NCBI RefSeq assembly: GCF_030065675.1
Contig: NZ_JASJDK010000002.1
Span: forward strand, 62,001 to 126,000
DNA from: Mastigocoleus sp. MO_188.B34
GTDB lineage: Bacteria > Cyanobacteriota > Cyanobacteriia > Cyanobacteriales > Nostocaceae
Reading direction: 5' to 3'
Length of the DNA stretch: 64,000 nucleotides
Shown: one piece after another, positions 1-64,000 of the stretch
How positions within the stretch are numbered: the first letter of the stretch is position 1
How the letters are laid out: every line of letters begins with the position of its first letter
Position numbers and translations under genes: made by a program
Notes under the pieces: model-generated
Seen by the model: only the letters and a program-made list of their open reading frames with translations
Database searches by the model: none
Told to the model about the DNA's origin: nothing

Positions 1-230
1 GGTTCTGGGTTTAGTTTAAAGTGCTGGCAATATTCATAAAATTGAGGGGTGGGGAATTGGGAAGTGTATTTAGCAAAGGAATAGAGGAAACTAAGGGAGT
101 GAGGGAGAAAAATACTCGATCTTATACCCACAATTCCAATTGCGAACACTAAGCAATACTTACTTTACCTAATTCCTAATCCCCAATCGCCATTCGCCGC
201 TCGCGGCGCGCGGGCTCACCCAATCCTCCA

Positions 231-1283
231 TCACTGCATCTCTACCCATTCGATAATACGGTTCCATACCCACCAGGGGTCTGGGTCATTGGCTTGTTGC
301 TGACCTTTTTTGCTATTTATATAACCAATATGACCGCCATATTTGGTTAATAGTAAATCAATTGCTGGGTTCCCACTACAAGCAGTTTTTAAGTCATCAA
401 CAATATCTGGGAGAAAAAATGGATCGTCTTCGGCATAAATAATCAAAGTTGGTTTTAAAATGTTTGGCAGTAACTGCAAAGCACTGCTGGCATCATAGTA
501 AGATTCCACACTGGGAAAACCCAATCGATCAATTACTAACTCGTGATCGAAGCCCCAAATACTCCGAGCACGTTTGATCGCATCCGGGTCTAAGCTTCCA
601 GGGTGAGCCTCATGGATCTTCCAAGCAAGTTGTTTCAAATTTTTGGCAATTCTGGATTCAACGAATTTGCCAAAAGGATAGGAAACTAAGTAAGCTAAGG
701 ATCGCTTAGAGTCCAAGTTAGGGCAAACTGCTGCAACTCCACCAATATCATCAGATTGAATTCCAATATCGGTAGTTTGTTTTTTGAGTTCTGTTGCTGC
801 TTTATTACCCCATAAAGCTAATTGTCCTCCCAAGGAATAACCAACGAACCAATACTTTGCTGGACAACCAATTGCTGCAGCACCTGCTGCTATGCGAACA
901 AAATCATCCCCCTCAAATAAACCATCACTAGTTAAAGTGGGGGATAGTTCCGCTGATTTACCATGGGCGCGCCAATCAAATAAAATCACTGCATAGCCGC
1001 GATTATATGCTTTACGTGCCAAAATCCTGAGTGACCACTCACTTTCAAGGTCGCCCGTAATGCCGTAGGTGGCGATAATGGTACCGCGAGGATTTTCGGG
1101 GATCGCAACCAAGCCGTATAAGGGTACATCTTGGAATCCGCGAAAAATATGTTCTTTATAAGGCAAATCGGGACTATTTGAGGTTTTTTCCCAGTATTTT
1201 TTGCCCCACAAAGCAGAATATATAGTCATTCGCACACCATTTTGTAAAAACCGAGACGGTTTATAGGCGGCATTACACAACAT
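231..1283 (-). CDS. YheT-like alpha/beta hydrolase
   Basis: A 350-residue alpha/beta-hydrolase-fold protein, probably a cytoplasmic esterase of the YheT type; the substrate cannot be told from sequence. The nucleophile elbow G-Y-S-L-G-G puts the catalytic serine at about residue 150. The segment Y-A-E-D-D-P at about 283-288 supplies the acid and G-G-H-I at about 316-319 the histidine, so the triad looks complete. There is no signal peptide or membrane segment. A second methionine at residue 19 (MTIYSALWG) is an equally plausible start, at 1229. The gene stands alone and is divergent from rpaA, with about 147 bases between the two starts. The family call is confident, the function is not. Confidence 0.85.
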
Positions 1284-1430
1284 ATTAGTAAAGTTCTATC
1301 TAATGACTCACAATCCTTTTATCTTAATATTTATGTTATATTTAAATTCTTTTTTATAATCAAGACAGCAGTCTTTGTAATTCCCAAAGATTCTTATTTA
1401 TCCTTAATAAGTAGTAATGATTTTTTAATA

Positions 1431-2174
1431 ATGCCAAGAATTCTTGTCATAGATGATGACCCGGCGATTTCAGAATTAGTTGCTGTCAACTTAGAAATGG
1501 CTGGTTATGATGTCAGCCAAGCGGAAGACGGTATTAAAGGTCAAGCATTGGCACTCCAATTGCAGCCAGACCTGATCATGTTAGATTTAATGTTACCTAG
1601 AGTCGATGGATTTACGGTTTGTCAAAGATTGCGTCGAGACGATCGCACTTCGGAAATCCCGGTGTTGATGCTGACAGCTTTGAGTCAAACTCAAGATAAG
1701 GTAGAAGGTTTTAACGCTGGGGCAGATGATTATCTCACTAAGCCCTTTGAAGTGGAAGAAATGCTGGCTAGGGTACGGGCATTATTGCGACGTACTGATC
1801 GCATACCACAGGCTGCGAAGCATAGCGAAATTCTTAACTACGGACCTTTAACCTTGGTTCCAGAAAGGTTTGAGGCGATATGGTTTAATCAGACTATTAA
1901 GTTAACACACCTGGAGTTTGAACTGCTACATTGTTTGTTACAACGTCACGGACAAACAGTTTCTCCCAGTGAAATACTCAGGGAAGTTTGGGGTTACGAT
2001 CCAGATGACGATATTGAGACCATTCGCGTTCATATTCGCCACCTGCGAACTAAATTGGAACCAGATCCACGCCATCCCCGGTACATTAAAACAGTGTATG
2101 GTGCAGGTTATTGTTTGGAATTACCAAGCAGTCCCCCATCAGATGCAAGTGTAGCTGCGTCGGAGGTCGAATAA
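1431..2174 (+). CDS. rpaA: Response regulator RpaA (OmpR family)
   Basis: A 247-residue OmpR/PhoB-type regulator. The receiver domain (about 3-118) has the acidic pair D8-D9-D10, the phospho-acceptor D52 in L-D-L-M-L-P, and the K-P-F motif near 104. A winged-helix DNA-binding domain follows (about 135-230). The sequence, including [14 protein letters not shown] and the C-terminal G-A-G-Y-C-L-E-L-P, matches my memory of cyanobacterial RpaA rather than RpaB. RpaA is the output regulator of the KaiABC clock, phosphorylated through SasA, and controls night and energy-state genes. The family is very conserved and this copy looks intact. The cognate kinase is not adjacent. The last 15 residues or so are variable. 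Confidence 0.93.
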
Positions 2175-2178
2175 ATAA

Positions 2179-2246
2179 CGGTGAACTCTGGGGCGCAAAT
2201 AGCAAACATTGGCACTCCCGTTCACCGGGTTTTTACTGAGTGCCAA
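2179..2246 (+). terminator. Hairpin region downstream of rpaA
   Basis: A 9-bp inverted repeat, TTGGCACTC (2209-2217) with GAGTGCCAA (2238-2246), begins 34 bases after the rpaA stop. It is probably a transcript end, although only A/T-rich sequence and no clean T-tract follows. A second helix, CGGTGAAC (2179-2186) with GTTCACCG (2220-2227), interleaves with the first, so the RNA could form a pseudoknot. Confidence 0.45.
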
Positions 2247-2414
2247 ATCTAATGTTTATTCTGAATTTTTTCTCTGATTTTTTTATTGATTTTTTTTAAT
2301 TCATCAAATCAATGGCGACGGAAAGGTTTTTCTAGTCGTAAAGTTTCTAATTTTTGGAAAAACCTCAATGAGGAATAGAGGATTAAACCTGAAAATTAAA
2401 CTTATAAGTAAGAG

Positions 2415-2918
2415 TTAATCATCGTTATATTTGACATATCGGCATGCAGATAGCATCTTTTCTCCGATAGTCAACTCCTTCTTTGTCCCATCGAGAGTAT
2501 ATCCCCCCTTCTGATAAAATTTTCGCGCTCTGAAATTATCTTCAAGTACCCAAAGCACGATACTCTTAACTTTACGTTGCCAAAGTTGTTCTTCACCAAA
2601 CTTCATCAAATCTTTGCCAATCCCATATCCCCACATCTCAGGTTGGACGTAAATCGCGTAGATTTCACCTGCTTCCGATACATCTTGATCGCGACTAATA
2701 CCCAAGGATATCCAACCCACAAGCTTTCCATCTAGCTGATAAACTAATGTATTTGTCAATGACTTGGATAAAGTGCTTAACCATCGCTGGGTTCTATTTT
2801 CTACGGACAAAGCTGTTAAATGTGAGTCAGGAACAATTCCGCTGTAAGCAATTTCCCATGTATGGATATGTATCTGAGCAATTGCAGATGCATCTTGGAT
2901 AGTAGCTTGTCTAATCAT
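2415..2918 (-). CDS. GNAT family N-acetyltransferase
   Basis: A 167-residue single-domain GNAT acetyltransferase. It opens with I-R-Q-A-T-I-Q-D-A-S-A-I-A, typical of the first GNAT strand and helix. It has the strand A-I-Y-V-Q-P-E followed by the acetyl-CoA pyrophosphate-binding loop G-Y-G-I-G-K-D-L-M at about 117-125. The late strand and helix V-L-E-D-N-F-R-A-R-K-F-Y-Q-K-G-G-Y are also family-typical. It would transfer an acetyl group from acetyl-CoA to an unknown amine. The gene is monocistronic, lying between rpaA and chlP, and nothing nearby indicates its substrate. Confidence 0.85.
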   Translation of the reverse strand: MIRQATIQDASAIAQIHIHTWEIAYSGIVPDSHLTALSVENRTQRWLSTLSKSLTNTLVYQLDGKLVGWISLGISRDQDVSEAGEIYAIYVQPEMWGYGIGKDLMKFGEEQLWQRKVKSIVLWVLEDNFRARKFYQKGGYTLDGTKKELTIGEKMLSACRYVKYNDD

Positions 2919-3098
2919 CTACTTTTCTACTGAATTCCAATGCAATCGGGTATACAAGAACGATCGCATTAGTGTAATAAACAATTTGGGAAACAAAGAC
3001 AGTAAAGAAGAAATCTATCTCCCCAACCATCTTCATTTCCCAATAATGAATTGAATTTGTTGTGTTCTTAGATTTAAAATTTTTGACTACAGCATTTA

Positions 3099-4319
3099 CT
3101 AAGGAGCCAAAGCATTTCCGCGGATTAAACTACCGATAGTTTTAGCTGTAATTTTCATCTGTGTAATTGGATTAGCCGGGACAACAGTCTTATAAAGATA
3201 GCTGTCAAAGGTTAATCTCTGTACGTCAAGGTCATCGCACATTTCCACAAATGCTTCACGGGTAGCATCGGAACGATAAAATACCCTTTGCAGAATATCC
3301 AAAACTTTATAGGTGAGTCCGTACTTCTTATCCCACCGCTTCAAATAAAGCTTCAGTTCTGCTTCTGTAGGAATACGAGTTCCACCATTAGAAATTTCAA
3401 CGATGGTTTCAGCACACATCCGTCCGGATTTAGCTGCAAAGTAAATACCTTCTCCTGAAGACTTGGTAACATAACCAGCAGCATCACCAACCAAAGCAAC
3501 TCTACCAACTACGCGACGAGGACGAGGATGCTCGGGAATTGGATGAGCTTCTACCTTAATAATTTTACCGCCAACTAATTTCTTAGCAGCACGGGCACGG
3601 ATCCCAGCTTGTAATTGCTTAATACTGGCTTTGTGCACCTGCATGGTACCAGTACCCACAGCAACGTGGTCATATTTGGGGAATACCCAAGCATAGAAGT
3701 CGGTAGAAACGTCATCACCAACATACATTTCTGCCAAATCTTCGTAATACCCCATCATCTCCTGAGGTAAACGAATCCGCTCTTGGAATGCGATCGCATA
3801 GTTGTAATCCCCTGCATCAATTTCTTTTGCGATTCGGGAATTAGCACCATCCGCACCAACAATTAAATCAACCTTCAGAGTTTTGGCAATACCTTTTGCC
3901 GCACCTTCAGAATGATCTATGTAATGAATAGTATATGGCTGTGTCTTATCTGTAGGAATATCAAGTTTATTAACGGTAGCATTAATTAAATTTGCACCTA
4001 ATTTTGCCGCCCGATTACGCAAGTAGCCATCAAGTACCTCACGGCGACACATACCGATATATTCGTCTTGATTGACTAAGTTGATATCAACCTCCCGATT
4101 AGAAGGCGAAATCATCTTCATTTTCCGCACTTGACGGTCGATAATGTCTGGAGGAAGTTCGAATTCACTCACCATGCACAGAGGAATAGCTCCACCGCAA
4201 GGCTTAGCATTATCTAGTTTGCGCTCAAATAAATAAGTTTCAATTCCAGCTTTTGCTAATACTTCAGCAGTGCTCGAACCAGCTGGACCTGAGCCAACAA
4301 CAGCAACCCTCAGACTCAA
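3099..4319 (-). CDS. chlP: Geranylgeranyl reductase
   Basis: A 406-residue flavoprotein that reduces geranylgeranyl-chlorophyll or geranylgeranyl diphosphate to the phytyl form, for chlorophyll a and tocopherol synthesis. The FAD-binding fingerprint G-S-G-P-A-G-S-S lies at residues 9-16. It is followed by the family signature E-R-K-L-D-N-A-K-P-C-G-G-A-I-P-L-C. The second flavin motif, L-V-G-D-A-A-G-Y-V-T-K-S-S-G-E-G-I, lies at about 277-293. Length and sequence fit cyanobacterial ChlP, and the closeness to chloroplast homologues makes this a firm call. The start codon abuts the Rossmann strand as expected. The gene is monocistronic, on the minus strand. Confidence 0.95.
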   Translation of the reverse strand: MSLRVAVVGSGPAGSSTAEVLAKAGIETYLFERKLDNAKPCGGAIPLCMVSEFELPPDIIDRQVRKMKMISPSNREVDINLVNQDEYIGMCRREVLDGYLRNRAAKLGANLINATVNKLDIPTDKTQPYTIHYIDHSEGAAKGIAKTLKVDLIVGADGANSRIAKEIDAGDYNYAIAFQERIRLPQEMMGYYEDLAEMYVGDDVSTDFYAWVFPKYDHVAVGTGTMQVHKASIKQLQAGIRARAAKKLVGGKIIKVEAHPIPEHPRPRRVVGRVALVGDAAGYVTKSSGEGIYFAAKSGRMCAETIVEISNGGTRIPTEAELKLYLKRWDKKYGLTYKVLDILQRVFYRSDATREAFVEMCDDLDVQRLTFDSYLYKTVVPANPITQMKITAKTIGSLIRGNALAP

Positions 4320-4547
4320 AGGTTTTCTCCCTATCTTGATATCACTCGAAGCATGTTACCACGGTATTTTGACTCATTTTGCGCCTAAGTGGGGAGATTC
4401 AAGTCAAATGCAACATTCCTTAAAGTTTCGCAACAAATGTCAGCATAAGAAGCAGGTATTTAAAGGTTTGCTATTATTCGCTTAGATATTATGCATTGAA
4501 AAACCTAATTCTTGTTAATTTTTTAAAAAAACTAATTAATCAAAAAA

Positions 4548-5081
4548 TTAATTACTTAAAAAATTAATTGCTTCATCGCACCAAGCAATCCAATCTTCTT
4601 CGCATCTCAAACCTCTACGCAGTGTCAGGTATTGATATTTTTCAGATAATTGACAATTATCGATATCCTGAAAATATTCAGCTTCAATTTCTTGATAAGT
4701 TAACAATCTCTCCCAATGGTGCTGACGCTGCTCTCCTAAGATCTGAATCATCACTTCTTTAGGTACTAAGTAACCAGCAAATAGCTTAACTAAAATTTCT
4801 TCCTTCGCTGGTGATATTCCAGTTGGTTGAGCGATCCAATCCTGAAGAGTTTGCTTTCCTAAATCTGTAATTGAAAAGACTTTTTTGTCTGGACGACCTT
4901 CCTGAGCGATTTCCTCAGCTTTAATCCAATTTGACTGTTCTAATTTACGGAGTTCTCGATAAATTTGTTGATGAGTTGCTTTCCAGAAAAAACCTACGGA
5001 ACCATCAAATTGCTTAGCTAGATCATAGCCACTACTTGATGAATCACATAAGGAAGCTAATATTGCATGGGATAAGGACAT
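4548..5081 (-). CDS. PadR family transcriptional regulator
   Basis: A 177-residue PadR-type regulator. The N-terminal winged helix (about 1-80) has the typical opening M-S-L-S-H-A-I-L-A-S-L, then S-G-Y-D-L-A-K-Q-F and the recognition and wing region W-K-A-T-H-Q-Q-I-Y-R-E-L-R-K-L-E, ending K-V-F-S-I-T-D-L-G-K. The C-terminal half (about 95-175) is the helical dimerisation domain with R-R-G-L-R-C-E-E-D-W-I-A-W-C-D. PadR proteins usually repress nearby stress or transport genes when no ligand is bound. No obvious target adjoins it: chlP lies downstream on the same strand and an insertion sequence upstream. The ligand is unknown. Confidence 0.88.
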   Translation of the reverse strand: MSLSHAILASLCDSSSSGYDLAKQFDGSVGFFWKATHQQIYRELRKLEQSNWIKAEEIAQEGRPDKKVFSITDLGKQTLQDWIAQPTGISPAKEEILVKLFAGYLVPKEVMIQILGEQRQHHWERLLTYQEIEAEYFQDIDNCQLSEKYQYLTLRRGLRCEEDWIAWCDEAINFLSN

Positions 5082-5235
5082 ATTACTCTCACTTCTTGCC
5101 TAAATAATTTTTGCTCCTAATTGTTGAATATGCATTTTATTGCATATAAATTAAGGATACACAAATTTAACCCATAAACAAGAATATAAATAAGTCATAT
5201 CTCATAACTTTCACCAATGTTATTAAAATGAACTA

Positions 5236-5286
5236 CGTGTAGCCGTCTACGACTGTTCACGCATTAGCGTGCGGGCAAGCTACACG
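5236..5286 (-). repeat. IS right-end hairpin (possible omega-RNA 3' end)
   Basis: A perfect 8-bp outer stem, CGTGTAGC (5236-5243) with GCTACACG (5279-5286), encloses a smaller hairpin around CGCATTAGCGTGCG. It overlaps the last codons and stop of tnpB. In this family the right end carries the transposase-recognised hairpin. It also forms the scaffold of the TnpB guide RNA, whose guide is copied from the flanking DNA just beyond, here at coordinates below about 5236. Confidence 0.7.
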
Positions 5287-6561
5287 TTTCTGACGCTTCG
5301 TTTGAGCAACTTGCTTAAAACTTCCGCAATAAGTAGAGGTTTTCTCATCGACGTCTGTAGAGGCACGTTCCATACCCCTGTCTTGGAAAATTGCTCCACT
5401 TGGGGAAACCCCAAGACCGCATTTTCCGCTTGCATAGTTAAGCATTACCATTGCGGCAGCGACATCTCTATCACACCGATATCCACATTGCTCGCAATGG
5501 TGTTCTCGCTCAGACAACGTTTTCTTTTTCTGATGACCGCAATTAGGGCAAGTTTGAGAAGGTTTTACTTTCTTGGTTGGAATCTCAACATAAAACCCTC
5601 CAGCTTCGGTAACCTTATACTCGATCAAATCTTTTAAGTTACCAATACCAACATCGAGTAAAGACCTATTTAAACCGGACTTTTGACGTTTATTCTTACC
5701 TTTCGATTTGCGTGTCATCCCTTTAAGATTTAGCTTTTCAGTTGCTACCAGGCTATTACAGCTAACTATCTGTGTAGAAACTTTGTGTTGCCAATCTTGT
5801 CTTTGACGAGCTACTTTTGACTGTATTTTAGCTACAGCTTTATTTGCTTTTTTCCAGCGACGAGAAGCTTTAACTTTTTTCTTGAAGTTTGGAGAACGCT
5901 TACGACGACTGGTTTTAGCGATTTTGTTGATTTTATTCTGAGCAGTTTTAACAAATCTAGGATTACTTACTATATCGCCGTTGGAATCAGCGATTGCGTG
6001 GTGAGTACCAAAATCTAAACCAATCGCACCTTTATCAGTCTGATATCGGATAGGTGTGCAACCAACAGTGATTGAAGCGTACCATTTACCTTGCTTAAAA
6101 ATAATTGTGCAAGTCTTTGGTGTTCCCCAGTCACGCGCTTGACCACGCATTTTAATATTACCCAAGTTAGTAATTTTCAGGTAACCGTTCTTCCCGTTGG
6201 TACAAGCCTTCCAGCCAGATTTACAGGGATAAGTCCATCCTTTATATCTACGACTGGCTTTAAATTTTGGATATCCAGACTTAAGTTTAAAAAATCGTTT
6301 GAATGCAAAATCAACACGTTTAACAGTGTCTTGCAATGCATGACTACCAAGTTCTTTATACTCTTCCCACTGCTCTTTGAATTCTGGTAAACAATTTTGC
6401 TGATCGTAATAATCAACAGACTTACCAAATTTTTTATAAGAAGTCCTACGATGCTCAATGCAAGCGTTGTACAGGTCTTTGTGTAACCTACGCCAGTAAT
6501 GCATCTTATCATTTTGAGTTTTTGACGGGTAAAGTCTAAAAGTAATTCGTTTGGTAGCCAT
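5257..6561 (-). CDS. tnpB: TnpB, RNA-guided transposon nuclease
   Basis: A 434-residue OrfB/TnpB protein. I start it at MATKRITFRLYPS, the usual N-terminus; an ATG 7 codons upstream also exists. The RuvC-like catalytic residues look present: the aspartate in G-L-D-F-G (about 183), the glutamate in A-T-E-K-L-N (about 275) and the aspartate region C-D-R-D-V-A-A-A (about 363-370). A zinc ribbon C-P-N-C...C-E-Q-C (about 338-359) lies between the last two. TnpB proteins are RNA-guided DNA endonucleases that preserve the element at its donor site, and are ancestral to Cas12. The last seven codons are encoded by the right-end hairpin. No frameshift is seen, so the protein may be functional. Confidence 0.93.
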   Translation of the reverse strand: MATKRITFRLYPSKTQNDKMHYWRRLHKDLYNACIEHRRTSYKKFGKSVDYYDQQNCLPEFKEQWEEYKELGSHALQDTVKRVDFAFKRFFKLKSGYPKFKASRRYKGWTYPCKSGWKACTNGKNGYLKITNLGNIKMRGQARDWGTPKTCTIIFKQGKWYASITVGCTPIRYQTDKGAIGLDFGTHHAIADSNGDIVSNPRFVKTAQNKINKIAKTSRRKRSPNFKKKVKASRRWKKANKAVAKIQSKVARQRQDWQHKVSTQIVSCNSLVATEKLNLKGMTRKSKGKNKRQKSGLNRSLLDVGIGNLKDLIEYKVTEAGGFYVEIPTKKVKPSQTCPNCGHQKKKTLSEREHHCEQCGYRCDRDVAAAMVMLNYASGKCGLGVSPSGAIFQDRGMERASTDVDEKTSTYCGSFKQVAQTKRQKRVACPHANA

Positions 6562-6668
6562 AACAACATGACCTGCGGTCACGCAATACCTACGGTACGC
6601 TCACGCTAGCCGCTAACGACCTATCTGTTATATTGGCTATTATAGTCATGCGGTTACACCCTGTCAAC

Positions 6669-7073
6669 ATGAAAGCTAGAAAAGGTTCTCATAGTGTTTT
6701 TAGTGTACGGTTGCACTTTGTCTTTGTAACTCATTATCGACGCAAAGCATTAAACGCAACAATGCTTGACCGTCTTAAGGGAATGGTCAAGCAAGTGTCA
6801 GAAAAGATGGGTTGTGAATTAATAGAGTTTAATGGTGAAACAGACCATATCCATATATTGCTAGATTTCCATCCTAAAAACTCAATAGCATCTGTTGTGG
6901 GAAGTTTAAAAAGTTCTACAGCACGAATGTTAAAAAAAGAATTCCCACAAGAGGTGCAAAAGCATTACTGGGGAAAAGTATCTTTTTGGTCTAATTCTTA
7001 CTATGTAGCGTCTTGTGGTGGTGCGCCGATTGATGTTTTAAAAACATATATCCAAAGCCAAGAATCACCTTAG
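6669..7073 (+). CDS. tnpA: TnpA, Y1 (HUH) transposase of IS200/IS605
   Basis: A 134-residue IS200-type single-strand transposase from ATG 6669. TTG 6633 and ATG 6648 are in-frame alternatives that would add 12 or 7 residues. The HUH metal motif is H-I-H-I-L at about 75-79 in T-D-H-I-H-I-L-L-D. The catalytic tyrosine is expected in S-N-S-Y-Y-V-A-S-C-G near 112-121. The N-terminus S-H-S-V-F-S-V-R-L-H-F-V-F-V-T-H-Y-R-R is a clear family signature. It would cut and rejoin the hairpin ends during replication-coupled transposition. It is divergent from tnpB across a short repeat-rich spacer. Confidence 0.93.
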   Translation: MKARKGSHSVFSVRLHFVFVTHYRRKALNATMLDRLKGMVKQVSEKMGCELIEFNGETDHIHILLDFHPKNSIASVVGSLKSSTARMLKKEFPQEVQKHYWGKVSFWSNSYYVASCGGAPIDVLKTYIQSQESP

Positions 7074-7089
7074 CCGGAGCGCTATCCTT

Positions 7090-7138
7090 CCCCATTCCGC
7101 GTCGCTGTTCACGCACTAGCGTGCGGATGAGAATGGGG
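7090..7138 (+). repeat. IS left-end hairpin
   Basis: A perfect 8-bp outer stem, CCCCATTC (7090-7097) with GAATGGGG (7131-7138), encloses the palindrome CGCACTAGCGTGCG. The inner palindrome and its neighbour GTTCAC match the right end at 5254-5273, which supports the pair as the two transposon ends. It lies 16 bases past the tnpA stop. Confidence 0.7.
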
Positions 7139-7477
7139 ACTGTCGCGCAATACGTTCAAAATCCCACCTTAAAATAAATTTCAACACGCTTTATGTCGCC
7201 GCTCTAGCGAACAAGGCTCATAGAATAAGTAGGTTAAAATCCACTATAAACCTTACCTAGTCTGATAAATCAGACTTATCCTATTAGCCTGGGAATTTAT
7301 TCCAAGGCGATCATTGAGAATGCTGCAAGATATCAGATATTCGATAATGTTATTTATGGGATCGCATCTAGAAAAACTGAAATGATAAAGATTTAAAGAT
7401 TTGTGTTCTTTCCAAAAGCTTGAATTTTATTGGATAAATGGCGTAAATCAAGAAAGAAAAATTATCGGTAATACAAA
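7139..7477. other. Leader region of the cobalamin gene
   Basis: Noncoding DNA between the insertion sequence and the cbiG-cobJ fusion. It contains a perfect 18-bp palindrome, AGTCTGATAAATCAGACT (7259-7276). I looked for a cobalamin-riboswitch B12 box and did not see one. No clear promoter can be assigned. Confidence 0.5.
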
Positions 7478-9481
7478 TTGTTGTTAGCTGAATTTGCTCC
7501 ACTTGCTTTAATCGCGATCGCATCTACAGGTATAAATAAACTGCAATCTCTTTGTGTGTCTTCGTCAGGAATACCAAAAGATAGTGCAACTATTTGGGTT
7601 CCAGAGTCTTGTGCTGGAATTACAGGAACACAAGTTTACAATACTTCCCTGAAAAAACACGTAGCCAGTTTATGGTACAACCAAAAGGCATTTGTTTTTT
7701 GTTTGGCTACAGGTGCAGTCGTGAGATTAATAGCACCTTTACTAGGAAATAAATCCAGCGATCCCGCAGTGTTGGTGATTGACGAAAAAGGACAATTTGT
7801 CATTAGTTTGTGTGGTGGACATCAAGGGGGCGGGGATCGATTAGCACAACTAATTGCTACAAAAATTGGCGCAACGCCCATATTAACTGGTGCTTCAGCT
7901 AGTTTAGAATTACCAGCTGTGGATATGTTGGGAGTTCCCTTCGGTTGGTGTAGGGGTAAAGGAGACTGGACTGCTGTCAGTGCATCTGTAGTGAGGGGCG
8001 AACCTGTACAAGTAGTTCAAGAAGCTGGTTCTACTATATGGCGAACAGCAAAGGGTGTGGAAAAATCTTCTCTGTGTTTTGAAGAAACTGTTGATACTAC
8101 AGCTAAAATTTGGATTACTTATAAGTCTTTTACAGATAAAAATTCTACCCATAAACCTTCTACCCATAAATCTTCTACGCAGAATTCACCATTTAAACTC
8201 AAAGATCAGAATTATACTGAGCAACCTGAAAAATCAATAGTTACCTGGTATCCAAAAGTTTTGTGGGTTGGAATTGGTTGCGAACGAGGAACGCCACGAA
8301 AGGTAATAGAAGCTGCAATTAAAAATACTTTTCAAGAATATCAACTAGCAAAAGATGCGATCGCAGGTATTGCCACCATTGATATTAAATCGGATGAAGT
8401 GGGTTTAGTAGAATTGTGCGCAAACAATAATTTACCCCTGAGAACTTTTAGCCGCGAAATTCTCAAAAATATATCGGTACCCAATCCTTCCCAAATAGTC
8501 GCGAAGGAAGTGGGAACACCTAGTGTAGCCGAAGCTGCAGCTTTATTGGCTGCTTTAATTCCTTCCCACACTGACAAGGAATTAACTGACAAGGAATTAA
8601 CTGAAGAGATATTGAATTCCAGTCAGGGGAAAACCAAAGGGGAAATGCTAATTCCCAAACAGATTTTTCGTTTAGAAGGACAACCTGGTGCAGTGACAGT
8701 TGCTGTCACCAAATCGGAAAGAGAATATACAGGTAGAAAAGGCAAAATTTTACTTGTAGGTACTGGACCCGGAGAATTACAACAAATTACACCCGCAGCC
8801 AAAACTGCGATCGCATCTGTGGATGCAGTCATTGGTTATGGTCTTTATCTCGATTTAATTAGCCCTTTGTTAAGAACAGGGCAAATAATAGAAGCATTAC
8901 CAATTACAAAGGAAAGACAACGAGCCCAAAGAGCAATTGAATTGGCTAATTGGGGTTTAAGTGTAGCTGTTGTTTCCTCAGGTGATTGTGGAATTTACGG
9001 TATGGCGGGATTAGTCCTGGAAGAATTACAAGTTTGTGGTTGGGATGGGAAAACTCCTGGGATCGAAATTTTTCCTGGTATTACTGCTTTGCAAGCAGCA
9101 GCTTCCCGGGTAGGAACGCCATTAATGCATGATTTTTGTGCCATCAGCTTAAGCGATCTACTGACGCCTTGGGAGGTAATTGAAAAACGTTTACAAGCTG
9201 CTGCTGCTGCCGATTTTGTCACAGCTTTATATAATCCCAAATCGAAAACCCGTACGGAACAATTAACAATCGCCACAAATATTTTTTTACAACATCGCAA
9301 TCCAAACACAACAGTTGCAGTAGTTCGTTCGGCTTATCGCGAAGACGAGCAAATTACTATCACTACTTTAGATAAATTATTGGATGTTTCTGTGGATATG
9401 CTAACTATAGTTTTAATTGGTAACCAAAGTACACGTAACTACTGTGAATGGATGATAACTCCACGAGGGTATATTAATTAA
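7478..9481 (+). CDS. cobJ: CbiG-CobJ fusion (precorrin-3B C17-methyltransferase)
   Basis: A 667-residue bifunctional cobalamin-synthesis enzyme. Residues 1 to about 380 are CbiG-like (cobalt-precorrin-5A hydrolase type). They contain the C-A-G-I-T-G-T-Q-V and F-C-L-A-T-G-A-V-V-R segments and, after a low-complexity linker rich in S, T and K, W-V-G-I-G-C-E-R-G-T-P. Residues about 425-667 are the S-adenosylmethionine methyltransferase CobJ/CbiH: G-K-I-L-L-V-G-T-G-P-G, then V-V-S-S-G-D-C-G-I-Y-G-M-A-G, then L-Y-N-P-K-S-K-T-R. The fusion order is as I recall from other cyanobacteria. The start is a TTG (7478 or 7481) with no convincing ribosome-binding site, so the N-terminus is uncertain. Confidence 0.9.
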   Translation: MLLAEFAPLALIAIASTGINKLQSLCVSSSGIPKDSATIWVPESCAGITGTQVYNTSLKKHVASLWYNQKAFVFCLATGAVVRLIAPLLGNKSSDPAVLVIDEKGQFVISLCGGHQGGGDRLAQLIATKIGATPILTGASASLELPAVDMLGVPFGWCRGKGDWTAVSASVVRGEPVQVVQEAGSTIWRTAKGVEKSSLCFEETVDTTAKIWITYKSFTDKNSTHKPSTHKSSTQNSPFKLKDQNYTEQPEKSIVTWYPKVLWVGIGCERGTPRKVIEAAIKNTFQEYQLAKDAIAGIATIDIKSDEVGLVELCANNNLPLRTFSREILKNISVPNPSQIVAKEVGTPSVAEAAALLAALIPSHTDKELTDKELTEEILNSSQGKTKGEMLIPKQIFRLEGQPGAVTVAVTKSEREYTGRKGKILLVGTGPGELQQITPAAKTAIASVDAVIGYGLYLDLISPLLRTGQIIEALPITKERQRAQRAIELANWGLSVAVVSSGDCGIYGMAGLVLEELQVCGWDGKTPGIEIFPGITALQAAASRVGTPLMHDFCAISLSDLLTPWEVIEKRLQAAAAADFVTALYNPKSKTRTEQLTIATNIFLQHRNPNTTVAVVRSAYREDEQITITTLDKLLDVSVDMLTIVLIGNQSTRNYCEWMITPRGYIN

Positions 9482-9504
9482 GTCAAAAGTAAAAAGTAAA
9501 AAGT

Positions 9505-9571
9505 CATTAGCGGATCCGTAAGGTAGCGGCTCCGTAGGTAGCGCAGCTATAGCTATAGCGTGTCCGTAGGA
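9505..9571. repeat. Dispersed palindromic repeat, copy A
   Basis: A short GC-richer patch with the core CCGTAGGTAGCGCAGCTAT followed by AGCTATAGC. The same core recurs at 20454-20481 and, altered, at 15290-15335. It is noncoding and lies just after cobJ. It belongs to a dispersed repeat family of this genome rather than to a gene. Confidence 0.65.
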
Positions 9572-9640
9572 CATAATACAGAAGTCAGGAATCAGGAGAC
9601 AGGAATCAGGAGGTTGATTAAAACGAAATAAATTCATCTC

Positions 9641-9758
9641 CCATTACCTATTACCCATTACCCATTACCCATTACCTATTACTCATTACTCATTACTCAT
9701 TACTCATTACTCATTACTCATTACCCATTACCCATTCTCATTACTCATTACTCATTAC
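9641..9758. repeat. Heptameric short tandem repeat (CCATTAC/TCATTAC)
   Basis: About 17 head-to-tail 7-bp units: CCATTAC and CTATTAC first, then mainly TCATTAC, with one disrupted unit near 9732-9738. Such short tandemly repeated heptamers are a hallmark of heterocystous cyanobacterial genomes. It occupies the gap between convergent cobJ and the holin-like gene. There are no spacers, so it is not CRISPR. Confidence 0.9.
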
Positions 9759-9768
9759 TCATCTTCTA

Positions 9769-10131
9769 TCAAGTAGGTCTAAGTATATAGTTAATAGAAC
9801 TACAAACAAAAGATAGAACAATTGAACCCAACAAAGCTGCTATTGGTCCTTCAATGATAAAACCATAGCTAGGAGTCAAGACGCTTGCAATCCAGAGAGT
9901 AAAACCATTAACCACAAATGTAAATAAGCCAAAAGTTAATAAAGTAATTGGAGAAGCTAAAACTCTCAGAATTGGTCGAATAATAGCATTGACAATCCCA
10001 ATTACTAATGCAGCTAATAAGGCTGTCATAAAATTATCAACTTTAAAACCAATATTGATGTAATGAAGAATACTAGAAGTAATAAGTAAGGCAAAAGCAG
10101 TGCCTATCCAAGTGAATAAAAAACGTCGCAT
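9769..10131 (-). CDS. Phage-holin-family (YvlD-like) membrane protein
   Basis: A 120-residue, very hydrophobic protein with four predicted membrane helices (about 4-22, 35-52, 62-84 and 92-115). The pattern I-G-I-V-N-A-I-I-R-P-I-L-R-V-L-A-S-P-I-T-L-L-T-F-G-L is typical of the small four-helix family named after mycobacteriophage holins (YvlD/DUF360-like). The chromosomal members have no known role in lysis. No prophage genes adjoin it, so the holin name should be taken as family only. A start at MRRFLFTW fits the first helix. Confidence 0.85.
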   Translation of the reverse strand: MRRFLFTWIGTAFALLITSSILHYINIGFKVDNFMTALLAALVIGIVNAIIRPILRVLASPITLLTFGLFTFVVNGFTLWIASVLTPSYGFIIEGPIAALLGSIVLSFVCSSINYILRPT

Positions 10132-10439
10132 AACCTTTTTTAATTAATCAGCGGGAAGTAAGAATTATCTGATACATGAGTACTTATTGCACCCCAAAAC
10201 CTCAAAATCAATACTTTAATTAAAATCAATGCTTTAAACTAAAGACTGACTTGTCCTGCATCAAAACAAGCAAAGAATATCAGTATATGACTTCCCTACA
10301 GAAAAATGTGGAAAAATAACTCTCTTCCTGCTGTCAATTCGATGTTGGGGAATAGTAATCGGGAAAAATTAGTTTAATATATCAGAATTATCCCACCTAT
10401 AGGCTGTGTACTGTAAAACACTACCAATCTTACTTTAGG
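10132..10439. other. Intergenic, no feature recognised
   Basis: About 310 bases between two genes that are both on the minus strand. A near-duplicate pair, AATCAATACTTTAATTAAA and AATCAATGCTTTAA, occurs at about 10207-10238. I see no gene, RNA or convincing terminator. Confidence 0.5.
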
Positions 10440-11336
10440 TTAGCGTCTAATCTGTCGATTAATAATTTGCCAAGTTGCTCCACCAACAACGCCATCGGCT
10501 TCTAATCCGTAACGTTTTTGTAATGCCTTAACTGCTGTTTCTGTTAGGGAGCCAAAGTCTCCATCTATACCAGTTTTCAGGAAACCCAGTCTTTTTAATT
10601 GTTTTTGTAATTTTAATACTTCTGCACCACGCATTCCCAAACGTAAAATTGGAAATCCTTGTGCAGTATATTGAATTTCAGGTTTTTTAGAAGAACTGGG
10701 TTTCTTACTAGAAGATGAAGTGGAGTTTTGATTTGATGATGGACTTTTTCTCGCGGGTTTCTTTCTCGGAGGTTTTACTGGTCTTGGTTCTGGACGAGTT
10801 GGAATATTTCGGGTAACTTCTTCAGAATCGATCTCATTTCCTCTAATAGTCGCGACTTCCGAAGGAACGGGAAAGTCTGAGTTATTATTTCCACTTGCAC
10901 TTTCTCCAGCAGGTGGAATAGGAAACAAAGTTTCCCAAGTATTATTATCAACAATACCGCTTGGAATTAAACCCGCAGCGACCTGAAAACTAGAAACGGC
11001 GTTAGCGGTATTTTTGTCATAAACTCCATCTACTTCCCCTGAATAAAAATTCAAGAGTTTCAAAGCTGCTTGCAATTCTGAAACAAATGCTCCTTTACTA
11101 CCCACTTGTAAATTTGGGCGAGAAACTTTTCCTTTAATAATTACTTGGTAATTTGGCTCTTGTGCACCAACTGAGACAGCACTAACAGAGCCGATCGCCA
11201 AAGGTATTAAAGAACAAAGTAATAATAAATGAAATTGACTGCTAGGAGATATATTCAATGACAATGCTGAGCGCAAGCTGTTGAAAATACTTGCTTTCTC
11301 CATCGCGATCGTGGAATTAGTCCCCGAATACTTCAT
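10440..11336 (-). CDS. Secreted peptidoglycan-binding protein, two PGB domains
   Basis: A 298-residue exported protein. A hydrophobic segment at about 38-58 (L-L-L-L-C-S-L-I-P-L-A-I-G) ends in V-S-V-G-A-Q, a plausible signal cleavage site. PG_binding_1 domain one (about 80-137) has G-S-K-G-A-F-V-S-E-L-Q and G-V-Y-D-K-N-T-A-N-A-V-S-S-F-Q. A 75-residue linker rich in P, S and K follows. Domain two (about 230-296) has L-G-M-R-G-A-E-V-L-K-L-Q-K-Q-L and G-D-F-G-S-L-T-E-T-A-V-K-A-L-Q. It probably anchors in the cell wall, and no catalytic domain is present. A downstream Met at residue 12 would leave a shorter N-region. Its partner is unknown. Confidence 0.88.
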   Translation of the reverse strand: MKYSGTNSTIAMEKASIFNSLRSALSLNISPSSQFHLLLLCSLIPLAIGSVSAVSVGAQEPNYQVIIKGKVSRPNLQVGSKGAFVSELQAALKLLNFYSGEVDGVYDKNTANAVSSFQVAAGLIPSGIVDNNTWETLFPIPPAGESASGNNNSDFPVPSEVATIRGNEIDSEEVTRNIPTRPEPRPVKPPRKKPARKSPSSNQNSTSSSSKKPSSSKKPEIQYTAQGFPILRLGMRGAEVLKLQKQLKRLGFLKTGIDGDFGSLTETAVKALQKRYGLEADGVVGGATWQIINRQIRR

Positions 11337-11708
11337 GCTTTACAGTTTTGAAATATAGTTTTGAAATTTTTCTAGAGTTGGTGAATCATCCTAGATTTAA
11401 TGAATAATTCCTAAAATTAATGAAGAATTATCTCGAAAATTTAGTAATTATTTCTAGAACTGGTAAATATTGCTGAAATTATTCCAATTACAGCGACAGT
11501 GTCTTGGGAGTTTATAGATTACAGGATCGAATTGCCTTATGCCAAATGTTAAAAACGTTTCATCTTAAAACTGTTTATAAAAACAAAAAACACATTCACA
11601 AACATATTCACACTTTTGGGGTATACACAGTTCCTTTTATCGCTCTGCATAGCTTCAAAAAGAGCAATCTGTCTTGGCTCATGAATCCTGCATTTTTCAA
11701 TCAAACCA
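11337..11708. other. Intergenic, repeated TTCTAGA-type stretches
   Basis: A/T-rich DNA containing loosely repeated units around 11360-11465 of the type ATTTCTAGAACTGG and AATAATTCCTAAAATTAATGAA. There is no supportable gene: a 75-codon open stretch on the plus strand runs into the M16 gene and has no coding character. Confidence 0.5.
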
Positions 11709-12989
11709 CTATACTAATGACACAGTATTAACCGCTTCTTTTTGACCCACTAAGGACACATAAGGTTCCCATAAGTATTTACGAGCACAAGCAAGTGCAT
11801 TTTCTTGGGTCACAGCGGTAATTTGTTCTTGAAACCTGCGATCAAAGTCTATCCCCAAACCTAAAATCTCATACCAACCATAGATTTGAGCAATTTGGGC
11901 GTTTGTTTGCTTCCCGAGGGCGTATTGTCCCAGAATTTTATTCTTTGCTGCAATTAAAGCTGATTCAGAAATTTCTTTGCTTGAAAGTAAATCAACTTCT
12001 TTACGTAATCCTGCAAGGGCTGTACTGGTGTTGTTAGGAGCTGTACCCATATAAACTATAAATGAAGCGGGGAATAGTCTAGTGGGGTAAAAAGCCGAAA
12101 CATCGTAAGCCAAACCTCTTTTTTCCCGTAACTCTACAAACAAACGGCTAGAAAGTCCATTTCCTAAATACGTTGAGATTAACTTTAGGGAAGCATAATC
12201 GGGAGAAAGCACCGAAGTACCCAAATAACCCAACATAATAATAGATTGTTGAGTTGCTTGAGGAGTGATTTGATGTTGTGGTGCAGCACTTATATCTGGT
12301 AGCTCGAGTTCTGGTGGCTTTGACTCTGTTGTAGATTCCCAATCACCAAAAACATCTTCAACTAAAGCGACAGCTTCATCAGAGGTAATTTTTCCGGCAA
12401 TACTAATTACCATATTATCCGGACGGAAATAGGTTTTGTGATATTGTTCTATGTCATCCCGAGAAATACTCGCCATGGTCGTCTCATTTCCCAGTACTGA
12501 CATGGAGTAGGGATGATTTTGATACATTACCTGCCGCAGTTTCTCGAACGCCACCGAAAATGGCTGTTCTTTTTGAGAACGAATATCTTGTAGGGCGATA
12601 CGTTGTTCGAGTTCTACTTCTGCTTGGGGAAATGTTGGCGTTCGTAAAATTTTGGCAGCCAACTTTAAAATTTCTGTAAAGTCAGTGGTGACGGTTTTCA
12701 AGGACAATAAAAAGTAGTCAGGAGTGGTATCTGCACCTAAACTTGCTCCTACTGACTCCACTTTCTCGGCAATTTCCAGACTAGAGAGTCCGGAACATCC
12801 TTTGGTTAAAACGGCTGAAAGTAAATGGGCTAAACCTGATTGCTGGGGCTGTTCGTTGCAACTCCCCGCCCGGAAAAAAATCCGCGCTGCGATAATATCA
12901 CAAGTTGAATTTTCTGAGGATAGCACTACAATTCCATTCGGAAGAACAGTGCGATTGATGGTAGATCTGAGCAGCGAGATTGTTGTCAT
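11709..12989 (-). CDS. M16 peptidase-like protein without zinc motif
   Basis: A 426-residue M16 (insulinase/processing-peptidase) family protein in which the zinc-binding H-x-x-E-H is replaced by H-L-L-S-A at 55-59, so it should not be catalytic. It keeps the C-terminal-half signature S-S-R-L-F-V-E-L-R-E-K-R-G-L-A-Y-D-V that binds substrate in the inactive partner of two-subunit M16 enzymes. It lies 96 bases downstream of an active-type M16 gene on the same strand, so the two probably form a heterodimer, like the alpha and beta subunits of mitochondrial processing peptidase. The substrate is unknown. Confidence 0.9.
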   Translation of the reverse strand: MTTISLLRSTINRTVLPNGIVVLSSENSTCDIIAARIFFRAGSCNEQPQQSGLAHLLSAVLTKGCSGLSSLEIAEKVESVGASLGADTTPDYFLLSLKTVTTDFTEILKLAAKILRTPTFPQAEVELEQRIALQDIRSQKEQPFSVAFEKLRQVMYQNHPYSMSVLGNETTMASISRDDIEQYHKTYFRPDNMVISIAGKITSDEAVALVEDVFGDWESTTESKPPELELPDISAAPQHQITPQATQQSIIMLGYLGTSVLSPDYASLKLISTYLGNGLSSRLFVELREKRGLAYDVSAFYPTRLFPASFIVYMGTAPNNTSTALAGLRKEVDLLSSKEISESALIAAKNKILGQYALGKQTNAQIAQIYGWYEILGLGIDFDRRFQEQITAVTQENALACARKYLWEPYVSLVGQKEAVNTVSLV

Positions 12990-13085
12990 TTGTGTTTTGT
13001 CCTTTGTCCTTCGTCACAAGCCATTAAACACTAGTCAAAAATAAAAACTAGCGAACAATCTACATTTAATGACTGATAACGTTTA

Positions 13086-14324
13086 TTAGGGTTTCAATAT
13101 ACCCACCGCATAATTACTCGGTGAGAGGTATTCTTGGGCGATTTTTTGCAATTTTTGGCTGTCAAAGGACTGAATTTTTTCGGGATATGCAACTGCAAGC
13201 TCAACCTCAGCTATTGTGTTGTAATAACCATAAAGACCCGCCAGTTGATTGGGGGTTTCAGTAGAAAAGGCATAATCGTTACATAGTAGTCGTTGAGAAC
13301 GAGTAATTTCTTCTTCGCTCAATCCAAAAGAAATTAAATCTTCCAAATGATTGCGAATTAGTAACTCCACCCGTTCCAGATTTTTTGAATCTAACCAAGC
13401 TGTAATGGTAAATAAACTCGATTCTCTCTGTAAGGCGAAGTTACTATAAATTGACTGCACTAACTGTTGGTTTTCCCGCAAATCTCTAATCAGTCGAGAT
13501 GTTCGTCCCTGTGCCAATATTGCTGAAAGTAGATCTAAGCCATAAGCTACATCTAAATTTTCAACACCTGGTGTGATCCAGGCCATAATTAATCTAGCTT
13601 GTCCTAAGTTGGGCAAACTCATTTCTTGACGAGTAATACCCGACAATACTGGTTTTGTTATTTGCTGTGGTAATTCATAATCAGCACGTTTGGGAAAATA
13701 TTCGAATGCGCGATCGACTAATTCCAATGCAGAAGTAGATTCTATTCCCCCGACTACAACTACCGTAGTATTTTCCGGTTGGTAGTGAGTGTGATGAAAA
13801 CATCGCATCGCTTCCGGAGAATGCTGACGTACTTCGCTTTCAGCTCCTAATATTGGGCGTCCGTAAGGATGATTTTGGTAAATATCAGCAGCCAAAGACC
13901 GAAAGACCATCCAATCGGGATTATCTTGTGCTTGACGAATTTCTTCCAACACCACATCTCGCTCCCGGAGAAATTCGTCTTCGGGTATTGCCGCATTCAA
14001 AACTAATTCTCCCAAATCTGGCAAGGTTTCTTGGAGATGATTTGCCGCTGTCGTTAGAGAATAATGAACGTAGTCATAACTTGTTGCAGCATTCGTGACC
14101 CCACCTTGGTTCTCAATTTTTCGGTCGAAGACTCCTGCAGGTAATGTTGGAGTTCCTTTAAAAATCATATGTTCCAAAAAATGAGCAATCCCAAACCAAG
14201 GTTTAGGTTCCAAGGTTGTACCAGCACGTACCCAAACATCTGCCACAACTACAGGAGTGGTAGAAACCTCTTGATGTACGAATGTTAGACCATTATCTAA
14301 TTTGAAAACCGAAGCAGGAAACAC
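13086..14324 (-). CDS. M16 family zinc metallopeptidase
   Basis: A 412-residue M16B-type peptidase with the inverted zinc motif H-F-L-E-H at 48-52 in F-G-I-A-H-F-L-E-H-M-I-F-K-G-T. The downstream glutamate is in R-E-R-D-V-V-L-E-E-I-R at about 124-134. A second, non-catalytic M16 half occupies about 190-400. It would degrade or process short unfolded peptides, probably with the inactive partner encoded next. No signal peptide is evident; the sequence starts directly at the first strand, F-K-L-D-N-G-L-T-F-V. The two genes probably share a promoter in the AT-rich region above 14325. Confidence 0.93.
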   Translation of the reverse strand: MFPASVFKLDNGLTFVHQEVSTTPVVVADVWVRAGTTLEPKPWFGIAHFLEHMIFKGTPTLPAGVFDRKIENQGGVTNAATSYDYVHYSLTTAANHLQETLPDLGELVLNAAIPEDEFLRERDVVLEEIRQAQDNPDWMVFRSLAADIYQNHPYGRPILGAESEVRQHSPEAMRCFHHTHYQPENTTVVVVGGIESTSALELVDRAFEYFPKRADYELPQQITKPVLSGITRQEMSLPNLGQARLIMAWITPGVENLDVAYGLDLLSAILAQGRTSRLIRDLRENQQLVQSIYSNFALQRESSLFTITAWLDSKNLERVELLIRNHLEDLISFGLSEEEITRSQRLLCNDYAFSTETPNQLAGLYGYYNTIAEVELAVAYPEKIQSFDSQKLQKIAQEYLSPSNYAVGILKP

Positions 14325-14810
14325 GTCTTTATTTCAGTGCCTTAATAAGTTTTGCTGCTTTAAAGGACATTTTTATCCAATTTCTCTGCGATTTTAGCTT
14401 TTGTAAACTCATTAGTTAGAGTCTACTTATACGATTAATCTGTGCTTGTTATGGTAACAGGTTCTTCTGATTCAATCTTAATATATTATTAAATACCTTG
14501 TATAAAATATAATTATACCCATCTAGTGTTAACGTCTTTTATCAACACCTTCGTATTGAGTTACATAAATAATTTCTTATTATTCACATATGTTACACAT
14601 TATGTACAACTTCATATAATTTCAAGTCCCATCTTTAATTGTGTTGATATTAGCTTGACATTAAAATTAGTGGTGTAAGCAATGATTAAGAACCAGCATT
14701 TAACCCTAAAGCTAAAACCCTGAAATTAGAAATTTAAATTTAAAACCCTAAAACTAGAAATTTAAAACTAGAAATTTAAATCTAAAAACTTAATTCCAAG
14801 ACTAAATTAA
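14325..14810. other. AT-rich spacer with simple imperfect repeats
   Basis: Noncoding DNA between the M16 operon and the 6S RNA gene. From about 14698 to 14790 it holds imperfect direct copies of AAACTAGAAATTTAAA and TTAAAACCCT. It presumably carries the M16 promoter, which I cannot place. Confidence 0.55.
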
Positions 14811-14864
14811 ACACCCAAATTAAAATAAACACCCAAATTAAAATAAACACCCAAATTAAAATTA
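14811..14864. repeat. Three tandem 18-bp repeats
   Basis: Three head-to-tail 18-bp units of ACACCCAAATTAAAATAA: 14811-14828, 14829-14846 and 14847-14864. The last ends ATTA instead of ATAA. The final unit runs into the T-rich tail (on the minus strand) of the 6S RNA terminator. Confidence 0.9.
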
Positions 14865-14898
14865 AAGCTCCCAAGCCTACTTACTGGCTCCAGGAGCT
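14855..14898 (-). terminator. Intrinsic terminator of the 6S RNA gene
   Basis: On the minus strand AGCTCC (14898-14893) pairs with GGGAGCT (14872-14866). An inner AGCC/GGCT stem lies within, and TTAATTTTAATTT follows. It starts about 10 bases after the predicted 3' end of the 6S RNA. Confidence 0.75.
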
Positions 14899-14907
14899 AA
14901 ATTATTT

Positions 14908-15092
14908 GGGTTAGCCGCAACGCCGTTTTACCTAAGTTTATGACCTGGTAAAACCAGGTGGGCACCTTGCATCTCGTTTGAAGTTTCCGGATACTGGTCC
15001 GGTTTACCGCTACAAGACGACTTTGGTTCCCTTACTTATTAAAGTCATAGATCACAAAACTTTAATGGCAGTCACCAACGTCTCAGCCAACC
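14908..15092 (-). ncRNA. ssaA: 6S RNA
   Basis: A predicted RNA of about 185 nt that binds RNA polymerase holoenzyme and dampens transcription. The ends pair as 6S RNAs do: 5' GGUUGGCU with 3' GGCUAACC, including wobble pairs. The interior has the GGUGCCCACCUGG stretch and the stem ACCUGG..CCAGGU on the 3' side. Length, closing stem and location directly downstream of purK on the same strand agree with what is known of cyanobacterial ssaA. It has its own promoter (15099-15126) and intrinsic terminator. The exact ends are inferred. Confidence 0.85.
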
Positions 15093-15098
15093 GTCATT

Positions 15099-15126
15099 AT
15101 TATAGCCTTTAATCCGAAATTGTCTA
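15099..15126 (-). promoter_or_regulatory. Promoter of the 6S RNA gene
   Basis: On the minus strand, a -35 TAGACA (15126-15121), a 16-bp spacer and a perfect -10 TATAAT (15104-15099). The start is expected near 15092, at the first base of the closing stem. It is the clearest sigma-70 promoter I found in the window. Confidence 0.75.
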
Positions 15127-15139
15127 GTGGTTATTGGAA

Positions 15140-15425
15140 ACCGGTATATGGCTAACGCCACGCATTAGCGTAGCGTGTTAGCCCGCGCCTATGTCTACGA
15201 CACGCTTTGCTAACGGCGAACGTCCCAAAGGGGCGCGCAACTCGTAAGGTTATTACCTAGAGCCTGCGGGGATGGCAGATCCGTTCGGAACGTAGCGCAG
15301 CTATAGGTAACGTAGTTATAGCCTCTAGCTATAGCTGCGCTAACGACGCAAGCCGCGTGCATTTGTCGCTAGACGCGTCCAAGCCGGTACGCTATTGCTA
15401 GCCGCTAACGGTAATTGGCAATTTA
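15140..15425. repeat. Block of palindromic dispersed repeats
   Basis: A GC-richer stretch made of overlapping palindromic words such as GCTAACGCCACGC, TAGCGTAGCGTGTTAGC, CTATAGCTGCGC and GCTAGCCGCTAACGG. It contains a version of the GTAGCGCAGCTATAG core seen at 9533 and 20454. It has no coding character and separates purK from the 6S promoter. Similar words recur at 19205-19335, 21985-22032 and 36280-36300. Confidence 0.7.
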
Positions 15426-15451
15426 AACCAATTATTTCATTGAAAAAAGAT

Positions 15452-16609
15452 TCAAGAGTACCAAATAGATTCGACTTGATGAGCTACATTAAGAGCATCA
15501 TTGCGGCTCTGAGCATTCAGTAAAACAGTGACATGTCCCAATTTACGTCCGGGACGCGATTCAGCTTTACCATACCAGTGTAGGTTTGCCTGAGGAATTT
15601 GCTCTATTTGTTGACATTTTTCTACCCAGTCACTTTCGGAATTTTCTGTTCCCAAAAGATTTACCATGACAGCCCCTGGAGAAGTCATTTTTGTATTACC
15701 CAAGGGAAAATCGCATATCGCTCGCAAATGTTGCTCGAACTGAGAAGTTTCACAAGCATCAATAGAAAAATGTCCGCAATTATGAGTGCGAGGTGCAATC
15801 TCGTTTACTAATAATCCAGATTCAGCACTCAAGAAAAACTCAATTCCGAAAGTTCCAACTACTTCCAATTTATTTAGGATAGTCGAAGCAATATTTTTTA
15901 TTTCCTCCACCGTTTGAGATGAAATATCAGCAGGAGCGATCACCCGACGACAAACTTGTTCTTCCTGCTGAGTTTCCACAACCGGATGGATCGCAATCTC
16001 TCCAATAGCAGAACGGGTAGCTATTACTCCCAACTCTGTTTCAAAAGGGATAAACTGCTCCAGTAACAAACTTGTGGTGGTTGAATTTTGTTTATAAAAC
16101 AATAATTTTGCTTTTAAGTCTTTTAAATTTTCAACAATATGAGTACCCTGACCATCATAACCATGACGGCGAGCTTTTATTACTAGTGGCAAACCCAAAT
16201 GTCGGCAAATTAAATCTTCGCCAGCATCCATATTTACGTCGAATGCTACAAACTTGGGTACGGGTAATCCTAAATCGCACAAAAAACGTCGTTGATTATA
16301 CTTGTCTAATAAAGGCTTCAATGAATCTAATTTCGGACGGAAAGAAACTCCTTGTTGTGATAATTTTGATAATTGTTCTAAATTAACAAATTCATTTTCA
16401 AAAGTAATTAAATCACATATTTTTGCTAAATTAGCCGTTGCGTCGGCATCAGCAACTGAAGCAAACACTGTATCACTAGCGACGCTAACGGCTGGGTCTC
16501 GAGCATTGGGCGTTTGTACGATTATTTCTATCGCTAATTTCTTTGCCGCCTTACCGAGCATCCACGCTAGTTGACCGCCACCAATTACACCAACACGCTT
16601 TATCGACAT
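15452..16609 (-). CDS. purK: N5-carboxyaminoimidazole ribonucleotide synthase
   Basis: A 385-residue ATP-grasp enzyme of purine synthesis. It carboxylates aminoimidazole ribonucleotide with ATP and bicarbonate to give N5-CAIR, the substrate of PurE. The N-terminus V-G-V-I-G-G-G-Q-L-A-W-M-L is the PurK hallmark. The ATP-grasp core runs from P-L-V-I-K-A-R-R-H-G-Y-D-G-Q-G-T through E-Q-F-I-P-F-E-T-E and ends with V-N-E-I-A-P-R-T-H-N-C-G-H. Length is normal. Downstream on the same strand lies the 6S RNA gene, a purK neighbour known from other cyanobacteria. Confidence 0.95.
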   Translation of the reverse strand: MSIKRVGVIGGGQLAWMLGKAAKKLAIEIIVQTPNARDPAVSVASDTVFASVADADATANLAKICDLITFENEFVNLEQLSKLSQQGVSFRPKLDSLKPLLDKYNQRRFLCDLGLPVPKFVAFDVNMDAGEDLICRHLGLPLVIKARRHGYDGQGTHIVENLKDLKAKLLFYKQNSTTTSLLLEQFIPFETELGVIATRSAIGEIAIHPVVETQQEEQVCRRVIAPADISSQTVEEIKNIASTILNKLEVVGTFGIEFFLSAESGLLVNEIAPRTHNCGHFSIDACETSQFEQHLRAICDFPLGNTKMTSPGAVMVNLLGTENSESDWVEKCQQIEQIPQANLHWYGKAESRPGRKLGHVTVLLNAQSRNDALNVAHQVESIWYS

Positions 16610-17604
16610 CCTTAAAGAATCACTATTTGCTATACTTCACAATTCCATGTCCCCAAATAAATAAAGTTTCATCCTACTCTCTCTTCCCACTGTCGCAATA
16701 ACATATTTGGAAGCTAATTGAATGTTACCTTGATGCATTACAGCATACCAATAATCTTAGATGATTGTGAAATTTTGAACAGTCAATTAGTAAGGGTAGT
16801 CGCTACAAACTAAAGAGGGCACTGAGTAACAAAAAATCTAATTTAATTATAAGTAAATATATCCTGAAGTATTCATCTGTAGACTCCAACATGAAATAAT
16901 TATTACTTACTATTTATCTACTGTTAATAACTTACCATCATGTATCATATTTTTTTTAATTACGTTTAATTAACTATGAATATCTGATGGTTTAGTTTTG
17001 ATATTTACCGGAAGATTACGATGGAAAAATTTTTATTACCAATTCTAGAAAAATACTGTAACATTAACTACAATCAGTGTAGTTGATGCGAATGCAATAA
17101 AAATATACATTACTCAATTGATTTAAATTGTTATTGTAAAGCAATATTTTCTTTTTAGATTACAAACATTGAAGATCATCCCATCAATAAACATATAAAA
17201 TTTGACAATAAACTTAAATGTAACTGCTTTGTATATACTCCCTTAATATTGAGATTTCTTATCAAATTAACAATAGAGGGGCTCCCAAAAAATAGCCGAT
17301 TATTATTATTTACTCTGTTTGCATTAGTTACGTTTTTAATTTAATTTAGTTAAGGATTTTAATTTTCTTAAAGAATATTTTTGTTTTGTAAAATATAGAT
17401 TGCTATAGTTATAGTATGTCTCTTTGAAATTTGGGTAGATTTTATTCTGGTTTTGCTTGCATATTTTCTAGTGTTGTGATTTTATAAACAGATGCAATTG
17501 TCTTATTAGTAACTAAGTGAAAACTCTATACTGAAAGTAAGGATTCGGTGTTTATTAAAGTCAATATGTAATATAAGAAATAAAAGCTTCACTGAGCGCG
17601 ACCA
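16610..17604. other. Long AT-rich intergenic region
   Basis: About 1 kb between divergent purK and an M16 peptidase gene. It is strongly AT-rich, and the only readable element is GAGGGGCTCCC near 17277-17287, a short GGGGCTCC-type palindrome. It should contain both promoters, but I cannot place them with confidence. Confidence 0.5.
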
Positions 17605-18921
17605 ATGACCTCAACCCTATTAAAATTTCCTCGTCTAAATGCTCCAAAAATTCACAGGTTGTCCAATGGTTTGACAATACTTGCGGAGCAAATTCCGGTA
17701 GCAGCAGTAAACCTTAGTTTGTGGAGTAAAGTCGGGTCAGCAGTAGAAACTGATACGATTAATGGCATGGCTCATTTCCTCGAGCACATGGTTTTTAAAG
17801 GTACCCAAAGATTAGCCGCAGGTGAATTTGAGCGTCGAGTAGAAGAAAGGGGTGGAGTTACTAATGCTGCAACAAGTCAGGACTATACTTACTACTACAT
17901 CACTACAGCTCCAAAGGATTTTGCCGATTTAGCTCCCCTACAAGTTGATGTTGTAATTAATCCGACAATTGTAGATGATGCTTTCGAACGAGAACGATTG
18001 GTAGTGCTCGAAGAAATTAGACGTTCGGAAGATAATCCCCGTCGCCGCAGTTTTCGTCGAGCAATGGAATTAGCATATGAGAACTTACCTTATCGGCGTC
18101 CGGTACTAGGTCCAGAGTCGATAATTAGTCAACTCAAGCCGCAGCAAATGCGTGATTTCCACAGTCATTGGTATCAACCCGATGCAATTACGGCGGTAGC
18201 GGTGGGTAATTTACCAGAAGAAGAATTGATTGATATTCTCAAACAGGGATTTGAGGATGTCTTTAGTCGTAAGGGAATTCACTTACCCCAAAGTTCTAAC
18301 GATTATTCCGATGGGATAATTGGTAGTAGCAAGCCTGATAGTGAAAAACCATTTACAGAAATTGTTCGCCAAGAGTTCATTGATGAAAATCTACAGCAAG
18401 CGCGTTTAATGATGCTGTGGCGAGTTCCGGGGTTAAATCAACTGGAATTAACTTTTGCGTTAGATGTATTAGCTGGGATTTTGGGTCAAGGACTTACATC
18501 CAGACTAGTTAGGGATTTACGGGAAGAGCAAGGATTAGTTTCCTATATCTCTGCAAGTAACATGACTAATAAGTGGCAAGGAACATTTTATATTTCCGCC
18601 CATTGTTCGGTAGAAAATTTGCCCTTAGTAGAAGCAGCGATTGTCAAACATATTGCTAGACTCAGTCAGGAGACAATTCAAGAATCAGAAATTGCTCGGG
18701 TGCGCAAGCGAGTTGCAAATAGATTTATTTTTGCTAATGAAAAACCCAGCGATCGCGCTGGTTTATATGGTTATTATCAGACTCTACTTGACAATCTAGA
18801 AGTAGCTTTTGATTATCCAAACTACATTCAAGCTCAAGAAACTAGTGACTTGATGCAAGCAGCACAGAAATATCTTTCACCAGAGGCTTATGGCGTAATC
18901 TCACTCAAGCCAGCAGTATAA
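17605..18921 (+). CDS. M16 family zinc metallopeptidase
   Basis: A 438-residue M16 peptidase, the third family member in this window. The zinc motif H-F-L-E-H lies at 57-61 in N-G-M-A-H-F-L-E-H-M-V-F-K-G-T, and the third metal ligand region is R-E-R-L-V-V-L-E-E-I-R-R-S near 133-145. The C-terminal half has L-T-S-R-L-V-R-D-L-R-E-E-Q-G-L-V. There is no signal peptide. It is close in sequence to the active gene at 13086-14324 but not part of that operon. Unlike that gene it has no inactive partner beside it, so it may act as a homodimer. Confidence 0.93.
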   Translation: MTSTLLKFPRLNAPKIHRLSNGLTILAEQIPVAAVNLSLWSKVGSAVETDTINGMAHFLEHMVFKGTQRLAAGEFERRVEERGGVTNAATSQDYTYYYITTAPKDFADLAPLQVDVVINPTIVDDAFERERLVVLEEIRRSEDNPRRRSFRRAMELAYENLPYRRPVLGPESIISQLKPQQMRDFHSHWYQPDAITAVAVGNLPEEELIDILKQGFEDVFSRKGIHLPQSSNDYSDGIIGSSKPDSEKPFTEIVRQEFIDENLQQARLMMLWRVPGLNQLELTFALDVLAGILGQGLTSRLVRDLREEQGLVSYISASNMTNKWQGTFYISAHCSVENLPLVEAAIVKHIARLSQETIQESEIARVRKRVANRFIFANEKPSDRAGLYGYYQTLLDNLEVAFDYPNYIQAQETSDLMQAAQKYLSPEAYGVISLKPAV

Positions 18922-19503
18922 ATGATATATGCAATATCTACGGGGTACAAATGGAAAAATTAATTATAAAAATGATAAATTACGACCCCCAAGAATGACT
19001 CTTGAAGAGTAACTCTTAAAGAGCCAAATTTTGCAATACTAACAATTTTTGTTTTGGCGATCGCCATAGTATAAAAAACAGATTATCTGACTTTTTCTTC
19101 CCAGATTATTTCTTGGACGATTCCTTCTGCATTAGTTCTACAAAATAATGCCAGTATGTGTTTGTATAATTTCAGTTATAGTAAATCTGTTTTTATTTTG
19201 TGGTGTGTAGCGCTAGCGCGAGGTATATTGTGTTTTCATATGAGTTATAAATGATGAGTTATAAATTATGTTAGCGGCATAACGCATTCTAACAGATATT
19301 AGCCCAGCCACCCCGTAAGGCTTAACGGCGCTAGCCCAAAGTCATGAATTATGAGTTGTTTATGTTAGGGCGGTGGGGCGCATTTCACTCACACATTTAT
19401 AGTATGGTGGTGGGTTGTTTCCCTGGCAAAAGCTAAAATTCAGAATTCCAAACTTCAGAATTCCAAACTTAAAATTCCCCGACCCCAAAATTTAATCTTA
19501 ATT
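18922..19503. other. Intergenic with tandem hairpins and repeat words
   Basis: Just past the peptidase gene lie two small adjacent hairpins, ACTCTTGAAGAGT (18998-19010) and AACTCTTAAAGAG (19011-19023), which may end its transcript. Further on, 19205-19345 contains palindromic dispersed-repeat words (AGCGCTAGCGCG, TTAACGGCGCTAGCCC). There is no gene. Confidence 0.55.
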
Positions 19504-20379
19504 ATGTGGACTGAAATTGACACCCATATAAGCCAAGTTACTGGTAATAAATTCCAAACCCAGAAATGGCGTTCGGTTGGTGGTGGGTGCATCAACCAAG
19601 GTTACTTTATCTCTGATGGACAGCACAGCTACTTTGTCAAAATGAACCGAGCAGCCAAACTCGCGATGTTTGAAGCAGAGGCGTTGGGCTTAAAAGAAAT
19701 TTATGATGTCGGTACTATCCGCGTTCCTAAACCAATTTGTTCTGGGGTCGCCGGTAACTCTTGTTACTTTGTAATGGAGTGGTTAAGCATGGGTAAGGGT
19801 AATCCTAAGTCCTGGGAAGAAATGGGACAAAGATTAGCTGCAATGCATAAGTATCATTTAAATACTGGTCGCGAGAAAAAGTTTGGTTGGAATATCAATA
19901 ATACAATCGGTGCTACCCCCCAAATCAATACTTGGACGCAAAACTGGGTAGAATTTTATATCAAAAATCGATTAGCTTATCAATTTGAGCTTGCAAAGCG
20001 GCGCGGTAGTCATTTTCCCCAAGCACAACAGTTACTAAATGCTATCCCCAAACTATTATCAGGTCATCAAGTTCAACCATCATTGGTGCATGGAGATTTA
20101 TGGGGAGGTAATGCTGGATTTACAGAAGATGGGGAACCAGTAATTTTTGATCCAGCGACCTATTACGCCGATAGAGAAGTTGATATTGCCATGACAGAGC
20201 TTTTCGGCGGTTTCCCTGCAGCATTTTATCGCGGTTACAACAAAGTTTTCCCTTTGAATAAAGGTTATGAAAAGCGGAAAATTTTATATAACTTGTATCA
20301 TATTATCAATCATTTCAACTTATTTGGTAGTGGTTATGTGGGACAAGCAAACAGTATGATTTCCAGGATTTTAGGATAA
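19504..20379 (+). CDS. Fructosamine kinase family protein
   Basis: A 291-residue member of the fructosamine-3-kinase (ketosamine kinase) family, which phosphorylates sugars attached to protein amines as a deglycation step. N-lobe: S-V-G-G-G-C-I-N-Q-G-Y-F and the ATP-anchoring Y-F-V-K-M-N. Middle: Y-F-V-M-E-W-L-S-M-G. Catalytic loop: L-V-H-G-D-L-W-G-G-N at about 198-207. Metal-binding aspartate: V-I-F-D-P-A-T-Y-Y-A-D-R-E at about 217-229. All are diagnostic of FN3K-type proteins. Length is normal for bacteria and the gene appears monocistronic. The natural substrate in cyanobacteria is not established. Confidence 0.9.
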   Translation: MWTEIDTHISQVTGNKFQTQKWRSVGGGCINQGYFISDGQHSYFVKMNRAAKLAMFEAEALGLKEIYDVGTIRVPKPICSGVAGNSCYFVMEWLSMGKGNPKSWEEMGQRLAAMHKYHLNTGREKKFGWNINNTIGATPQINTWTQNWVEFYIKNRLAYQFELAKRRGSHFPQAQQLLNAIPKLLSGHQVQPSLVHGDLWGGNAGFTEDGEPVIFDPATYYADREVDIAMTELFGGFPAAFYRGYNKVFPLNKGYEKRKILYNLYHIINHFNLFGSGYVGQANSMISRILG

Positions 20380-20407
20380 AAAATGAGTAATAAGTAACAA
20401 GTAATGA

Positions 20408-20516
20408 GTAATGTTAGCGCCTAGCGGAAGCGTACCGGATCCGCAGGTAGCAGTTCCGTAGGTAGCGCAGCTATAGCTAGAGCCTGCGGCGTCGGCGAAG
20501 CCTCTAGGTATCGCGC
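20408..20516. repeat. Dispersed palindromic repeat, copy B
   Basis: It contains TTCCGTAGGTAGCGCAGCTA followed by TAGCTAGAGCCTGCGG, the same core as 9533-9559 and 15290-15335. It has several self-complementary words and no coding character. It sits in the gap between two convergent genes. Confidence 0.65.
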
Positions 20517-20651
20517 ACAGTAATGAGTAACAAGACTTGAAATGACTCATCACTATTTAAGTTAATTTTTTTTGATTTTAATTTTTGGGACTGAATATTT
20601 AGTCACACATTACCCATTAACTATTACCAATTACCAATTACCAATTACCAA

Positions 20652-21848
20652 TTACCAATTACCTCTTCCAAAGCGCTCAGGAGATAATTGAGGAATAATA
20701 TCATCTTCAAAGCTGCTCACCACCCAATTAGCGAAACGCTTTGCTAAGGGTGGAATAATTACTAGAGGGTTACTAAAACCTGAAAAAATGTAGATATTAT
20801 CTTGTTCGGGAAGGGAACCAATTAGAGGCAAACTATCTTTACTAAAGGCTACTAAACAATGATGAAAGGATCCAGGTAATTTACCGATTACGGGTAAGAT
20901 ATTTTTTATGCGATCGCGTAGCAAGGCTTCACCGTTTGTAGCATCCATATTGCTCTGGGGGTCAGTCAATACATAACTAATTTGACCCAACCGCAAACTT
21001 TGATCTAAAAATTGCACGGCTCCAGGATCTAAAATATTACCCAGTTTATTACCTGGTTCATCCCATAATTCATCATTTTTTGTCGATTCTGATTCTAATT
21101 GAAACCGTTGTAAATTTGCCGGCATTACCAAAGTACTCAAATGCAGGTCTACAGGTTGAGTTTCAATGATTTCGGCATGGGTGAAGTATATCGGTACATT
21201 TATACCCGAGGCTTTTAGTAAATTGCGGCTAAAACCACCAGCGCAAACAGCAATATTGGCAGCATAATAAGTGTTTTTAAGGGTTTTGATAGTTGCAGAA
21301 TTTCCCCCTATACTTTGTACTTTCTCCAAATTTTGGAATGTGACAACTTTGTCAATCTCGATTTCTCCTCCCGATCGCAAAAAGGCTTGAAGATAAGCTT
21401 GGGTAGTTTTTCCTGGATGAATATGACCGTGTTTAACAGTTAAAGCCCCCGATATTGCCTCTGGATTTAATAAAGGTTCCAACTCAGTAGCTCCTTGGGT
21501 TGTCAATAATTTTGGAGGAGTTGCAAAACGAGTGTAATCTTCCTTAACTTTTTGGGGATCCATATCAACGGGGATCGTCAATAATAAATCCAATTCGCGA
21601 AATTCAGTATTTCCTGACAATTCTTCTGACAGTACCTGATGGCGAATTTTTCCTTCTTCACACAGCTGATGATTGATAGTCGTAGTACCAGACCAAAAGG
21701 CTAGACCACCGTAACTGTAGCGAGTAGCATTATTGGATCGAACATCTTGTTCTATTAGCAGTACCGTAAAGTTTTTTTGTTGCAATTCATATGCGATCGC
21801 AGCACCAGCAATTCCCCCACCAATAATAATCCAGTCGTAAATTTTCAT
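20652..21848 (-). CDS. FAD-dependent amino-acid-oxidase-type oxidoreductase
   Basis: A 398-residue DAO-family flavoprotein. The N-terminal FAD fingerprint is I-I-G-G-G-I-A-G-A-A-I-A at about 7-18, followed by L-L-I-E-Q-D. The start of the protein abuts this strand, as is usual. The C-terminal flavin segment is Y-I-F-S-G-F-S-N-P-L-V-I-I-P-P-L-A at about 358-374. Members oxidise amino acids or N-methyl amines (glycine, sarcosine, D-amino acids), but residues fixing the substrate cannot be read here. It is convergent with the fructosamine kinase gene and monocistronic. Confidence 0.85.
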   Translation of the reverse strand: MKIYDWIIIGGGIAGAAIAYELQQKNFTVLLIEQDVRSNNATRYSYGGLAFWSGTTTINHQLCEEGKIRHQVLSEELSGNTEFRELDLLLTIPVDMDPQKVKEDYTRFATPPKLLTTQGATELEPLLNPEAISGALTVKHGHIHPGKTTQAYLQAFLRSGGEIEIDKVVTFQNLEKVQSIGGNSATIKTLKNTYYAANIAVCAGGFSRNLLKASGINVPIYFTHAEIIETQPVDLHLSTLVMPANLQRFQLESESTKNDELWDEPGNKLGNILDPGAVQFLDQSLRLGQISYVLTDPQSNMDATNGEALLRDRIKNILPVIGKLPGSFHHCLVAFSKDSLPLIGSLPEQDNIYIFSGFSNPLVIIPPLAKRFANWVVSSFEDDIIPQLSPERFGRGNW

Positions 21849-22404
21849 ATTTGTAATTACTAAAAAAGAAGAAATAAAAAGTTACTAATCCCTAATCGCC
21901 ACGTGATATGCCCCAAGGCGGCACGCAGTGCTATTCCCAATAGTTACCATATGGCTACCCCAGTCGCCAATCCCCAATGCCCAGTCGCCATATGGCTAAC
22001 GCCACGCTATGCTAACGCCGTTAGGCGCGGGCTCACCCCAGTCACCAATCCCCCAAAGACGGCAAATACGACTTATGAGTTACGGTTCACCCCAATGGCT
22101 GCCGGTATTAATTCTCATACATTAGACAGAGTAAATGCAAAGTATTTTGAGCCCGCAAACAGCTTATGAAGCATAACCGTCCTCATGAAGGTTCGGGAAA
22201 CCACCCTTCATCGACTGGCTACACAGGCTCAGTATATATATCAGCATAAGTGGTGGATAGCCAGTGGCTCAAAGTCCCAGGTAACCCCAGCAAAATTTTC
22301 ATAAATTATTAAACTGGAAATTTTATTAGACCCAGTTATATGAAAATTTAGCCCTTTATAATCTGATTCATTCTTTATGTAGTTATACGGAGCCCACACA
22401 TAAC
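21849..22404 (+). promoter_or_regulatory. dnaK upstream region with hairpins and a -10 box
   Basis: The first part (21885-22050) is repeat-derived (ATATGGCTAACGCCACGC). Two hairpins follow: ATGAAGG (22185-22191) with CCTTCAT (22205-22211), and ACTGGCTA (22214-22221) with TAGCCAGT (22258-22265). A TATAAT at 22357-22362 would give a start about 35 bases before the dnaK ATG. If a promoter lies further up, the hairpins would be part of the leader. No CIRCE repeat is seen. Confidence 0.45.
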
Positions 22405-24351
22405 ATGGCAAAAGTAGTTGGAATTGACTTAGGTACAACTAATTCCTGCGTGGCAGTTATGGAAGGTGGTAAACCCACGGTTATTGCCAATGCAGAAGGT
22501 TTTCGGACAACACCTAGTGTGGTAGCTTTCGCCAAGAATGGCGATCGCTTGGTAGGGCAAATCGCTAAGCGCCAAGCGGTAATGAACCCCGAAAATACTT
22601 TTTATTCCGTCAAACGCTTTCTCGGGCGGAAATATGATGAAGTTACCAATGAAGCTACAGAAGTTTCCTATAAAGTAGTGCGTGACGGTAACGCTAACGT
22701 TAAATTAGATTGTCCTCAAGCGAAAAAACAGTTTGCACCAGAAGAAATTTCTGCACAGGTTTTACGCAAACTCGTTGATGACGCTAGCAAATATATTGGT
22801 GAAACAGTAACTCAAGCTGTTATTACAGTTCCTGCATATTTTAATGACTCCCAGCGTCAAGCAACTAAAGATGCTGGTAAAATAGCCGGCGTTGAAGTTT
22901 TAAGAATTATTAACGAGCCTACTGCTGCTTCTTTGTCATATGGCTTGGATAAGAAGAGCAATGAAACCATCTTGGTATTTGACCTTGGTGGTGGTACATT
23001 CGACGTTTCTATTCTCGAAGTTGGTGACGGTGTATTTGAAGTTTTAGCAACTTCTGGTGATACTCACCTTGGTGGTGATGACTTCGATAAGAAAATTGTT
23101 GATTATCTAGCACAAGATTTTCAAAAACGAGAAGGTATTGACCTGCGCAAAGATAAGCAAGCTCTGCAACGTTTAACTGAAGCCGCAGAAAAAGCAAAAA
23201 TTGAACTTTCTAGTGTCACCCAAGCGGAAATTAACCTTCCCTTCATTACCGCTACTCAAGATGGTCCCAAGCATTTAGATACCACATTAACCCGCGCTCA
23301 ATTTGAAGGACTCTGCGCTGACTTGATCGACCGTTGTCGCATTCCCGTTGAGAACGCAATGCGTGATGCGAAGTTAAGTAAAAGCAGCATTGATGAAGTA
23401 GTTTTAGTTGGTGGTTCTACACGTATCCCCGCTGTAAAAGAAGTTGTAAAGAAAGTACTTGGTAAAGAACCAAACCAAAGCGTTAACCCCGATGAAGTAG
23501 TTGCAGTTGGTGCGGCGATTCAAGCGGGCGTACTTGGTGGTGATGTTACCGGGATCTTACTACTAGACGTATCACCTCTATCCTTGGGTGTGGAAACATT
23601 GGGTGGAGTAATGACAAAAATTATTCCTCGTAACACCACAATTCCTACTAAGAAATCTGAGGTCTTCTCTACCGCAGTTGATGGTCAAACCAATGTAGAA
23701 ATCCACGTTCTCCAAGGAGAACGGGAAATGTCCAGCAACAATAAGAGTTTGGGAACCTTCCGTCTTGACGGTATTCCTCCCGCACCCCGTGGTGTACCTC
23801 AAATTGAAGTAACTTTTGATATCGATGCTAACGGTATTTTAAACGTTACGGCAAAAGATAAGGGTACAGGTAAGGAACAGTCCATCAGTATTACCGGTGC
23901 TTCCACTCTTGATAAGTCTGAAGTTGAACGGATGGTGGACGAAGCTGAGAAATTCTCCTCAGAAGATAAAGAACGTCGCGAGAAAATAGATCGCAAAAAC
24001 CAAGCTGACTCCTTAGCCTATCAAGCCGAAAAGCAAATTGAAGAGCTGGGTGATAAAGTACCTGCAGATGACAAAACTAAGATTGAAGGTTTGATCAAGG
24101 ATCTGCGCGAAGCAGTTACTAAAGAAGACGACGATCAAATCCAAAAATGTATGCCAGAACTGCAACAAGCGCTGTTCTCCGTTAGCAGTAACATCTATCA
24201 ACAAGCTGGTGGCGATGCTGCAGGTGCAGGTGCAGGTGCAGGTGCAGCAGGAGGTCCCTCTGCTGGTGCTAGTTCTTCATCCGATAGTGGTTCTGCTTCG
24301 GGAACAGGTGGTGATGATGTAATTGATGCGGATTTTACTGAGAGTAAGTAA
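22405..24351 (+). CDS. dnaK: Hsp70 chaperone DnaK (DnaK2-like)
   Basis: A 648-residue Hsp70 chaperone. The N-terminal ATPase domain has D-L-G-T-T-N-S-C at about 8-15, [13 protein letters not shown] and the phosphate motif [11 protein letters not shown] substrate-binding domain (about 385-500) and a helical lid follow. A disordered Gly/Ala/Ser-rich tail repeats A-G and ends [10 protein letters not shown], the acidic tail of bacterial DnaK. Cyanobacteria carry several DnaKs; the standard length and this tail fit the general-purpose DnaK2 best. No grpE or dnaJ adjoins it. A strong terminator follows at 24467. Confidence 0.96.
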
Positions 24352-24466
24352 TTTTTCAGTAATTTTCCCAGATAGGAAACATTAATCTCGTAATCATCTT
24401 AGGGTGCGGCAATTTTGCCGTACTTCATTCTTTACAATCATTGGGAACAGACAAAAATATTCGTAA

Positions 24467-24502
24467 AAAAGCTACCCATAAGTAAAAAGCAGGGTAGCTT
24501 TT
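24467..24502 (+). terminator. Intrinsic terminator after dnaK
   Basis: A perfect 11-bp inverted repeat, AAAAGCTACCC (24467-24477) with GGGTAGCTTTT (24492-24502), and a 14-base loop. A-rich and T-rich flanks let it work in both directions. It lies 115 bases past the dnaK stop. Confidence 0.85.
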
Positions 24503-24569
24503 GGTTTAAGTAAGTAGGCAAGAAAAAAGTAAACTATGTAAAGAAATATAAAATACTCGTATTTGGCTT

Positions 24570-24628
24570 GTAGTAGCGCTTTAGCGCTACTACAAACAAG
24601 TTATGATTTTTCTTACTCACCTACTTAT
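24570..24628 (-). repeat. Dispersed repeat with AGCGCTTTAGCGCT palindrome, copy 1
   Basis: A perfect 24-bp palindrome-containing stretch, GTAGTAGCGCTT/TAGCGCTACTAC (24570-24593), is followed by ACAAACAAGTTATGATTTTT and CTTACTCACCTACTTAT. The reverse complement recurs almost unchanged at 63438-63503. A degenerate partner of its outer end (TAAGTAGGCAAGAAAAAAG) lies at 24511-24529, suggesting a small mobile repeat. Confidence 0.75.
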
Positions 24629-24903
24629 TCTGAATCTCAAAAAAATGTCTTTGCTTAGATATCAGTGAAATTGATACCTAATATTAATTTTCTATTTCGA
24701 AAATATTCTTGAAAAAAGGTTTTAAATTAGCTGTATTCCGTGTTACAATTCCTCAAGCTTTGGCTGATGACAAATTTCAGGGGCATCTACATCTAACAAG
24801 CCTTTATTTAACAGTCATTTCATAAGAAATTTATAAAAATAGCTACTGAAATTTTTCCCATATTTTTTCGGACGAGCATTGTTTGCAAAGATATCTGGAA
24901 AGT

Positions 24904-25305
24904 TTACGCTCTTTGAGTGAAGCGACGGTAGAACCTACAAGAAGGTCTTGATGATATCCATATCCATCTGTATCTCCCTAGTCTGCGGGACCAAACCCTT
25001 CTACGAGTTCTATAACTTATACAGCGATACCTCGTGCATCTTCTCCACCAATATCTTCTTCCTCTTCGCCAACTCCCGCATCTGGTTCTGAACGATACTC
25101 TTCGTCTACTCCGAGCAACTAAAGTTTGTTTTTTTGGTATGGTTGGGGAGTGTTCTTCTAAAGAAATAGTGTCATTGATTTCAATCTCTTGTATGGCTGT
25201 ATCATAAAAAGGTTCTTCTGAATTTCTCAAGGCTAAGGTCGGTGAGATACCAGTCGTGAAAGCTAGCATAGCACCAGCAAAAACTACAGCTAATTTACTT
25301 TTCAT
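24904..25305 (-). CDS. Secreted arginine/tryptophan-rich small protein, acidic pro-region
   Basis: I do not recognise this 133-residue protein. It has a good signal peptide (M-K-S-K-L-A-V-V-F-A-G-A-M-L-A-F-T-T-G, cleavage near A-L-A at about 23-25). Next comes an acidic stretch (about 28-57) with 8 Asp/Glu and no Arg or Lys until a Lys-Lys. The last 69 residues hold 27 Arg, 6 Trp and 4 Cys with no Asp, Glu or Lys. AAGGGA lies 9 bases before the ATG. The shape resembles precursors in which an acidic pro-segment neutralises a cationic mature peptide. The overlapping +1 frame reads acidic but has three stops, so I prefer this frame; a frameshift cannot be excluded. Confidence 0.6.
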   Translation of the reverse strand: MKSKLAVVFAGAMLAFTTGISPTLALRNSEEPFYDTAIQEIEINDTISLEEHSPTIPKKQTLVARSRRRVSFRTRCGSWRRGRRYWWRRCTRYRCISYRTRRRVWSRRLGRYRWIWISSRPSCRFYRRFTQRA

Positions 25306-26382
25306 AAATAAATTATCCCTTGACTATGAGATGCGAATTTAAGCAAAATTTTTGCTCGACAATTATTATCAAGCACTTTAAGCAAATATCTTAAAAGAGT
25401 TTTATTTCTTATTTTTATATCAGCAAAAATATAACTTATAAGACATTTTCTACTTAAAAAAATAAGCAAAAAGAAAAAGTTAAATATATTTGCTCGTACA
25501 AAAAGATAGAAATATAATTTATTGCCAGTTATAGTTTGTTTAGCATAAGTATTAATTGTAATGACAAATTATCAGCTTATTAATCAACTCTTTTCTTGAT
25601 GATGAGGTAAAGTCAATCATTCAAATACATAATTTAAAACTTAATTTAGATTGTATAAAAATAATGATCTATAAAAATAATAAACACATAATTTATAACA
25701 AACAATCACAAATGTTTACTTCAACAAAAAGACCTTTTAGAATCATTTAGTTCTGCGTTTGAATATAATCTTGTATTAAGCAGTAAAAATGCATTTACTA
25801 TTATATTATCTGTCTAAATCACTAAATTTTAAATTTATTTTTGTTTAGTATTTCTACAATAAAGCTCTTATGTGATAGTGATAAGAGAAGCTTAATGTAT
25901 GTCTATAAAAATATGTCAGCAATTTATGTCGGCTATTATTTAATAAAAATATATATTTAATAAAAATATAAAGAAATTCCCACAAAAAGAAATTCCCACA
26001 AAAATAATAAATAGTTCAGTGTAAATTAAATTAGATTAAAATTTCAACTAAAAATATTAGATGATATTTGATTATTCATAAAAATAATATTTATTTTGTA
26101 CTCTAATAATTTTTTATAATAAAATAATTTATGTGGTTCTATCGCTTAGAGTTTAGTTAATTAATATTTGGAATTTTTATTTAGGATTTTTGTAGGATTG
26201 GATATGTAATCACTACATAAATCAACCTTAGATGAAATTTTACTAACAGTAAAAATATTTACAAAACTTGCAAAGTTCTTGACACTTATCTTCTAAGTTT
26301 AAACCAATCCATTTTACACCTTATCTCAATTTATCAGAAGTTTTAATTCTAAAAATTTGTAATCTGACTTTCAAATAAAATA
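25306..26382. other. Long AT-rich intergenic region with small duplications
   Basis: About 1.1 kb of very AT-rich DNA between divergent genes. Two small tandem duplications sit side by side: ATTTAATAAAAATATA (about 25938 and 25955) and AAAGAAATTCCCACAA (about 25970 and 25986). There is no gene or RNA I can support. Confidence 0.55.
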
Positions 26383-27057
26383 ATGAGGATCCTAATTGTT
26401 GAAGATGACGATCGCATTTCTAGACCGTTAGCGGAAGACCTAAGAAATCAACACCATGTTGTTGATATTGCTCGAGATGGTGTTGAGGGTTGGGAATACT
26501 CACAAGCAGCTGAGTATGACCTAATCTTATTAGATTTAATGTTACCTAGATTAGACGGTATTAGCCTGTGCAAGAGGTTAAGAGACACTCAATCAAAAGT
26601 ACTGATTCTAATATTAACAGCCAAAGATACCACCACCGATAAAGTTGTTGGACTAGATGCTGGTGCTGATGATTATTTAATCAAACCATTTGAATTAGAA
26701 GAACTTGCAGCACGAATTAGAGCTTTATGTCGCAGAAGTCGAGAAATTCAACAACCGATTTTAAGTCACAATTATTTACAACTAAATCCGACTACCCATA
26801 GAGTTACTTATAAGAATAAAATTATTTCATTGACCCCCAAGGAATACTTAATACTAGAATATTTTTTACGTCATCCAGAGCAAGTTGTCACTCCATCCAT
26901 ACTTCTTGATAAACTTTGGGAACTTGATAAGTCATCTGGTGAAGGAACAATTAAAACTCATATTACTAACCTACGTAATAAAATCAAAGCAGCAGGGAAA
27001 ACTGATAATTTTATTGAAAATGTATATGGAGTGGGGTATCGTCTTAGTTCTGATTAA
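26383..27057 (+). CDS. Response regulator, OmpR/PhoB type
   Basis: A 224-residue two-component response regulator. The receiver domain (1 to about 118) has E7-D8-D9, phospho-acceptor D51 in L-L-D-L-M-L-P, the threonine in L-T-A-K-D and K-P-F-E near 101. A winged-helix effector domain (about 128-222) has L-T-P-K-E-Y-L-I-L-E-Y-F and ends G-V-G-Y-R-L. It is followed after 24 bases by its probable kinase. It resembles cyanobacterial metal/redox regulators of the ManR/RppA sort, but I cannot assign a signal. The long intergenic region upstream should hold the promoter. Confidence 0.92.
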   Translation: MRILIVEDDDRISRPLAEDLRNQHHVVDIARDGVEGWEYSQAAEYDLILLDLMLPRLDGISLCKRLRDTQSKVLILILTAKDTTTDKVVGLDAGADDYLIKPFELEELAARIRALCRRSREIQQPILSHNYLQLNPTTHRVTYKNKIISLTPKEYLILEYFLRHPEQVVTPSILLDKLWELDKSSGEGTIKTHITNLRNKIKAAGKTDNFIENVYGVGYRLSSD

Positions 27058-27081
27058 ATTATAAGTATTACTAACTAAGTT

Positions 27082-28347
27082 ATGTTTCAAAAGACTCGAT
27101 ATAAGCTGTTATTTTCTTACATAACTGTATTTACAATAATTTTAGGAATTTTTACTGTTACTGTAAGAATATTTTTTATCCAAAGTCTCAAACAAGAATT
27201 AATACAAAAACTAATAATTCTCAGCACAGATGAAGCTCATGATGCAAAACTAGAAGGAGGTCTAATTAAGATAAGAAGTGATTTTCCTACTGAAGAACTG
27301 ATTGCTCATAAGCAAACTTTGGAATGGTTCGATCTTCAAGGTAAACTTATTCAGCGACAAGGCAAATATGATTTAAATTTACCCTTTTCTCCTCAAAATA
27401 ATGTGAAATACTTTCAGCTTGAAGAAACTGAATTGATTACATTTACTTTATCCATGAGAGACATCAATAGTAGTCGTCATTTTGGTTATGTGAGAGTAAG
27501 TCAATCATTAGAAGATTTCAAGCAAACCGTACAAAAATTAGACTTGGGATTAGCAGGTGGAATTGTTATTGCTGTAATTTTTAGCAGTATTGGAGGGATG
27601 TTTCTGACTCATCAATCCATGCGACCAATAGAGAAAAGTTTTCAACGTTTAAAACAGTTTACTGCTGATGCTTCCCATGAGCTTCGCAGTCCTTTAATGG
27701 CTATTAAAAGTAATGCAGCAGTTGCGCTGAAATATCCAGAAGCGATGCGTCCAAAAGATATCGAAAAATTTGAAGCGATCGCTAGTGCTGTCAGTCAGAT
27801 GACTGATCTGACTGAAGATTTACTTTTTTTAGCTCGTAGCGATACTTATGACGGAAGCACAAAAAACGAAAATCTTGCCCGCAATGAATGGGATAAGTTT
27901 GATTTGGGGATTACTTTAGCTGAATTGCTGCAGTTATATCAACCTCAAGCACTGGATAGAAAAATTCATCTCAAAACACGATTAAATAATAATCTTTATC
28001 TTTTAGGTAATGTTTCCCAAGTGAGGAGAGTTTTTCGGAATTTGATTGATAATGCACTTCATTACACTCCTTCAGGAGGGAAAATAGAAGTAAGAACTAG
28101 CATTATTAAAACAAATTTGGGAGTCGAAGTAGAGGACACAGGTATAGGAATTGCACCAGAGGATCTTGAACGGGTATTCGACCGATTTTGGCGAGCAAAT
28201 CAATCCCGTTCCTATCGAGATAATGGTTCTGGACTAGGATTAGCCATTTCGAAAGCTATAGTTGAAAATCATGGTGGTTCAATTACTGTTACTAGCAAAT
28301 TGGGTATTGGTAGCTGCTTTTCTGTACGACTACCGTTATTAAGTTGA
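27082..28347 (+). CDS. Sensor histidine kinase
   Basis: A 421-residue membrane histidine kinase. Two transmembrane helices (about 10-34 and 155-176) flank a sensor loop of about 120 residues with no recognised domain, probably periplasmic. The dimerisation and phospho-acceptor region has A-D-A-S-H-E-L-R-S-P-L with H199. The ATP-binding domain has the N box R-N-L-I-D-N-A-L-H-Y-T-P, the G1 box V-E-D-T-G-I-G-I-A, the F box F-D-R-F-W-R and the G2 box G-S-G-L-G-L-A-I-S. All catalytic boxes are intact. It pairs with the regulator 24 bases upstream. The signal is unknown. Confidence 0.93.
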   Translation: MFQKTRYKLLFSYITVFTIILGIFTVTVRIFFIQSLKQELIQKLIILSTDEAHDAKLEGGLIKIRSDFPTEELIAHKQTLEWFDLQGKLIQRQGKYDLNLPFSPQNNVKYFQLEETELITFTLSMRDINSSRHFGYVRVSQSLEDFKQTVQKLDLGLAGGIVIAVIFSSIGGMFLTHQSMRPIEKSFQRLKQFTADASHELRSPLMAIKSNAAVALKYPEAMRPKDIEKFEAIASAVSQMTDLTEDLLFLARSDTYDGSTKNENLARNEWDKFDLGITLAELLQLYQPQALDRKIHLKTRLNNNLYLLGNVSQVRRVFRNLIDNALHYTPSGGKIEVRTSIIKTNLGVEVEDTGIGIAPEDLERVFDRFWRANQSRSYRDNGSGLGLAISKAIVENHGGSITVTSKLGIGSCFSVRLPLLS

Positions 28348-28520
28348 AACTGTGAAAATTATAAGATCTAACCTCAAAAATTAAATTTACAAAATTAAAA
28401 AGTTCGGACAATTATTAAGTATTTTACTAATAATTTCCCGATTTATTCTCATAAAAAAATAACTTTTTTGATTGATTCAAGTAATATTTGTACATCTAAA
28501 ATCTATTTATCTGGGAGATA

Positions 28521-28922
28521 ATGAAAATTTCTGATATTTTGATATTACGTAATAGAAAGGAGATTAATTTTCTCATTGATTATTATTTTTTGTATGAATT
28601 ACCAGCATTTATAAAACTTGAGATTGATTTTGACTGTGAATATACATTAGTACAACCAATGGATACTGTGCTGATGGTGGCAAACGATCCATATCCACTT
28701 GTTGAATATTTTGGTAGTGAAAAGGTTATGTTTGAGCAAATTCTTCAGCCTCTAACTCTTGTAAAACAGCTTTCATCTAAAAGAGATGAGTTTAAACAAG
28801 CATTACTCACAGCAAATCCGGGAAATGCTGTAATTGCAATTGAATACTGGAAAAATAGTAAAACTTGTATGTTACAAGATCCAATTTTGCTTGAAAGCCC
28901 ACAAAATTGGCGTTGCTGCTAG
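28521..28922 (+). CDS. Uncharacterised protein after the two-component genes
   Basis: A 133-residue protein I do not recognise. It has no signal peptide or membrane helix. It is mixed alpha/beta with several aromatic stretches (I-D-Y-Y-F-L-Y-E-L) and ends in W-R-C-C. GGGAGA lies just upstream of the ATG. It is on the same strand as the kinase gene, 173 bases further on, so it may or may not share regulation. Codon usage looks like its neighbours and the frame is uninterrupted, which supports a real gene. No function is proposed. Confidence 0.6.
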   Translation: MKISDILILRNRKEINFLIDYYFLYELPAFIKLEIDFDCEYTLVQPMDTVLMVANDPYPLVEYFGSEKVMFEQILQPLTLVKQLSSKRDEFKQALLTANPGNAVIAIEYWKNSKTCMLQDPILLESPQNWRCC

Positions 28923-29106
28923 CATATAAATGATAATCATTAGACTCTATTAAAGAACATATTTATTTTCTTTCTAAGATTTATGCTAATATTTTTCTAA
29001 GAGTATTTTGTCTGAGATATTAGAATCTGAACTTGACTTACTAAAATTTGTAGATGCGATTCCTGGTGAGTGAAACTAATTGTTATAGATGAAATAAATT
29101 AATAAA

Positions 29107-30693
29107 CTAAGCCATTTTTAGTACTTTTCTCAATAATGTTTGGTCTTCTAATTTTGCTTTAAAGCGACCATTTTCAATATCTCGGATCCAACTTTGGCTT
29201 TTACCTGTCAGTTTAGCTAATTCTCTTTGGGAAAGATTCATCTTTTTGCGTGCTTGAGAAATTTGTTCTCCTAAAAGCCCTCCTACTATTTTTACTTTTC
29301 TTCTCATCCTTGAACCTTGCTTTTTCTTATTCACTTCACTCTGGTATTGTTGCCACTGTGGCGGAAAATCAAAGGATAAAATTCGACCGTTCATTAACAT
29401 ATTCCACTTTCCACGAGGACTGACATCTGTAAGACTGCTTTGACTTCCTCCGTCTTCGATCCAAAATTCTATCGCTTCATCTGGATCTTCAGGAATATTA
29501 ACCAATTTTGCCCATAAAGGTTGAATTTCTGCTGGATAAGTTACCGGATCGAACACTGGTTTGATGCCATAGTGGTTAAGTATTTCTAAATCGTTTTCAT
29601 AAGTTCGTAGTAGCCGCTTACGTTCATCCCTTTGAGTACAAGCAAGGGCAAGTTTTTTCTCCCCATAAGCAATGCGCATCAAAGTTGGTACAGTAATTCG
29701 CTGCTCCCTACCAACTTTGCTTTTAAATAATAACCACAGCATCATTCTAACTGCACCTTCATGCTGTTGCCAATAACTCATTACAGTAGTTAATAGAGAT
29801 TTTGGCAAACTACCGTATTGGTAAAATGCTTTTCTTTCTTTGCAGGCTTGTTTGTTTAAAAAGTATTTTGCCCAGATACCTGCTCTGATTTTAAATGTTA
29901 AGCCTACAAGATGTTTGCAACCAAGTTCATCTTCTTGCAAACTATGATAGGTTTTTGTTAAATGCCATAAACGACTTTCGGGAATTGAGAATCCTTTAAT
30001 CCTCCCTTGTTGTGGCCAATTAATTTTAGTTGTTAGGGAACAAGCTTGATGAATAATATTTTTGATTAAGTTCAACTTAGAGAGCTTGGTCAGGTCTTTT
30101 CGTTTTTCTAATCCTAAATAGTTTTCTATCTGGCGGTCATCGATTGTAAATTCTTGCTCCCACGGTCTTTCTTGGGCTGTTGCATGGGCTGCAAAAATTA
30201 ATAGAATACAGGCTGCTTTAATATCAATAGCTGCGATTGTGTCTAAGTCTTTGATTTTTGTTTCATTATCAGGAGCATCAGTTATGTAAAAAGCGATTTC
30301 TCCTCTTCCTTGCTTAACTGGTCGACGATAACATAAGTTATCTTCTCCATCTTTTTCCCAAGGCAATGATGCTCTCTGGGATAAAATGTTGCAAGCTTCC
30401 CAAATTACAATTGCTGAAGCGAAAGGATTAGTTTCCTGATTCGCAAACAGATATGGACTAGTAGGCTCTGTGTAGTTAACTTTACATCTTCCTCTTTTTG
30501 CCTGTAAAGGAATAGGTGAACTCGTTGGACATACGCTTACACAATGGGGTTCTGAATAATAACCCTCACAGTTATTACAAAGTAAAGGATCGATCCAATA
30601 TCCATCTCCTTCAACTTTGATTGCACCTGTAGGACACTGAAGAAGGCAGATGTTACATCCAACACAACTCTTGTTAGGAATGGTATAAGGCAT
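29107..30693 (-). CDS. cnfR: CnfR/PatB, ferredoxin-HTH activator of nif genes
   Basis: A 528-residue regulator combining a bacterial-type 2[4Fe-4S] ferredoxin domain with a C-terminal Cro/C1-type helix-turn-helix. The cluster ligands are visible: C10-x2-C13-x2-C16-x3-C20, then C39, C42, C51 and C55. The HTH (about 470-525) reads N-L-S-Q-R-E-L-A-K-L-T-G-K-S-Q-S-W-I. The roughly 400-residue middle is family-specific. This architecture defines CnfR, called PatB in Nostoc, needed to express nitrogenase genes under low oxygen; the clusters probably sense oxygen. It is divergent from fdxB and the cox genes, which fits that role. Confidence 0.92.
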   Translation of the reverse strand: MPYTIPNKSCVGCNICLLQCPTGAIKVEGDGYWIDPLLCNNCEGYYSEPHCVSVCPTSSPIPLQAKRGRCKVNYTEPTSPYLFANQETNPFASAIVIWEACNILSQRASLPWEKDGEDNLCYRRPVKQGRGEIAFYITDAPDNETKIKDLDTIAAIDIKAACILLIFAAHATAQERPWEQEFTIDDRQIENYLGLEKRKDLTKLSKLNLIKNIIHQACSLTTKINWPQQGRIKGFSIPESRLWHLTKTYHSLQEDELGCKHLVGLTFKIRAGIWAKYFLNKQACKERKAFYQYGSLPKSLLTTVMSYWQQHEGAVRMMLWLLFKSKVGREQRITVPTLMRIAYGEKKLALACTQRDERKRLLRTYENDLEILNHYGIKPVFDPVTYPAEIQPLWAKLVNIPEDPDEAIEFWIEDGGSQSSLTDVSPRGKWNMLMNGRILSFDFPPQWQQYQSEVNKKKQGSRMRRKVKIVGGLLGEQISQARKKMNLSQRELAKLTGKSQSWIRDIENGRFKAKLEDQTLLRKVLKMA

Positions 30694-31683
30694 AAGGCTG
30701 AAGTTTTTCCTACTCTACTCGCTGAGATGTCGGACTCAAGTACCACTTGGATGTGTCCTGTTACTTTACTACACACCACCACATTTTTGTCGGCAACAGA
30801 AAGTATTTTCTTGTTTCGACAAATACATTAATATATCTATTTGCGGACGTTGCATCCAATCAACTCTTTATCAAAAATTTAAACTTGAGCCTGATTTAAA
30901 TTTTGCTTTTTTATAAGATTTCATAAACATTTAGATAAGTTTGTTCGCAATGAGCTTATAAATCTTTTTTGGATTACTTTTTAAGACCGACTCTCATTGC
31001 ATCTAATTATTGGGGTAAAGCCCTTACATAAACTGTTATTCATTAACATCGAATAATTAAAAAATTCAAGTTTATTAAATATTTGAAATAAATTTTGTTT
31101 ATATAAATTATTTTTTTGTTATCTAAGTTAATGATTTTGTTTTCTAAATTAATTTTTATGATTTCATAAATATAAAGATAATATAATAATTTTTATGGGC
31201 GGGGAATTTATTAAAACCTATTTTTGTTATGTAAAAACATATAGACCAAATAAAAAAGTTAAGTATATTAAATAACGCAATGCAAACTTGTTAGTCTATA
31301 ACTTAAAGATAATATTTTATTAACGATAAAATATGTTTTGATTTAACCAGTAATACCTTCAATTGATAACTAGCAAATTAAATCTGGATAGTTATCTATT
31401 TGCTTTGTAAATTATCTACCAAATGTTGAAACTTTAAAGAAATCAAGTACTTGTAAAAATCAAGTTATAGCAAGTGTTGACCTTTAACAAAGTTTTTCTT
31501 ATTATTCATTAATAGAAAATATTTGCATTAGTTCTTTGTAAGAGATTTTTATGTTTTGAGATATTAATAAAAATGCAACTTTATGTAGAAGATAAAATGA
31601 TTTATTTTTATCACTTTCAATAAAGACTATTAAGTTAGAATGAATTTAAATAAATCACTATGCATTCATTAGAAGGTTGAATC
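30694..31683. other. Divergent control region between cnfR and fdxB
   Basis: About 1 kb of very AT-rich DNA between two divergent nitrogen-fixation genes, so it must hold both promoters. I looked for the NtcA pattern GTA-N8-TAC and found no convincing case. No coding sequence was seen. Confidence 0.5.
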
Positions 31684-31977
31684 ATGTCAGCAGTAACAGG
31701 ACTAACATTTGGTGGTAAAACTTGGACGCCAGAATTTGCGCAAGCAATTGATAAAGATAAATGTATTGGTTGTGGCAGATGTTATAAAGTATGTGGATAT
31801 AATGTGCTGACATTAAAAGCATTAGATGAAGATGGTGAATTTGTTGATGATGAAGATGATGATGAAATTGAAAGAAAAGTAATGGTGATTGCGAATCAGG
31901 ATAATTGCATTGGCTGTAAAGCTTGTTCTAGAATTTGTCCTAAGAATTGTTATACCCATGCAGCTTTAAATAATTAG
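31684..31977 (+). CDS. fdxB: Nif-type ferredoxin III
   Basis: A 97-residue small acidic 2[4Fe-4S] ferredoxin of the nif-associated ferredoxin III type. Cluster motif one is [11 protein letters not shown] (about 26-36) and motif two is [12 protein letters not shown] (about 77-88), separated by a highly acidic loop ([13 protein letters not shown]). The N-terminus [15 protein letters not shown] matches this subfamily. It probably passes electrons to nitrogenase or its assembly machinery. GAAGG precedes the ATG. It lies between cnfR and the cox operon and is probably activated by CnfR. Confidence 0.92.
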
Positions 31978-32748
31978 GAAACTCCAAGAAGGTAACTTAT
32001 CCCAAATTAATTTATTTGCGATATAGCTTGTCAATAATTACAATGGGATATTTTGATTTACTGTTTCCTTAGTACTGTTGTAATTAATCTGTGGCTGCTT
32101 AGGGTTGTTATTTATTTAATGAGGCGTTTCCATTAAATTTATTGGAGTTTATTGGAGCGCCTACATTTATAAATAGAGGAGAATAAACATATTTTTCTAA
32201 TATAAAAGTTTATGGCAAACATTTATATAATATATAAGAATAATATTTTAATTTTGATGTTGTACAAATTATAGGAACAGTTTACAGGTGATTATATGAA
32301 TACTATTTGTATTTGTATTTACTTCATATAAAGATTGTAAAATATGAATAAATAATACAGAAAAATCAGAATATTTTAAGTGCTACTTGCCTAGGTTTAA
32401 TTATATAGGTGAGTAGTTATTTTTATATAAAAAACTTAAATAATCAATACTTTTACAAGCAATTGTTTAATAAATATTAGGATTTAAAAGTAAAATACAA
32501 TCACACTTTAATATGTCAATAGGACAGTTAGTCGTATTAAATCGGAAATAATTTATGGATTTTTTGCTCGAGCTAACTTCCTAGGACAAAAATAATTCTG
32601 TCTATTGAGTCTGGCATCTGACAAAATTATTTTTGGCTTTTTGTTAACGGGGATACATATCAGTAATATCTCCAAAAACAACTTCAATTTAAAATTCCCG
32701 AACACTCAATACTCAACACTTGGCTCATATTGAAACTAGCAGGTATTT
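31978..32748. other. Leader region of the cox operon
   Basis: AT-rich DNA between fdxB and coxB. A hairpin at 32122-32162 (AGGCG with CGCCT, extended by TCCA with TGGA) could end the fdxB transcript. The cox promoter is expected between about 32200 and 32740 but cannot be placed. There is no gene. Confidence 0.5.
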
Positions 32749-33723
32749 ATGCTACAAATTCCTGTTTCACTCCTAACTTTAGTGGCTGGAATTACAGTCA
32801 CTCTTTTCAGTATTTGGGTTGGTCAACACCACTCTTTACTTCCGGTGCAAGCATCCGAGCAAGCACCTTTAGTAGATAATTTTTTCAATATTATGGTTGC
32901 GATCGCTACTGCTTTATTTTTAGTAGTAGAAGGAACAATTATAATTTTTTTGGTGAAATTTCGTCACCGTCGCGGAGATGATGCAGATGGAGTTCCCATC
33001 GAAGGAAGCTTTGCTTTAGAGGTTTTTTGGACAGCAATTCCAACAATTATTGTTATCTGTTTGGGTATATATAGTGTCGATGTATATACCCAAATGGGAG
33101 GAATTAAACCGCGTAATAGCGAACAAATTGCTGGAAACTTAAACAAATCTAGTACTGCAATTGCTGCAACTTTAAATGATGAGGGTGGAGATAGCTTACA
33201 AGCAAAAACACTCAAAAGTCCCATCATTGGAATTACAGGAGAAAACAGCAAAAAACCAGATCTAGTGGTTGATGTGACAGGAATGCAATTTGCTTGGATA
33301 TTTAACTATCCCGAAAGCGGAATTACCTCTGGAGAACTCCATGTTCCTGTTGGTACAAAGGTTAAACTGAATATTGCAGCTACAGATGTAATTCATTCAT
33401 TTTGGGTTCCACAGTTTCGTCTCAAACAAGATGCAATTCCTGGTATTCCCACTACATTAGGATTTACTGCAACCAAAACTGGTACCTATCCAATTGTTTG
33501 TACCGAACTGTGTGGTGGTTATCACGGTTCGATGCGATCGCAAGTCGTCGTTCATTCCCCCGAAAGCTTTGAAAATTGGTTGTTAGCTAACGCTACCAAT
33601 ACTGATAAAGTAACCGATACCATAGCATTAAGCCCTGAAGAGATTCTCACTCCATATGCCCGCAAACTGGGAGTTAATGCTAATACTTTGGCTGCTATTC
33701 ATCAACAGGACTATTCCAATTAA
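32749..33723 (+). CDS. coxB: Cytochrome c oxidase subunit II
   Basis: A 324-residue subunit II of an aa3-type terminal oxidase. Two membrane helices (about 45-70 and 93-112) precede a cupredoxin domain. The CuA site is intact: H216, then C251-x3-C255-x3-H259-x2-M262 in C-T-E-L-C-G-G-Y-H-G-S-M. The aromatic electron-entry segment reads M-Q-F-A-W-I-F-N-Y-P. An unusual insert of about 50 low-complexity residues (about 118-168) separates the second helix from the cupredoxin fold. It is the first gene of coxBAC. Position next to cnfR and fdxB suggests the heterocyst oxidase Cox2. Confidence 0.95.
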   Translation: MLQIPVSLLTLVAGITVTLFSIWVGQHHSLLPVQASEQAPLVDNFFNIMVAIATALFLVVEGTIIIFLVKFRHRRGDDADGVPIEGSFALEVFWTAIPTIIVICLGIYSVDVYTQMGGIKPRNSEQIAGNLNKSSTAIAATLNDEGGDSLQAKTLKSPIIGITGENSKKPDLVVDVTGMQFAWIFNYPESGITSGELHVPVGTKVKLNIAATDVIHSFWVPQFRLKQDAIPGIPTTLGFTATKTGTYPIVCTELCGGYHGSMRSQVVVHSPESFENWLLANATNTDKVTDTIALSPEEILTPYARKLGVNANTLAAIHQQDYSN

Positions 33724-33787
33724 CTCCTTGTAATAACTCCTTGTAATTCATTGTCTATAGCAGGGAGTGAAATCGCAAATATAACTT

Positions 33788-35461
33788 ATGACACAGACAC
33801 AATTACAGTCGCCTGAACTTCCTGTTAATCATGGCGCTCACCCTGAAAAGTGGGAGTGGTACCACTACTTTACCTTTAATATTGACCACAAGGTGATTGG
33901 TATTCAATATCTGGTAACGGCATTTATATTTTATTTGATTGGCGGGCTGATGGCTGTTGCTATGCGCGCTGAACTTGCGACACCAGACCCGGATATTGTC
34001 GACCCTAATCTGTATAATGCTTTGATGACCAACCATGGGACAATTATGATTTTCCTGTGGATTGTGCCGAGTGCAATTGGTGGTTTTGGTAACTATTTAG
34101 TACCACTGATGGTTGGGGCTAGAGATATGGCATTTCCCAAACTAAATGCTATTGCATTTTGGTTGAATCCCCCTGCTGCGGCATTATTAGCTGCCAGTTT
34201 TTATTTTGGTGGTGGTTCTCAATCAGGTTGGACAGCCTATCCACCCCTCAGTTTAGTTACTGCCCCAACTGCCCAAACATTGTGGATTTTAGCAATTGTT
34301 TTGGTCGGAACTTCTTCAATTTTGGGTGCCTTAAATTTTGTGGTCACCATCTGGAAATTGAAAGTTCCCAGCATGAAGTGGGATCAATTACCCCTATTTT
34401 GTTGGGCGATTTTGGCAACTTCTGTTTTAGCATTACTTTCTACACCTGTATTAGCAGCGGGTTTAGTTTTGCTCCTGTTTGACCTTAACTTTGGTACTTC
34501 CTTCTTTAAACCTGATGGTGGTGGTAATGTAGTCCTTTATCAACATTTATTCTGGTTTTATTCTCATCCGGCAGTATATTTGATGATTCTGCCAATTTTC
34601 GGAATTATGTCGGAAGTTGTTCCCGTCCACGCCCGCAAATCAATTTTTGGTTATAAAGCGATCGCTTACTCTAGCGTAGCAATTTGCGTAGTTGGTTTAT
34701 TCGTCTGGGTACACCACATGTTTACAAGTGGTACTCCTGGATGGATGCGGATGTTCTTTACCATTTCCACTTTAATTGTTGCAGTTCCCACAGGGGTAAA
34801 GATTTTCGGGTGGGTTGCAACCTTGTGGGGGGGCAAAATTCGCTTCACTAGTGCAATGCTATTTGCCCTCGGCTTACTATCCATGTTTGTTTTGGGTGGT
34901 TTAAGTGGCGTCACCATGGGTACTGCACCTTTTGATGTTCATGTCCATGACACCTATTATGTAGTTGCTCACTTCCACTTCGTTCTATTTGGCGGTTCCG
35001 TATTTGGGATTTATGCTGGAATTTACCACTGGTTTCCTAAAATCACCGGTAGGTTTTTAAATGAAACTTTGGGTAGAATTCACTTTGTTCTTACCTTTAT
35101 TGGAACTCTTGCAACATTCTTGCCAATGCACGAATTGGGTTTGCAAGGAATGCCCCGTCGGGTAGCAATGTATGACCCACAATTCATAGCTTTGAACCAA
35201 ATTTGTACTATCGGTGCTTTCATTTTAGGAGCATCAGTGATTCCCTTCTTTCTTAATGTTCTTTGGAGTTGGGGATTTGGACGTAAAGCCGGAGATAATC
35301 CTTGGAATGCTCTTTCTTTAGAATGGACAACCTCTTCACCTCCTGCAATTGAAAACTGGGATACTCTACCTGTGGTTACCCACGGACCCTATGAATATGG
35401 CTTCAATGAAGAGGACGATAATTCTGTGCGATCGGGCACTAAAGTCGAGCCAAGTATTTGA
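33788..35461 (+). CDS. coxA: Cytochrome c oxidase subunit I, A2-type
   Basis: A 557-residue catalytic subunit with 12 membrane helices that reduces oxygen to water and pumps protons. Haem and copper ligands are visible: H83 in T-N-H-G-T, H260 and the cross-linked Y264 in Y-S-H-P-A-V-Y, H309-H310, and the late histidines in V-H-D-T-Y-Y-V-V-A-H-F-H. The K-channel lysine is at P-T-G-V-K (338). The helix-VI glutamate of H-P-E-V-Y is replaced: the sequence reads Y258-S259-H-P-A, the Y-S pair of A2-type oxidases. It is co-transcribed with coxB (64 bases) and coxC, and is probably the heterocyst Cox2 enzyme that consumes oxygen. Confidence 0.96.
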   Translation: MTQTQLQSPELPVNHGAHPEKWEWYHYFTFNIDHKVIGIQYLVTAFIFYLIGGLMAVAMRAELATPDPDIVDPNLYNALMTNHGTIMIFLWIVPSAIGGFGNYLVPLMVGARDMAFPKLNAIAFWLNPPAAALLAASFYFGGGSQSGWTAYPPLSLVTAPTAQTLWILAIVLVGTSSILGALNFVVTIWKLKVPSMKWDQLPLFCWAILATSVLALLSTPVLAAGLVLLLFDLNFGTSFFKPDGGGNVVLYQHLFWFYSHPAVYLMILPIFGIMSEVVPVHARKSIFGYKAIAYSSVAICVVGLFVWVHHMFTSGTPGWMRMFFTISTLIVAVPTGVKIFGWVATLWGGKIRFTSAMLFALGLLSMFVLGGLSGVTMGTAPFDVHVHDTYYVVAHFHFVLFGGSVFGIYAGIYHWFPKITGRFLNETLGRIHFVLTFIGTLATFLPMHELGLQGMPRRVAMYDPQFIALNQICTIGAFILGASVIPFFLNVLWSWGFGRKAGDNPWNALSLEWTTSSPPAIENWDTLPVVTHGPYEYGFNEEDDNSVRSGTKVEPSI

Positions 35462-35657
35462 AGAAATATGCGAATGTAATTTTTATTCGCAAATCCAATT
35501 CACAAACTCAAAAGCAGTAACAGAATTTTCCAGGTTCTATACAAAAGTTTCTGGGAGGCTCTGCCTCCCGAGGCTACATTCCTTACTAGAGAGAAAAAAA
35601 TAATAAAGTAGACACCATTTACCGACCAGTAATACAACCCAAATACCATCAACTGAT

Positions 35658-36248
35658 ATGACACTTGCACCCACACCAGATACTAGCCATCACGAAGAAC
35701 ATCCAGACTTTCGAGTTTTAGGGCTGTTAACCTTTCTCGTTTCCGAATCCCTAATGTTTGGTGGTTTTTTTGCCGCTTATTTGTTTTATCGAGGTTTGGC
35801 TGATGTTTGGCCTCCCCATGAAACTGAGGTAGAACTGATATTACCAACAATTAACACAATTATTTTGGTTTCTAGTAGTTTCGTGATTCATTTCGGCGAT
35901 GCTGCGATTAAAAAAAATGACCTCAAGGGAATGCGAAAATGGTACAAAATAACAGCCGGTATGGGTGCTATTTTCTTACTAGGTCAAGTTTATGAATATT
36001 TGACATTAGGATATGGCTTAACAACCAATATTTTTTCTAATTGCTTTTACTTAATGACCGGCTTTCACGGTTTGCATGTATTTATTGGATTGTTATTAAT
36101 TCTGGGAGTTTTATGGCGTTCTCGTCGCCCCGAACACTATAATGCCACCAAACATATTGGCATTGAAATGGCAGAAATCTACTGGCACTTTGTAGATATT
36201 ATTTGGATTGTTTTATTTTCTTTGCTCTACATTTTGACAAGATTCTGA
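35658..36248 (+). CDS. coxC: Cytochrome c oxidase subunit III
   Basis: A 196-residue subunit III with five predicted membrane helices, the short form usual in bacteria. Typical motifs: L-V-S-E-S-L-M-F-G-G-F-F-A-A-Y with the conserved glutamate at about 30, then M-T-G-F-H-G-L-H-V-F-I-G-L at about 133-145, and W-H-F-V-D-I-I-W-I near the end. It stabilises subunit I during proton pumping. It lies 196 bases after coxA; the spacer holds part of a repeat-like GGGAGGCTCTGCCTCCC hairpin (35550-35566) that might weaken read-through. Confidence 0.95.
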   Translation: MTLAPTPDTSHHEEHPDFRVLGLLTFLVSESLMFGGFFAAYLFYRGLADVWPPHETEVELILPTINTIILVSSSFVIHFGDAAIKKNDLKGMRKWYKITAGMGAIFLLGQVYEYLTLGYGLTTNIFSNCFYLMTGFHGLHVFIGLLLILGVLWRSRRPEHYNATKHIGIEMAEIYWHFVDIIWIVLFSLLYILTRF

Positions 36249-36467
36249 TTTTTCAGTTATCAGTTATCAGTTAATGCGCTATCGCGCACGCTGCGCTAAC
36301 AGTTAACAGCTAACTTTTGATAAATTAGTTTGAACAGGATATATTTTTTAGCTATAGGGATATATTTTGGTTATTTACAAAATTTAAACATGACTCCTAT
36401 AGTAATCTCAAACTAATAATTGATAACTGGTAGCTAATTACTGATAACTGATTACCAAGGAGTTTTT

Positions 36468-36953
36468 ATGTTAGTAGATAAGGATAGGTTTTCTTGGTTC
36501 GAAGTTCCAGAGGATATCAAAAAGTTGTTGATATTAGCTGCGGATAATTGGGAGAATAATTCTGAAGCGGAAAAATATATAAATCAAGCTTTAGCCAAAA
36601 CTGGAAAAAATACAGATGTTTTAATTGCAGCATACAGATACTTTTACTATAAATATAATTATCCTATGGCATTACAAATTGCCAATAAAGTCATAGATAC
36701 AATTAAAGAATTAGAAAATTTTACCAATGATTGGGAAGAATTAAAGCCAATATTGATTGCTCGAAAAGAAGAAGCGATAATTCGACTCTTTTTAAATGCT
36801 TATGCTGCTTCTGGATTGGTTTTAGCCAAGTTGGGGGAACTGGAACAAGCTAAAAAAATCTGTATACAGGTTAAAGAAATTGATAAAAATAACGAATTTG
36901 GTGCTGGGGTATTGTTTGATATTTTGACACGTCCACCAGAAGAAGATGATTAG
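36468..36953 (+). CDS. TPR-like helical protein downstream of coxBAC
   Basis: A 161-residue, all-helical soluble protein with two TPR-like segments (about 34-67 and 113-147, the latter G-L-V-L-A-K-L-G-E-L-E-Q-A-K-K). It has a clear AAGGAG ribosome-binding site. I do not know a function. It is on the same strand as the cox genes, about 220 bases after coxC, and precedes the cupin and nitrogenase-associated genes, so it may be part of a low-oxygen or nitrogen-fixation gene set. I recall a comparable hypothetical gene after cox2 in Nostoc, but cannot verify this. Confidence 0.75.
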   Translation: MLVDKDRFSWFEVPEDIKKLLILAADNWENNSEAEKYINQALAKTGKNTDVLIAAYRYFYYKYNYPMALQIANKVIDTIKELENFTNDWEELKPILIARKEEAIIRLFLNAYAASGLVLAKLGELEQAKKICIQVKEIDKNNEFGAGVLFDILTRPPEEDD

Positions 36954-37043
36954 ATGAGTAATGGGTAATAGGTAAAGTTTTAAACTATACCCTATGGGTA
37001 AAAGTTCAGACAGAGTTGTGAATTTTATATATGAATTTTACAT

Positions 37044-37655
37044 ATGAGAGGAAATGATTGGCTTGTTACTGAAGATGGGAAGTACCAGGCTGGTAAGCCC
37101 GTAAGGGAATGGGATTTATTACAAGAAGATTACTATCTATATCGATTTTTAACTGAATTAGAATATACAGTAAAACAAACTAAATCAGAATTCGAATTTC
37201 TTACAAAAGTTCGTATATTAGTAAGACGTTTAATTACTAATTCCTATTGGGTCAGAAGTAAATATCCAGAGCCAAATTTTACAACAGGTACTTCTGTAGA
37301 ACTTTTATATGATGAATTAGGTTTTCCATTTACAGTACAAATGGTTACCTTTACACCTGGAACAATTTCTAATATTCATAACCATGGTACCTGGGGGGTA
37401 GTCGCAATTTTAAAAGGTCAAGAAAAAAATACTTTCTGGCAAAGACAACCAACTCCTAAATTTAACGGTAAAATAGAATTTACCAAAGAACTTATTTTAT
37501 CTCCGGGGGATATTATCAGTTTTGTTCCTGGTGCAATTCATTGTGTAGAAGCAATCGCCGAAGAACCAACTGTAACTTTTAATTTATACGGCGAAACAAA
37601 GTCGAAAGAAAGGTTTGAATTTGACACCACGAATCACACTGCAAAGAATTTCTAG
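37044..37655 (+). CDS. Cupin (cysteine-dioxygenase-like) protein
   Basis: A 203-residue single-cupin protein. Metal motif one is I-H-N-H-G-T-W-G-V-V at about 111-120. Motif two is P-G-D-I-I-S-F-V-P-G-A-I-H-C-V at about 153-167. The spacing resembles cysteine dioxygenase-type non-haem iron enzymes, but the second-motif histidine and the overall match are not enough to name the substrate. Its place between a TPR-like gene and an ArsC-like nitrogenase-associated gene suggests a role in nitrogen-fixing cells. It could equally be a non-enzymatic sulfur- or metal-handling protein. Confidence 0.75.
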   Translation: MRGNDWLVTEDGKYQAGKPVREWDLLQEDYYLYRFLTELEYTVKQTKSEFEFLTKVRILVRRLITNSYWVRSKYPEPNFTTGTSVELLYDELGFPFTVQMVTFTPGTISNIHNHGTWGVVAILKGQEKNTFWQRQPTPKFNGKIEFTKELILSPGDIISFVPGAIHCVEAIAEEPTVTFNLYGETKSKERFEFDTTNHTAKNF

Positions 37656-37717
37656 TTGGGGAATGGGGAATTTCTCGAGAGTCCTATCTAACTAATAATT
37701 AATTAGGAGATAGTAGA

Positions 37718-38176
37718 ATGGCAAAAGTTATTTTTTATGAAAAACCAGGTTGTAAAAATAATACAAAACAAAAAACTTTGCTTGCAGCAGCAGGTCATGA
37801 ATTGGAAGCTCATAATTTATTAACCAATTCTTGGACTGCTGAAAGTTTACATTCATTTTTTGGCGATCGCCCTGTAGTTGAATGGTTTAATAAAGCTGCA
37901 CCAAGGGTCAGATCTGGGGAGGTGCTTCCTGAAGAATTAGATGCACAAACAGCTTTAGCATTGATGCTAGAAGATCCATTGTTAATTCGTCGTCCTTTAA
38001 TTCAAGTGGGAGAACATCGAGAAGTCGGTTTTGATGTAGAACGCATTGATGCTTGGATCGGTTTAAAAGCTGCAAATGATTCCTTGAAGGACACCACTGA
38101 AAAATTAATGAACCAAGATTTACAAAATTGTCCTCGTAAACACGAACATCATGAGAATGGTAAGTGTCATAGCTAA
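37718..38176 (+). CDS. ArsC-like nitrogenase-associated protein
   Basis: A 152-residue thioredoxin-fold protein of the ArsC/Spx superfamily, in the branch called nitrogenase-associated. The N-terminal strand and loop V-I-F-Y-E-K-P-G-C-K-N-N-T-K-Q has a single cysteine (C12) where the superfamily has C-x-x-C or C-x-x-S. Later features are R-P-L-I-Q-V-G and F-D-V-E-R-I-D. The tail is His/Cys-rich (C-P-R-K-H-E-H-H-E-N-G-K-C-H-S) and could bind metal. An AGGAG site precedes the ATG. The subfamily usually lies in nif regions; here cnfR and fdxB are 7 and 6 kb away. Biochemical activity is unknown. Confidence 0.82.
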   Translation: MAKVIFYEKPGCKNNTKQKTLLAAAGHELEAHNLLTNSWTAESLHSFFGDRPVVEWFNKAAPRVRSGEVLPEELDAQTALALMLEDPLLIRRPLIQVGEHREVGFDVERIDAWIGLKAANDSLKDTTEKLMNQDLQNCPRKHEHHENGKCHS

Positions 38177-38396
38177 TCAAAACCAAAACATTAATTCTGT
38201 TACGGGTAGATTACGCTCGCTTTTGGGCTACTATACCCCACAATATCAATCCCTAATTTAATAGATTGAGCGTAGAGACGTAGCATTGCTACGTCTTTAT
38301 TTCCCATGAAACTAACTACTACAGGTATATTGATTTCGGTCAGCAACAGTTGTATGCTGTATTACTCATAGATTATTATTCTTATTTTATAATCCC

Positions 38397-39155
38397 TTGA
38401 AAGGACAAATCAATTCTGTAGAAACATCGACTGATTGGCTCTATCGTTACCCAGAGCTTTACGCTGGTACTTTTATTAAGCGCTACAAGAGGTTTTTTGT
38501 TGATGTTAAACTTGATAGCGGAGAAATAGTAACAGCCCATTGTCCCAACACAGGACCAATGACAGGGGTTTCAACTCCTGGTAGTGCTGTAATGTTGTCC
38601 AAGAGTAATAACCCCAAACGCAAACTCGGCTACACTTTAGAATTAATCGAAGTTCATGATAACGAACCTACTTGGGTGGGTGTAAATACAGCTTTACCTA
38701 ACCGGGTAGTTAAATTAGCCCTAGAAAAACATCTATTTTCAGAACTTGGAGATTATTTAAAAGTTCAGTCGGAAGTACCCTACGGACAAGAGAAAAAAAG
38801 TCGTGTTGATTTTCTGTTGTCAGGGAAAGAAATGGAACGTTCTATATATCTGGAAGTTAAAAATACAACATTTGTTAAGGGTAAGTTAGCTTTATTCCCA
38901 GATACAGAAACAACACGAGGACAAAAGCACCTCAGAGAATTGATGGCTTTATTACCAGATCATCGCTCGGTTATGCTTTACTTTATCAACAGGGGTGATT
39001 GTATGGATTTTGCACCTGGTGATGAAACTGACCCTGTGTATGGTAAATTGCTGCGCGAAGCTTTATCTATGGGTGTGGAAATTTTACCTTGTAGATTTGC
39101 AGTTAGTCCAGAGGGTATTCGTTATTTGGGGTTGGCGAATTGTAGTTTTGTTTAA
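38397..39155 (+). CDS. sfsA: SfsA family DNA-binding/nuclease protein
   Basis: A 252-residue SfsA protein. The hallmark C-P-N-T-G-P-M-T-G lies at about 49-57 after R-Y-K-R-F-F-V-D-V. The second half has the restriction-nuclease-like core S-R-V-D-F-L-L and Y-L-E-V-K-N-T at about 140-162, then F-P-D-T-E-T-T-R-G-Q-K-H-L-R-E-L. SfsA was named for sugar fermentation stimulation in E. coli; its true role is unsettled and a nucleic-acid nuclease activity is likely. The start is a TTG at 38397, and the first 12 residues or so are not conserved in my memory of the family. Confidence 0.9.
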   Translation: MKGQINSVETSTDWLYRYPELYAGTFIKRYKRFFVDVKLDSGEIVTAHCPNTGPMTGVSTPGSAVMLSKSNNPKRKLGYTLELIEVHDNEPTWVGVNTALPNRVVKLALEKHLFSELGDYLKVQSEVPYGQEKKSRVDFLLSGKEMERSIYLEVKNTTFVKGKLALFPDTETTRGQKHLRELMALLPDHRSVMLYFINRGDCMDFAPGDETDPVYGKLLREALSMGVEILPCRFAVSPEGIRYLGLANCSFV

Positions 39156-39229
39156 TTGTGAATATTTCTAGGTTTGGTCAATCGTCAACTCTAAGGGGTC
39201 AGCATCTAATTATTACTACCCCTTCTATA

Positions 39230-39598
39230 TCAGGAATATGGTAAACCCAAGCGTCGCCACTCCATCATTCCGCCAGTAATATTAAAGACTTGAATGAAAC
39301 CTGCTTTGACCAGATATTTTGCAGCAATTGGGCTGCGATGTGAGGTTAAACAAATCACAAGAACAGGTTCATTTTTGGATAAATTCCTAAACCATTGAGG
39401 ATAAACCCAGCTACGTAAAACCGGTATCATACCCATAATAAGACGTGGCAAACTTAAGTTCACTGCTCCTACTAAATGAAACATATCATACTCAATTTTA
39501 CTACGTACATCGATGAGTAAAGGGTGTTCGGGTAATTTGACAAATTCAGAAGGAGAAATATCAATCACAAATGGTTTAACAGAAGATGTAGACGCCAT
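39230..39598 (-). CDS. Rhodanese-domain protein
   Basis: A 122-residue single rhodanese domain. L-L-I-D-V-R-S-K-I-E-Y-D-M-F-H-L-V-G-A-V-N-L-S is the substrate-side signature, and the active-site loop is C-L-T-S-H-R-S at about 85-91 with the catalytic cysteine. It ends in the usual helix and G-G-M-M-E-W. It would carry a persulfide sulfur to an unknown acceptor. No membrane segment is present. The gene is monocistronic and convergent with sfsA. Confidence 0.9.
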   Translation of the reverse strand: MASTSSVKPFVIDISPSEFVKLPEHPLLIDVRSKIEYDMFHLVGAVNLSLPRLIMGMIPVLRSWVYPQWFRNLSKNEPVLVICLTSHRSPIAAKYLVKAGFIQVFNITGGMMEWRRLGLPYS

Positions 39599-39850
39599 AT
39601 AAGTTAATTTTTTTGTGAAGTAATAATTTAAAAATCTTCGATTAATTTCCTAGATGAGTATCGAGATTATCTTTCTCAGTCGAGAGTTAAGTTGGATAGC
39701 CACCAGAAGCGATAACAAAAAAAATACATACCCCACACACGCAAACCTAGCAAATACTCCCTGTATAAATATTGCCTGACGTTAGTAAAGTAACTGAGTT
39801 ATTATTATTTACGAGTATAACTTAGTGCAAAGGTACAAGCAGGTTAAGAA

Positions 39851-41545
39851 GTGAGATTAGTCAATTTTTCTGTAACTAATTTTCGGAGTATTACCACTGC
39901 GCATAAAATCGCAATTTCTAATACTACCATCCTAATTGGAAAAAATAATGAAGGTAAATCAAATATCCTTAAGGCTCTCTCTATAGCGATGAAGGTTCTT
40001 CAAGAACATGCTGCACCTGGAAGGTTTTTGTTTTCCAGAGCCAGAATCAAATACCGTAATGATGAAAGTTTCTATTTATGGGAAAGGGATTTTCCTATTA
40101 ATTTCCAAAAAAGGAAACAGGGGAATCAATCTATTTTTAGGCTGGAGTTTGATTTAGATGAGAAAGAGGTTATTGAATTTAAAGATACTATCAAATCTAA
40201 TTTGAATGGTACTTTACCCATAGAGATAAAATTTAGCAAGGAGAAAAAGCCATCTATCAAAGTTTGTAAAAGTGGAAAAGGTTCTAAAACTCTTAATTCT
40301 AAATCGACACAGATTGCAGATTTCATTGCAAAAAAAATATCATTTAATTACATTCCCGCAATTAGAACTGATAAAAAAGTTTTGCGAGTTATTGATAGTA
40401 TGCTATCTCAAGAACTTCGAATATTGGAAAAGGAGCAGACATATCAAAAAGCACTAGATACAATCAAAAAACTTCAACAGCCATTATTAAATAAGTTGGC
40501 AGAAAAAATCAAAGAACCTCTATCAGAATTTTTGCCAAATATGACTGAAGTCAAAATTGACATCCCAGAGCAAGAGAGGCGAACTGCTTTAAGAAAAAAG
40601 TTTAATGTAATTATTGATGATGGAACTCCTACAAACATAGAATTCAAAGGAGATGGTGTAAAAAGCCTAGCTGCATTAGCACTTCTGAAGAACAGGTATC
40701 TAGAAGGTAGTGCTTCTATAGTGGCTATTGAAGAACCAGAGTCTCATCTTCATCCTGCTGCTATTCATCAATTAACTGAAATCATCAACTCATTAGCTAC
40801 CACCAGTCAAGTAATTATTACTACACATAATCCACTATTCGTTGATAGGCATTCTCTAAAATCTAATGTCATTATTGATAATGGTAAAGCTTCTTCTGCG
40901 AGAAGTATCAAAGCAATTAGGGAAATTCTCGGAGTTAAAGCTTCTGATAATTTGATCAATGCAAATTATGCATTAGTAGTTGAAGGAGAAGAGGATGCAA
41001 TAGCTCTCAAATCCCTTTTACCATTTTTGAGTGAAAAGTTAGCAAAGTTTATGAAAAATAATTTATTGGTTATTGAACCTATACGGGGGGCTGGAAATTT
41101 ATCCTACAAACTTTCATTACTTAATAGCTCATTGTGTGTGTACCATGTTCTTCTTGATAATGATGATGCTGGCAGGAAATCCTATGACAAAGCTAGCAAA
41201 GAAGGACTTGTAACAGTTAAGAACTGTACTATGATAAATTGTTTGGGAATGAGCAATTCAGAATTTGAAGATTGCCTTGACATATCTGTTTATAAACAAA
41301 AAATTTATGATAAATTTGGAGTTAATTTAAAAGATAATAAATTCCGTTGTAAGTTAAAATGGTCTGAACGCATAAAAAGTGTATTTCTAGATACAGGTAA
41401 GCCCTGGAACGAAACAATAGAAAAAGAGGTAAAGAGAGTAGTTTCACAGTGTGTAGCCAGAAATCCAGGCGCGTCACTTAATACCCATAAGAGAAGCTCA
41501 TTAGATGCTTTGGTGTCGGCCTTGGAGACACTAGTTAAAATCTAA
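39851..41545 (+). CDS. OLD family ATP-dependent endonuclease (AAA + TOPRIM)
   Basis: A 564-residue protein of the overcoming-lysogenisation-defect type. The ABC/SMC-like ATPase has its P-loop G-K-N-N-E-G-K-S at 30-37 and Walker B I-E-E-P-E-S-H-L-H-P at about 291-300. The TOPRIM nuclease domain begins A-L-V-V-E-G-E-E-D-A near 372-381 and contains L-D-N-D-D-A-G-R near 434-441, both acidic metal-binding motifs. The start is GTG. No UvrD-like helicase follows, so this is not Gabija; it looks like a single-gene class 1 OLD protein. Such proteins often defend against phage, but a repair role is possible. Confidence 0.88.
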   Translation: MRLVNFSVTNFRSITTAHKIAISNTTILIGKNNEGKSNILKALSIAMKVLQEHAAPGRFLFSRARIKYRNDESFYLWERDFPINFQKRKQGNQSIFRLEFDLDEKEVIEFKDTIKSNLNGTLPIEIKFSKEKKPSIKVCKSGKGSKTLNSKSTQIADFIAKKISFNYIPAIRTDKKVLRVIDSMLSQELRILEKEQTYQKALDTIKKLQQPLLNKLAEKIKEPLSEFLPNMTEVKIDIPEQERRTALRKKFNVIIDDGTPTNIEFKGDGVKSLAALALLKNRYLEGSASIVAIEEPESHLHPAAIHQLTEIINSLATTSQVIITTHNPLFVDRHSLKSNVIIDNGKASSARSIKAIREILGVKASDNLINANYALVVEGEEDAIALKSLLPFLSEKLAKFMKNNLLVIEPIRGAGNLSYKLSLLNSSLCVYHVLLDNDDAGRKSYDKASKEGLVTVKNCTMINCLGMSNSEFEDCLDISVYKQKIYDKFGVNLKDNKFRCKLKWSERIKSVFLDTGKPWNETIEKEVKRVVSQCVARNPGASLNTHKRSSLDALVSALETLVKI

Positions 41546-41686
41546 ATTGGCTGTATAACAATTGTGTTGGAGTCGATTGAGTAAGGATTCTGGTTTGGTT
41601 TTAGAAACCACTAACACCCGCTCAATACAAAAGGTTACCTGTAGTGCGATCGCACTCCCTACAACAAAACAAAACCCACAACAGGA

Positions 41687-42020
41687 TCAATTCTGAAGTT
41701 CCTCTAGTTCAATTCCCAACTCCTGCATCACAACTTTAGTTGATAAATAGAACTCCTTCGCAGTCGTATGCAGACTACATCCTGGATAGTCAGAATATTT
41801 CATTGTTTGTTCACATTTTCTAAGGCTTGACTACATAAGCATAGGGTATTAATTTGCAGTACCTTTTCCCATTCTCCCCGTTGCACCATCACATCAGACT
41901 TCGGGGTAAAATATCCATATGGTCAGCATAGTCAAGTAAAGTTTTGTATTCTTTTAATCCACTTGTGTGTAAGTTTTCCAAGCTCACCCGAGTTTTTTTA
42001 GATGAATTCACTATAATCAT
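41687..42020 (-). pseudogene. Broken small gene or overlapping mini-ORFs
   Basis: Reading the minus strand from ATG 42020 gives M-I-I-V-N-S-S-K-K-T-R-V-S-L-E-N-L, a sensible helical protein that stops at 41889 (43 codons). The next frame continues in the same style (K-S-D-V-M-V-Q-R-G-E-W-E-K-V-L) to a stop at 41800. An ATG overlapping that stop by four bases opens a third frame of 38 codons (41803-41687) ending G-I-E-L-E-E-L-Q-N. One extra C in the CCCC run near 41904 would join the first two parts. This looks like one or two small genes with a frameshift; I do not recognise the family. It is convergent with the OLD gene. Confidence 0.5.
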
Positions 42021-42100
42021 TCTGTGTAGCGATAATATATACAAAATCTATCGCAGATTAAAGAAGTCAATTGCTGTCATCATGAGCAACGGAATTGAGT

Positions 42101-43507
42101 ATGAGCAAAGGTACATTATTTGATAAAGTTTGGGACTCACATACGGTCGGGGTACTTCCTTCAGGACAAACACAATTATTTATTGGGTTACACCTAATTC
42201 ATGAAGTTACTAGTCCCCAAGCCTTTGCTATGTTACGGGAGAGGGGGTTAAAAGTATTATTTCCAGAACGGACTGTCGCCACCGTAGACCATATCGTACC
42301 AACAGATAACCAAGCCCGTCCTTTTAGCGATCGCCTAGCAGAAGAAATGATTCAGGCGCTAGAAGATAACTGTAAGCAAAACGGTATCACCTTTTATAAT
42401 ATCGGTTCTGGCAGTCAAGGAATTGTCCATGTGATTGCTCCCGAACAAGGACTTACTCAACCAGGAATGACCATCGCCTGTGGGGATAGCCACACATCCA
42501 CCCATGGCGCATTTGGGGCGATCGCTTTTGGTATTGGAACTAGCCAAGTCCGAGATGTTTTAGCTTCTCAAACCCTTGCTCTTGCTAAGTTGAAAGTTCG
42601 TAAGATAGAAGTTAACGGTACTCTCCAACCCGGTGTTTATGCTAAAGATGTAATTCTCCATGTTATTCGTACCTTGGGTGTTAAAGGTGGTGTCGGATAT
42701 GCCTACGAGTATGCAGGTACTACTTTTGAGCAAATGAGCATGGAAGAACGGATGACCGTTTGTAATATGTCCATTGAAGGTGGTGCTCGTTGCGGTTACG
42801 TTAATCCAGACCGAGTTACCTATGAGTATCTCAAAGGTAGAAAATTTGCACCCCAAGGTTCGGACTGGGAAAAAGCTGTAGCTTGGTGGGATTCTATTCG
42901 CAGCGATGCTGATGCTGAATATGATGATGTCGTAGTTTTTGACGCTAGTGAGATTCCTCCAACAGTTACTTGGGGAATTACACCTGCACAAGGTATTGGG
43001 ATTAATCAAACTGTACCGACTAGCGAAGAACTACCTGCTGATGATCGCTTCATAGCAGAGGAAGCCTATAGCTATATGGATTTAGCTCCTGGTAAGCCGA
43101 TCGAAGGTACCAAGGTAGATGTTTGCTTTATTGGTAGTTGCACTAATGGACGAATTAGTGATTTACGGGAAGCAGCAAAAGTAGCTAAGGGACATCATGT
43201 AGCTCAAGGAGTAAAAGCATTTGTTGTTCCTGGTTCTGAATTGGTAAAACAGCAAGCCGAAGCAGAAGGTTTGGATCGAGTTTTCCAAGAAGCAGGATTT
43301 GAGTGGCGCGAACCAGGATGTTCCATGTGTTTAGCCATGAATCCCGATAAGTTAGAAGGAAGACAATTAAGTGCATCTTCCTCAAATCGTAACTTTAAAG
43401 GAAGACAAGGTTCAGCTTCTGGTCGGACTTTATTAATGAGTCCAGCAATGGTTGCAGCTGCGGCGGTAAAAGGCGAAGTTTATGATGTCCGCGAATTATT
43501 GAATTAA
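42101..43507 (+). CDS. leuC: 3-isopropylmalate dehydratase large subunit
   Basis: A 468-residue LeuC, the aconitase-family large subunit that isomerises 2-isopropylmalate to 3-isopropylmalate in leucine synthesis. I start it at ATG 42101 ([11 protein letters not shown]); a TTG two codons upstream is unlikely. Substrate and cluster motifs are intact: [23 protein letters not shown] with one [4Fe-4S] cysteine, and [11 protein letters not shown] with the other two. It forms a complex with LeuD, encoded 246 bases downstream beyond a tandem-repeat array. Confidence 0.96.
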
Positions 43508-43562
43508 TTTTAGGGGTTAGGGATTAGGGATTGGTTCTTTAATCTTGATTACCAACTTATTC

Positions 43563-43744
<182 letters not shown>

Positions 43745-43753
43745 TTAATCTAA

Positions 43754-44362
43754 ATGACAAGCGAAGTTAAAACAGTTTCTGGAAGTGGTATTCCTTTAGT
43801 TGGAAATGATATTGATACCGATCGCATTATTCCGGCGCGGTTTTTGCGTTGTGTAACTTTTGATGGTTTGGGCGAACATGCTTTTGAAGATGACAGGAAA
43901 GCTTTAGCAGGGAAACATCCATTCGACCAACCCCAATACAAAGGTGCAAATATTTTGGTTGTCAACCGCAACTTCGGTTGTGGTTCATCGCGGGAACATG
44001 CACCCCAAGCCATATCTAAATGGGGTATCCAAGCTTTGATTGGCGAAAGTTTTGCCGAAATCTTTTTTGGTAACTGTGTGGCGATGGGTATTCCTTGCGT
44101 TACTATGGATCCTGAAAAAGTTAAAGAAATACAACAAATTTTAACTAATAATCCTCAAGCAGGGGTGAGCATAAATTTAGAAACGATGCAGGTACTATGC
44201 GGTGATTTTTCTGCATCCATTTCAATTGATCGAGGTGCTCGAAATATGTTTATCTCCGGAACTTGGGATGCTTGCGGTCAGTTAGTAGCTAATGCAGCTA
44301 GGATTCGGGAGACAGCGATGCAGTTACCTTATGTTGGTTGGAGTAATTTAGCTGCAGGTTAG
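43754..44362 (+). CDS. leuD: 3-isopropylmalate dehydratase small subunit
   Basis: A 202-residue LeuD, the swivelling small subunit completing the LeuCD active site. Motifs: [15 protein letters not shown] at about 16-30, [14 protein letters not shown] at about 74-87, and [10 protein letters not shown] at about 112-121. Length is normal. Same strand and function as leuC, although their ribosomal coupling is interrupted by a long repeat array. A short hairpin follows at 44406. Confidence 0.95.
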
Positions 44363-44405
44363 TTAAGATTTTGATGTTTGCTAATACCAAATAGCTTATT
44401 ACAGT

Positions 44406-44421
44406 GTGGGCAAATGCCCAC
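44406..44421 (+). terminator. Hairpin after leuD
   Basis: A perfect 6-bp stem, GTGGGC/GCCCAC with an AAAT loop, lies 43 bases past the leuD stop. No T-tract follows directly (CTATATTAATTT), so it may be a weak terminator or a member of a common cyanobacterial palindromic repeat. Confidence 0.4.
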
Positions 44422-44889
44422 CTATATTAATTTACAATATTTGTTTAAAAAATTTATCTGCAGACAAATATCATATTTGTAATTGAATGTGCGTTCAAAT
44501 TTATGATTATTGAACAAAATTCATAATTTTTGATGAAGACCTGGATTGATTTGCTATTACTCTCCATATATCCCTGAAATACTTAATTACGACTTTTGTA
44601 ACACTTCTGTAACAATATACCAATACCCCACAAAACCCCCCTTTTTTTTCCTTCTGATAATGGGAACATTAAGTTGTGATGAACCACAGACCCAAAATGT
44701 GTGAACTACCTACCATACATCCAATCAATTTGGAAACTTGAGTTTTCGCTAACTTCTTTAAAAAAGGATGTGCTTTAGGTTAATGTCGGGGCTGCTTTTT
44801 TGTTCCAAGATATGTATGCTAAAAACACCATTCTTCATCCTCTCTAATATCTCCAGTCTTGTTGGGAAAGTAGCTTAAGTCCTAATCCT

Positions 44890-45110
44890 AACCCCAATTC
44901 AAACTCCATTCTACTTAGCAGAGAATATTCTTTGTTCTGATTTATAAAAACTTAAGTCATCGCAGACATATACTCTACTTGGTGAAACAGCGCGGTCTTG
45001 GGGGTCTCCCCCATGAGTGACTGCTGAACCCGTAAGGGTGTAAATCTGAAATATATAGGCGACTAATACTCTATTCCAGACGTGAAGTTTAAGGTCTGGA
45101 ATAGATTTTT
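44890..45110 (+). ncRNA. Possible small RNA ending in a strong terminator
   Basis: A structured stretch on the plus strand. It contains the hairpin GGGGGTCTCCCCC (about 44999-45011) inside a GCGGTCTTGGGGG...GAGTGACTGC word. It ends in an 11-bp perfect stem, CTATTCCAGAC (45071-45081) with GTCTGGAATAG (45094-45104), followed by ATTTTT. No plus-strand protein gene precedes it, so the terminator most simply ends a noncoding RNA. The 5' end is unknown and no family is recognised. The GC-rich part may be a dispersed palindromic repeat. Confidence 0.35.
45071..45110 (+). terminator. Intrinsic terminator
   Basis: An 11-bp perfect stem with a 12-base loop (GTGAAGTTTAAG), followed by five T residues at 45106-45110. 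It has the form of a canonical factor-independent terminator on the plus strand. Confidence 0.8.
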
Positions 45111-45520
45111 CATTGACCAGCATTGATAATGAGTTAGGTATAGCTAAGAATAATGCTGGCTTCTTATTTCTGGGAATTCTAAAATATTATTTTCAGAGAG
45201 ACTAAAAATAATTATTTGCTCTTGTTACGAATAAACTAAGTTGGTCTTCAATCTTTGTGCTAGTCTTATCCACAGGTACAATCTCAGTATTTGCGATCGC
45301 GGACATAACTCTGCTATTGAGACTTTTGTTGAGTATTAATCTCTATATGTGCTGCAACGCCACTCATGATCGTATTGTGCGATCAATTTTTTCTTATCTG
45401 TAAAACTGATGAAAGTATATCTTCGTCAGAGAAATTTGAAAGATTGCTGTAATTCTCAAAGCCGGATATAAAAGAAAAATAACTTCGTATAAATACTATG
45501 TTTATAGAATCATAAATAAC

Positions 45521-46975
45521 ATGGAGAATTGTTCGCGTAAGCCAACACGAAAGTCATCAAAAAGAAAAGCCATCAAAAAAATTTATAAAAGAATTCAACA
45601 AAAAAGAATTCAACACAAAAAAATTCACAAACGTCGCCAAAAGAGAATATCGCTTTTTACAGCTTTGGCAATTGTATTATTATTTACTGGTGGTGCTCTT
45701 GCGATCGCCTCGGTTAGAATTGGTTTTTTATTAATTGTCAGACCAAGTGAGGTTCTGTGGGTAAATCATTTTCTACCAGAGTGGGCAAAAATTAAGGATG
45801 TAGATCTCGACTTACCCCAAAGCCGCAAACAGATCGAAAATGCAATATATCACCAAGGACAAATTGCAGGGAAAGTCTTACCTTTAGCAAAAACTGCTGA
45901 CCAATCCTTTTTACTTCCTATTTTTCAAAAAAGACCCAACTGTCAGTCAGATTGTCAGAAAATTGTTGAATTGAGAGCTTATAATCTTTCCCAAAGTAGT
46001 GAAGTATCGCGACAAAAACACTATGAAATGGTTGCACGCTTAAAAATTGAGGGTCCAGAAGAATCCTTCGTTATTGCTCCCTTAGTAAATATTACTAACG
46101 AAACCCAAGGTGCTAACATTGCCTTACCTTTAAATCACATCGAGTCCTTTCAAGGAAATGATCTTCCAGCAGGAAAGTGGTTTTATCTCCGGGGTCAGCG
46201 TAATTCCGGTAATCATAGTGTAAATTACGGTCATATTATTTACTACAATCTGAAACGCAAACACCTGAAAGTAATGCAATCTTGGACTAGTCCATCGGGA
46301 GATAATCCAAAATGGCAACAGGTAACAGGGGACAATACAAAAGAATTAGTTGTTAACCAAACAGTTGGTTTTGAGCCTCGAGTTCGCGTTTATCAGGCTA
46401 AGTCCTTTAACTCTATTAATAACCCTATTAGACTTCGCCTGATCGCTCTTAAACCTCCAACCTTCAAAGATAGGGGTTACCAAAAAGCTTTACTCATTGC
46501 TCGCAAGGGTCTATGGACTCCAGCTTTTAAGTGGTTACAATTTATCCGAAAGCAGCACAAAGGCAAAATATCTGCAGATTCCATCGCTCAAATTGATTTA
46601 ATTCGCTTACACTCGGAACTGAGTACCAAGCAGGCAAACATCAATTGGGCAAGTCCCAGCCAACAAGTACAAGTGTATTTAATTGATGGTAGCTGGGAAA
46701 AAGCTTTACAAGTATTTGAGAAATCGCCAAGTAATTCCAAAGAAATAGTTAGCTTGCTCAAAGCAGACAGGGGTAGATTATGGGATCGCGTTAAAGTCGC
46801 GTTACAAGTTAATCCCAATCGTCCCCAAGTTCAAACATGGGGGGCTCTAATTTTAGCTGCAAAATTTGGAGATTCACGGGCAAAGTCATGGTTAAAAACG
46901 CAAAAAAGGTTAAATAAAAATAACTTTGCACGTCTTGAAATTTTGTTGGCAAGAATTGAGGATAGGACACAATAA
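45521..46975 (+). CDS. Uncharacterised one-helix membrane protein with basic N-terminus
   Basis: A 484-residue protein I do not recognise. The first 45 residues are extremely basic (Lys/Arg-rich, with repeated K-R-I-Q and K-K-I-H words). One membrane helix follows at about 48-75 (L-A-I-V-L-L-F-T-G-G-A-L-A-I-A). The remaining 400 residues would then lie outside the cytoplasm. A middle part (about 100-300) is beta-rich, with C-x3-C in N-C-Q-S-D-C, and a C-terminal part (about 315-480) is helical and solenoid-like. It is probably conserved among cyanobacteria. It stands alone. Confidence 0.8.
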   Translation: MENCSRKPTRKSSKRKAIKKIYKRIQQKRIQHKKIHKRRQKRISLFTALAIVLLFTGGALAIASVRIGFLLIVRPSEVLWVNHFLPEWAKIKDVDLDLPQSRKQIENAIYHQGQIAGKVLPLAKTADQSFLLPIFQKRPNCQSDCQKIVELRAYNLSQSSEVSRQKHYEMVARLKIEGPEESFVIAPLVNITNETQGANIALPLNHIESFQGNDLPAGKWFYLRGQRNSGNHSVNYGHIIYYNLKRKHLKVMQSWTSPSGDNPKWQQVTGDNTKELVVNQTVGFEPRVRVYQAKSFNSINNPIRLRLIALKPPTFKDRGYQKALLIARKGLWTPAFKWLQFIRKQHKGKISADSIAQIDLIRLHSELSTKQANINWASPSQQVQVYLIDGSWEKALQVFEKSPSNSKEIVSLLKADRGRLWDRVKVALQVNPNRPQVQTWGALILAAKFGDSRAKSWLKTQKRLNKNNFARLEILLARIEDRTQ

Positions 46976-47194
46976 TTACAATCATGTCCCATTGTTTTTC
47001 TGGGAAGTTTTATTCGAAATTAGGTAGATATCCAAATTAGAAGTGACATGCTGCCACACTCGCTGGATCAAATATGGGGTGGGAACATGTCACATACAAG
47101 AAAATATTGATGGATAGTGTCTAGGACATTAATCCTTTTAAAACATAGATTTGAGTAATTGGTGTTTTATATTTGGATTCAAAAAACTGATTTC

Positions 47195-47380
47195 TTATTC
47201 TTGTTTGGTATTTGCGGCCAATCGCTTCAGTTGTAAATGTTTTAGCTCTTGAAGTAGACAATCCACCTCAGCTTGTAAATGCATGAACTTGACCTGTTGG
47301 TCGACCTTATAGGGAGATTGATTTAACTTCGTTGCCACCATAGTTTGAGATTCTCGATCAGACACACTGGATATAGACAT
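47195..47380 (-). CDS. Small conserved hypothetical protein
   Basis: A 61-residue protein, M-S-I-S-S-V-S-D-R then a helical coiled-coil-like part V-K-F-M-H-L-Q-A-E-V-D-C-L-L-Q-E-L-K-H-L-Q-L-K-R-L-A. A second Met at residue 14 (M-V-A-T-K-L-N-Q-S) gives a 48-residue form that I recall from other filamentous cyanobacteria. No domain or function is known. It is monocistronic and lies between an unknown membrane protein gene and thrC. Confidence 0.65.
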   Translation of the reverse strand: MSISSVSDRESQTMVATKLNQSPYKVDQQVKFMHLQAEVDCLLQELKHLQLKRLAANTKQE

Positions 47381-47875
47381 CGTTAACTGAATGGAAATTT
47401 AACTCACACCATAAAAAATATTATAATAGCGTAATATAAAGAATCATTAAATTATTATATATTTGCCATTGTCATCCGTAATTACCAGGAAGTTATCACA
47501 TACTTGGTTACTTAAGTAGGCTGTGCTACAAAATTTACAACTATGGCAATATGAGACTGAATAGAAATGAAACTGTAGGAGCAAAACTAAATCCTATGGA
47601 ACTGAATGGAAGATTAGTTAACGGAAGATTAATTAACAGATTTGGAAAAATATTAAATCTTGAGAAATATTAAATCCTGAATAATGTAAATCCTGGCTGT
47701 TGATCTATGCATATTAAAGGATACAATAATATATTGCATTGCTTGATAATTAAAGCGGCAATCGTCTTGTAGTTCCATCTTGTAAATTCAAGATTTAGAT
47801 TTCAAGATAAGTAACAACTGCCTGCATTTTTTATTTAAAGTTTTTAATTTCTGATTAAGAGGCCTATTAAAAACC
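47381..47875. other. Intergenic region upstream of thrC
   Basis: AT-rich DNA between divergent genes. It has small direct repeats, for example GGAAGATTAGTTAAC next to GGAAGATTAATTAAC at about 47608-47638, and TTAAATCTTGA and TTAAATCCTGA at about 47653-47679. No gene; the thrC promoter is expected here. Confidence 0.5.
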
Positions 47876-48967
47876 GTGACTTTAAGCCTGTCTGCTGCGA
47901 CATCTCAACGCCAACCGTGGCGTGGATTGATAGAGCAATATCGTGAATACTTGCCTGTAAGCGAAGAAACTCCGGTAGTAACTCTGTTAGAGGGTAATAC
48001 TCCCCTTATCCCAGTTCCTGCGATCGCAAAACATATTGGCAGACAAGTAAACGTTTTTGTTAAGTACGATGGTCTCAATCCCACCGGTAGCTTTAAAGAC
48101 CGAGGGATGACAATGGCAATTTCTAAAGCCAAAGAAGCAGGAGCAAAAGCAGTAATTTGCGCCAGTACCGGAAATACCTCAGCAGCAGCAGCAGCTTATG
48201 CAAAGCGTGGGGGAATGAAAGCTTTTGTCTTGATTCCGGACGGCTATGTTGCTTTGGGAAAACTGGCACAGGCTTTGCTTTACGGAGCTGAAGTACTGGC
48301 GATCGAGGGTAATTTTGATGAAGCTTTAGAAATCGTCCAAGAAATTGCCCGTAATTACCCCGTTACTCTGGTCAATTCTGTTAATCCCTATCGTTTAGAA
48401 GGACAAAAAACGGCAGCTTTTGAAATTGTAGATACTTTGGGTGATGTTCCAGACTGGTTATGTATCCCAGTTGGTAACGCCGGTAATATTTCTGCCTACT
48501 GGATGGGATTTTGTGAATATCATCAAGCCCAAAAATGCAAGCGTTTGCCCAAAATGCTGGGTTTTCAGGCTGCAGGTTCTGCACCTTTAGTTAAAGGTGA
48601 ACGAGTTATGAATCCAGAAACCATCGCTACTGCAATTCGTATCGGTAACCCAGCCAGTTGGGAAAAAGCTGTTGCGGTAAAATCAGCTAGTATGGGTGGT
48701 TTCTATGCTGTAAGCGATGAAGAAATTCTTGATGCTTATAGGTTACTCGCATCGACAGAAGGTATTTTTTGCGAACCTGCAAGCGCTTCTTCTGTAGCAG
48801 GTTTATTGAAAGTAAAAGACCAAGTACCTACTGGAGCAACAGTAGTTTGTGTATTGACGGGAAATGGGTTAAAAGATCCAGACACAGCAATTAATCATAG
48901 TAATCCCCAGTTTAAAAAAGGTATACCAGCAAATATCAAATCTGTTGCTGAAGCTATGGGATTTTGA
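47876..48967 (+). CDS. thrC: Threonine synthase
   Basis: A 363-residue PLP enzyme converting O-phosphohomoserine to threonine. The PLP lysine is K74 in [10 protein letters not shown]. The cofactor phosphate loop is [10 protein letters not shown] at about 198-207, and [12 protein letters not shown] follows the lysine segment. The C-terminal part with F-C-E-P-A-S-A-S-S and [11 protein letters not shown] is complete. The start is GTG at 47876. Length fits the short bacterial form. The gene is monocistronic. Confidence 0.95.
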
Positions 48968-49079
48968 GTGTTAGCGATAGGTAAATGCGTACTTTACGTA
49001 TAATATCTAAGGTTAATTAACGGTTTCTTTGTCTTTATGCTAATAGTTTCTTAATAACCCAAACCCCAAAGGTTGGTGC

Positions 49080-49550
49080 TTACTGTTCGCTCCTCCCAGT
49101 ACTAACTTTAGTTTTCTGTTGTTTAAAACCATCAATCGCATCGCCCAAAGCTGTAGTAAGGCTTTTACGGGTTTGAATGTGCATTTCTTGTTCCGTTTTT
49201 AAAGCTTGCTGTAAGCGATCGCGTTCTTTCATCACACCGATTAGTTTAACTTTCAGTTCTTTAATTGAATTCAGTTGTTCTACTTCATCCTGAATTTTTG
49301 TGGCTGTTTGAGCATCTGGTAACTTTCCATCGTCGATACCTTTTATTTGTTGAATTTCCGACTTTAAAGAACCTATAGTTTGTTGAAATAGTTGTACGTC
49401 TGTACGACGTTGTTCCGCTTCGGTATTATAAAGTTTACGCCATTTCTCTGAACTCTCCCAAGCCGATGTCAGTTGGGTTTGTAAATCAATTATTGCTTGT
49501 TTCAATTTCTGAATTTCTGTTAACCACTTCTGTGTTAAGTCTTGACTCAT
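49080..49550 (-). CDS. Coiled-coil protein of unknown function
   Basis: A 156-residue soluble, highly charged, nearly all-helical protein. I start it at M-S-Q-D-L-T-Q-K-W; an ATG four codons earlier is also present. Heptad-like patterns run through W-L-T-E-I-Q-K-L-K-Q-A-I and I-K-E-L-K-V-K-L-I-G-V-M-K-E-R-D-R-L, suggesting a dimeric coiled coil. A helical tail with basic residues follows. I know similar hypothetical proteins in cyanobacteria but no function. It is convergent with thrC. Confidence 0.75.
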   Translation of the reverse strand: MSQDLTQKWLTEIQKLKQAIIDLQTQLTSAWESSEKWRKLYNTEAEQRRTDVQLFQQTIGSLKSEIQQIKGIDDGKLPDAQTATKIQDEVEQLNSIKELKVKLIGVMKERDRLQQALKTEQEMHIQTRKSLTTALGDAIDGFKQQKTKVSTGRSEQ

Positions 49551-49562
49551 AAAAATCCACAT

Positions 49563-50090
49563 CTATATTATGTTAGCTTGCATTCTCTCACAAAAAGCCA
49601 GAATTCAACCTGGCATGAAGCTCAAAAATTTTTAAAATAACTAATAAGTAAAATTGTAATTTTAAGATATTCTATTGGAGTTATTTAAACTTTGATAAAG
49701 TATAAAACAAAATTTCAAAGCTTTAACGAGAAGTTGAAATCAAAAATATCTTTATCGATTACAAGACCTACAATAGTTATTAAGTATCATAGACATCAAA
49801 AATTATACAAATCACCAAAGTAGAATGTAAAGTCTGTACGCAGAAATTTAATCACTTAATTGATGATTTAATTCAATATAGTTTGTAATTCTATGGTTTT
49901 GACTTTGATACTTTCAATATAATGTTTTCAATAATTATTTTGAACTCTCAATAATTCATTTTCAATCAATTAATTAATTAATTAATTAATTATTATTAAG
50001 ATATAACTAGTTGGATTGATACATCATAAAAATATTAGGGTTGCTACTGTTGGAATATTGATGATGAATTTCTGATTCACCAAAAATATA
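49563..50090. other. AT-rich intergenic with (AATT)n tract
   Basis: Noncoding DNA between divergent genes. A tract of six consecutive ATTA/AATT tetranucleotides lies at about 49968-49992. No other feature is recognised. Confidence 0.55.
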
Positions 50091-51923
50091 ATGACTCAGC
50101 AAAAATACTCTAATAATTTAAATAATAATTCAAATAAGCTACTTGCTATGATTCGAAACTGGTTATCTGATAACTTGGGTGTAAGTTCAGTTCGTAAAGA
50201 ACAGGTTTATACAGACATATACAAATCAGTAAGTTTACAAGATGTTAGCTATTGGGTTGAAGTTCTGTTTGCTGCAGGAATTGCGACTTTGGGATTGGTA
50301 CTCAATAGCCCCGCTGTAATTATTGGTGCAATGTTGATATCACCATTAATGGGATGTATTCTCGCTAATGGATTATCACTAGCAGCAGGTGATGTTATTT
50401 TAGCTTGGCGGGCACTAATTAAGCTAATTTTGAGTTGCGGTGTGGCTATTTCATTTGCATTGTTTTTGGTATGGTTACTTCCATTTAAGGAAATGACACC
50501 TGAAATTTTAGCCCGCACTCGCCCGAATCTTTTAGATTTAGTTGTGGCTTTATTTTCTGGTGGTGTTGGTTCTGTAGCAATTTGCAAACAACCCAAGGGT
50601 GTTGTTACTTCTATTCCAGGAGTTGCGATCGCTGTTGCTCTCATGCCACCATTATGCGTTGTGGGCTACGGTTTAGGAATTGCAGCGAGTCAAGGTTTTA
50701 CTAATGGATTACAGGTTGCTAGTGGTGGTGGGTTATTATTTTTTACCAATTTAGTAGCCATCACTTTCACTGCAATGATAGTTTTTCTGGCATTGAATGT
50801 TGATAGCGCCCGTGCAACACAAAGTATCAGGAAATGGCGTCAACAAGATAAGGAAACTATCTGGATGCGAAACATGCTGGGAAGTTTACCAGCTTCCAAG
50901 AAACTGAAGAAAATTGGTACGCTTCCAGCCCGGTTTATGTTGATTTTATTTACCATAGTTGCAATTTTTATTCCTCTTAATCAATCATTTAGGCAACTGA
51001 AGCAAGAAGTTGCGCGCCAACAAGAGGAAAACTCGATTAATTCAGCAGTAAGGGAAGTATGGCAAGAAAATTTTGCTCAGTTACCAAATGGCGAACCGCG
51101 TTCTTTTATTGGTGGGATGGAAACGCGGATAAAAGAGCAGAGATTATTAGTTCAAATTCAGGTTTTTACTAGTAAGTTGTACGCACCAGAAGAACAAAAT
51201 AGTTATGTAAAAAAACTTGCTTGGCGTTTGAATAAACCACCAGAATTATTAGCCCTCAAGTTAATTGAAATTCCTACAGCATCCAATGAAGTGATTCGCT
51301 CTTTACCACAACAGAAGCCAGAAACAGTAGAACCAGTCGTTGTTACAGTTGCTCAATTACATGCTAATTTTGCTCAAGAAATACAAACAGCTATGGGCAA
51401 TCTGCGATTACCACCACCAGCTGAAATGGTTAATTATGAACTTACTACCACTCCCACTACACCATTAAAAGTTAGGGTCATATATTTAAGCGAACGTGAC
51501 ATTAGTTCAGATGCTCAGTTGTTATTAGCAGATGACATTAAAACTAGATTGGCTTATCCATCTGCGATAGTTCGCATGAATAGAATTTCTCCTGCGTTGG
51601 GAGACATATCATTTACCCGTGATGAATCTCAACTGACTCAAGTAGACATCGAAAAGTTGGATCGAGTCGCAAATATTTTACAACAACAGTCGGCTTTACG
51701 CTTACAAGTAATTACTCACAAACAAGCTGACGAACCGAAGGAAATTTTACTTGCTCGTTTCCAAGCAATAAAGGAATATCTAGAGTCAAAACGGCAAATC
51801 AAAGCTGACAGAATAATAATGGTAAATGGAGATACTTCTCGATTTAATGCAGTACTCCGATTAACGACAAAATCTTCAAATCAGACTTTTGTCGCCCAAT
51901 CTTTTGATAATTCCGTTCTCTAA
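50091..51923 (+). CDS. DUF389 (TIGR00341-type) membrane protein with OmpA-like tail
   Basis: A 610-residue protein. Residues about 55-300 are the DUF389 membrane domain: about six helices with A-V-I-I-G-A-M-L-I-S-P-L-M-G and A-L-M-P-P-L-C-V-V-G-Y-G-L-G, both typical. A further helix at about 285-303 is followed by a large soluble part. Its last 100 residues (L-D-R-V-A-N-I-L-Q-Q..., A-R-F-Q-A-I-K-E-Y-L) look like a divergent OmpA-like peptidoglycan-binding fold. DUF389 proteins have no established activity. The combination suggests an inner-membrane protein reaching towards the cell wall. The gene stands alone. Confidence 0.82.
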   Translation: MTQQKYSNNLNNNSNKLLAMIRNWLSDNLGVSSVRKEQVYTDIYKSVSLQDVSYWVEVLFAAGIATLGLVLNSPAVIIGAMLISPLMGCILANGLSLAAGDVILAWRALIKLILSCGVAISFALFLVWLLPFKEMTPEILARTRPNLLDLVVALFSGGVGSVAICKQPKGVVTSIPGVAIAVALMPPLCVVGYGLGIAASQGFTNGLQVASGGGLLFFTNLVAITFTAMIVFLALNVDSARATQSIRKWRQQDKETIWMRNMLGSLPASKKLKKIGTLPARFMLILFTIVAIFIPLNQSFRQLKQEVARQQEENSINSAVREVWQENFAQLPNGEPRSFIGGMETRIKEQRLLVQIQVFTSKLYAPEEQNSYVKKLAWRLNKPPELLALKLIEIPTASNEVIRSLPQQKPETVEPVVVTVAQLHANFAQEIQTAMGNLRLPPPAEMVNYELTTTPTTPLKVRVIYLSERDISSDAQLLLADDIKTRLAYPSAIVRMNRISPALGDISFTRDESQLTQVDIEKLDRVANILQQQSALRLQVITHKQADEPKEILLARFQAIKEYLESKRQIKADRIIMVNGDTSRFNAVLRLTTKSSNQTFVAQSFDNSVL

Positions 51924-52368
51924 TTCTTGATTTATTTCTCAATACGAATCTATTACTTAGGATTATGCACTAATAAATACAAGTTTATTCTGGGAACTTA
52001 ATTTATAGAAGCTCAACTTTAAAAGAGGGGATATTTTCTTTGCATAGCTTAAATGTAAAGTTATATATCTCTTTTTTCTTATTCACTTTTTCAATACTGA
52101 TTTTCTGAGATTTTGTGTAACTTTGGGTAGAAGATCTACATTATACCGGAATATCATTTACTTCGTGAATCTTTAGATTATTTGCAAGAGTAAATAATTC
52201 AAAATAGTTTTAATTACGATAACTATATAAATTTAATTATTTGTTATTTCCTAACAATCGAATAAAGTTTAATATTTTTTAATTCTAAACGAGTTAATAA
52301 GTATTCGATGTATGTTGACTTTTTGTTAAGTAAATATACACCTAATCGGTAGATTAAAAGCATTTTGA
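51924..52368. other. AT-rich intergenic, nothing recognised
   Basis: Together with the inverted-repeat element that follows, it makes a gap of about 535 bases between two genes on the same strand. No terminator or promoter can be placed with confidence. Confidence 0.5.
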
Positions 52369-52466
52369 GGGAGCATCTACTTTTGGAAGAAACATAATTA
52401 TTGGTGACCCCAAATCCAATCATATCGTTGGTCTAAAAAATATATCTGCCGAAAGTGGATGCTCCC
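52369..52466. repeat. Inverted-repeat element, 18-bp arms (MITE-like)
   Basis: The left arm GGGAGCATCTACTTTTGG (52369-52386) and the right arm CCGAAAGTGGATGCTCCC (52449-52466) match at 16 of 18 positions when paired. Total length is 98 bp. It resembles a miniature inverted-repeat element. No target duplication is evident. The right arm contains the ATG used as start of the next gene. Confidence 0.7.
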
Positions 52467-52776
52467 AGCTTCTCAATCCCAAGCAGAATCAGCTTTAACA
52501 TTAGATGAACTCAATTTTAAAATACTAATTTCAACTATCTGGGCAACATTTAGAGGATTAGGAATAGCATTGCTGGGAGCAATGGGTAGTTACATGAATG
52601 GGACTAATGGCTTGTTGATTACTTTAACTTGCACTTTTATTTTTACTGGCATTCTGTTTCTAGCTGCTACAGCTTTAGAATATAGGCTGAGCAAATTTTA
52701 TACTTTTATTGTCCTATCTTTAATCCTAGAAGTGGGTTTATTGAGTGGATGGATTATCCATTATTTCCTCAATTAA
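52459..52776 (+). CDS. Small membrane protein, three helices
   Basis: A 105-residue hydrophobic protein I do not recognise. Three helices lie at about 24-42, 49-70 and 80-103 (G-L-G-I-A-L-L-G-A-M-G-S-Y, L-L-I-T-L-T-C-T-F-I-F, F-I-V-L-S-L-I-L-E-V-G-L-L). The ATG lies in the right arm of an inverted repeat (52449-52466), so the first residues M-L-P-A-S may be recruited from that element or the true start may lie downstream. No ribosome-binding site precedes it. The open frame and helix pattern support a real protein. Confidence 0.55.
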   Translation: MLPASQSQAESALTLDELNFKILISTIWATFRGLGIALLGAMGSYMNGTNGLLITLTCTFIFTGILFLAATALEYRLSKFYTFIVLSLILEVGLLSGWIIHYFLN

Positions 52777-53818
52777 ACAGACCCAAGCAAAATAGACAAT
52801 GGAATTCTTGGTACCGCTAATTCATTACTACACTTTAATCTCAGACCTTTTGACAGCAAAAATACATTGATTGGCTGCATGTATAATTAAGTCTTAAAGA
52901 AGAATAAATTATAGTTATTTCAACGTTTACAATCTTTTGCATTGTTTAAAAACAACGCGATAACAAAGGCTAAGAGTATTATTCAGGAATAGATTTTTGA
53001 AAGCATTTTTATCCCCTTGGCAATATATATCACTTACTAAAGTGGCACATACATATAAATATAGTTTTGCAGGCAATGTAATATTAAATATTAGAGAGCA
53101 ATCTATAGTATTAGCAACCCCCGCAAAGGAGGCGGTAAAAAAAGTGAAGCACAAGTAAGTACCACATTGATTGAAGATTAATCTTTCAAAGGTACATATG
53201 GTTTAGCAATGTTTGCGAGAAGAAACCGAGACCGGATGTTGCTTAACAACACCGTAATTGTGTTTTGCGATTCTGAGTAAGTCTTGTAACTAGAAATAAG
53301 AAATTTATTAGTTGAAATTACAAAAGAATTTCCTCAAAACCAATAACTAATTTAACGGGCAAACAACGATTAGATCGGGTAAAGTTGATTTTTTATTCGT
53401 AATTGTTCTGCTTTGAGTATATAACTTAAACATTGAAAATTAGATGTTGCGGATATAACTGTCAATAAATACTCGATTAAATATATTGTCCTTTCTTATA
53501 TTCTGCCAAAGCTACTGCTATGTAGTATTTTCTTGAGAATAATGCAAAATTAATTGCAATTAATATCGTTGCATTGAGTCATTTCTTGTAAATGCAGTTA
53601 ATATCTGCCTGAAAAGTAATATTAAATACTGATTAATATTGGATTACTCATATAGGTAATTCCCATTTTAATTGCGAAAAGTGCTAATAGCCAGTCGCGA
53701 ATAAATTACTGATGCAGATATCTCTTTCATCGTTTTTTTAGTAGTGATTGTGTTCCAATAACATTGTTATCTACTACTAATTTATCCACATTTATCAACA
53801 AATATTCTCTTTAAAAAC
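52777..53818. other. Long intergenic region before the barrel-like gene
   Basis: About 1 kb. A stretch at 53217-53241 (GAGAAGAAACCGAGACCGGA then TGTTG) is nearly repeated at 61350-61376. A 75-codon open frame on the minus strand (53154-52927) lacks coding character. The promoter of the 53819 gene should be near its 3' end. Confidence 0.5.
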
Positions 53819-54451
53819 ATGAAATCTACTACTTCTTTCTTAATTTCTCTTGGTATTGCTGTATCTGCTGTAGTTGGAACATCTTTTAGTGTTTTAGCAT
53901 CGCAACCATACCAACAAAAATCAACTGTTAGTACACAATCTTATCAATCTACAACAAATACTCAAACTTCAAACACTCAAACTTCTTCTACTAAAGTTTC
54001 TTCAAAACAAGTAGCTCAAATTTTTGGTGGTTCTCAACAATCAAAACGTCCTGGAGATAACTATATTGGTTTAGGAAGTATTATTGGAGGAGATACTGAT
54101 TTCGTTGATGCTGCAATTATTAGTAAGGTAAAACTATTGAATTTAGGTTCTTCTAAATCGATATCTGTTAGACCTTCAGCTGTATTTAGCAATGGCGATC
54201 TCGATGTACGTATTCCCGCAACTTTGGACTGGACCAAAATCAACCGCGATTTGGGAGAATTCAATGGTAGAGTTACTCCTTATGCTGGTGGTGGAGTTGC
54301 AATTGATTCAGGAGGAGATGCAGATTTAATGCTAACTGCTGGAGTCGATGTTCAGCTAACTCCTAGATTTACTGGTACAGCTGCAGCCAATGTTCTATTC
54401 TTAGGTGAAACCGAATTTGATACAACTGTTGGTGTTGGTTACAATTTCTAA
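53819..54451 (+). CDS. Secreted outer-membrane barrel-like protein
   Basis: A 210-residue exported protein. The signal peptide M-K-S-T-T-S-F-L-I-S-L-G-I-A-V-S-A-V ends near V-L-A-S at about 25-28. A Ser/Thr/Gln-rich low-complexity spacer (about 29-75) is followed by a beta-rich domain (about 80-210) with alternating hydrophobic strands. The chain ends T-V-G-V-G-Y-N-F, an aromatic C-terminus as in outer-membrane barrel proteins. The size suits an 8-strand barrel. Function unknown; a surface or envelope role is likely. Confidence 0.75.
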   Translation: MKSTTSFLISLGIAVSAVVGTSFSVLASQPYQQKSTVSTQSYQSTTNTQTSNTQTSSTKVSSKQVAQIFGGSQQSKRPGDNYIGLGSIIGGDTDFVDAAIISKVKLLNLGSSKSISVRPSAVFSNGDLDVRIPATLDWTKINRDLGEFNGRVTPYAGGGVAIDSGGDADLMLTAGVDVQLTPRFTGTAAANVLFLGETEFDTTVGVGYNF

Positions 54452-54494
54452 GTTTTAGACTTCCATAGCTTAGTTTTTAAAGCTTAGAAATATG

Positions 54495-54514
54495 GGGGGT
54501 GTAAAATTACCCCC
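54495..54514 (+). terminator. Hairpin after the barrel-like gene
   Basis: GGGGGT (54495-54500) pairs with ACCCCC (54509-54514) around an 8-base loop, 43 bases past the stop. No T-run follows, so its efficiency is doubtful. Confidence 0.45.
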
Positions 54515-54533
54515 AATTAATCAAAAAATTTCT

Positions 54534-54642
54534 GGCGTTGCTGATGACGGATATGATTTTGCCCCCCAACCCCCAAATTTGGGGGATTTAGGGGGCGTCA
54601 CTCAAACAATAAAAATGAATTATATTTTAATTCAGCAACGCC
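54534..54642. mobile_element. 109-bp MITE with terminal repeats and 8-bp target duplication
   Basis: Terminal inverted repeats GGCGTTGCTGA (54534-54544) and TCAGCAACGCC (54632-54642) are perfect. Identical 8-bp flanks AAATTTCT lie at 54526-54533 and 54643-54650 and are best read as a target-site duplication. The interior holds a strong G/C hairpin (GCCCCCCAACCCCC...GGGGGATTTAGGGGGC, 54561-54596). There is no coding capacity. It would be moved by a transposase encoded elsewhere. Confidence 0.9.
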
Positions 54643-54872
54643 AAATTTCTTTACTATTTCTAATAATCTGATGAATCACCGAAGATAATAAAGTTAACAT
54701 TTCATCGGTTTTGGGAATAGATAACACACTTTAAAAGTAGATATATAAAGAATTGTAGTGACTTAGATACTGACTATAATTTTTCTGTTTAAAATTAACA
54801 TATTTCCTTCAATAAATATATTTCGTATCAGGCTATTTATCTCACTCACTTTGAGAATTAATCTTTGCAAAA

Positions 54873-55556
54873 ATGAAAAATATAGATGTGGGCACATCAG
54901 ATTTTAATCAAGATTATGTTAGTGATATTACTCCTTTAGACTCTCATCAAGAAATAATAAAAATAACTGAAATGAGAGAATTACACGATCTAAATTTACA
55001 ACATTTAGAAGATTTAAACAAAACTATATCAGAATTGCAATCTTCATTAGAAAAAAAATCTAAAGAACAAGAAAAAATACATCGAAGGCTGAGATTTCGA
55101 CTTCGTTTTTTTACATTTATATGGTTATTAACAGTACTAGGGCTAACAGCTGTTTTCGGGTGGTTTAGTTTACGTTGGTATATGCAATTGCAAATACAGC
55201 GAAAAGTTGCAGCTTTCACACCTGAAAAATTAGAGCAAATAGAAAAAATACAAACTTCATTTGTCAAGTTAAATGAAGATACTATCCCACAATTAAAAAA
55301 TGAACTCGAAAAAAATAAAAAGGAAATTGCAGAAATCAATAATCAGATAACAGAGGTTAATACTAAACTAGATAAACCTCAACAAGCAATGACAGTTTTA
55401 GTGAAAGCTTTACAAGAATTAGTTGATTCTCAAAAGACACAATCAAATAGTGTTAATGTAGATAAACCTAAATCTACTGATTTAAAGCCTAAAAATAATT
55501 CAGAAAAATCTCCTTCATCTTCACCAGACAACAAGAAGATTCAAGAAAATAATTAA
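54873..55556 (+). CDS. Coiled-coil protein with one membrane helix (1)
   Basis: A 227-residue protein I do not recognise. An N-terminal coiled coil (about 30-70) leads into a basic R-R-L-R-F-R-L-R-F-F patch and one membrane helix (about 82-103, F-I-W-L-L-T-V-L-G-L-T-A-V-F). A second coiled coil follows (about 120-175) and the tail is rich in Ser, Lys, Asn and Pro. It is followed after 83 bases by a similar one-helix coiled-coil gene, so the two may work as a pair. Both lie beside a row of MscS channel genes on the opposite strand. No function can be assigned. Confidence 0.7.
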   Translation: MKNIDVGTSDFNQDYVSDITPLDSHQEIIKITEMRELHDLNLQHLEDLNKTISELQSSLEKKSKEQEKIHRRLRFRLRFFTFIWLLTVLGLTAVFGWFSLRWYMQLQIQRKVAAFTPEKLEQIEKIQTSFVKLNEDTIPQLKNELEKNKKEIAEINNQITEVNTKLDKPQQAMTVLVKALQELVDSQKTQSNSVNVDKPKSTDLKPKNNSEKSPSSSPDNKKIQENN

Positions 55557-55639
55557 ATTATGAATGCAGAGTTGACACTCATTATATTTCAATATTGCAA
55601 TCATAAATAATTATCAAAGCAAATTAAGGACTAAAAATA

Positions 55640-56248
55640 ATGTCTTCATCTTTAGAGAATTCTGTACAAATTTCTCAATCATTACAGGATAAATATTTAC
55701 AACAAGAACGGATGCATGATATTCTCTTGATGCTAAAAAATCTATCTACAAGAGAAGAGGCAACTATTAAATATATTTTAGATTGCCTCTATGATATTGG
55801 TTCAGTTAAGCTAATTAAACAAAAAATCCACTTCAGGGCTCTTAACACAAGCTTAGTATTAGTTGCTAAGATGTCCAAACCTGCTTTCAAATTTTTCGCT
55901 TTACGTTGGTTTCAAAGTAACTGTCCGCGATTAATTACTGATTGGTTAGTTGAGCAAGTTAGCTTTAAAGAAAATGAGGCAAAAATCATTAATGAAGAAG
56001 TACAATTAAATACTTCTACAGAACAAGAGTCTTTAACCTCGCTGGTAGATGATAACAAAAAAATTAAAGCTCTTAAATCTCAAATGAGATTGTTAACAAT
56101 AATTTTATTAGGGGTAATTACGATTTCTGGAGGTGCTTTTAGTTGGTTGAGTTATTACACTGTTAAATTAGAAAAAGTTCAGCAAGAAACAATAGAAAGA
56201 TTAGAAGCGCAAATCAATACATTAGAAACTAGTAAAAGTTTCAAGTGA
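55640..56248 (+). CDS. Coiled-coil protein with one membrane helix (2)
   Basis: A 202-residue protein of unknown family. The N-terminal two-thirds are helical (L-S-T-R-E-E-A-T-I-K-Y-I-L-D-C-L-Y-D-I-G-S) with an amphipathic stretch F-F-A-L-R-W-F. A membrane helix at about 150-172 (L-L-T-I-I-L-L-G-V-I-T-I-S-G-G) is followed by a short coiled coil, V-Q-Q-E-T-I-E-R-L-E-A-Q-I. The layout resembles the preceding gene. It ends 11 bases from the end of the convergent MscS gene. Confidence 0.7.
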   Translation: MSSSLENSVQISQSLQDKYLQQERMHDILLMLKNLSTREEATIKYILDCLYDIGSVKLIKQKIHFRALNTSLVLVAKMSKPAFKFFALRWFQSNCPRLITDWLVEQVSFKENEAKIINEEVQLNTSTEQESLTSLVDDNKKIKALKSQMRLLTIILLGVITISGGAFSWLSYYTVKLEKVQQETIERLEAQINTLETSKSFK

Positions 56249-56259
56249 ATCAAATAAAC

Positions 56260-58050
56260 TTAATCTTTTCCTTCATTTGTTTCCTGAGTAAATGAAGACT
56301 GAGATTGGTTATTCAGGTAATTAAATATCCCATTTAGAGGAGAAATTCTTATTCCTTGTGGGTTGTAATCTGTAGGAAGGTAATTTTCTGGAATTGTTAT
56401 TTGATTACCATCTCTGATTGCAGAGTAGTGGGGGGAGAGAATTTCAATACCACTTTCGTTACATTTGTCCTGAATATTTTGGTGTAATTCCGAGTAAATT
56501 CGTGCCATAATACCAGGATGTTTGGTATAAGCGTTTAACTCATAGCTGACATAAAAGTCATCTAAACTTTTTTGCAATACAAAAGGTTCTGGTTCAGTAA
56601 GAATATCTTGTGTCGCTTTCGCTGCATCAATCAGGACTTCATGGACTTTACGCCAAGGTACATCATACCCTAAAGTGATATTAGTGTGAAGCACTAGCGG
56701 TGGATGCTCGGGATCGAATTGAGCAGCACTATAATTAACTATTTGACTCGTTAAAACTGTGGAATTGGGTAAAGTGATAACAACATTTTTGATTGTTCGG
56801 ATCCGGGTCACTAACAAAGTTTTTTCTGCAACATCCCCAACCGCATCAGAAATTTTCACGCGATCGCCAATTTGAAATGCTCTGGTGTAAATCAAAATAA
56901 TCCCAGCAACGATGTTTGCAACTACAGCAGTGGAACCTAAGGAAAAAAGCACACCCAAAAACAACGAGACTCCCTGAAAAGCTGGAGAACCAAACCCTGG
57001 TAAATAAGGGAAAGCTACCACCGCAGCTAAAATGATCATTAAAAAGACAGATAACTTATAAGTTGGTCTCGCCCATTCTCGATAAAAACCTTGAATGGTC
57101 AAATTACCATGTTCGATTGCTGTAAAGAAATGTCCGACTAGCTTAATTAAATAAAAGGTAGCAAAAATAACTATGCCTAAAGCAAATATATTCGGCAGGT
57201 ACTTAAGAAATTCTTCCCAAGAAGTTATACCTGCTTTTAAAAAGTATCGAAATACCTGTCTCCCAAATTGTTTTGTCCAAGGAAAGAAACTTAAAACTAA
57301 CGGTACGTAAACCGCTAACGCTCCCAAGGTTAAAATCCACCGTAGGAACTTGAGTATGGAAATTAGTAAAGAGGAAATTCGAGTTGCAGGTAATAAGTCA
57401 AAATTTTGAATTCGCAATGCGGGAATTCTCGTGCTTCCCAAAGTATTAACTTGGGTATAAAGTTTGGGAAACAAGAAAGCAAATAAAACTAATGTTGCCA
57501 AAAATACTACTGTGGCGATCGCAGTATTGATAATTCCTTGACGTATAAATTCTGGACTGCGTTCTTGACGATACTGAACTACTTGTGTCTGAATTTTTGC
57601 TAGATAGCTTTTTGCTAGTGCTTGTCGTGTTTGGTCAACAGCTCTAGCATCTGCATCAGTTACAGTTAACAGTACCCGATTTCCTACAGTCAGATTAGTA
57701 GTTTGGGATTTTTCATCTATAGCAAATGTGTTTACTTTGATTGTTGGATCTTCTGCGATCGTAGTTAAACGATTGGTTACTGCTCTAGCACGTTCCTCTG
57801 CTGTAAAAGCTCCAACCCCTGCTCGAATATCAAAAATTTTTTCTCCTCCAAGTATTACTCCCATCGCTTCAGGGTTAGAAGTCGGAGATGTAGTTACAGT
57901 TGGTGCAGGTTTTGCTGGTGCTTGGGCGTAGCTACTTGAAAATGGGACAATAGACAGTGATATACATAAAGCTATAACTGCAAAAAAAAACTTCAGGCCT
58001 TGAAATTTAAAAAAGTTTTTTTTCCTGGTAATTTTATTCAAACGTTTCAT
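56260..58050 (-). CDS. MscS family mechanosensitive channel, large form with signal peptide
   Basis: A 596-residue MscS-superfamily channel. The signal peptide F-F-A-V-I-A-L-C-I-S-L-S-I ends near Y-A-Q-A (about 40-43). A periplasmic region (about 45-165) precedes several membrane helices (about 170-385). The pore-lining helix is followed by the beta-domain signature A-F-Q-I-G-D-R-V-K-I-S-D-A-V-G-D-V and the C-terminal cytoplasmic domain. It releases solutes on osmotic downshift. It is the first of three MscS-type genes, all on the minus strand. The last 40 residues are low-complexity. Confidence 0.88.
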   Translation of the reverse strand: MKRLNKITRKKNFFKFQGLKFFFAVIALCISLSIVPFSSSYAQAPAKPAPTVTTSPTSNPEAMGVILGGEKIFDIRAGVGAFTAEERARAVTNRLTTIAEDPTIKVNTFAIDEKSQTTNLTVGNRVLLTVTDADARAVDQTRQALAKSYLAKIQTQVVQYRQERSPEFIRQGIINTAIATVVFLATLVLFAFLFPKLYTQVNTLGSTRIPALRIQNFDLLPATRISSLLISILKFLRWILTLGALAVYVPLVLSFFPWTKQFGRQVFRYFLKAGITSWEEFLKYLPNIFALGIVIFATFYLIKLVGHFFTAIEHGNLTIQGFYREWARPTYKLSVFLMIILAAVVAFPYLPGFGSPAFQGVSLFLGVLFSLGSTAVVANIVAGIILIYTRAFQIGDRVKISDAVGDVAEKTLLVTRIRTIKNVVITLPNSTVLTSQIVNYSAAQFDPEHPPLVLHTNITLGYDVPWRKVHEVLIDAAKATQDILTEPEPFVLQKSLDDFYVSYELNAYTKHPGIMARIYSELHQNIQDKCNESGIEILSPHYSAIRDGNQITIPENYLPTDYNPQGIRISPLNGIFNYLNNQSQSSFTQETNEGKD

Positions 58051-58152
58051 TTAGAACTAAAACTGAAGTTTAATAATCATAGAATTTAACTGAACCGAAC
58101 AAAAGAAGTTATTTGAAAAAAATAATTGTCAACAAACCAAAATTTTCAATAA

Positions 58153-59289
58153 TCAAATTGGGATTGGTGAATCTACATAAATTGTTGGCTCGCTGATTGA
58201 GAATCTCATACCATTTTTTTCAAGCATTTGGGAAATTTTTGTATTAGCTAACTCTAATAAACGCTTACGCAGTTGGGTAGAATCTTCGCTTGAGCCTAAG
58301 ATAAAAAAAGTTATCCTCGCACGACTTCCAGGTCTGTCGTCAATTTGGAAAAAATTAATCTCCGTACTACCGGGGTCGATACCAAATACAGCATTAGTGC
58401 TTTCTTGAATCACTTTAGTCACGAAAGATTGCTGGTTTTCTTCCAATACTCGAACAAAATCTAGATAGAGTAGTACCATTACCTTTTTACCCCTGGTAAT
58501 GTTTTCAATATCCTTAGTTGCCATAAGAGAATTAGGAACAATTAAAAGAGTATTTTTTGCCGCTAGGCGAATTTTTGTCGAACGCAAGCCTATTGATTCT
58601 ACTCGACCGTATATATCTTCAGCATGAGGATTAAAATTGACGCGGATATATTCTCCTGGGACATAAGGACGGTCTAAGTATAATACGATTGTACCTAATA
58701 ATTGTTCTAAAACTCTTTGGGCAGCAAAAGCGAGCGCAATACCACTGATACCCAAGCCAGTAATTAAAGCCAGCAAGTTCACATTATTAGTTTGAGCAAA
58801 AAATACAATTGCAGTGAACCCAATAATAACATTGAAAACAGTCTCACCAACTAAGATAAAATCATCAGCCGACTTCCCTAATTTGTCAATTATAATAACT
58901 CCATAAATACGCACAAACTGTTTAAATAAACGAGATACAAACCACGCAATACTGATTATTAATCCCAAATCAATGAAAAACTTTAAAAACTGATATAGAT
59001 TTTGATAACTAGCAATTATTTTTAAACAAAAATTCCACAGAATGAGTGTACCAGTGAGTTTAATTAAATGACCTAAAGGATCAAGTAAACTTTCGTAAAT
59101 TTTTATGTATTTTTTTGGAAATAATTGTTTAACAATCAGCCTAACAAGTAAAAGTGTATAGCGACCTAATAGTAAAGAAAATATTACAAGTATTAGGAAT
59201 ATTCCTAGTCTCAGTCCCAGAATAACTAAAAATTTTTGAGTTGCTTCGTCAAAACGAATAAAATCATTTAGTATCGATTCTATATCCAT
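58153..59289 (-). CDS. MscS family mechanosensitive channel (2)
   Basis: A 378-residue MscS-type channel with about four or five N-terminal membrane helices and no signal peptide. The pore region is I-T-G-L-G-I-S-G-I-A-L-A-F-A-A-Q-R-V-L-E-Q-L-L-G at about 171-194. It is followed by the beta-domain V-P-G-E-Y-I-R-V-N and G-R-V-E-S-I-G-L-R-S-T-K-I-R. It is clearly paralogous to the next gene upstream (59302-60432), 12 bases away, so the two form an operon and arose by duplication. Confidence 0.9.
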   Translation of the reverse strand: MDIESILNDFIRFDEATQKFLVILGLRLGIFLILVIFSLLLGRYTLLLVRLIVKQLFPKKYIKIYESLLDPLGHLIKLTGTLILWNFCLKIIASYQNLYQFLKFFIDLGLIISIAWFVSRLFKQFVRIYGVIIIDKLGKSADDFILVGETVFNVIIGFTAIVFFAQTNNVNLLALITGLGISGIALAFAAQRVLEQLLGTIVLYLDRPYVPGEYIRVNFNPHAEDIYGRVESIGLRSTKIRLAAKNTLLIVPNSLMATKDIENITRGKKVMVLLYLDFVRVLEENQQSFVTKVIQESTNAVFGIDPGSTEINFFQIDDRPGSRARITFFILGSSEDSTQLRKRLLELANTKISQMLEKNGMRFSISEPTIYVDSPIPI

Positions 59290-59301
59290 TGTATTTAATT
59301 T

Positions 59302-60432
59302 TTATAAATTAATAGGTGAAGAGACATTGATAGTTTTCTCTTTGATATCAAAGATGATGCCATATTCCTTTAATTTATAACTAATATTTTGTTTAGCGAT
59401 ATCCAGGAGTTGCTTGCGTAATTCCATTGATATTTCTCCCGAACCTAGTAAAAATAAAGTAACTTGTGCTTCTACAATATTTTGATCTAACTCATCAACT
59501 ATATCTTTAAAATTTACTTTTGTAATACGATTATCTAACCCAAAAATATCTTTAGTACTGTCCAAAATTACTTGGCGAATTAAAGCTCTTTCCTCTTGAG
59601 ATATAGCTTTATATAATGTCAAATAAATTAAGGAAATTACCTTTTTAGCATTCGTTAGATTTTCAATGCTGACCTGAGTAAGGATATTATTGGGAATAAT
59701 AACTAAACTACCTTTACCAGAAGTACGAATCTTTGTAGAACGCCAACCAATGGACTCAACTCTACCAAAGGTGCGATCGGGTAATTGTACATAATCATCA
59801 ATGGCAAAAGGACGATCCAGATGAAGTACAACACCCCCTAATAATTGTTCTAAGGTTTTTTGAGCGGCAAAAGCAACTGCTAAACCTCCAATTCCCAAAC
59901 TTGCTAACAAGCCAACTAAATTAATTTGATGTGTTTGAGCGAATATAAAAACAACAATTAAAATGATAGTAGCATTGACCAGAAATTTTGCGAGAATTAA
60001 AATCTCACTATCTAATCTTCTTTGAGTCCTCAAGGCTGCATTAAGCAAGTAAACATCAAAAAATTGTTTAAATATGCGCAGGGCTAACCAAATAACAATA
60101 ATTGCGATTACTAACCCAAATATCAATTCAAATAATTTTAGCCATTCTTCTAAGGGAGAAATTAAAATAATGACGTCAATAACTGTTAGTAATACTACTA
60201 AAATTATCTGATTTTGATAAGGCATCAATACCTGATGATAAATTTCTTGAAATTGGAGAGAAGTTAAGCGTTCTATAGCTAATTCACTAATTTTAGGAAG
60301 GAAAATACTAACAGCAATTGTAACTATTCCAACTAAGCAAATAACCGTAGCTATCTTAAAGATACTATTACTTGGTAAATTACTGATTGCAAAACTTAGG
60401 GCTAATTGAGCATCTGTAAAAGCAAGAAACAT
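59302..60432 (-). CDS. MscS family mechanosensitive channel (3)
   Basis: A 376-residue MscS-type channel. The pore helix is L-A-S-L-G-I-G-G-L-A-V-A-F-A-A-Q-K-T-L-E-Q-L-L-G (about 180-203), then F-A-I-D-D-Y-V-Q-L-P and G-R-V-E-S-I-G-W-R-S-T-K-I-R. It is paralogous with the gene 12 bases downstream along most of its length. The short spacing indicates co-transcription. Two non-identical paralogues side by side might form mixed channels, but this is a guess. Confidence 0.9.
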   Translation of the reverse strand: MFLAFTDAQLALSFAISNLPSNSIFKIATVICLVGIVTIAVSIFLPKISELAIERLTSLQFQEIYHQVLMPYQNQIILVVLLTVIDVIILISPLEEWLKLFELIFGLVIAIIVIWLALRIFKQFFDVYLLNAALRTQRRLDSEILILAKFLVNATIILIVVFIFAQTHQINLVGLLASLGIGGLAVAFAAQKTLEQLLGGVVLHLDRPFAIDDYVQLPDRTFGRVESIGWRSTKIRTSGKGSLVIIPNNILTQVSIENLTNAKKVISLIYLTLYKAISQEERALIRQVILDSTKDIFGLDNRITKVNFKDIVDELDQNIVEAQVTLFLLGSGEISMELRKQLLDIAKQNISYKLKEYGIIFDIKEKTINVSSPINL

Positions 60433-60534
60433 ATTTATTTAACTAAAGATAGTGAATTAAAAAAATCTTTCTAATGATTTTGAGCTTGAGGTTAGGTCAA
60501 TTCTTAACTGTCAAGCAATCAGTGATTTTAAACC

Positions 60535-60966
60535 TTAGTAATTTTCATAAACAGTAATAGAAATACGCACATTATGAGAGAGAGGATTTTGTACCCAAAA
60601 CTCCTGAATTGGACGATCTGGTTCGGCATGAATTTTCAGAGTTTTTCCTGATACACAAGTATAAATATTGAAGTTATAACCACAACGAATCGCAACATCT
60701 CCCGGTTGGATCGCTATCGCAACCTTTGCTGCTGGAGGATTTAGCTTGACTCGTTGCTCAGATACTTCGGGCAATACGGTAAGATGATATACCTTAAGGG
60801 GCAAAGGCAGTTCTGAACCTTCTTCCTCGTAAGTAGTAGACAGTCGGGCGCTCGCCTGTATAAATGGAACTACAAGTAGCAGTAAGAACCAAAATAGGGA
60901 GAATAATATTCTGCGCCTAATTTTCACCAATGAATTAGAGTTTGACACAGAAAAATTCTTAGACAC
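60535..60966 (-). CDS. Uncharacterised exported protein
   Basis: A 143-residue protein. After a basic start (K-I-R-R-R) one hydrophobic helix (about 19-38, I-L-F-S-L-F-W-F-L-L-L-L-V-V-P-F) serves as signal peptide or anchor, with A-S-A at 39-41 as a cleavage candidate. The rest is beta-rich with two cysteines (C-G-Y-N-F-N-I-Y-T-C) that could form a disulfide. It lies 102 bases upstream of the MscS operon on the same strand, so a link to envelope stress is possible. No family recognised. Confidence 0.7.
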   Translation of the reverse strand: MSKNFSVSNSNSLVKIRRRILFSLFWFLLLLVVPFIQASARLSTTYEEEGSELPLPLKVYHLTVLPEVSEQRVKLNPPAAKVAIAIQPGDVAIRCGYNFNIYTCVSGKTLKIHAEPDRPIQEFWVQNPLSHNVRISITVYENY

Positions 60967-61839
60967 TTTTTGTAAAAACCCCTCAGCTAAAACATACCAA
61001 AGTGAAGAAAAAGTCGTAGCTGTTTTATTTACCCCAGTTCCTTGTTAGCGCTTCTATACAAATTTTCCCTTGCTTTTGTCTAAGTTTGTAATTTCTTTTA
61101 AAGTTCTTTACGAATTATTTTTGGGTAAGTTGTTACATCATCTAGAGAATCAAAACATTGTGTCACATGCAAAAGTGTCACATAGTTATTAGGAATTGGT
61201 AAAGATCGGCTATACTAAGAGGTTAGGAAGAACAAAATATTTATACATACTATCTTCCACAGGAGGAGAAAACAGAGATAAGTTAACGGGTAACACAAGA
61301 GGGTTTAATTAGAATTTTACTTTCTGCTTGCCTATAGTCGACAGCGTCTGAGAGAAGAAATCGAAGACCGGGTGTTGTACGGCAAAAAGATTGCTTATCT
61401 ACCTGCTCTTGGTGGATATTTCAATATATAAAGTCAGTTTGAATCAAGATACTCAGATTAAATTTCTTGGGTATTATGACATCTATTGAATTCCAATTAT
61501 AACCATATACACTTTGATGATTGCGAAGGGATCTAAAATCCAGGCTACCCTGGAAGTTTTGGATTTATTCTAAATAGGCGATTTAGTCCATCGCAACTAC
61601 GATCTCTTGATATTGCTACAAGATGATTAATCCGCAATCATCCAACTAATAGTGAGAATTAGTCAGGCTACTTATGAAATGACTAATACTTCGCTGTGGA
61701 AATAGAGTGTCAAAAAATACTGAATTTCTTGAGCTTGCTTAATTTAATTGCAGCTTGCTCTTAGAGTAATTAGTATTTTTTTACCAAAATCGACTCATAT
61801 TCGTAACAAATAAATTTATTACAATTTAAGGCATAAGCA
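60967..61839. other. Long intergenic region with a direct repeat and promoter-like site
   Basis: About 870 bases between divergent genes. GTGTCACAT occurs twice (61160-61168 and 61175-61183). About 20-25 bases on, TTAGGA and TATACT (about 61189-61216) make a plausible promoter. A strong AGGAGGAG at 61262-61269 has no start codon at a usable distance. The 61350-61376 stretch resembles 53217-53241. No gene. Confidence 0.5.
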
Positions 61840-62793
61840 ATGGCTTTCCCTAATCGACAACATATTGCTTTAATTTCTGTTTATGACGATCCAGCCCTTG
61901 AGAATCCTACAGAAGAAGGTGGGGGACAAAATATCTATGTGCGCCAAGTGGGAGAGGTTTTAGCTCAAAAAGGTTGGCAAGTAGATATGTTTACCCGCAA
62001 AGTTGACCCAAACCAAGCAAACATAGTTGAGCATAGACCTAACTGTCGGACGATTCGCCTCAAAGCTGGACCGGAAAAATATATTTCCCGCGATTGGATT
62101 TTTGGTTACTTACCGGCTTTCACAAATGCAATTTTAGATTTTCAGAAACAGACGGGTATTTATTATCCAATAGTTCACACTAATTATTGGCTTTCAGGTT
62201 GGGTTGGTTTAAAACTCAAAAAACTCCAAACTTTAAAGCTAATTCATACTTATCATTCTCTTGCTAATGATAAATATGAACCAATAGAAAAGTTTGCTTG
62301 TGTTAACAACATTCGCCTACATGCAGAGAAAGCTTGTTTGCAGACCGCAGATTACATTGTAGCTACTAATCCACAAGAGCAAAAAGATATATATTCTTTG
62401 GCTTCTTCCTATAAAAATATCAAGATCCTGCCTTCTAGTGTTGACATGAAAAGGCTTGCTTGTATTCCTAATCCAGGATTAGACCTTACTGTTGTTTCAC
62501 AAGAAACTGGTTTATCAGCTCAAGGACAGAATAAATGTGCAATCGCAAACACAATTGATAACATTTTAGACAACCCCGAATGGCAAAAAAACTTAGCAGA
62601 GATCCCAAGGAAGCAGGTCGAAGAATACTTTAGTTGGGAGCAAGTTGCATCACAATTAAACGAGCTTTATATCCAACTACTTCAACAACCATCACTCCCA
62701 TTAACGTCTAGTAATTCTGGGCTGTTGAAAAACTGGCTTGGGCGCTTAGTAACAACTCAGGCTAGTGTCAAATCGAAAGTTAAAGTCTCATAA
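61840..62793 (+). CDS. Glycosyltransferase family 4, internally shortened
   Basis: A 317-residue protein. The N-terminal half is a sucrose-phosphate-synthase-like GT4 acceptor domain: I-S-V-Y-D-D-P-A, the glycine loop G-G-G-Q-N-I-Y-V-R, H-T-N-Y-W-L-S-G-W, and H-T-Y-H-S-L. After I-L-P-S-S-V-D at about 203-209 the chain jumps to C-A-I-A-N-T-I-D-N-I-L-D-N-P-E-W, normally the C-terminal end of GT4 enzymes. The nucleotide-sugar-binding domain between, usually about 100-150 residues, is missing. The reading frame is intact. It is therefore probably inactive or regulatory, or a decaying gene. Confidence 0.8.
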   Translation: MAFPNRQHIALISVYDDPALENPTEEGGGQNIYVRQVGEVLAQKGWQVDMFTRKVDPNQANIVEHRPNCRTIRLKAGPEKYISRDWIFGYLPAFTNAILDFQKQTGIYYPIVHTNYWLSGWVGLKLKKLQTLKLIHTYHSLANDKYEPIEKFACVNNIRLHAEKACLQTADYIVATNPQEQKDIYSLASSYKNIKILPSSVDMKRLACIPNPGLDLTVVSQETGLSAQGQNKCAIANTIDNILDNPEWQKNLAEIPRKQVEEYFSWEQVASQLNELYIQLLQQPSLPLTSSNSGLLKNWLGRLVTTQASVKSKVKVS

Positions 62794-62840
62794 ATTTAGT
62801 CTCATAAATTTTCGTGATCTCAAAAATATTCGAGTTATTT

Positions 62841-63422
62841 ATGGATATTCAATTGACAGCAATCCGTAGAAGCGAGTTACTAAATCTACCAGTAATCGAT
62901 ATTGAAAGCAAAGAGGAGATTGGTCGTGTAGACCAAGTATGGCTTGATGTCAAAGCCCACAAAGTTATAGGTCTAACTTGTACTCGTAAGCTATTGTGGC
63001 AATCTGGTCAAAGGCAATCTTATTTTCACTGGGCACAAGTTGAGAAAATAGGAACTAAGGCTGTTTTAGTTAATACCAAACGTCAAGTCAATTTTAATTT
63101 ATCAGAGTTAGTTGACTCCATAGCATGTAACGAACTATTTACAGAAAACGACCGAAAAATTGGCAGCACCATCGGTTATCAATTTGAGACAAAAACGGGT
63201 TCTGTTATTAGTTACCTATTTGTTTTTCAGAATTCTTTATGTTTGCCCTCTGGAATTTATCAACTCTCACCCGCAGATGTGATCGGTATCGATTATACAA
63301 AAGTAATTGCCTTTGAAACTGCAATTCGAAGTGCCCAAAAATATGGCTCGAGTGTTGTTGAAAAAATTACTTCTGCAGTTGAATTTTTTAAGGAAGACTA
63401 TATCCCTTCTACAGCGTTATAG
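62841..63422 (+). CDS. PRC-barrel domain protein
   Basis: A 193-residue protein starting at M-D-I-Q-L-T-A-I-R-R; a GTG nine codons upstream (62814) is also in frame. Two PRC-barrel-like beta domains appear: L-P-V-I-D-I-E-S-K-E-E-I-G-R-V-D-Q-V-W-L-D in the first half, and a second barrel in I-G-S-T-I-G-Y-Q-F-E-T-K-T-G-S-V-I-S-Y in the second. PRC barrels in cyanobacteria and plants occur in photosynthesis- and ribosome-related proteins; no specific role can be given. It lies 47 bases after the glycosyltransferase gene and may be co-transcribed. Confidence 0.82.
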   Translation: MDIQLTAIRRSELLNLPVIDIESKEEIGRVDQVWLDVKAHKVIGLTCTRKLLWQSGQRQSYFHWAQVEKIGTKAVLVNTKRQVNFNLSELVDSIACNELFTENDRKIGSTIGYQFETKTGSVISYLFVFQNSLCLPSGIYQLSPADVIGIDYTKVIAFETAIRSAQKYGSSVVEKITSAVEFFKEDYIPSTAL

Positions 63423-63437
63423 ATTTATAGTAGAGCG

Positions 63438-63503
63438 ATAAGTAGGTTAGTAAGAAAAATCATAACTTGTTTGTAATAGCGCTTTAGCGCTAAAGCGCTA
63501 CTA
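63438..63503 (+). repeat. Dispersed repeat with AGCGCTTTAGCGCT palindrome, copy 2
   Basis: It reads ATAAGTAGGTTAGTAAGAAA, then AATCATAACTTGTTTGTA and a 22-bp perfect palindrome AGCGCTTTAGC/GCTAAAGCGCT. It matches the reverse complement of 24570-24628, differing by a few bases and an 8-bp extension of the palindrome. It lies 16 bases after the PRC-barrel stop. Confidence 0.75.
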
Positions 63504-63583
63504 AGAAAAACCAATTTGTACGCTCTAGGTCAGATTTTGGTTGTAAATAACCATCAAATTTATCTACAAAAAACAGTTGAATC

Positions 63584-64000
63584 ATGAATGTTACAAAGAC
63601 TAAAAGTAATTCTGTCAGCAGCACTCAACCAGGAGAAAAATATCATTATCATTTATCAAATGATATTGTTAAAAGTTATCTTCGTGAAGTTGGACGTATA
63701 CCAGTTTTAACCACTGAACAAGAAATTTATTATGGTAAGCAAGTTCAACAGATGATGCTTTTGCTGGAAGAAAAGAAAAAGTTGGAACTTGAATTAAACT
63801 ATGAACCAACAATTTCACAGTGGGCTGAAAAAATGCAATTGAGTCAGGAAATACTATTACAACAGTTCGAGCAAGGACGAATAGCAAAACAAAAAATGAT
63901 CCGGAGTAATTTACGACTGGTAGTGTATGTCGCGAAGAAATACCAGAAGCGTAACATGGAATTTTTAGACTTAATTCAAGAAGGTTCATTAGGATTAGAG
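63584..64000 (+). CDS. RNA polymerase sigma factor, group 2 (partial, runs off the window)
   Basis: The first 139 codons of a sigma-70 family factor; the gene continues beyond position 64000. Region 1.2 is [22 protein letters not shown] at about 27-48. The start of region 2 is [17 protein letters not shown] at about 107-123, then [11 protein letters not shown]. The short N-terminus without region 1.1 marks a non-essential group 2 factor of the SigB/SigC/SigD/SigE kind. Which paralogue cannot be decided without the rest. Confidence 0.93.

What the first reader, a model, noticed from the sequence alone, without database searches (positions are those of the whole stretch)
24904..25305. Secreted, 69-residue Arg/Trp/Cys-rich domain behind an acidic pro-region
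The C-terminal 69 residues contain 27 Arg, 6 Trp, 4 Cys and no acidic residue, following a signal peptide and an acidic segment. This is the layout of cationic antimicrobial peptide precursors, with a neutralising pro-segment and possible disulfides. The composition is counted from the sequence; antimicrobial or DNA/membrane-binding activity is only a hypothesis. Arg comes almost entirely from AGA-type codons.
Basis: partly seen in the sequence, partly recalled or inferred. Interest (0 to 1): 0.6.

Follow-up and report, generated by a model that had tools for sequence, protein, structure and literature searches.

The report
Secreted arginine-tryptophan-cysteine protein of filamentous cyanobacteria
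A small, strongly positively charged, probably exported protein in a filamentous cyanobacterium is a real, conserved gene with a predicted compact fold and no named family; it most likely sticks to negatively charged polymers at a cell surface, and killing other microbes is possible but unproven.

Summary
The ORF is real. Its last 69 residues hold 27 Arg, 6 Trp, 4 Cys and no Asp/Glu, behind a Sec-like signal peptide and a mildly acidic linker. A syntenic orthologue in Mastigocoleus testarum keeps the frame open (84-85% identity). In the Arg-rich part 19 substitutions change 6 codons against 13.1 expected (P about 5e-5); the other same-strand frames show no constraint, and beyond the genus only the Arg frame is clearly conserved. 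Seven genes in 5 of 217 genomes share the leader and C-x(9-17)-C-x4-C-x(5-28)-C; Calothrix rhizosoleniae has three. AlphaFold2 gives residues 64-132 a four-strand beta-sheet from only four sequences. Pfam, NCBIfam, PHROGs, PADLOC and PDB sequences give no significant match. A neutralising pro-segment is not supported: linker charge -5 to -1 against +24 to +34. Best reading: an exported, disulphide-stabilised cationic beta-sheet protein that binds anionic surface polymers; antimicrobial action is a live rival. Probable distant relatives in two genera lie beside CHAT-nSTAND1-WD40 genes; the window gene does not.

The parts
24904..25305 (-). whole ORF, 133 aa
   Evidence: syntenic orthologue in Mastigocoleus testarum; dN/dS 0.26 whole, 0.14 Arg-rich part
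25231..25305 (-). probable Sec signal peptide, residues 1-25, with a likely signal peptidase site after Ala25 (T-L-A)
   Evidence: Read by eye; Ala25 invariant in the 9 leaders aligned
25114..25230 (-). mildly acidic linker, residues 26-64, net -5, predicted disordered
   Evidence: charge; pLDDT under 50 for residues 1-60
24907..25113 (-). Arg/Trp/Cys-rich domain, residues 65-133; predicted strands 64-76, 86-106, 111-118, 122-132
25078..25080 (-). Cys76 codon
   Evidence: Invariant in the 4 closest members; first Cys of C-x(9-17)-C-x4-C-x(5-28)-C in 7 of 7 members
25036..25038 (-). Cys90 codon
25021..25023 (-). Cys95 codon (fixed x4 spacing from Cys90 in 7 of 7 members)
24937..24939 (-). Cys123 codon

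Best explanation
The gene encodes a small protein sent through the Sec pathway to the periplasm or beyond, where its last 69 residues fold into a rigid, disulphide-stabilised antiparallel beta-sheet of about +27 charge studded with Trp and Tyr. It works by binding anionic polymers of a cell envelope (sheath or capsule polysaccharide, lipopolysaccharide) through Arg-to-acid contacts reinforced by Trp, most likely on the producer's own surface or matrix. The acidic linker is a disordered spacer, not a neutralising pro-segment. Shown here: the reading frame is real and under purifying selection, the Cys pattern is conserved, the family is small and patchy. Predicted: the signal peptide and the beta-sheet. 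Inferred: disulphides, location and the ligand.
For: Composition. Frame and selection: Arg-rich part dN 0.045, dS 0.331; 6 codons changed by 19 substitutions against 13.1 at random, P about 5e-5; other two same-strand frames P 0.76 and 0.25. Cys pattern in 7 of 7 members, Trp79 and Trp86 invariant in the 4 closest. Beta-sheet with block pLDDT 83-95 from residue 71 on, repeated on the domain alone, mean 87.3. Purifying selection and a variable neighbourhood fit a structural or binding role better than a dedicated killing cluster.
Against: No ligand, location or disulphide was tested. AlphaFold2 had only 4 sequences, the domain-alone pTM is 0.58 and its five models range from 65.2 to 87.3. The family is patchy (5 of 217 genomes), odd for a core matrix component. 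The same features fit an antimicrobial protein.
Confidence: 0.45

Rival explanations
1. It is a cationic antimicrobial protein: after Sec export and perhaps cleavage near the L-[IV]-A-[RQ] junction, the Arg/Trp beta-sheet disrupts membranes of competing microbes, as beta-hairpin peptides with disulphides do.
For: Charge, Trp, four conserved Cys, predicted beta-hairpins; three diverged copies in one genome; conserved linker-domain junction.
Against: Linker too weak to neutralise; no double-glycine leader; no C39 transporter family among the six nearest genes; strong purifying selection rather than diversification between the two Mastigocoleus genomes; 69 residues is long for such peptides (recalled).
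Confidence: 0.3
2. It binds nucleic acid outside the cytoplasm (extracellular DNA in the matrix, or DNA uptake).
For: Arg- and aromatic-rich beta-sheet. Foldseek's low-ranked rows include PriB and phage coat proteins that bind nucleic acid, none below E 0.1.
Against: Those structural matches are insignificant (best E 0.16; best Z 4.4, none at 5 or more). No competence gene in the neighbourhood that was read.
Confidence: 0.12
3. It belongs to a wider family of exported cationic hairpin proteins that serve as effectors of CHAT-nSTAND1-WD40 conflict systems, acting when the CHAT protease is switched on.
For: Five smaller relatives in 3 genomes lie beside four CHAT-nSTAND1-WD40 genes of 1712-1787 aa. 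A profile built without them picks exactly those five out of 416 ORFs of the three loci (E 5.7e-7, 1.4e-6, 0.0044, 0.017, 0.057).
Against: The window gene and the other six four-Cys genes show no CHAT gene in the stretches read. None of 33 further close CHAT genes has a recognisable relative at its 3' end (two of the 33 stretches end with the contig). Three of the five profile E-values are weak.
Confidence: 0.08
4. The ORF is a chance or frameshifted reading of purine-rich DNA, and the acidic +1 frame is the real one.
For: The acidic +1 frame is open for 71 codons in M. testarum and 73 in one C. rhizosoleniae copy, a by-product of GA-rich codons.
Against: That frame has two stops in the window's Arg-rich part, is not under constraint (P 0.76), and is not clearly conserved outside the genus (window versus the other five members: 20.4 bits or less, E 7e-4 at best, against 27-81 bits for the Arg frame).
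Confidence: 0.02

Closest known systems
Disulphide-stabilised beta-hairpin antimicrobial peptides of animals (tachyplesins, protegrins, arenicins: recalled) and polychaete prepropeptides with an acidic BRICHOS proregion (nicomicins, PMC6265681, abstract seen)
   Same: Signal peptide, Arg/Trp/Cys-rich cationic C-terminus, predicted beta-hairpins; in nicomicins also an acidic proregion (their mature peptide is partly helical)
   Different: Bacterial; 69-residue four-Cys domain instead of a mature peptide such as nicomicin's 33 residues; linker of 39 residues that cannot balance the charge; no BRICHOS; activity untested; no homology found
Cyanobacterial double-glycine bacteriocin precursors, NHLP and N11P (PMC3140520, passages seen)
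   Same: Small exported cyanobacterial precursors with a leader and a core
   Different: Those have a double-glycine leader cut and exported by a C39-peptidase ABC transporter, and that paper says NHLP/N11P precursors are mostly negatively charged; here a Sec-like leader without such a motif
EbfG1-4 small secreted biofilm proteins of Synechococcus elongatus (PMC4997328, abstract and outline seen)
   Same: Small secreted proteins of a cyanobacterium; a matrix role is the kind of function proposed here
   Different: EbfG use a double-glycine motif and the PteB peptidase transporter; no sequence relation was tested
CHAT-nSTAND1-WD40 conflict-type genes (Pfam PF12770, PF20703, PF00400)
   Same: Probable distant relatives of the window protein lie beside four such genes
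   Different: The window gene itself is not near one

Membership tests
Cationic antimicrobial peptide precursor with neutralising acidic pro-segment | Signal sequence followed by a cationic, Cys-containing C-terminal part | tested here: met
   (signal judged by eye)
Cationic antimicrobial peptide precursor with neutralising acidic pro-segment | Acidic pro-segment that balances the cationic part | tested here: not met
   Linker net -5 against +27; -5 to -1 against +24 to +34 in 7 of 7 members
Cationic antimicrobial peptide precursor with neutralising acidic pro-segment | Antimicrobial activity of the released peptide | not testable with these tools
   Needs peptide and assay
Cyanobacterial double-glycine bacteriocin (NHLP/N11P) | Leader with motif M(R/K)ELX3E(I/L)X2(I/V)XG(G/A) (PMC3140520, passage) | tested here: not met
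   Leaders of the aligned members lack it, by inspection; no Pfam match
Cyanobacterial double-glycine bacteriocin (NHLP/N11P) | C39-peptidase ABC transporter nearby | tested here: not met
   No transporter family among the six nearest genes, one of which has no family; the rest of the window's ORFs were only read by eye
CHAT-STAND-linked small gene | Lies beside a CHAT-nSTAND1-WD40 gene | tested here: not met
   Window neighbours are dnaK and a two-component pair, kept in M. testarum
Any curated family (Pfam, NCBIfam, PHROGs, PADLOC) | Score above a curated cut-off or a clear E-value | tested here: not met
   Window protein: 0 families. Two of five members gave weak chance-level rows (E 0.03 to 0.14) and one more a Pfam row at 0.04
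Fold of a solved structure | Significant structural match | tested here: inconclusive
   Foldseek best E 0.16, none at 0.001; VIA-align best Z 4.0 (whole) and 4.4 (domain), none at 5 or more

The most novel reading that the evidence does not exclude
A new family of exported, disulphide-stapled cationic beta-sheet proteins, one branch of which is wired to CHAT-nSTAND1-WD40 switches as their exported effector, so that a multicellular cyanobacterium would combine a caspase-like sensor with a gene-encoded cationic envelope-binding protein.
Probability: 0.08. Interest if true: 0.75.

Novelty: new variant of a known kind. Interest (0 to 1): 0.42.

Why it matters
Small, extremely basic ORFs in purine-rich DNA are easily dismissed as artefacts; here codon-level selection shows one to be a gene, with a compact predicted fold, in carbonate-boring and diatom-associated marine cyanobacteria (lifestyle of M. 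testarum from PMC4732328, abstract; of C. rhizosoleniae recalled). If it binds envelope polymers it offers a handle on how such filaments build or defend their surface; if antimicrobial, it is a folded bacterial counterpart of disulphide-stabilised cationic peptides. The CHAT-linked branch suggests a testable link to cell-death-type switches.

Tried and rejected
Frameshift or artefact reading: rejected. Single-protein search of 217 genomes gave 53 genomes at E 0.1 or less; I kept G000, G001, G031 and, as a short one-Cys relative, G186, and dropped the other 49 there as weak composition-driven matches, many with stops inside (G032 came back as a true member through). From (16 of 217 genomes at E 0.01 or less) I kept G000, G001, G031, G032, G085, G186 and G184, and dropped G026 (leader only, Lys-rich cargo), G043 and G100 (short, stop inside), G156, G157, G158, G163, G166 (a different Asn/Arg-rich secreted protein) and G187 (looks like an RlpA-type protein behind an Arg run; name recalled). 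Order-wide search: 3 of 388 genomes, the only new one a 72-aa ORF with a short Arg tail; class-wide search: 2 of 388, the new one broken by stops.

No relative was found in viral contigs (33 stretches matched a pattern, none confirmed). Genome contigs gave 3 loci from two strains; that scan is pattern-based, so the count is a lower bound. Sequence search of the PDB with the four-member profile: none at E 10 or less. The structural matches to staphylococcal G5 adhesion modules, perforin-like and phage coat folds are all at chance level; absence of a match shows nothing about the fold being new. Promoter scan: 14 sites against 12.0 expected by shuffling, uninformative.

Literature: nine searches. 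None listed a paper on this protein; 'Mastigocoleus' with 'arginine-rich' gave 0 papers. Only open-licence PMC papers are held.

CHAT link: an earlier count said that each small gene lies directly 3' of its CHAT gene; on recheck that holds for three of the four CHAT genes. In G184 one CHAT gene has a small gene on each side, and the gap from the other CHAT gene is about 1.25 kb with an opposite-strand ORF between. The 33 loci were picked by hand, leaving out duplicate contigs and several genes cut by contig ends; two stretches (L146, L153) have no 3' flank. The small-ORF filter is crude; it showed one unrelated basic secreted ORF (L169) and one non-basic one (L147) within 300 bp. In several of the 20 control loci the end of the CHAT gene was not clearly located, so that control is loose.

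Full report
What is there. The ORF is 133 codons on the minus strand, 24904..25305. The last 69 residues have 27 Arg, 6 Trp, 5 Tyr, 4 Cys and no Lys, Asp or Glu. In the rest of the window no open 69-residue stretch has more than 12 Arg. AGA makes up 17 of 28 Arg codons against 133 of 651 in the background ORFs; in the seven family members the AGA share runs from 0.30 to 0.61, so the AGA bias is not a fixed property of the family.

Is the frame real. The window's genome is 7.48 Mb in 235 contigs. There the gene lies in the same place between dnaK and the regulator/kinase pair, and the order of six flanking genes agrees. Identity is 84-85%. In the Arg-rich part dN is 0.045 and dS 0.331; over the whole gene 0.072 and 0.28. 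The 19 substitutions of that part change 6 codons and make no stop; placing the same changes at random changes 13.1 codons on average, P about 5e-5, and makes a stop in 80% of trials. The other two same-strand frames behave as random (P 0.76, 0.25).

Facts that could have gone the other way: the acidic +1 frame has two stops in the window's Arg-rich part but none in M. testarum, where it runs 71 codons, and it runs 73 codons in one Calothrix copy. Its sequence is not clearly kept outside the genus. Window against Calothrix copy 1 scores 80.9 bits in the Arg frame and 16.9 in the acidic frame. Over the five members outside the genus the Arg frame scores 26.9 to 80.9 bits, the acidic frame at most 20.4 (E 7e-4), and the third frame at most 26.6. 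The opposite-strand frames all hold two or three stops.

The family. Seven genes in 5 of the 217 genomes of the window's family (Nostocaceae is my inference) have the leader, the linker and C-x(9-17)-C-x4-C-x(5-28)-C: the window, M. testarum, three in Calothrix rhizosoleniae SC01 (G031), one in G032 and one in G085. The two close C. rhizosoleniae copies are 49 and 52% identical to the window protein in alignment. Members not used to build the profile were found at E 1.1e-8 (G085), 8.5e-7 (third Calothrix copy) and 1.1e-12 (G032, leader profile). G186 has a short relative with one Cys. Two members carry extra Arg/Trp/acid repeats before the Cys domain (G085, third Calothrix copy). Similar leaders precede unrelated cargo, such as Lys-rich proteins, so the leader alone is not proof of kinship.

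Fold. AlphaFold2 on four aligned sequences puts residues 1-60 below pLDDT 50 and gives strands 64-76, 86-106, 111-118 and 122-132, with block means of 83 to 95 from residue 71 on. The domain alone gives the same strands at mean pLDDT 87.3, pTM 0.58, with the five models between 65.2 and 87.3. With so few sequences this is a prediction to test. Foldseek and VIA-align find no significant solved structure.

The pro-segment. The linker is -5 in the window; in the seven members it is -5, -4, -2, -1, -5, -1, -1, against +27, +26, +29, +26, +27, +24, +34 for what follows. It cannot neutralise the domain. What is conserved is the junction L-[IV]-[AVS]-[RQK] before the first Arg run, which could be a cleavage site; that is inference.

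Setting and mechanism. The six nearest genes are dnaK, an OmpR-type regulator, a histidine kinase, an FAD oxidoreductase, a fructosamine kinase and a 133-aa gene without a family. In Calothrix the neighbours differ: an SLT transglycosylase and a kinase-like ORF in one case, an OrfB/TnpB-type gene in another. So there is no conserved partner gene and no peptide-antibiotic cluster. A Sec-exported, +27, Trp-rich, Cys-stapled sheet under purifying selection fits best with binding anionic envelope polymers. Membrane killing remains the main rival, and the evidence does not separate them well.

A branch beside CHAT genes. Five smaller secreted Arg-rich genes in G184, G190 and M. testarum lie beside four genes of 1712-1787 aa. 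Pfam finds CHAT above its cut-off at the N-terminus of all four. For the three scanned whole or nearly so it also finds nSTAND1 and WD40 repeats; the G190 gene was scanned only over its first 400 residues. A profile of the seven members, built without these five, hits exactly these five among 416 ORFs of the three loci (E 5.7e-7 to 0.057), and nothing among 605 ORFs from 33 other close CHAT loci or 458 from 20 more distant ones. The kinship is probable, the function of the pairing unknown, and the window gene is not part of it.

Verdict. A real, small, previously unnamed family in the libraries searched; the composition claim stands, the neutralised-precursor claim does not, and the activity is open.

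Noticed in passing
L102:6313-18968, L104:8718-15029, L107:8709-14358: Five small secreted Arg-rich genes lie beside four CHAT-nSTAND1-WD40-type genes in three genomes (G184, G190, M. testarum); in G184 one such gene has a small gene on each side.
   Followed up: partly
window 24704-24903: The 200 bases 3' of the gene are 88.0% identical to M. testarum, as high as the N-terminal coding part (88.0%), while the next 352 bases fall to 68%; a conserved 3' untranslated or small RNA element is possible.
   Followed up: no
L103:8321-8821 and L106:5564-5998: Two family members carry repeats rich in Arg, Trp and acidic residues (such as GRDWERRR) between leader and Cys domain.
   Followed up: no
L044 and L201: Proteins that look like RlpA (recalled) carry a signal peptide followed by LIARRRRRR or LIARRRKRRR, the same junction motif as this family.
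   Followed up: no
L076, L080, L094, L079: Leaders similar to this family's precede Lys-rich or other cargo in other genomes, as if one leader type were shared by several small secreted proteins.
   Followed up: partly
window 5257-6561 and 6648-7073: ORFs that look like a TnpB/OrfB protein and a divergent IS200-type transposase, an IS605-like element; judged by eye.
   Followed up: no
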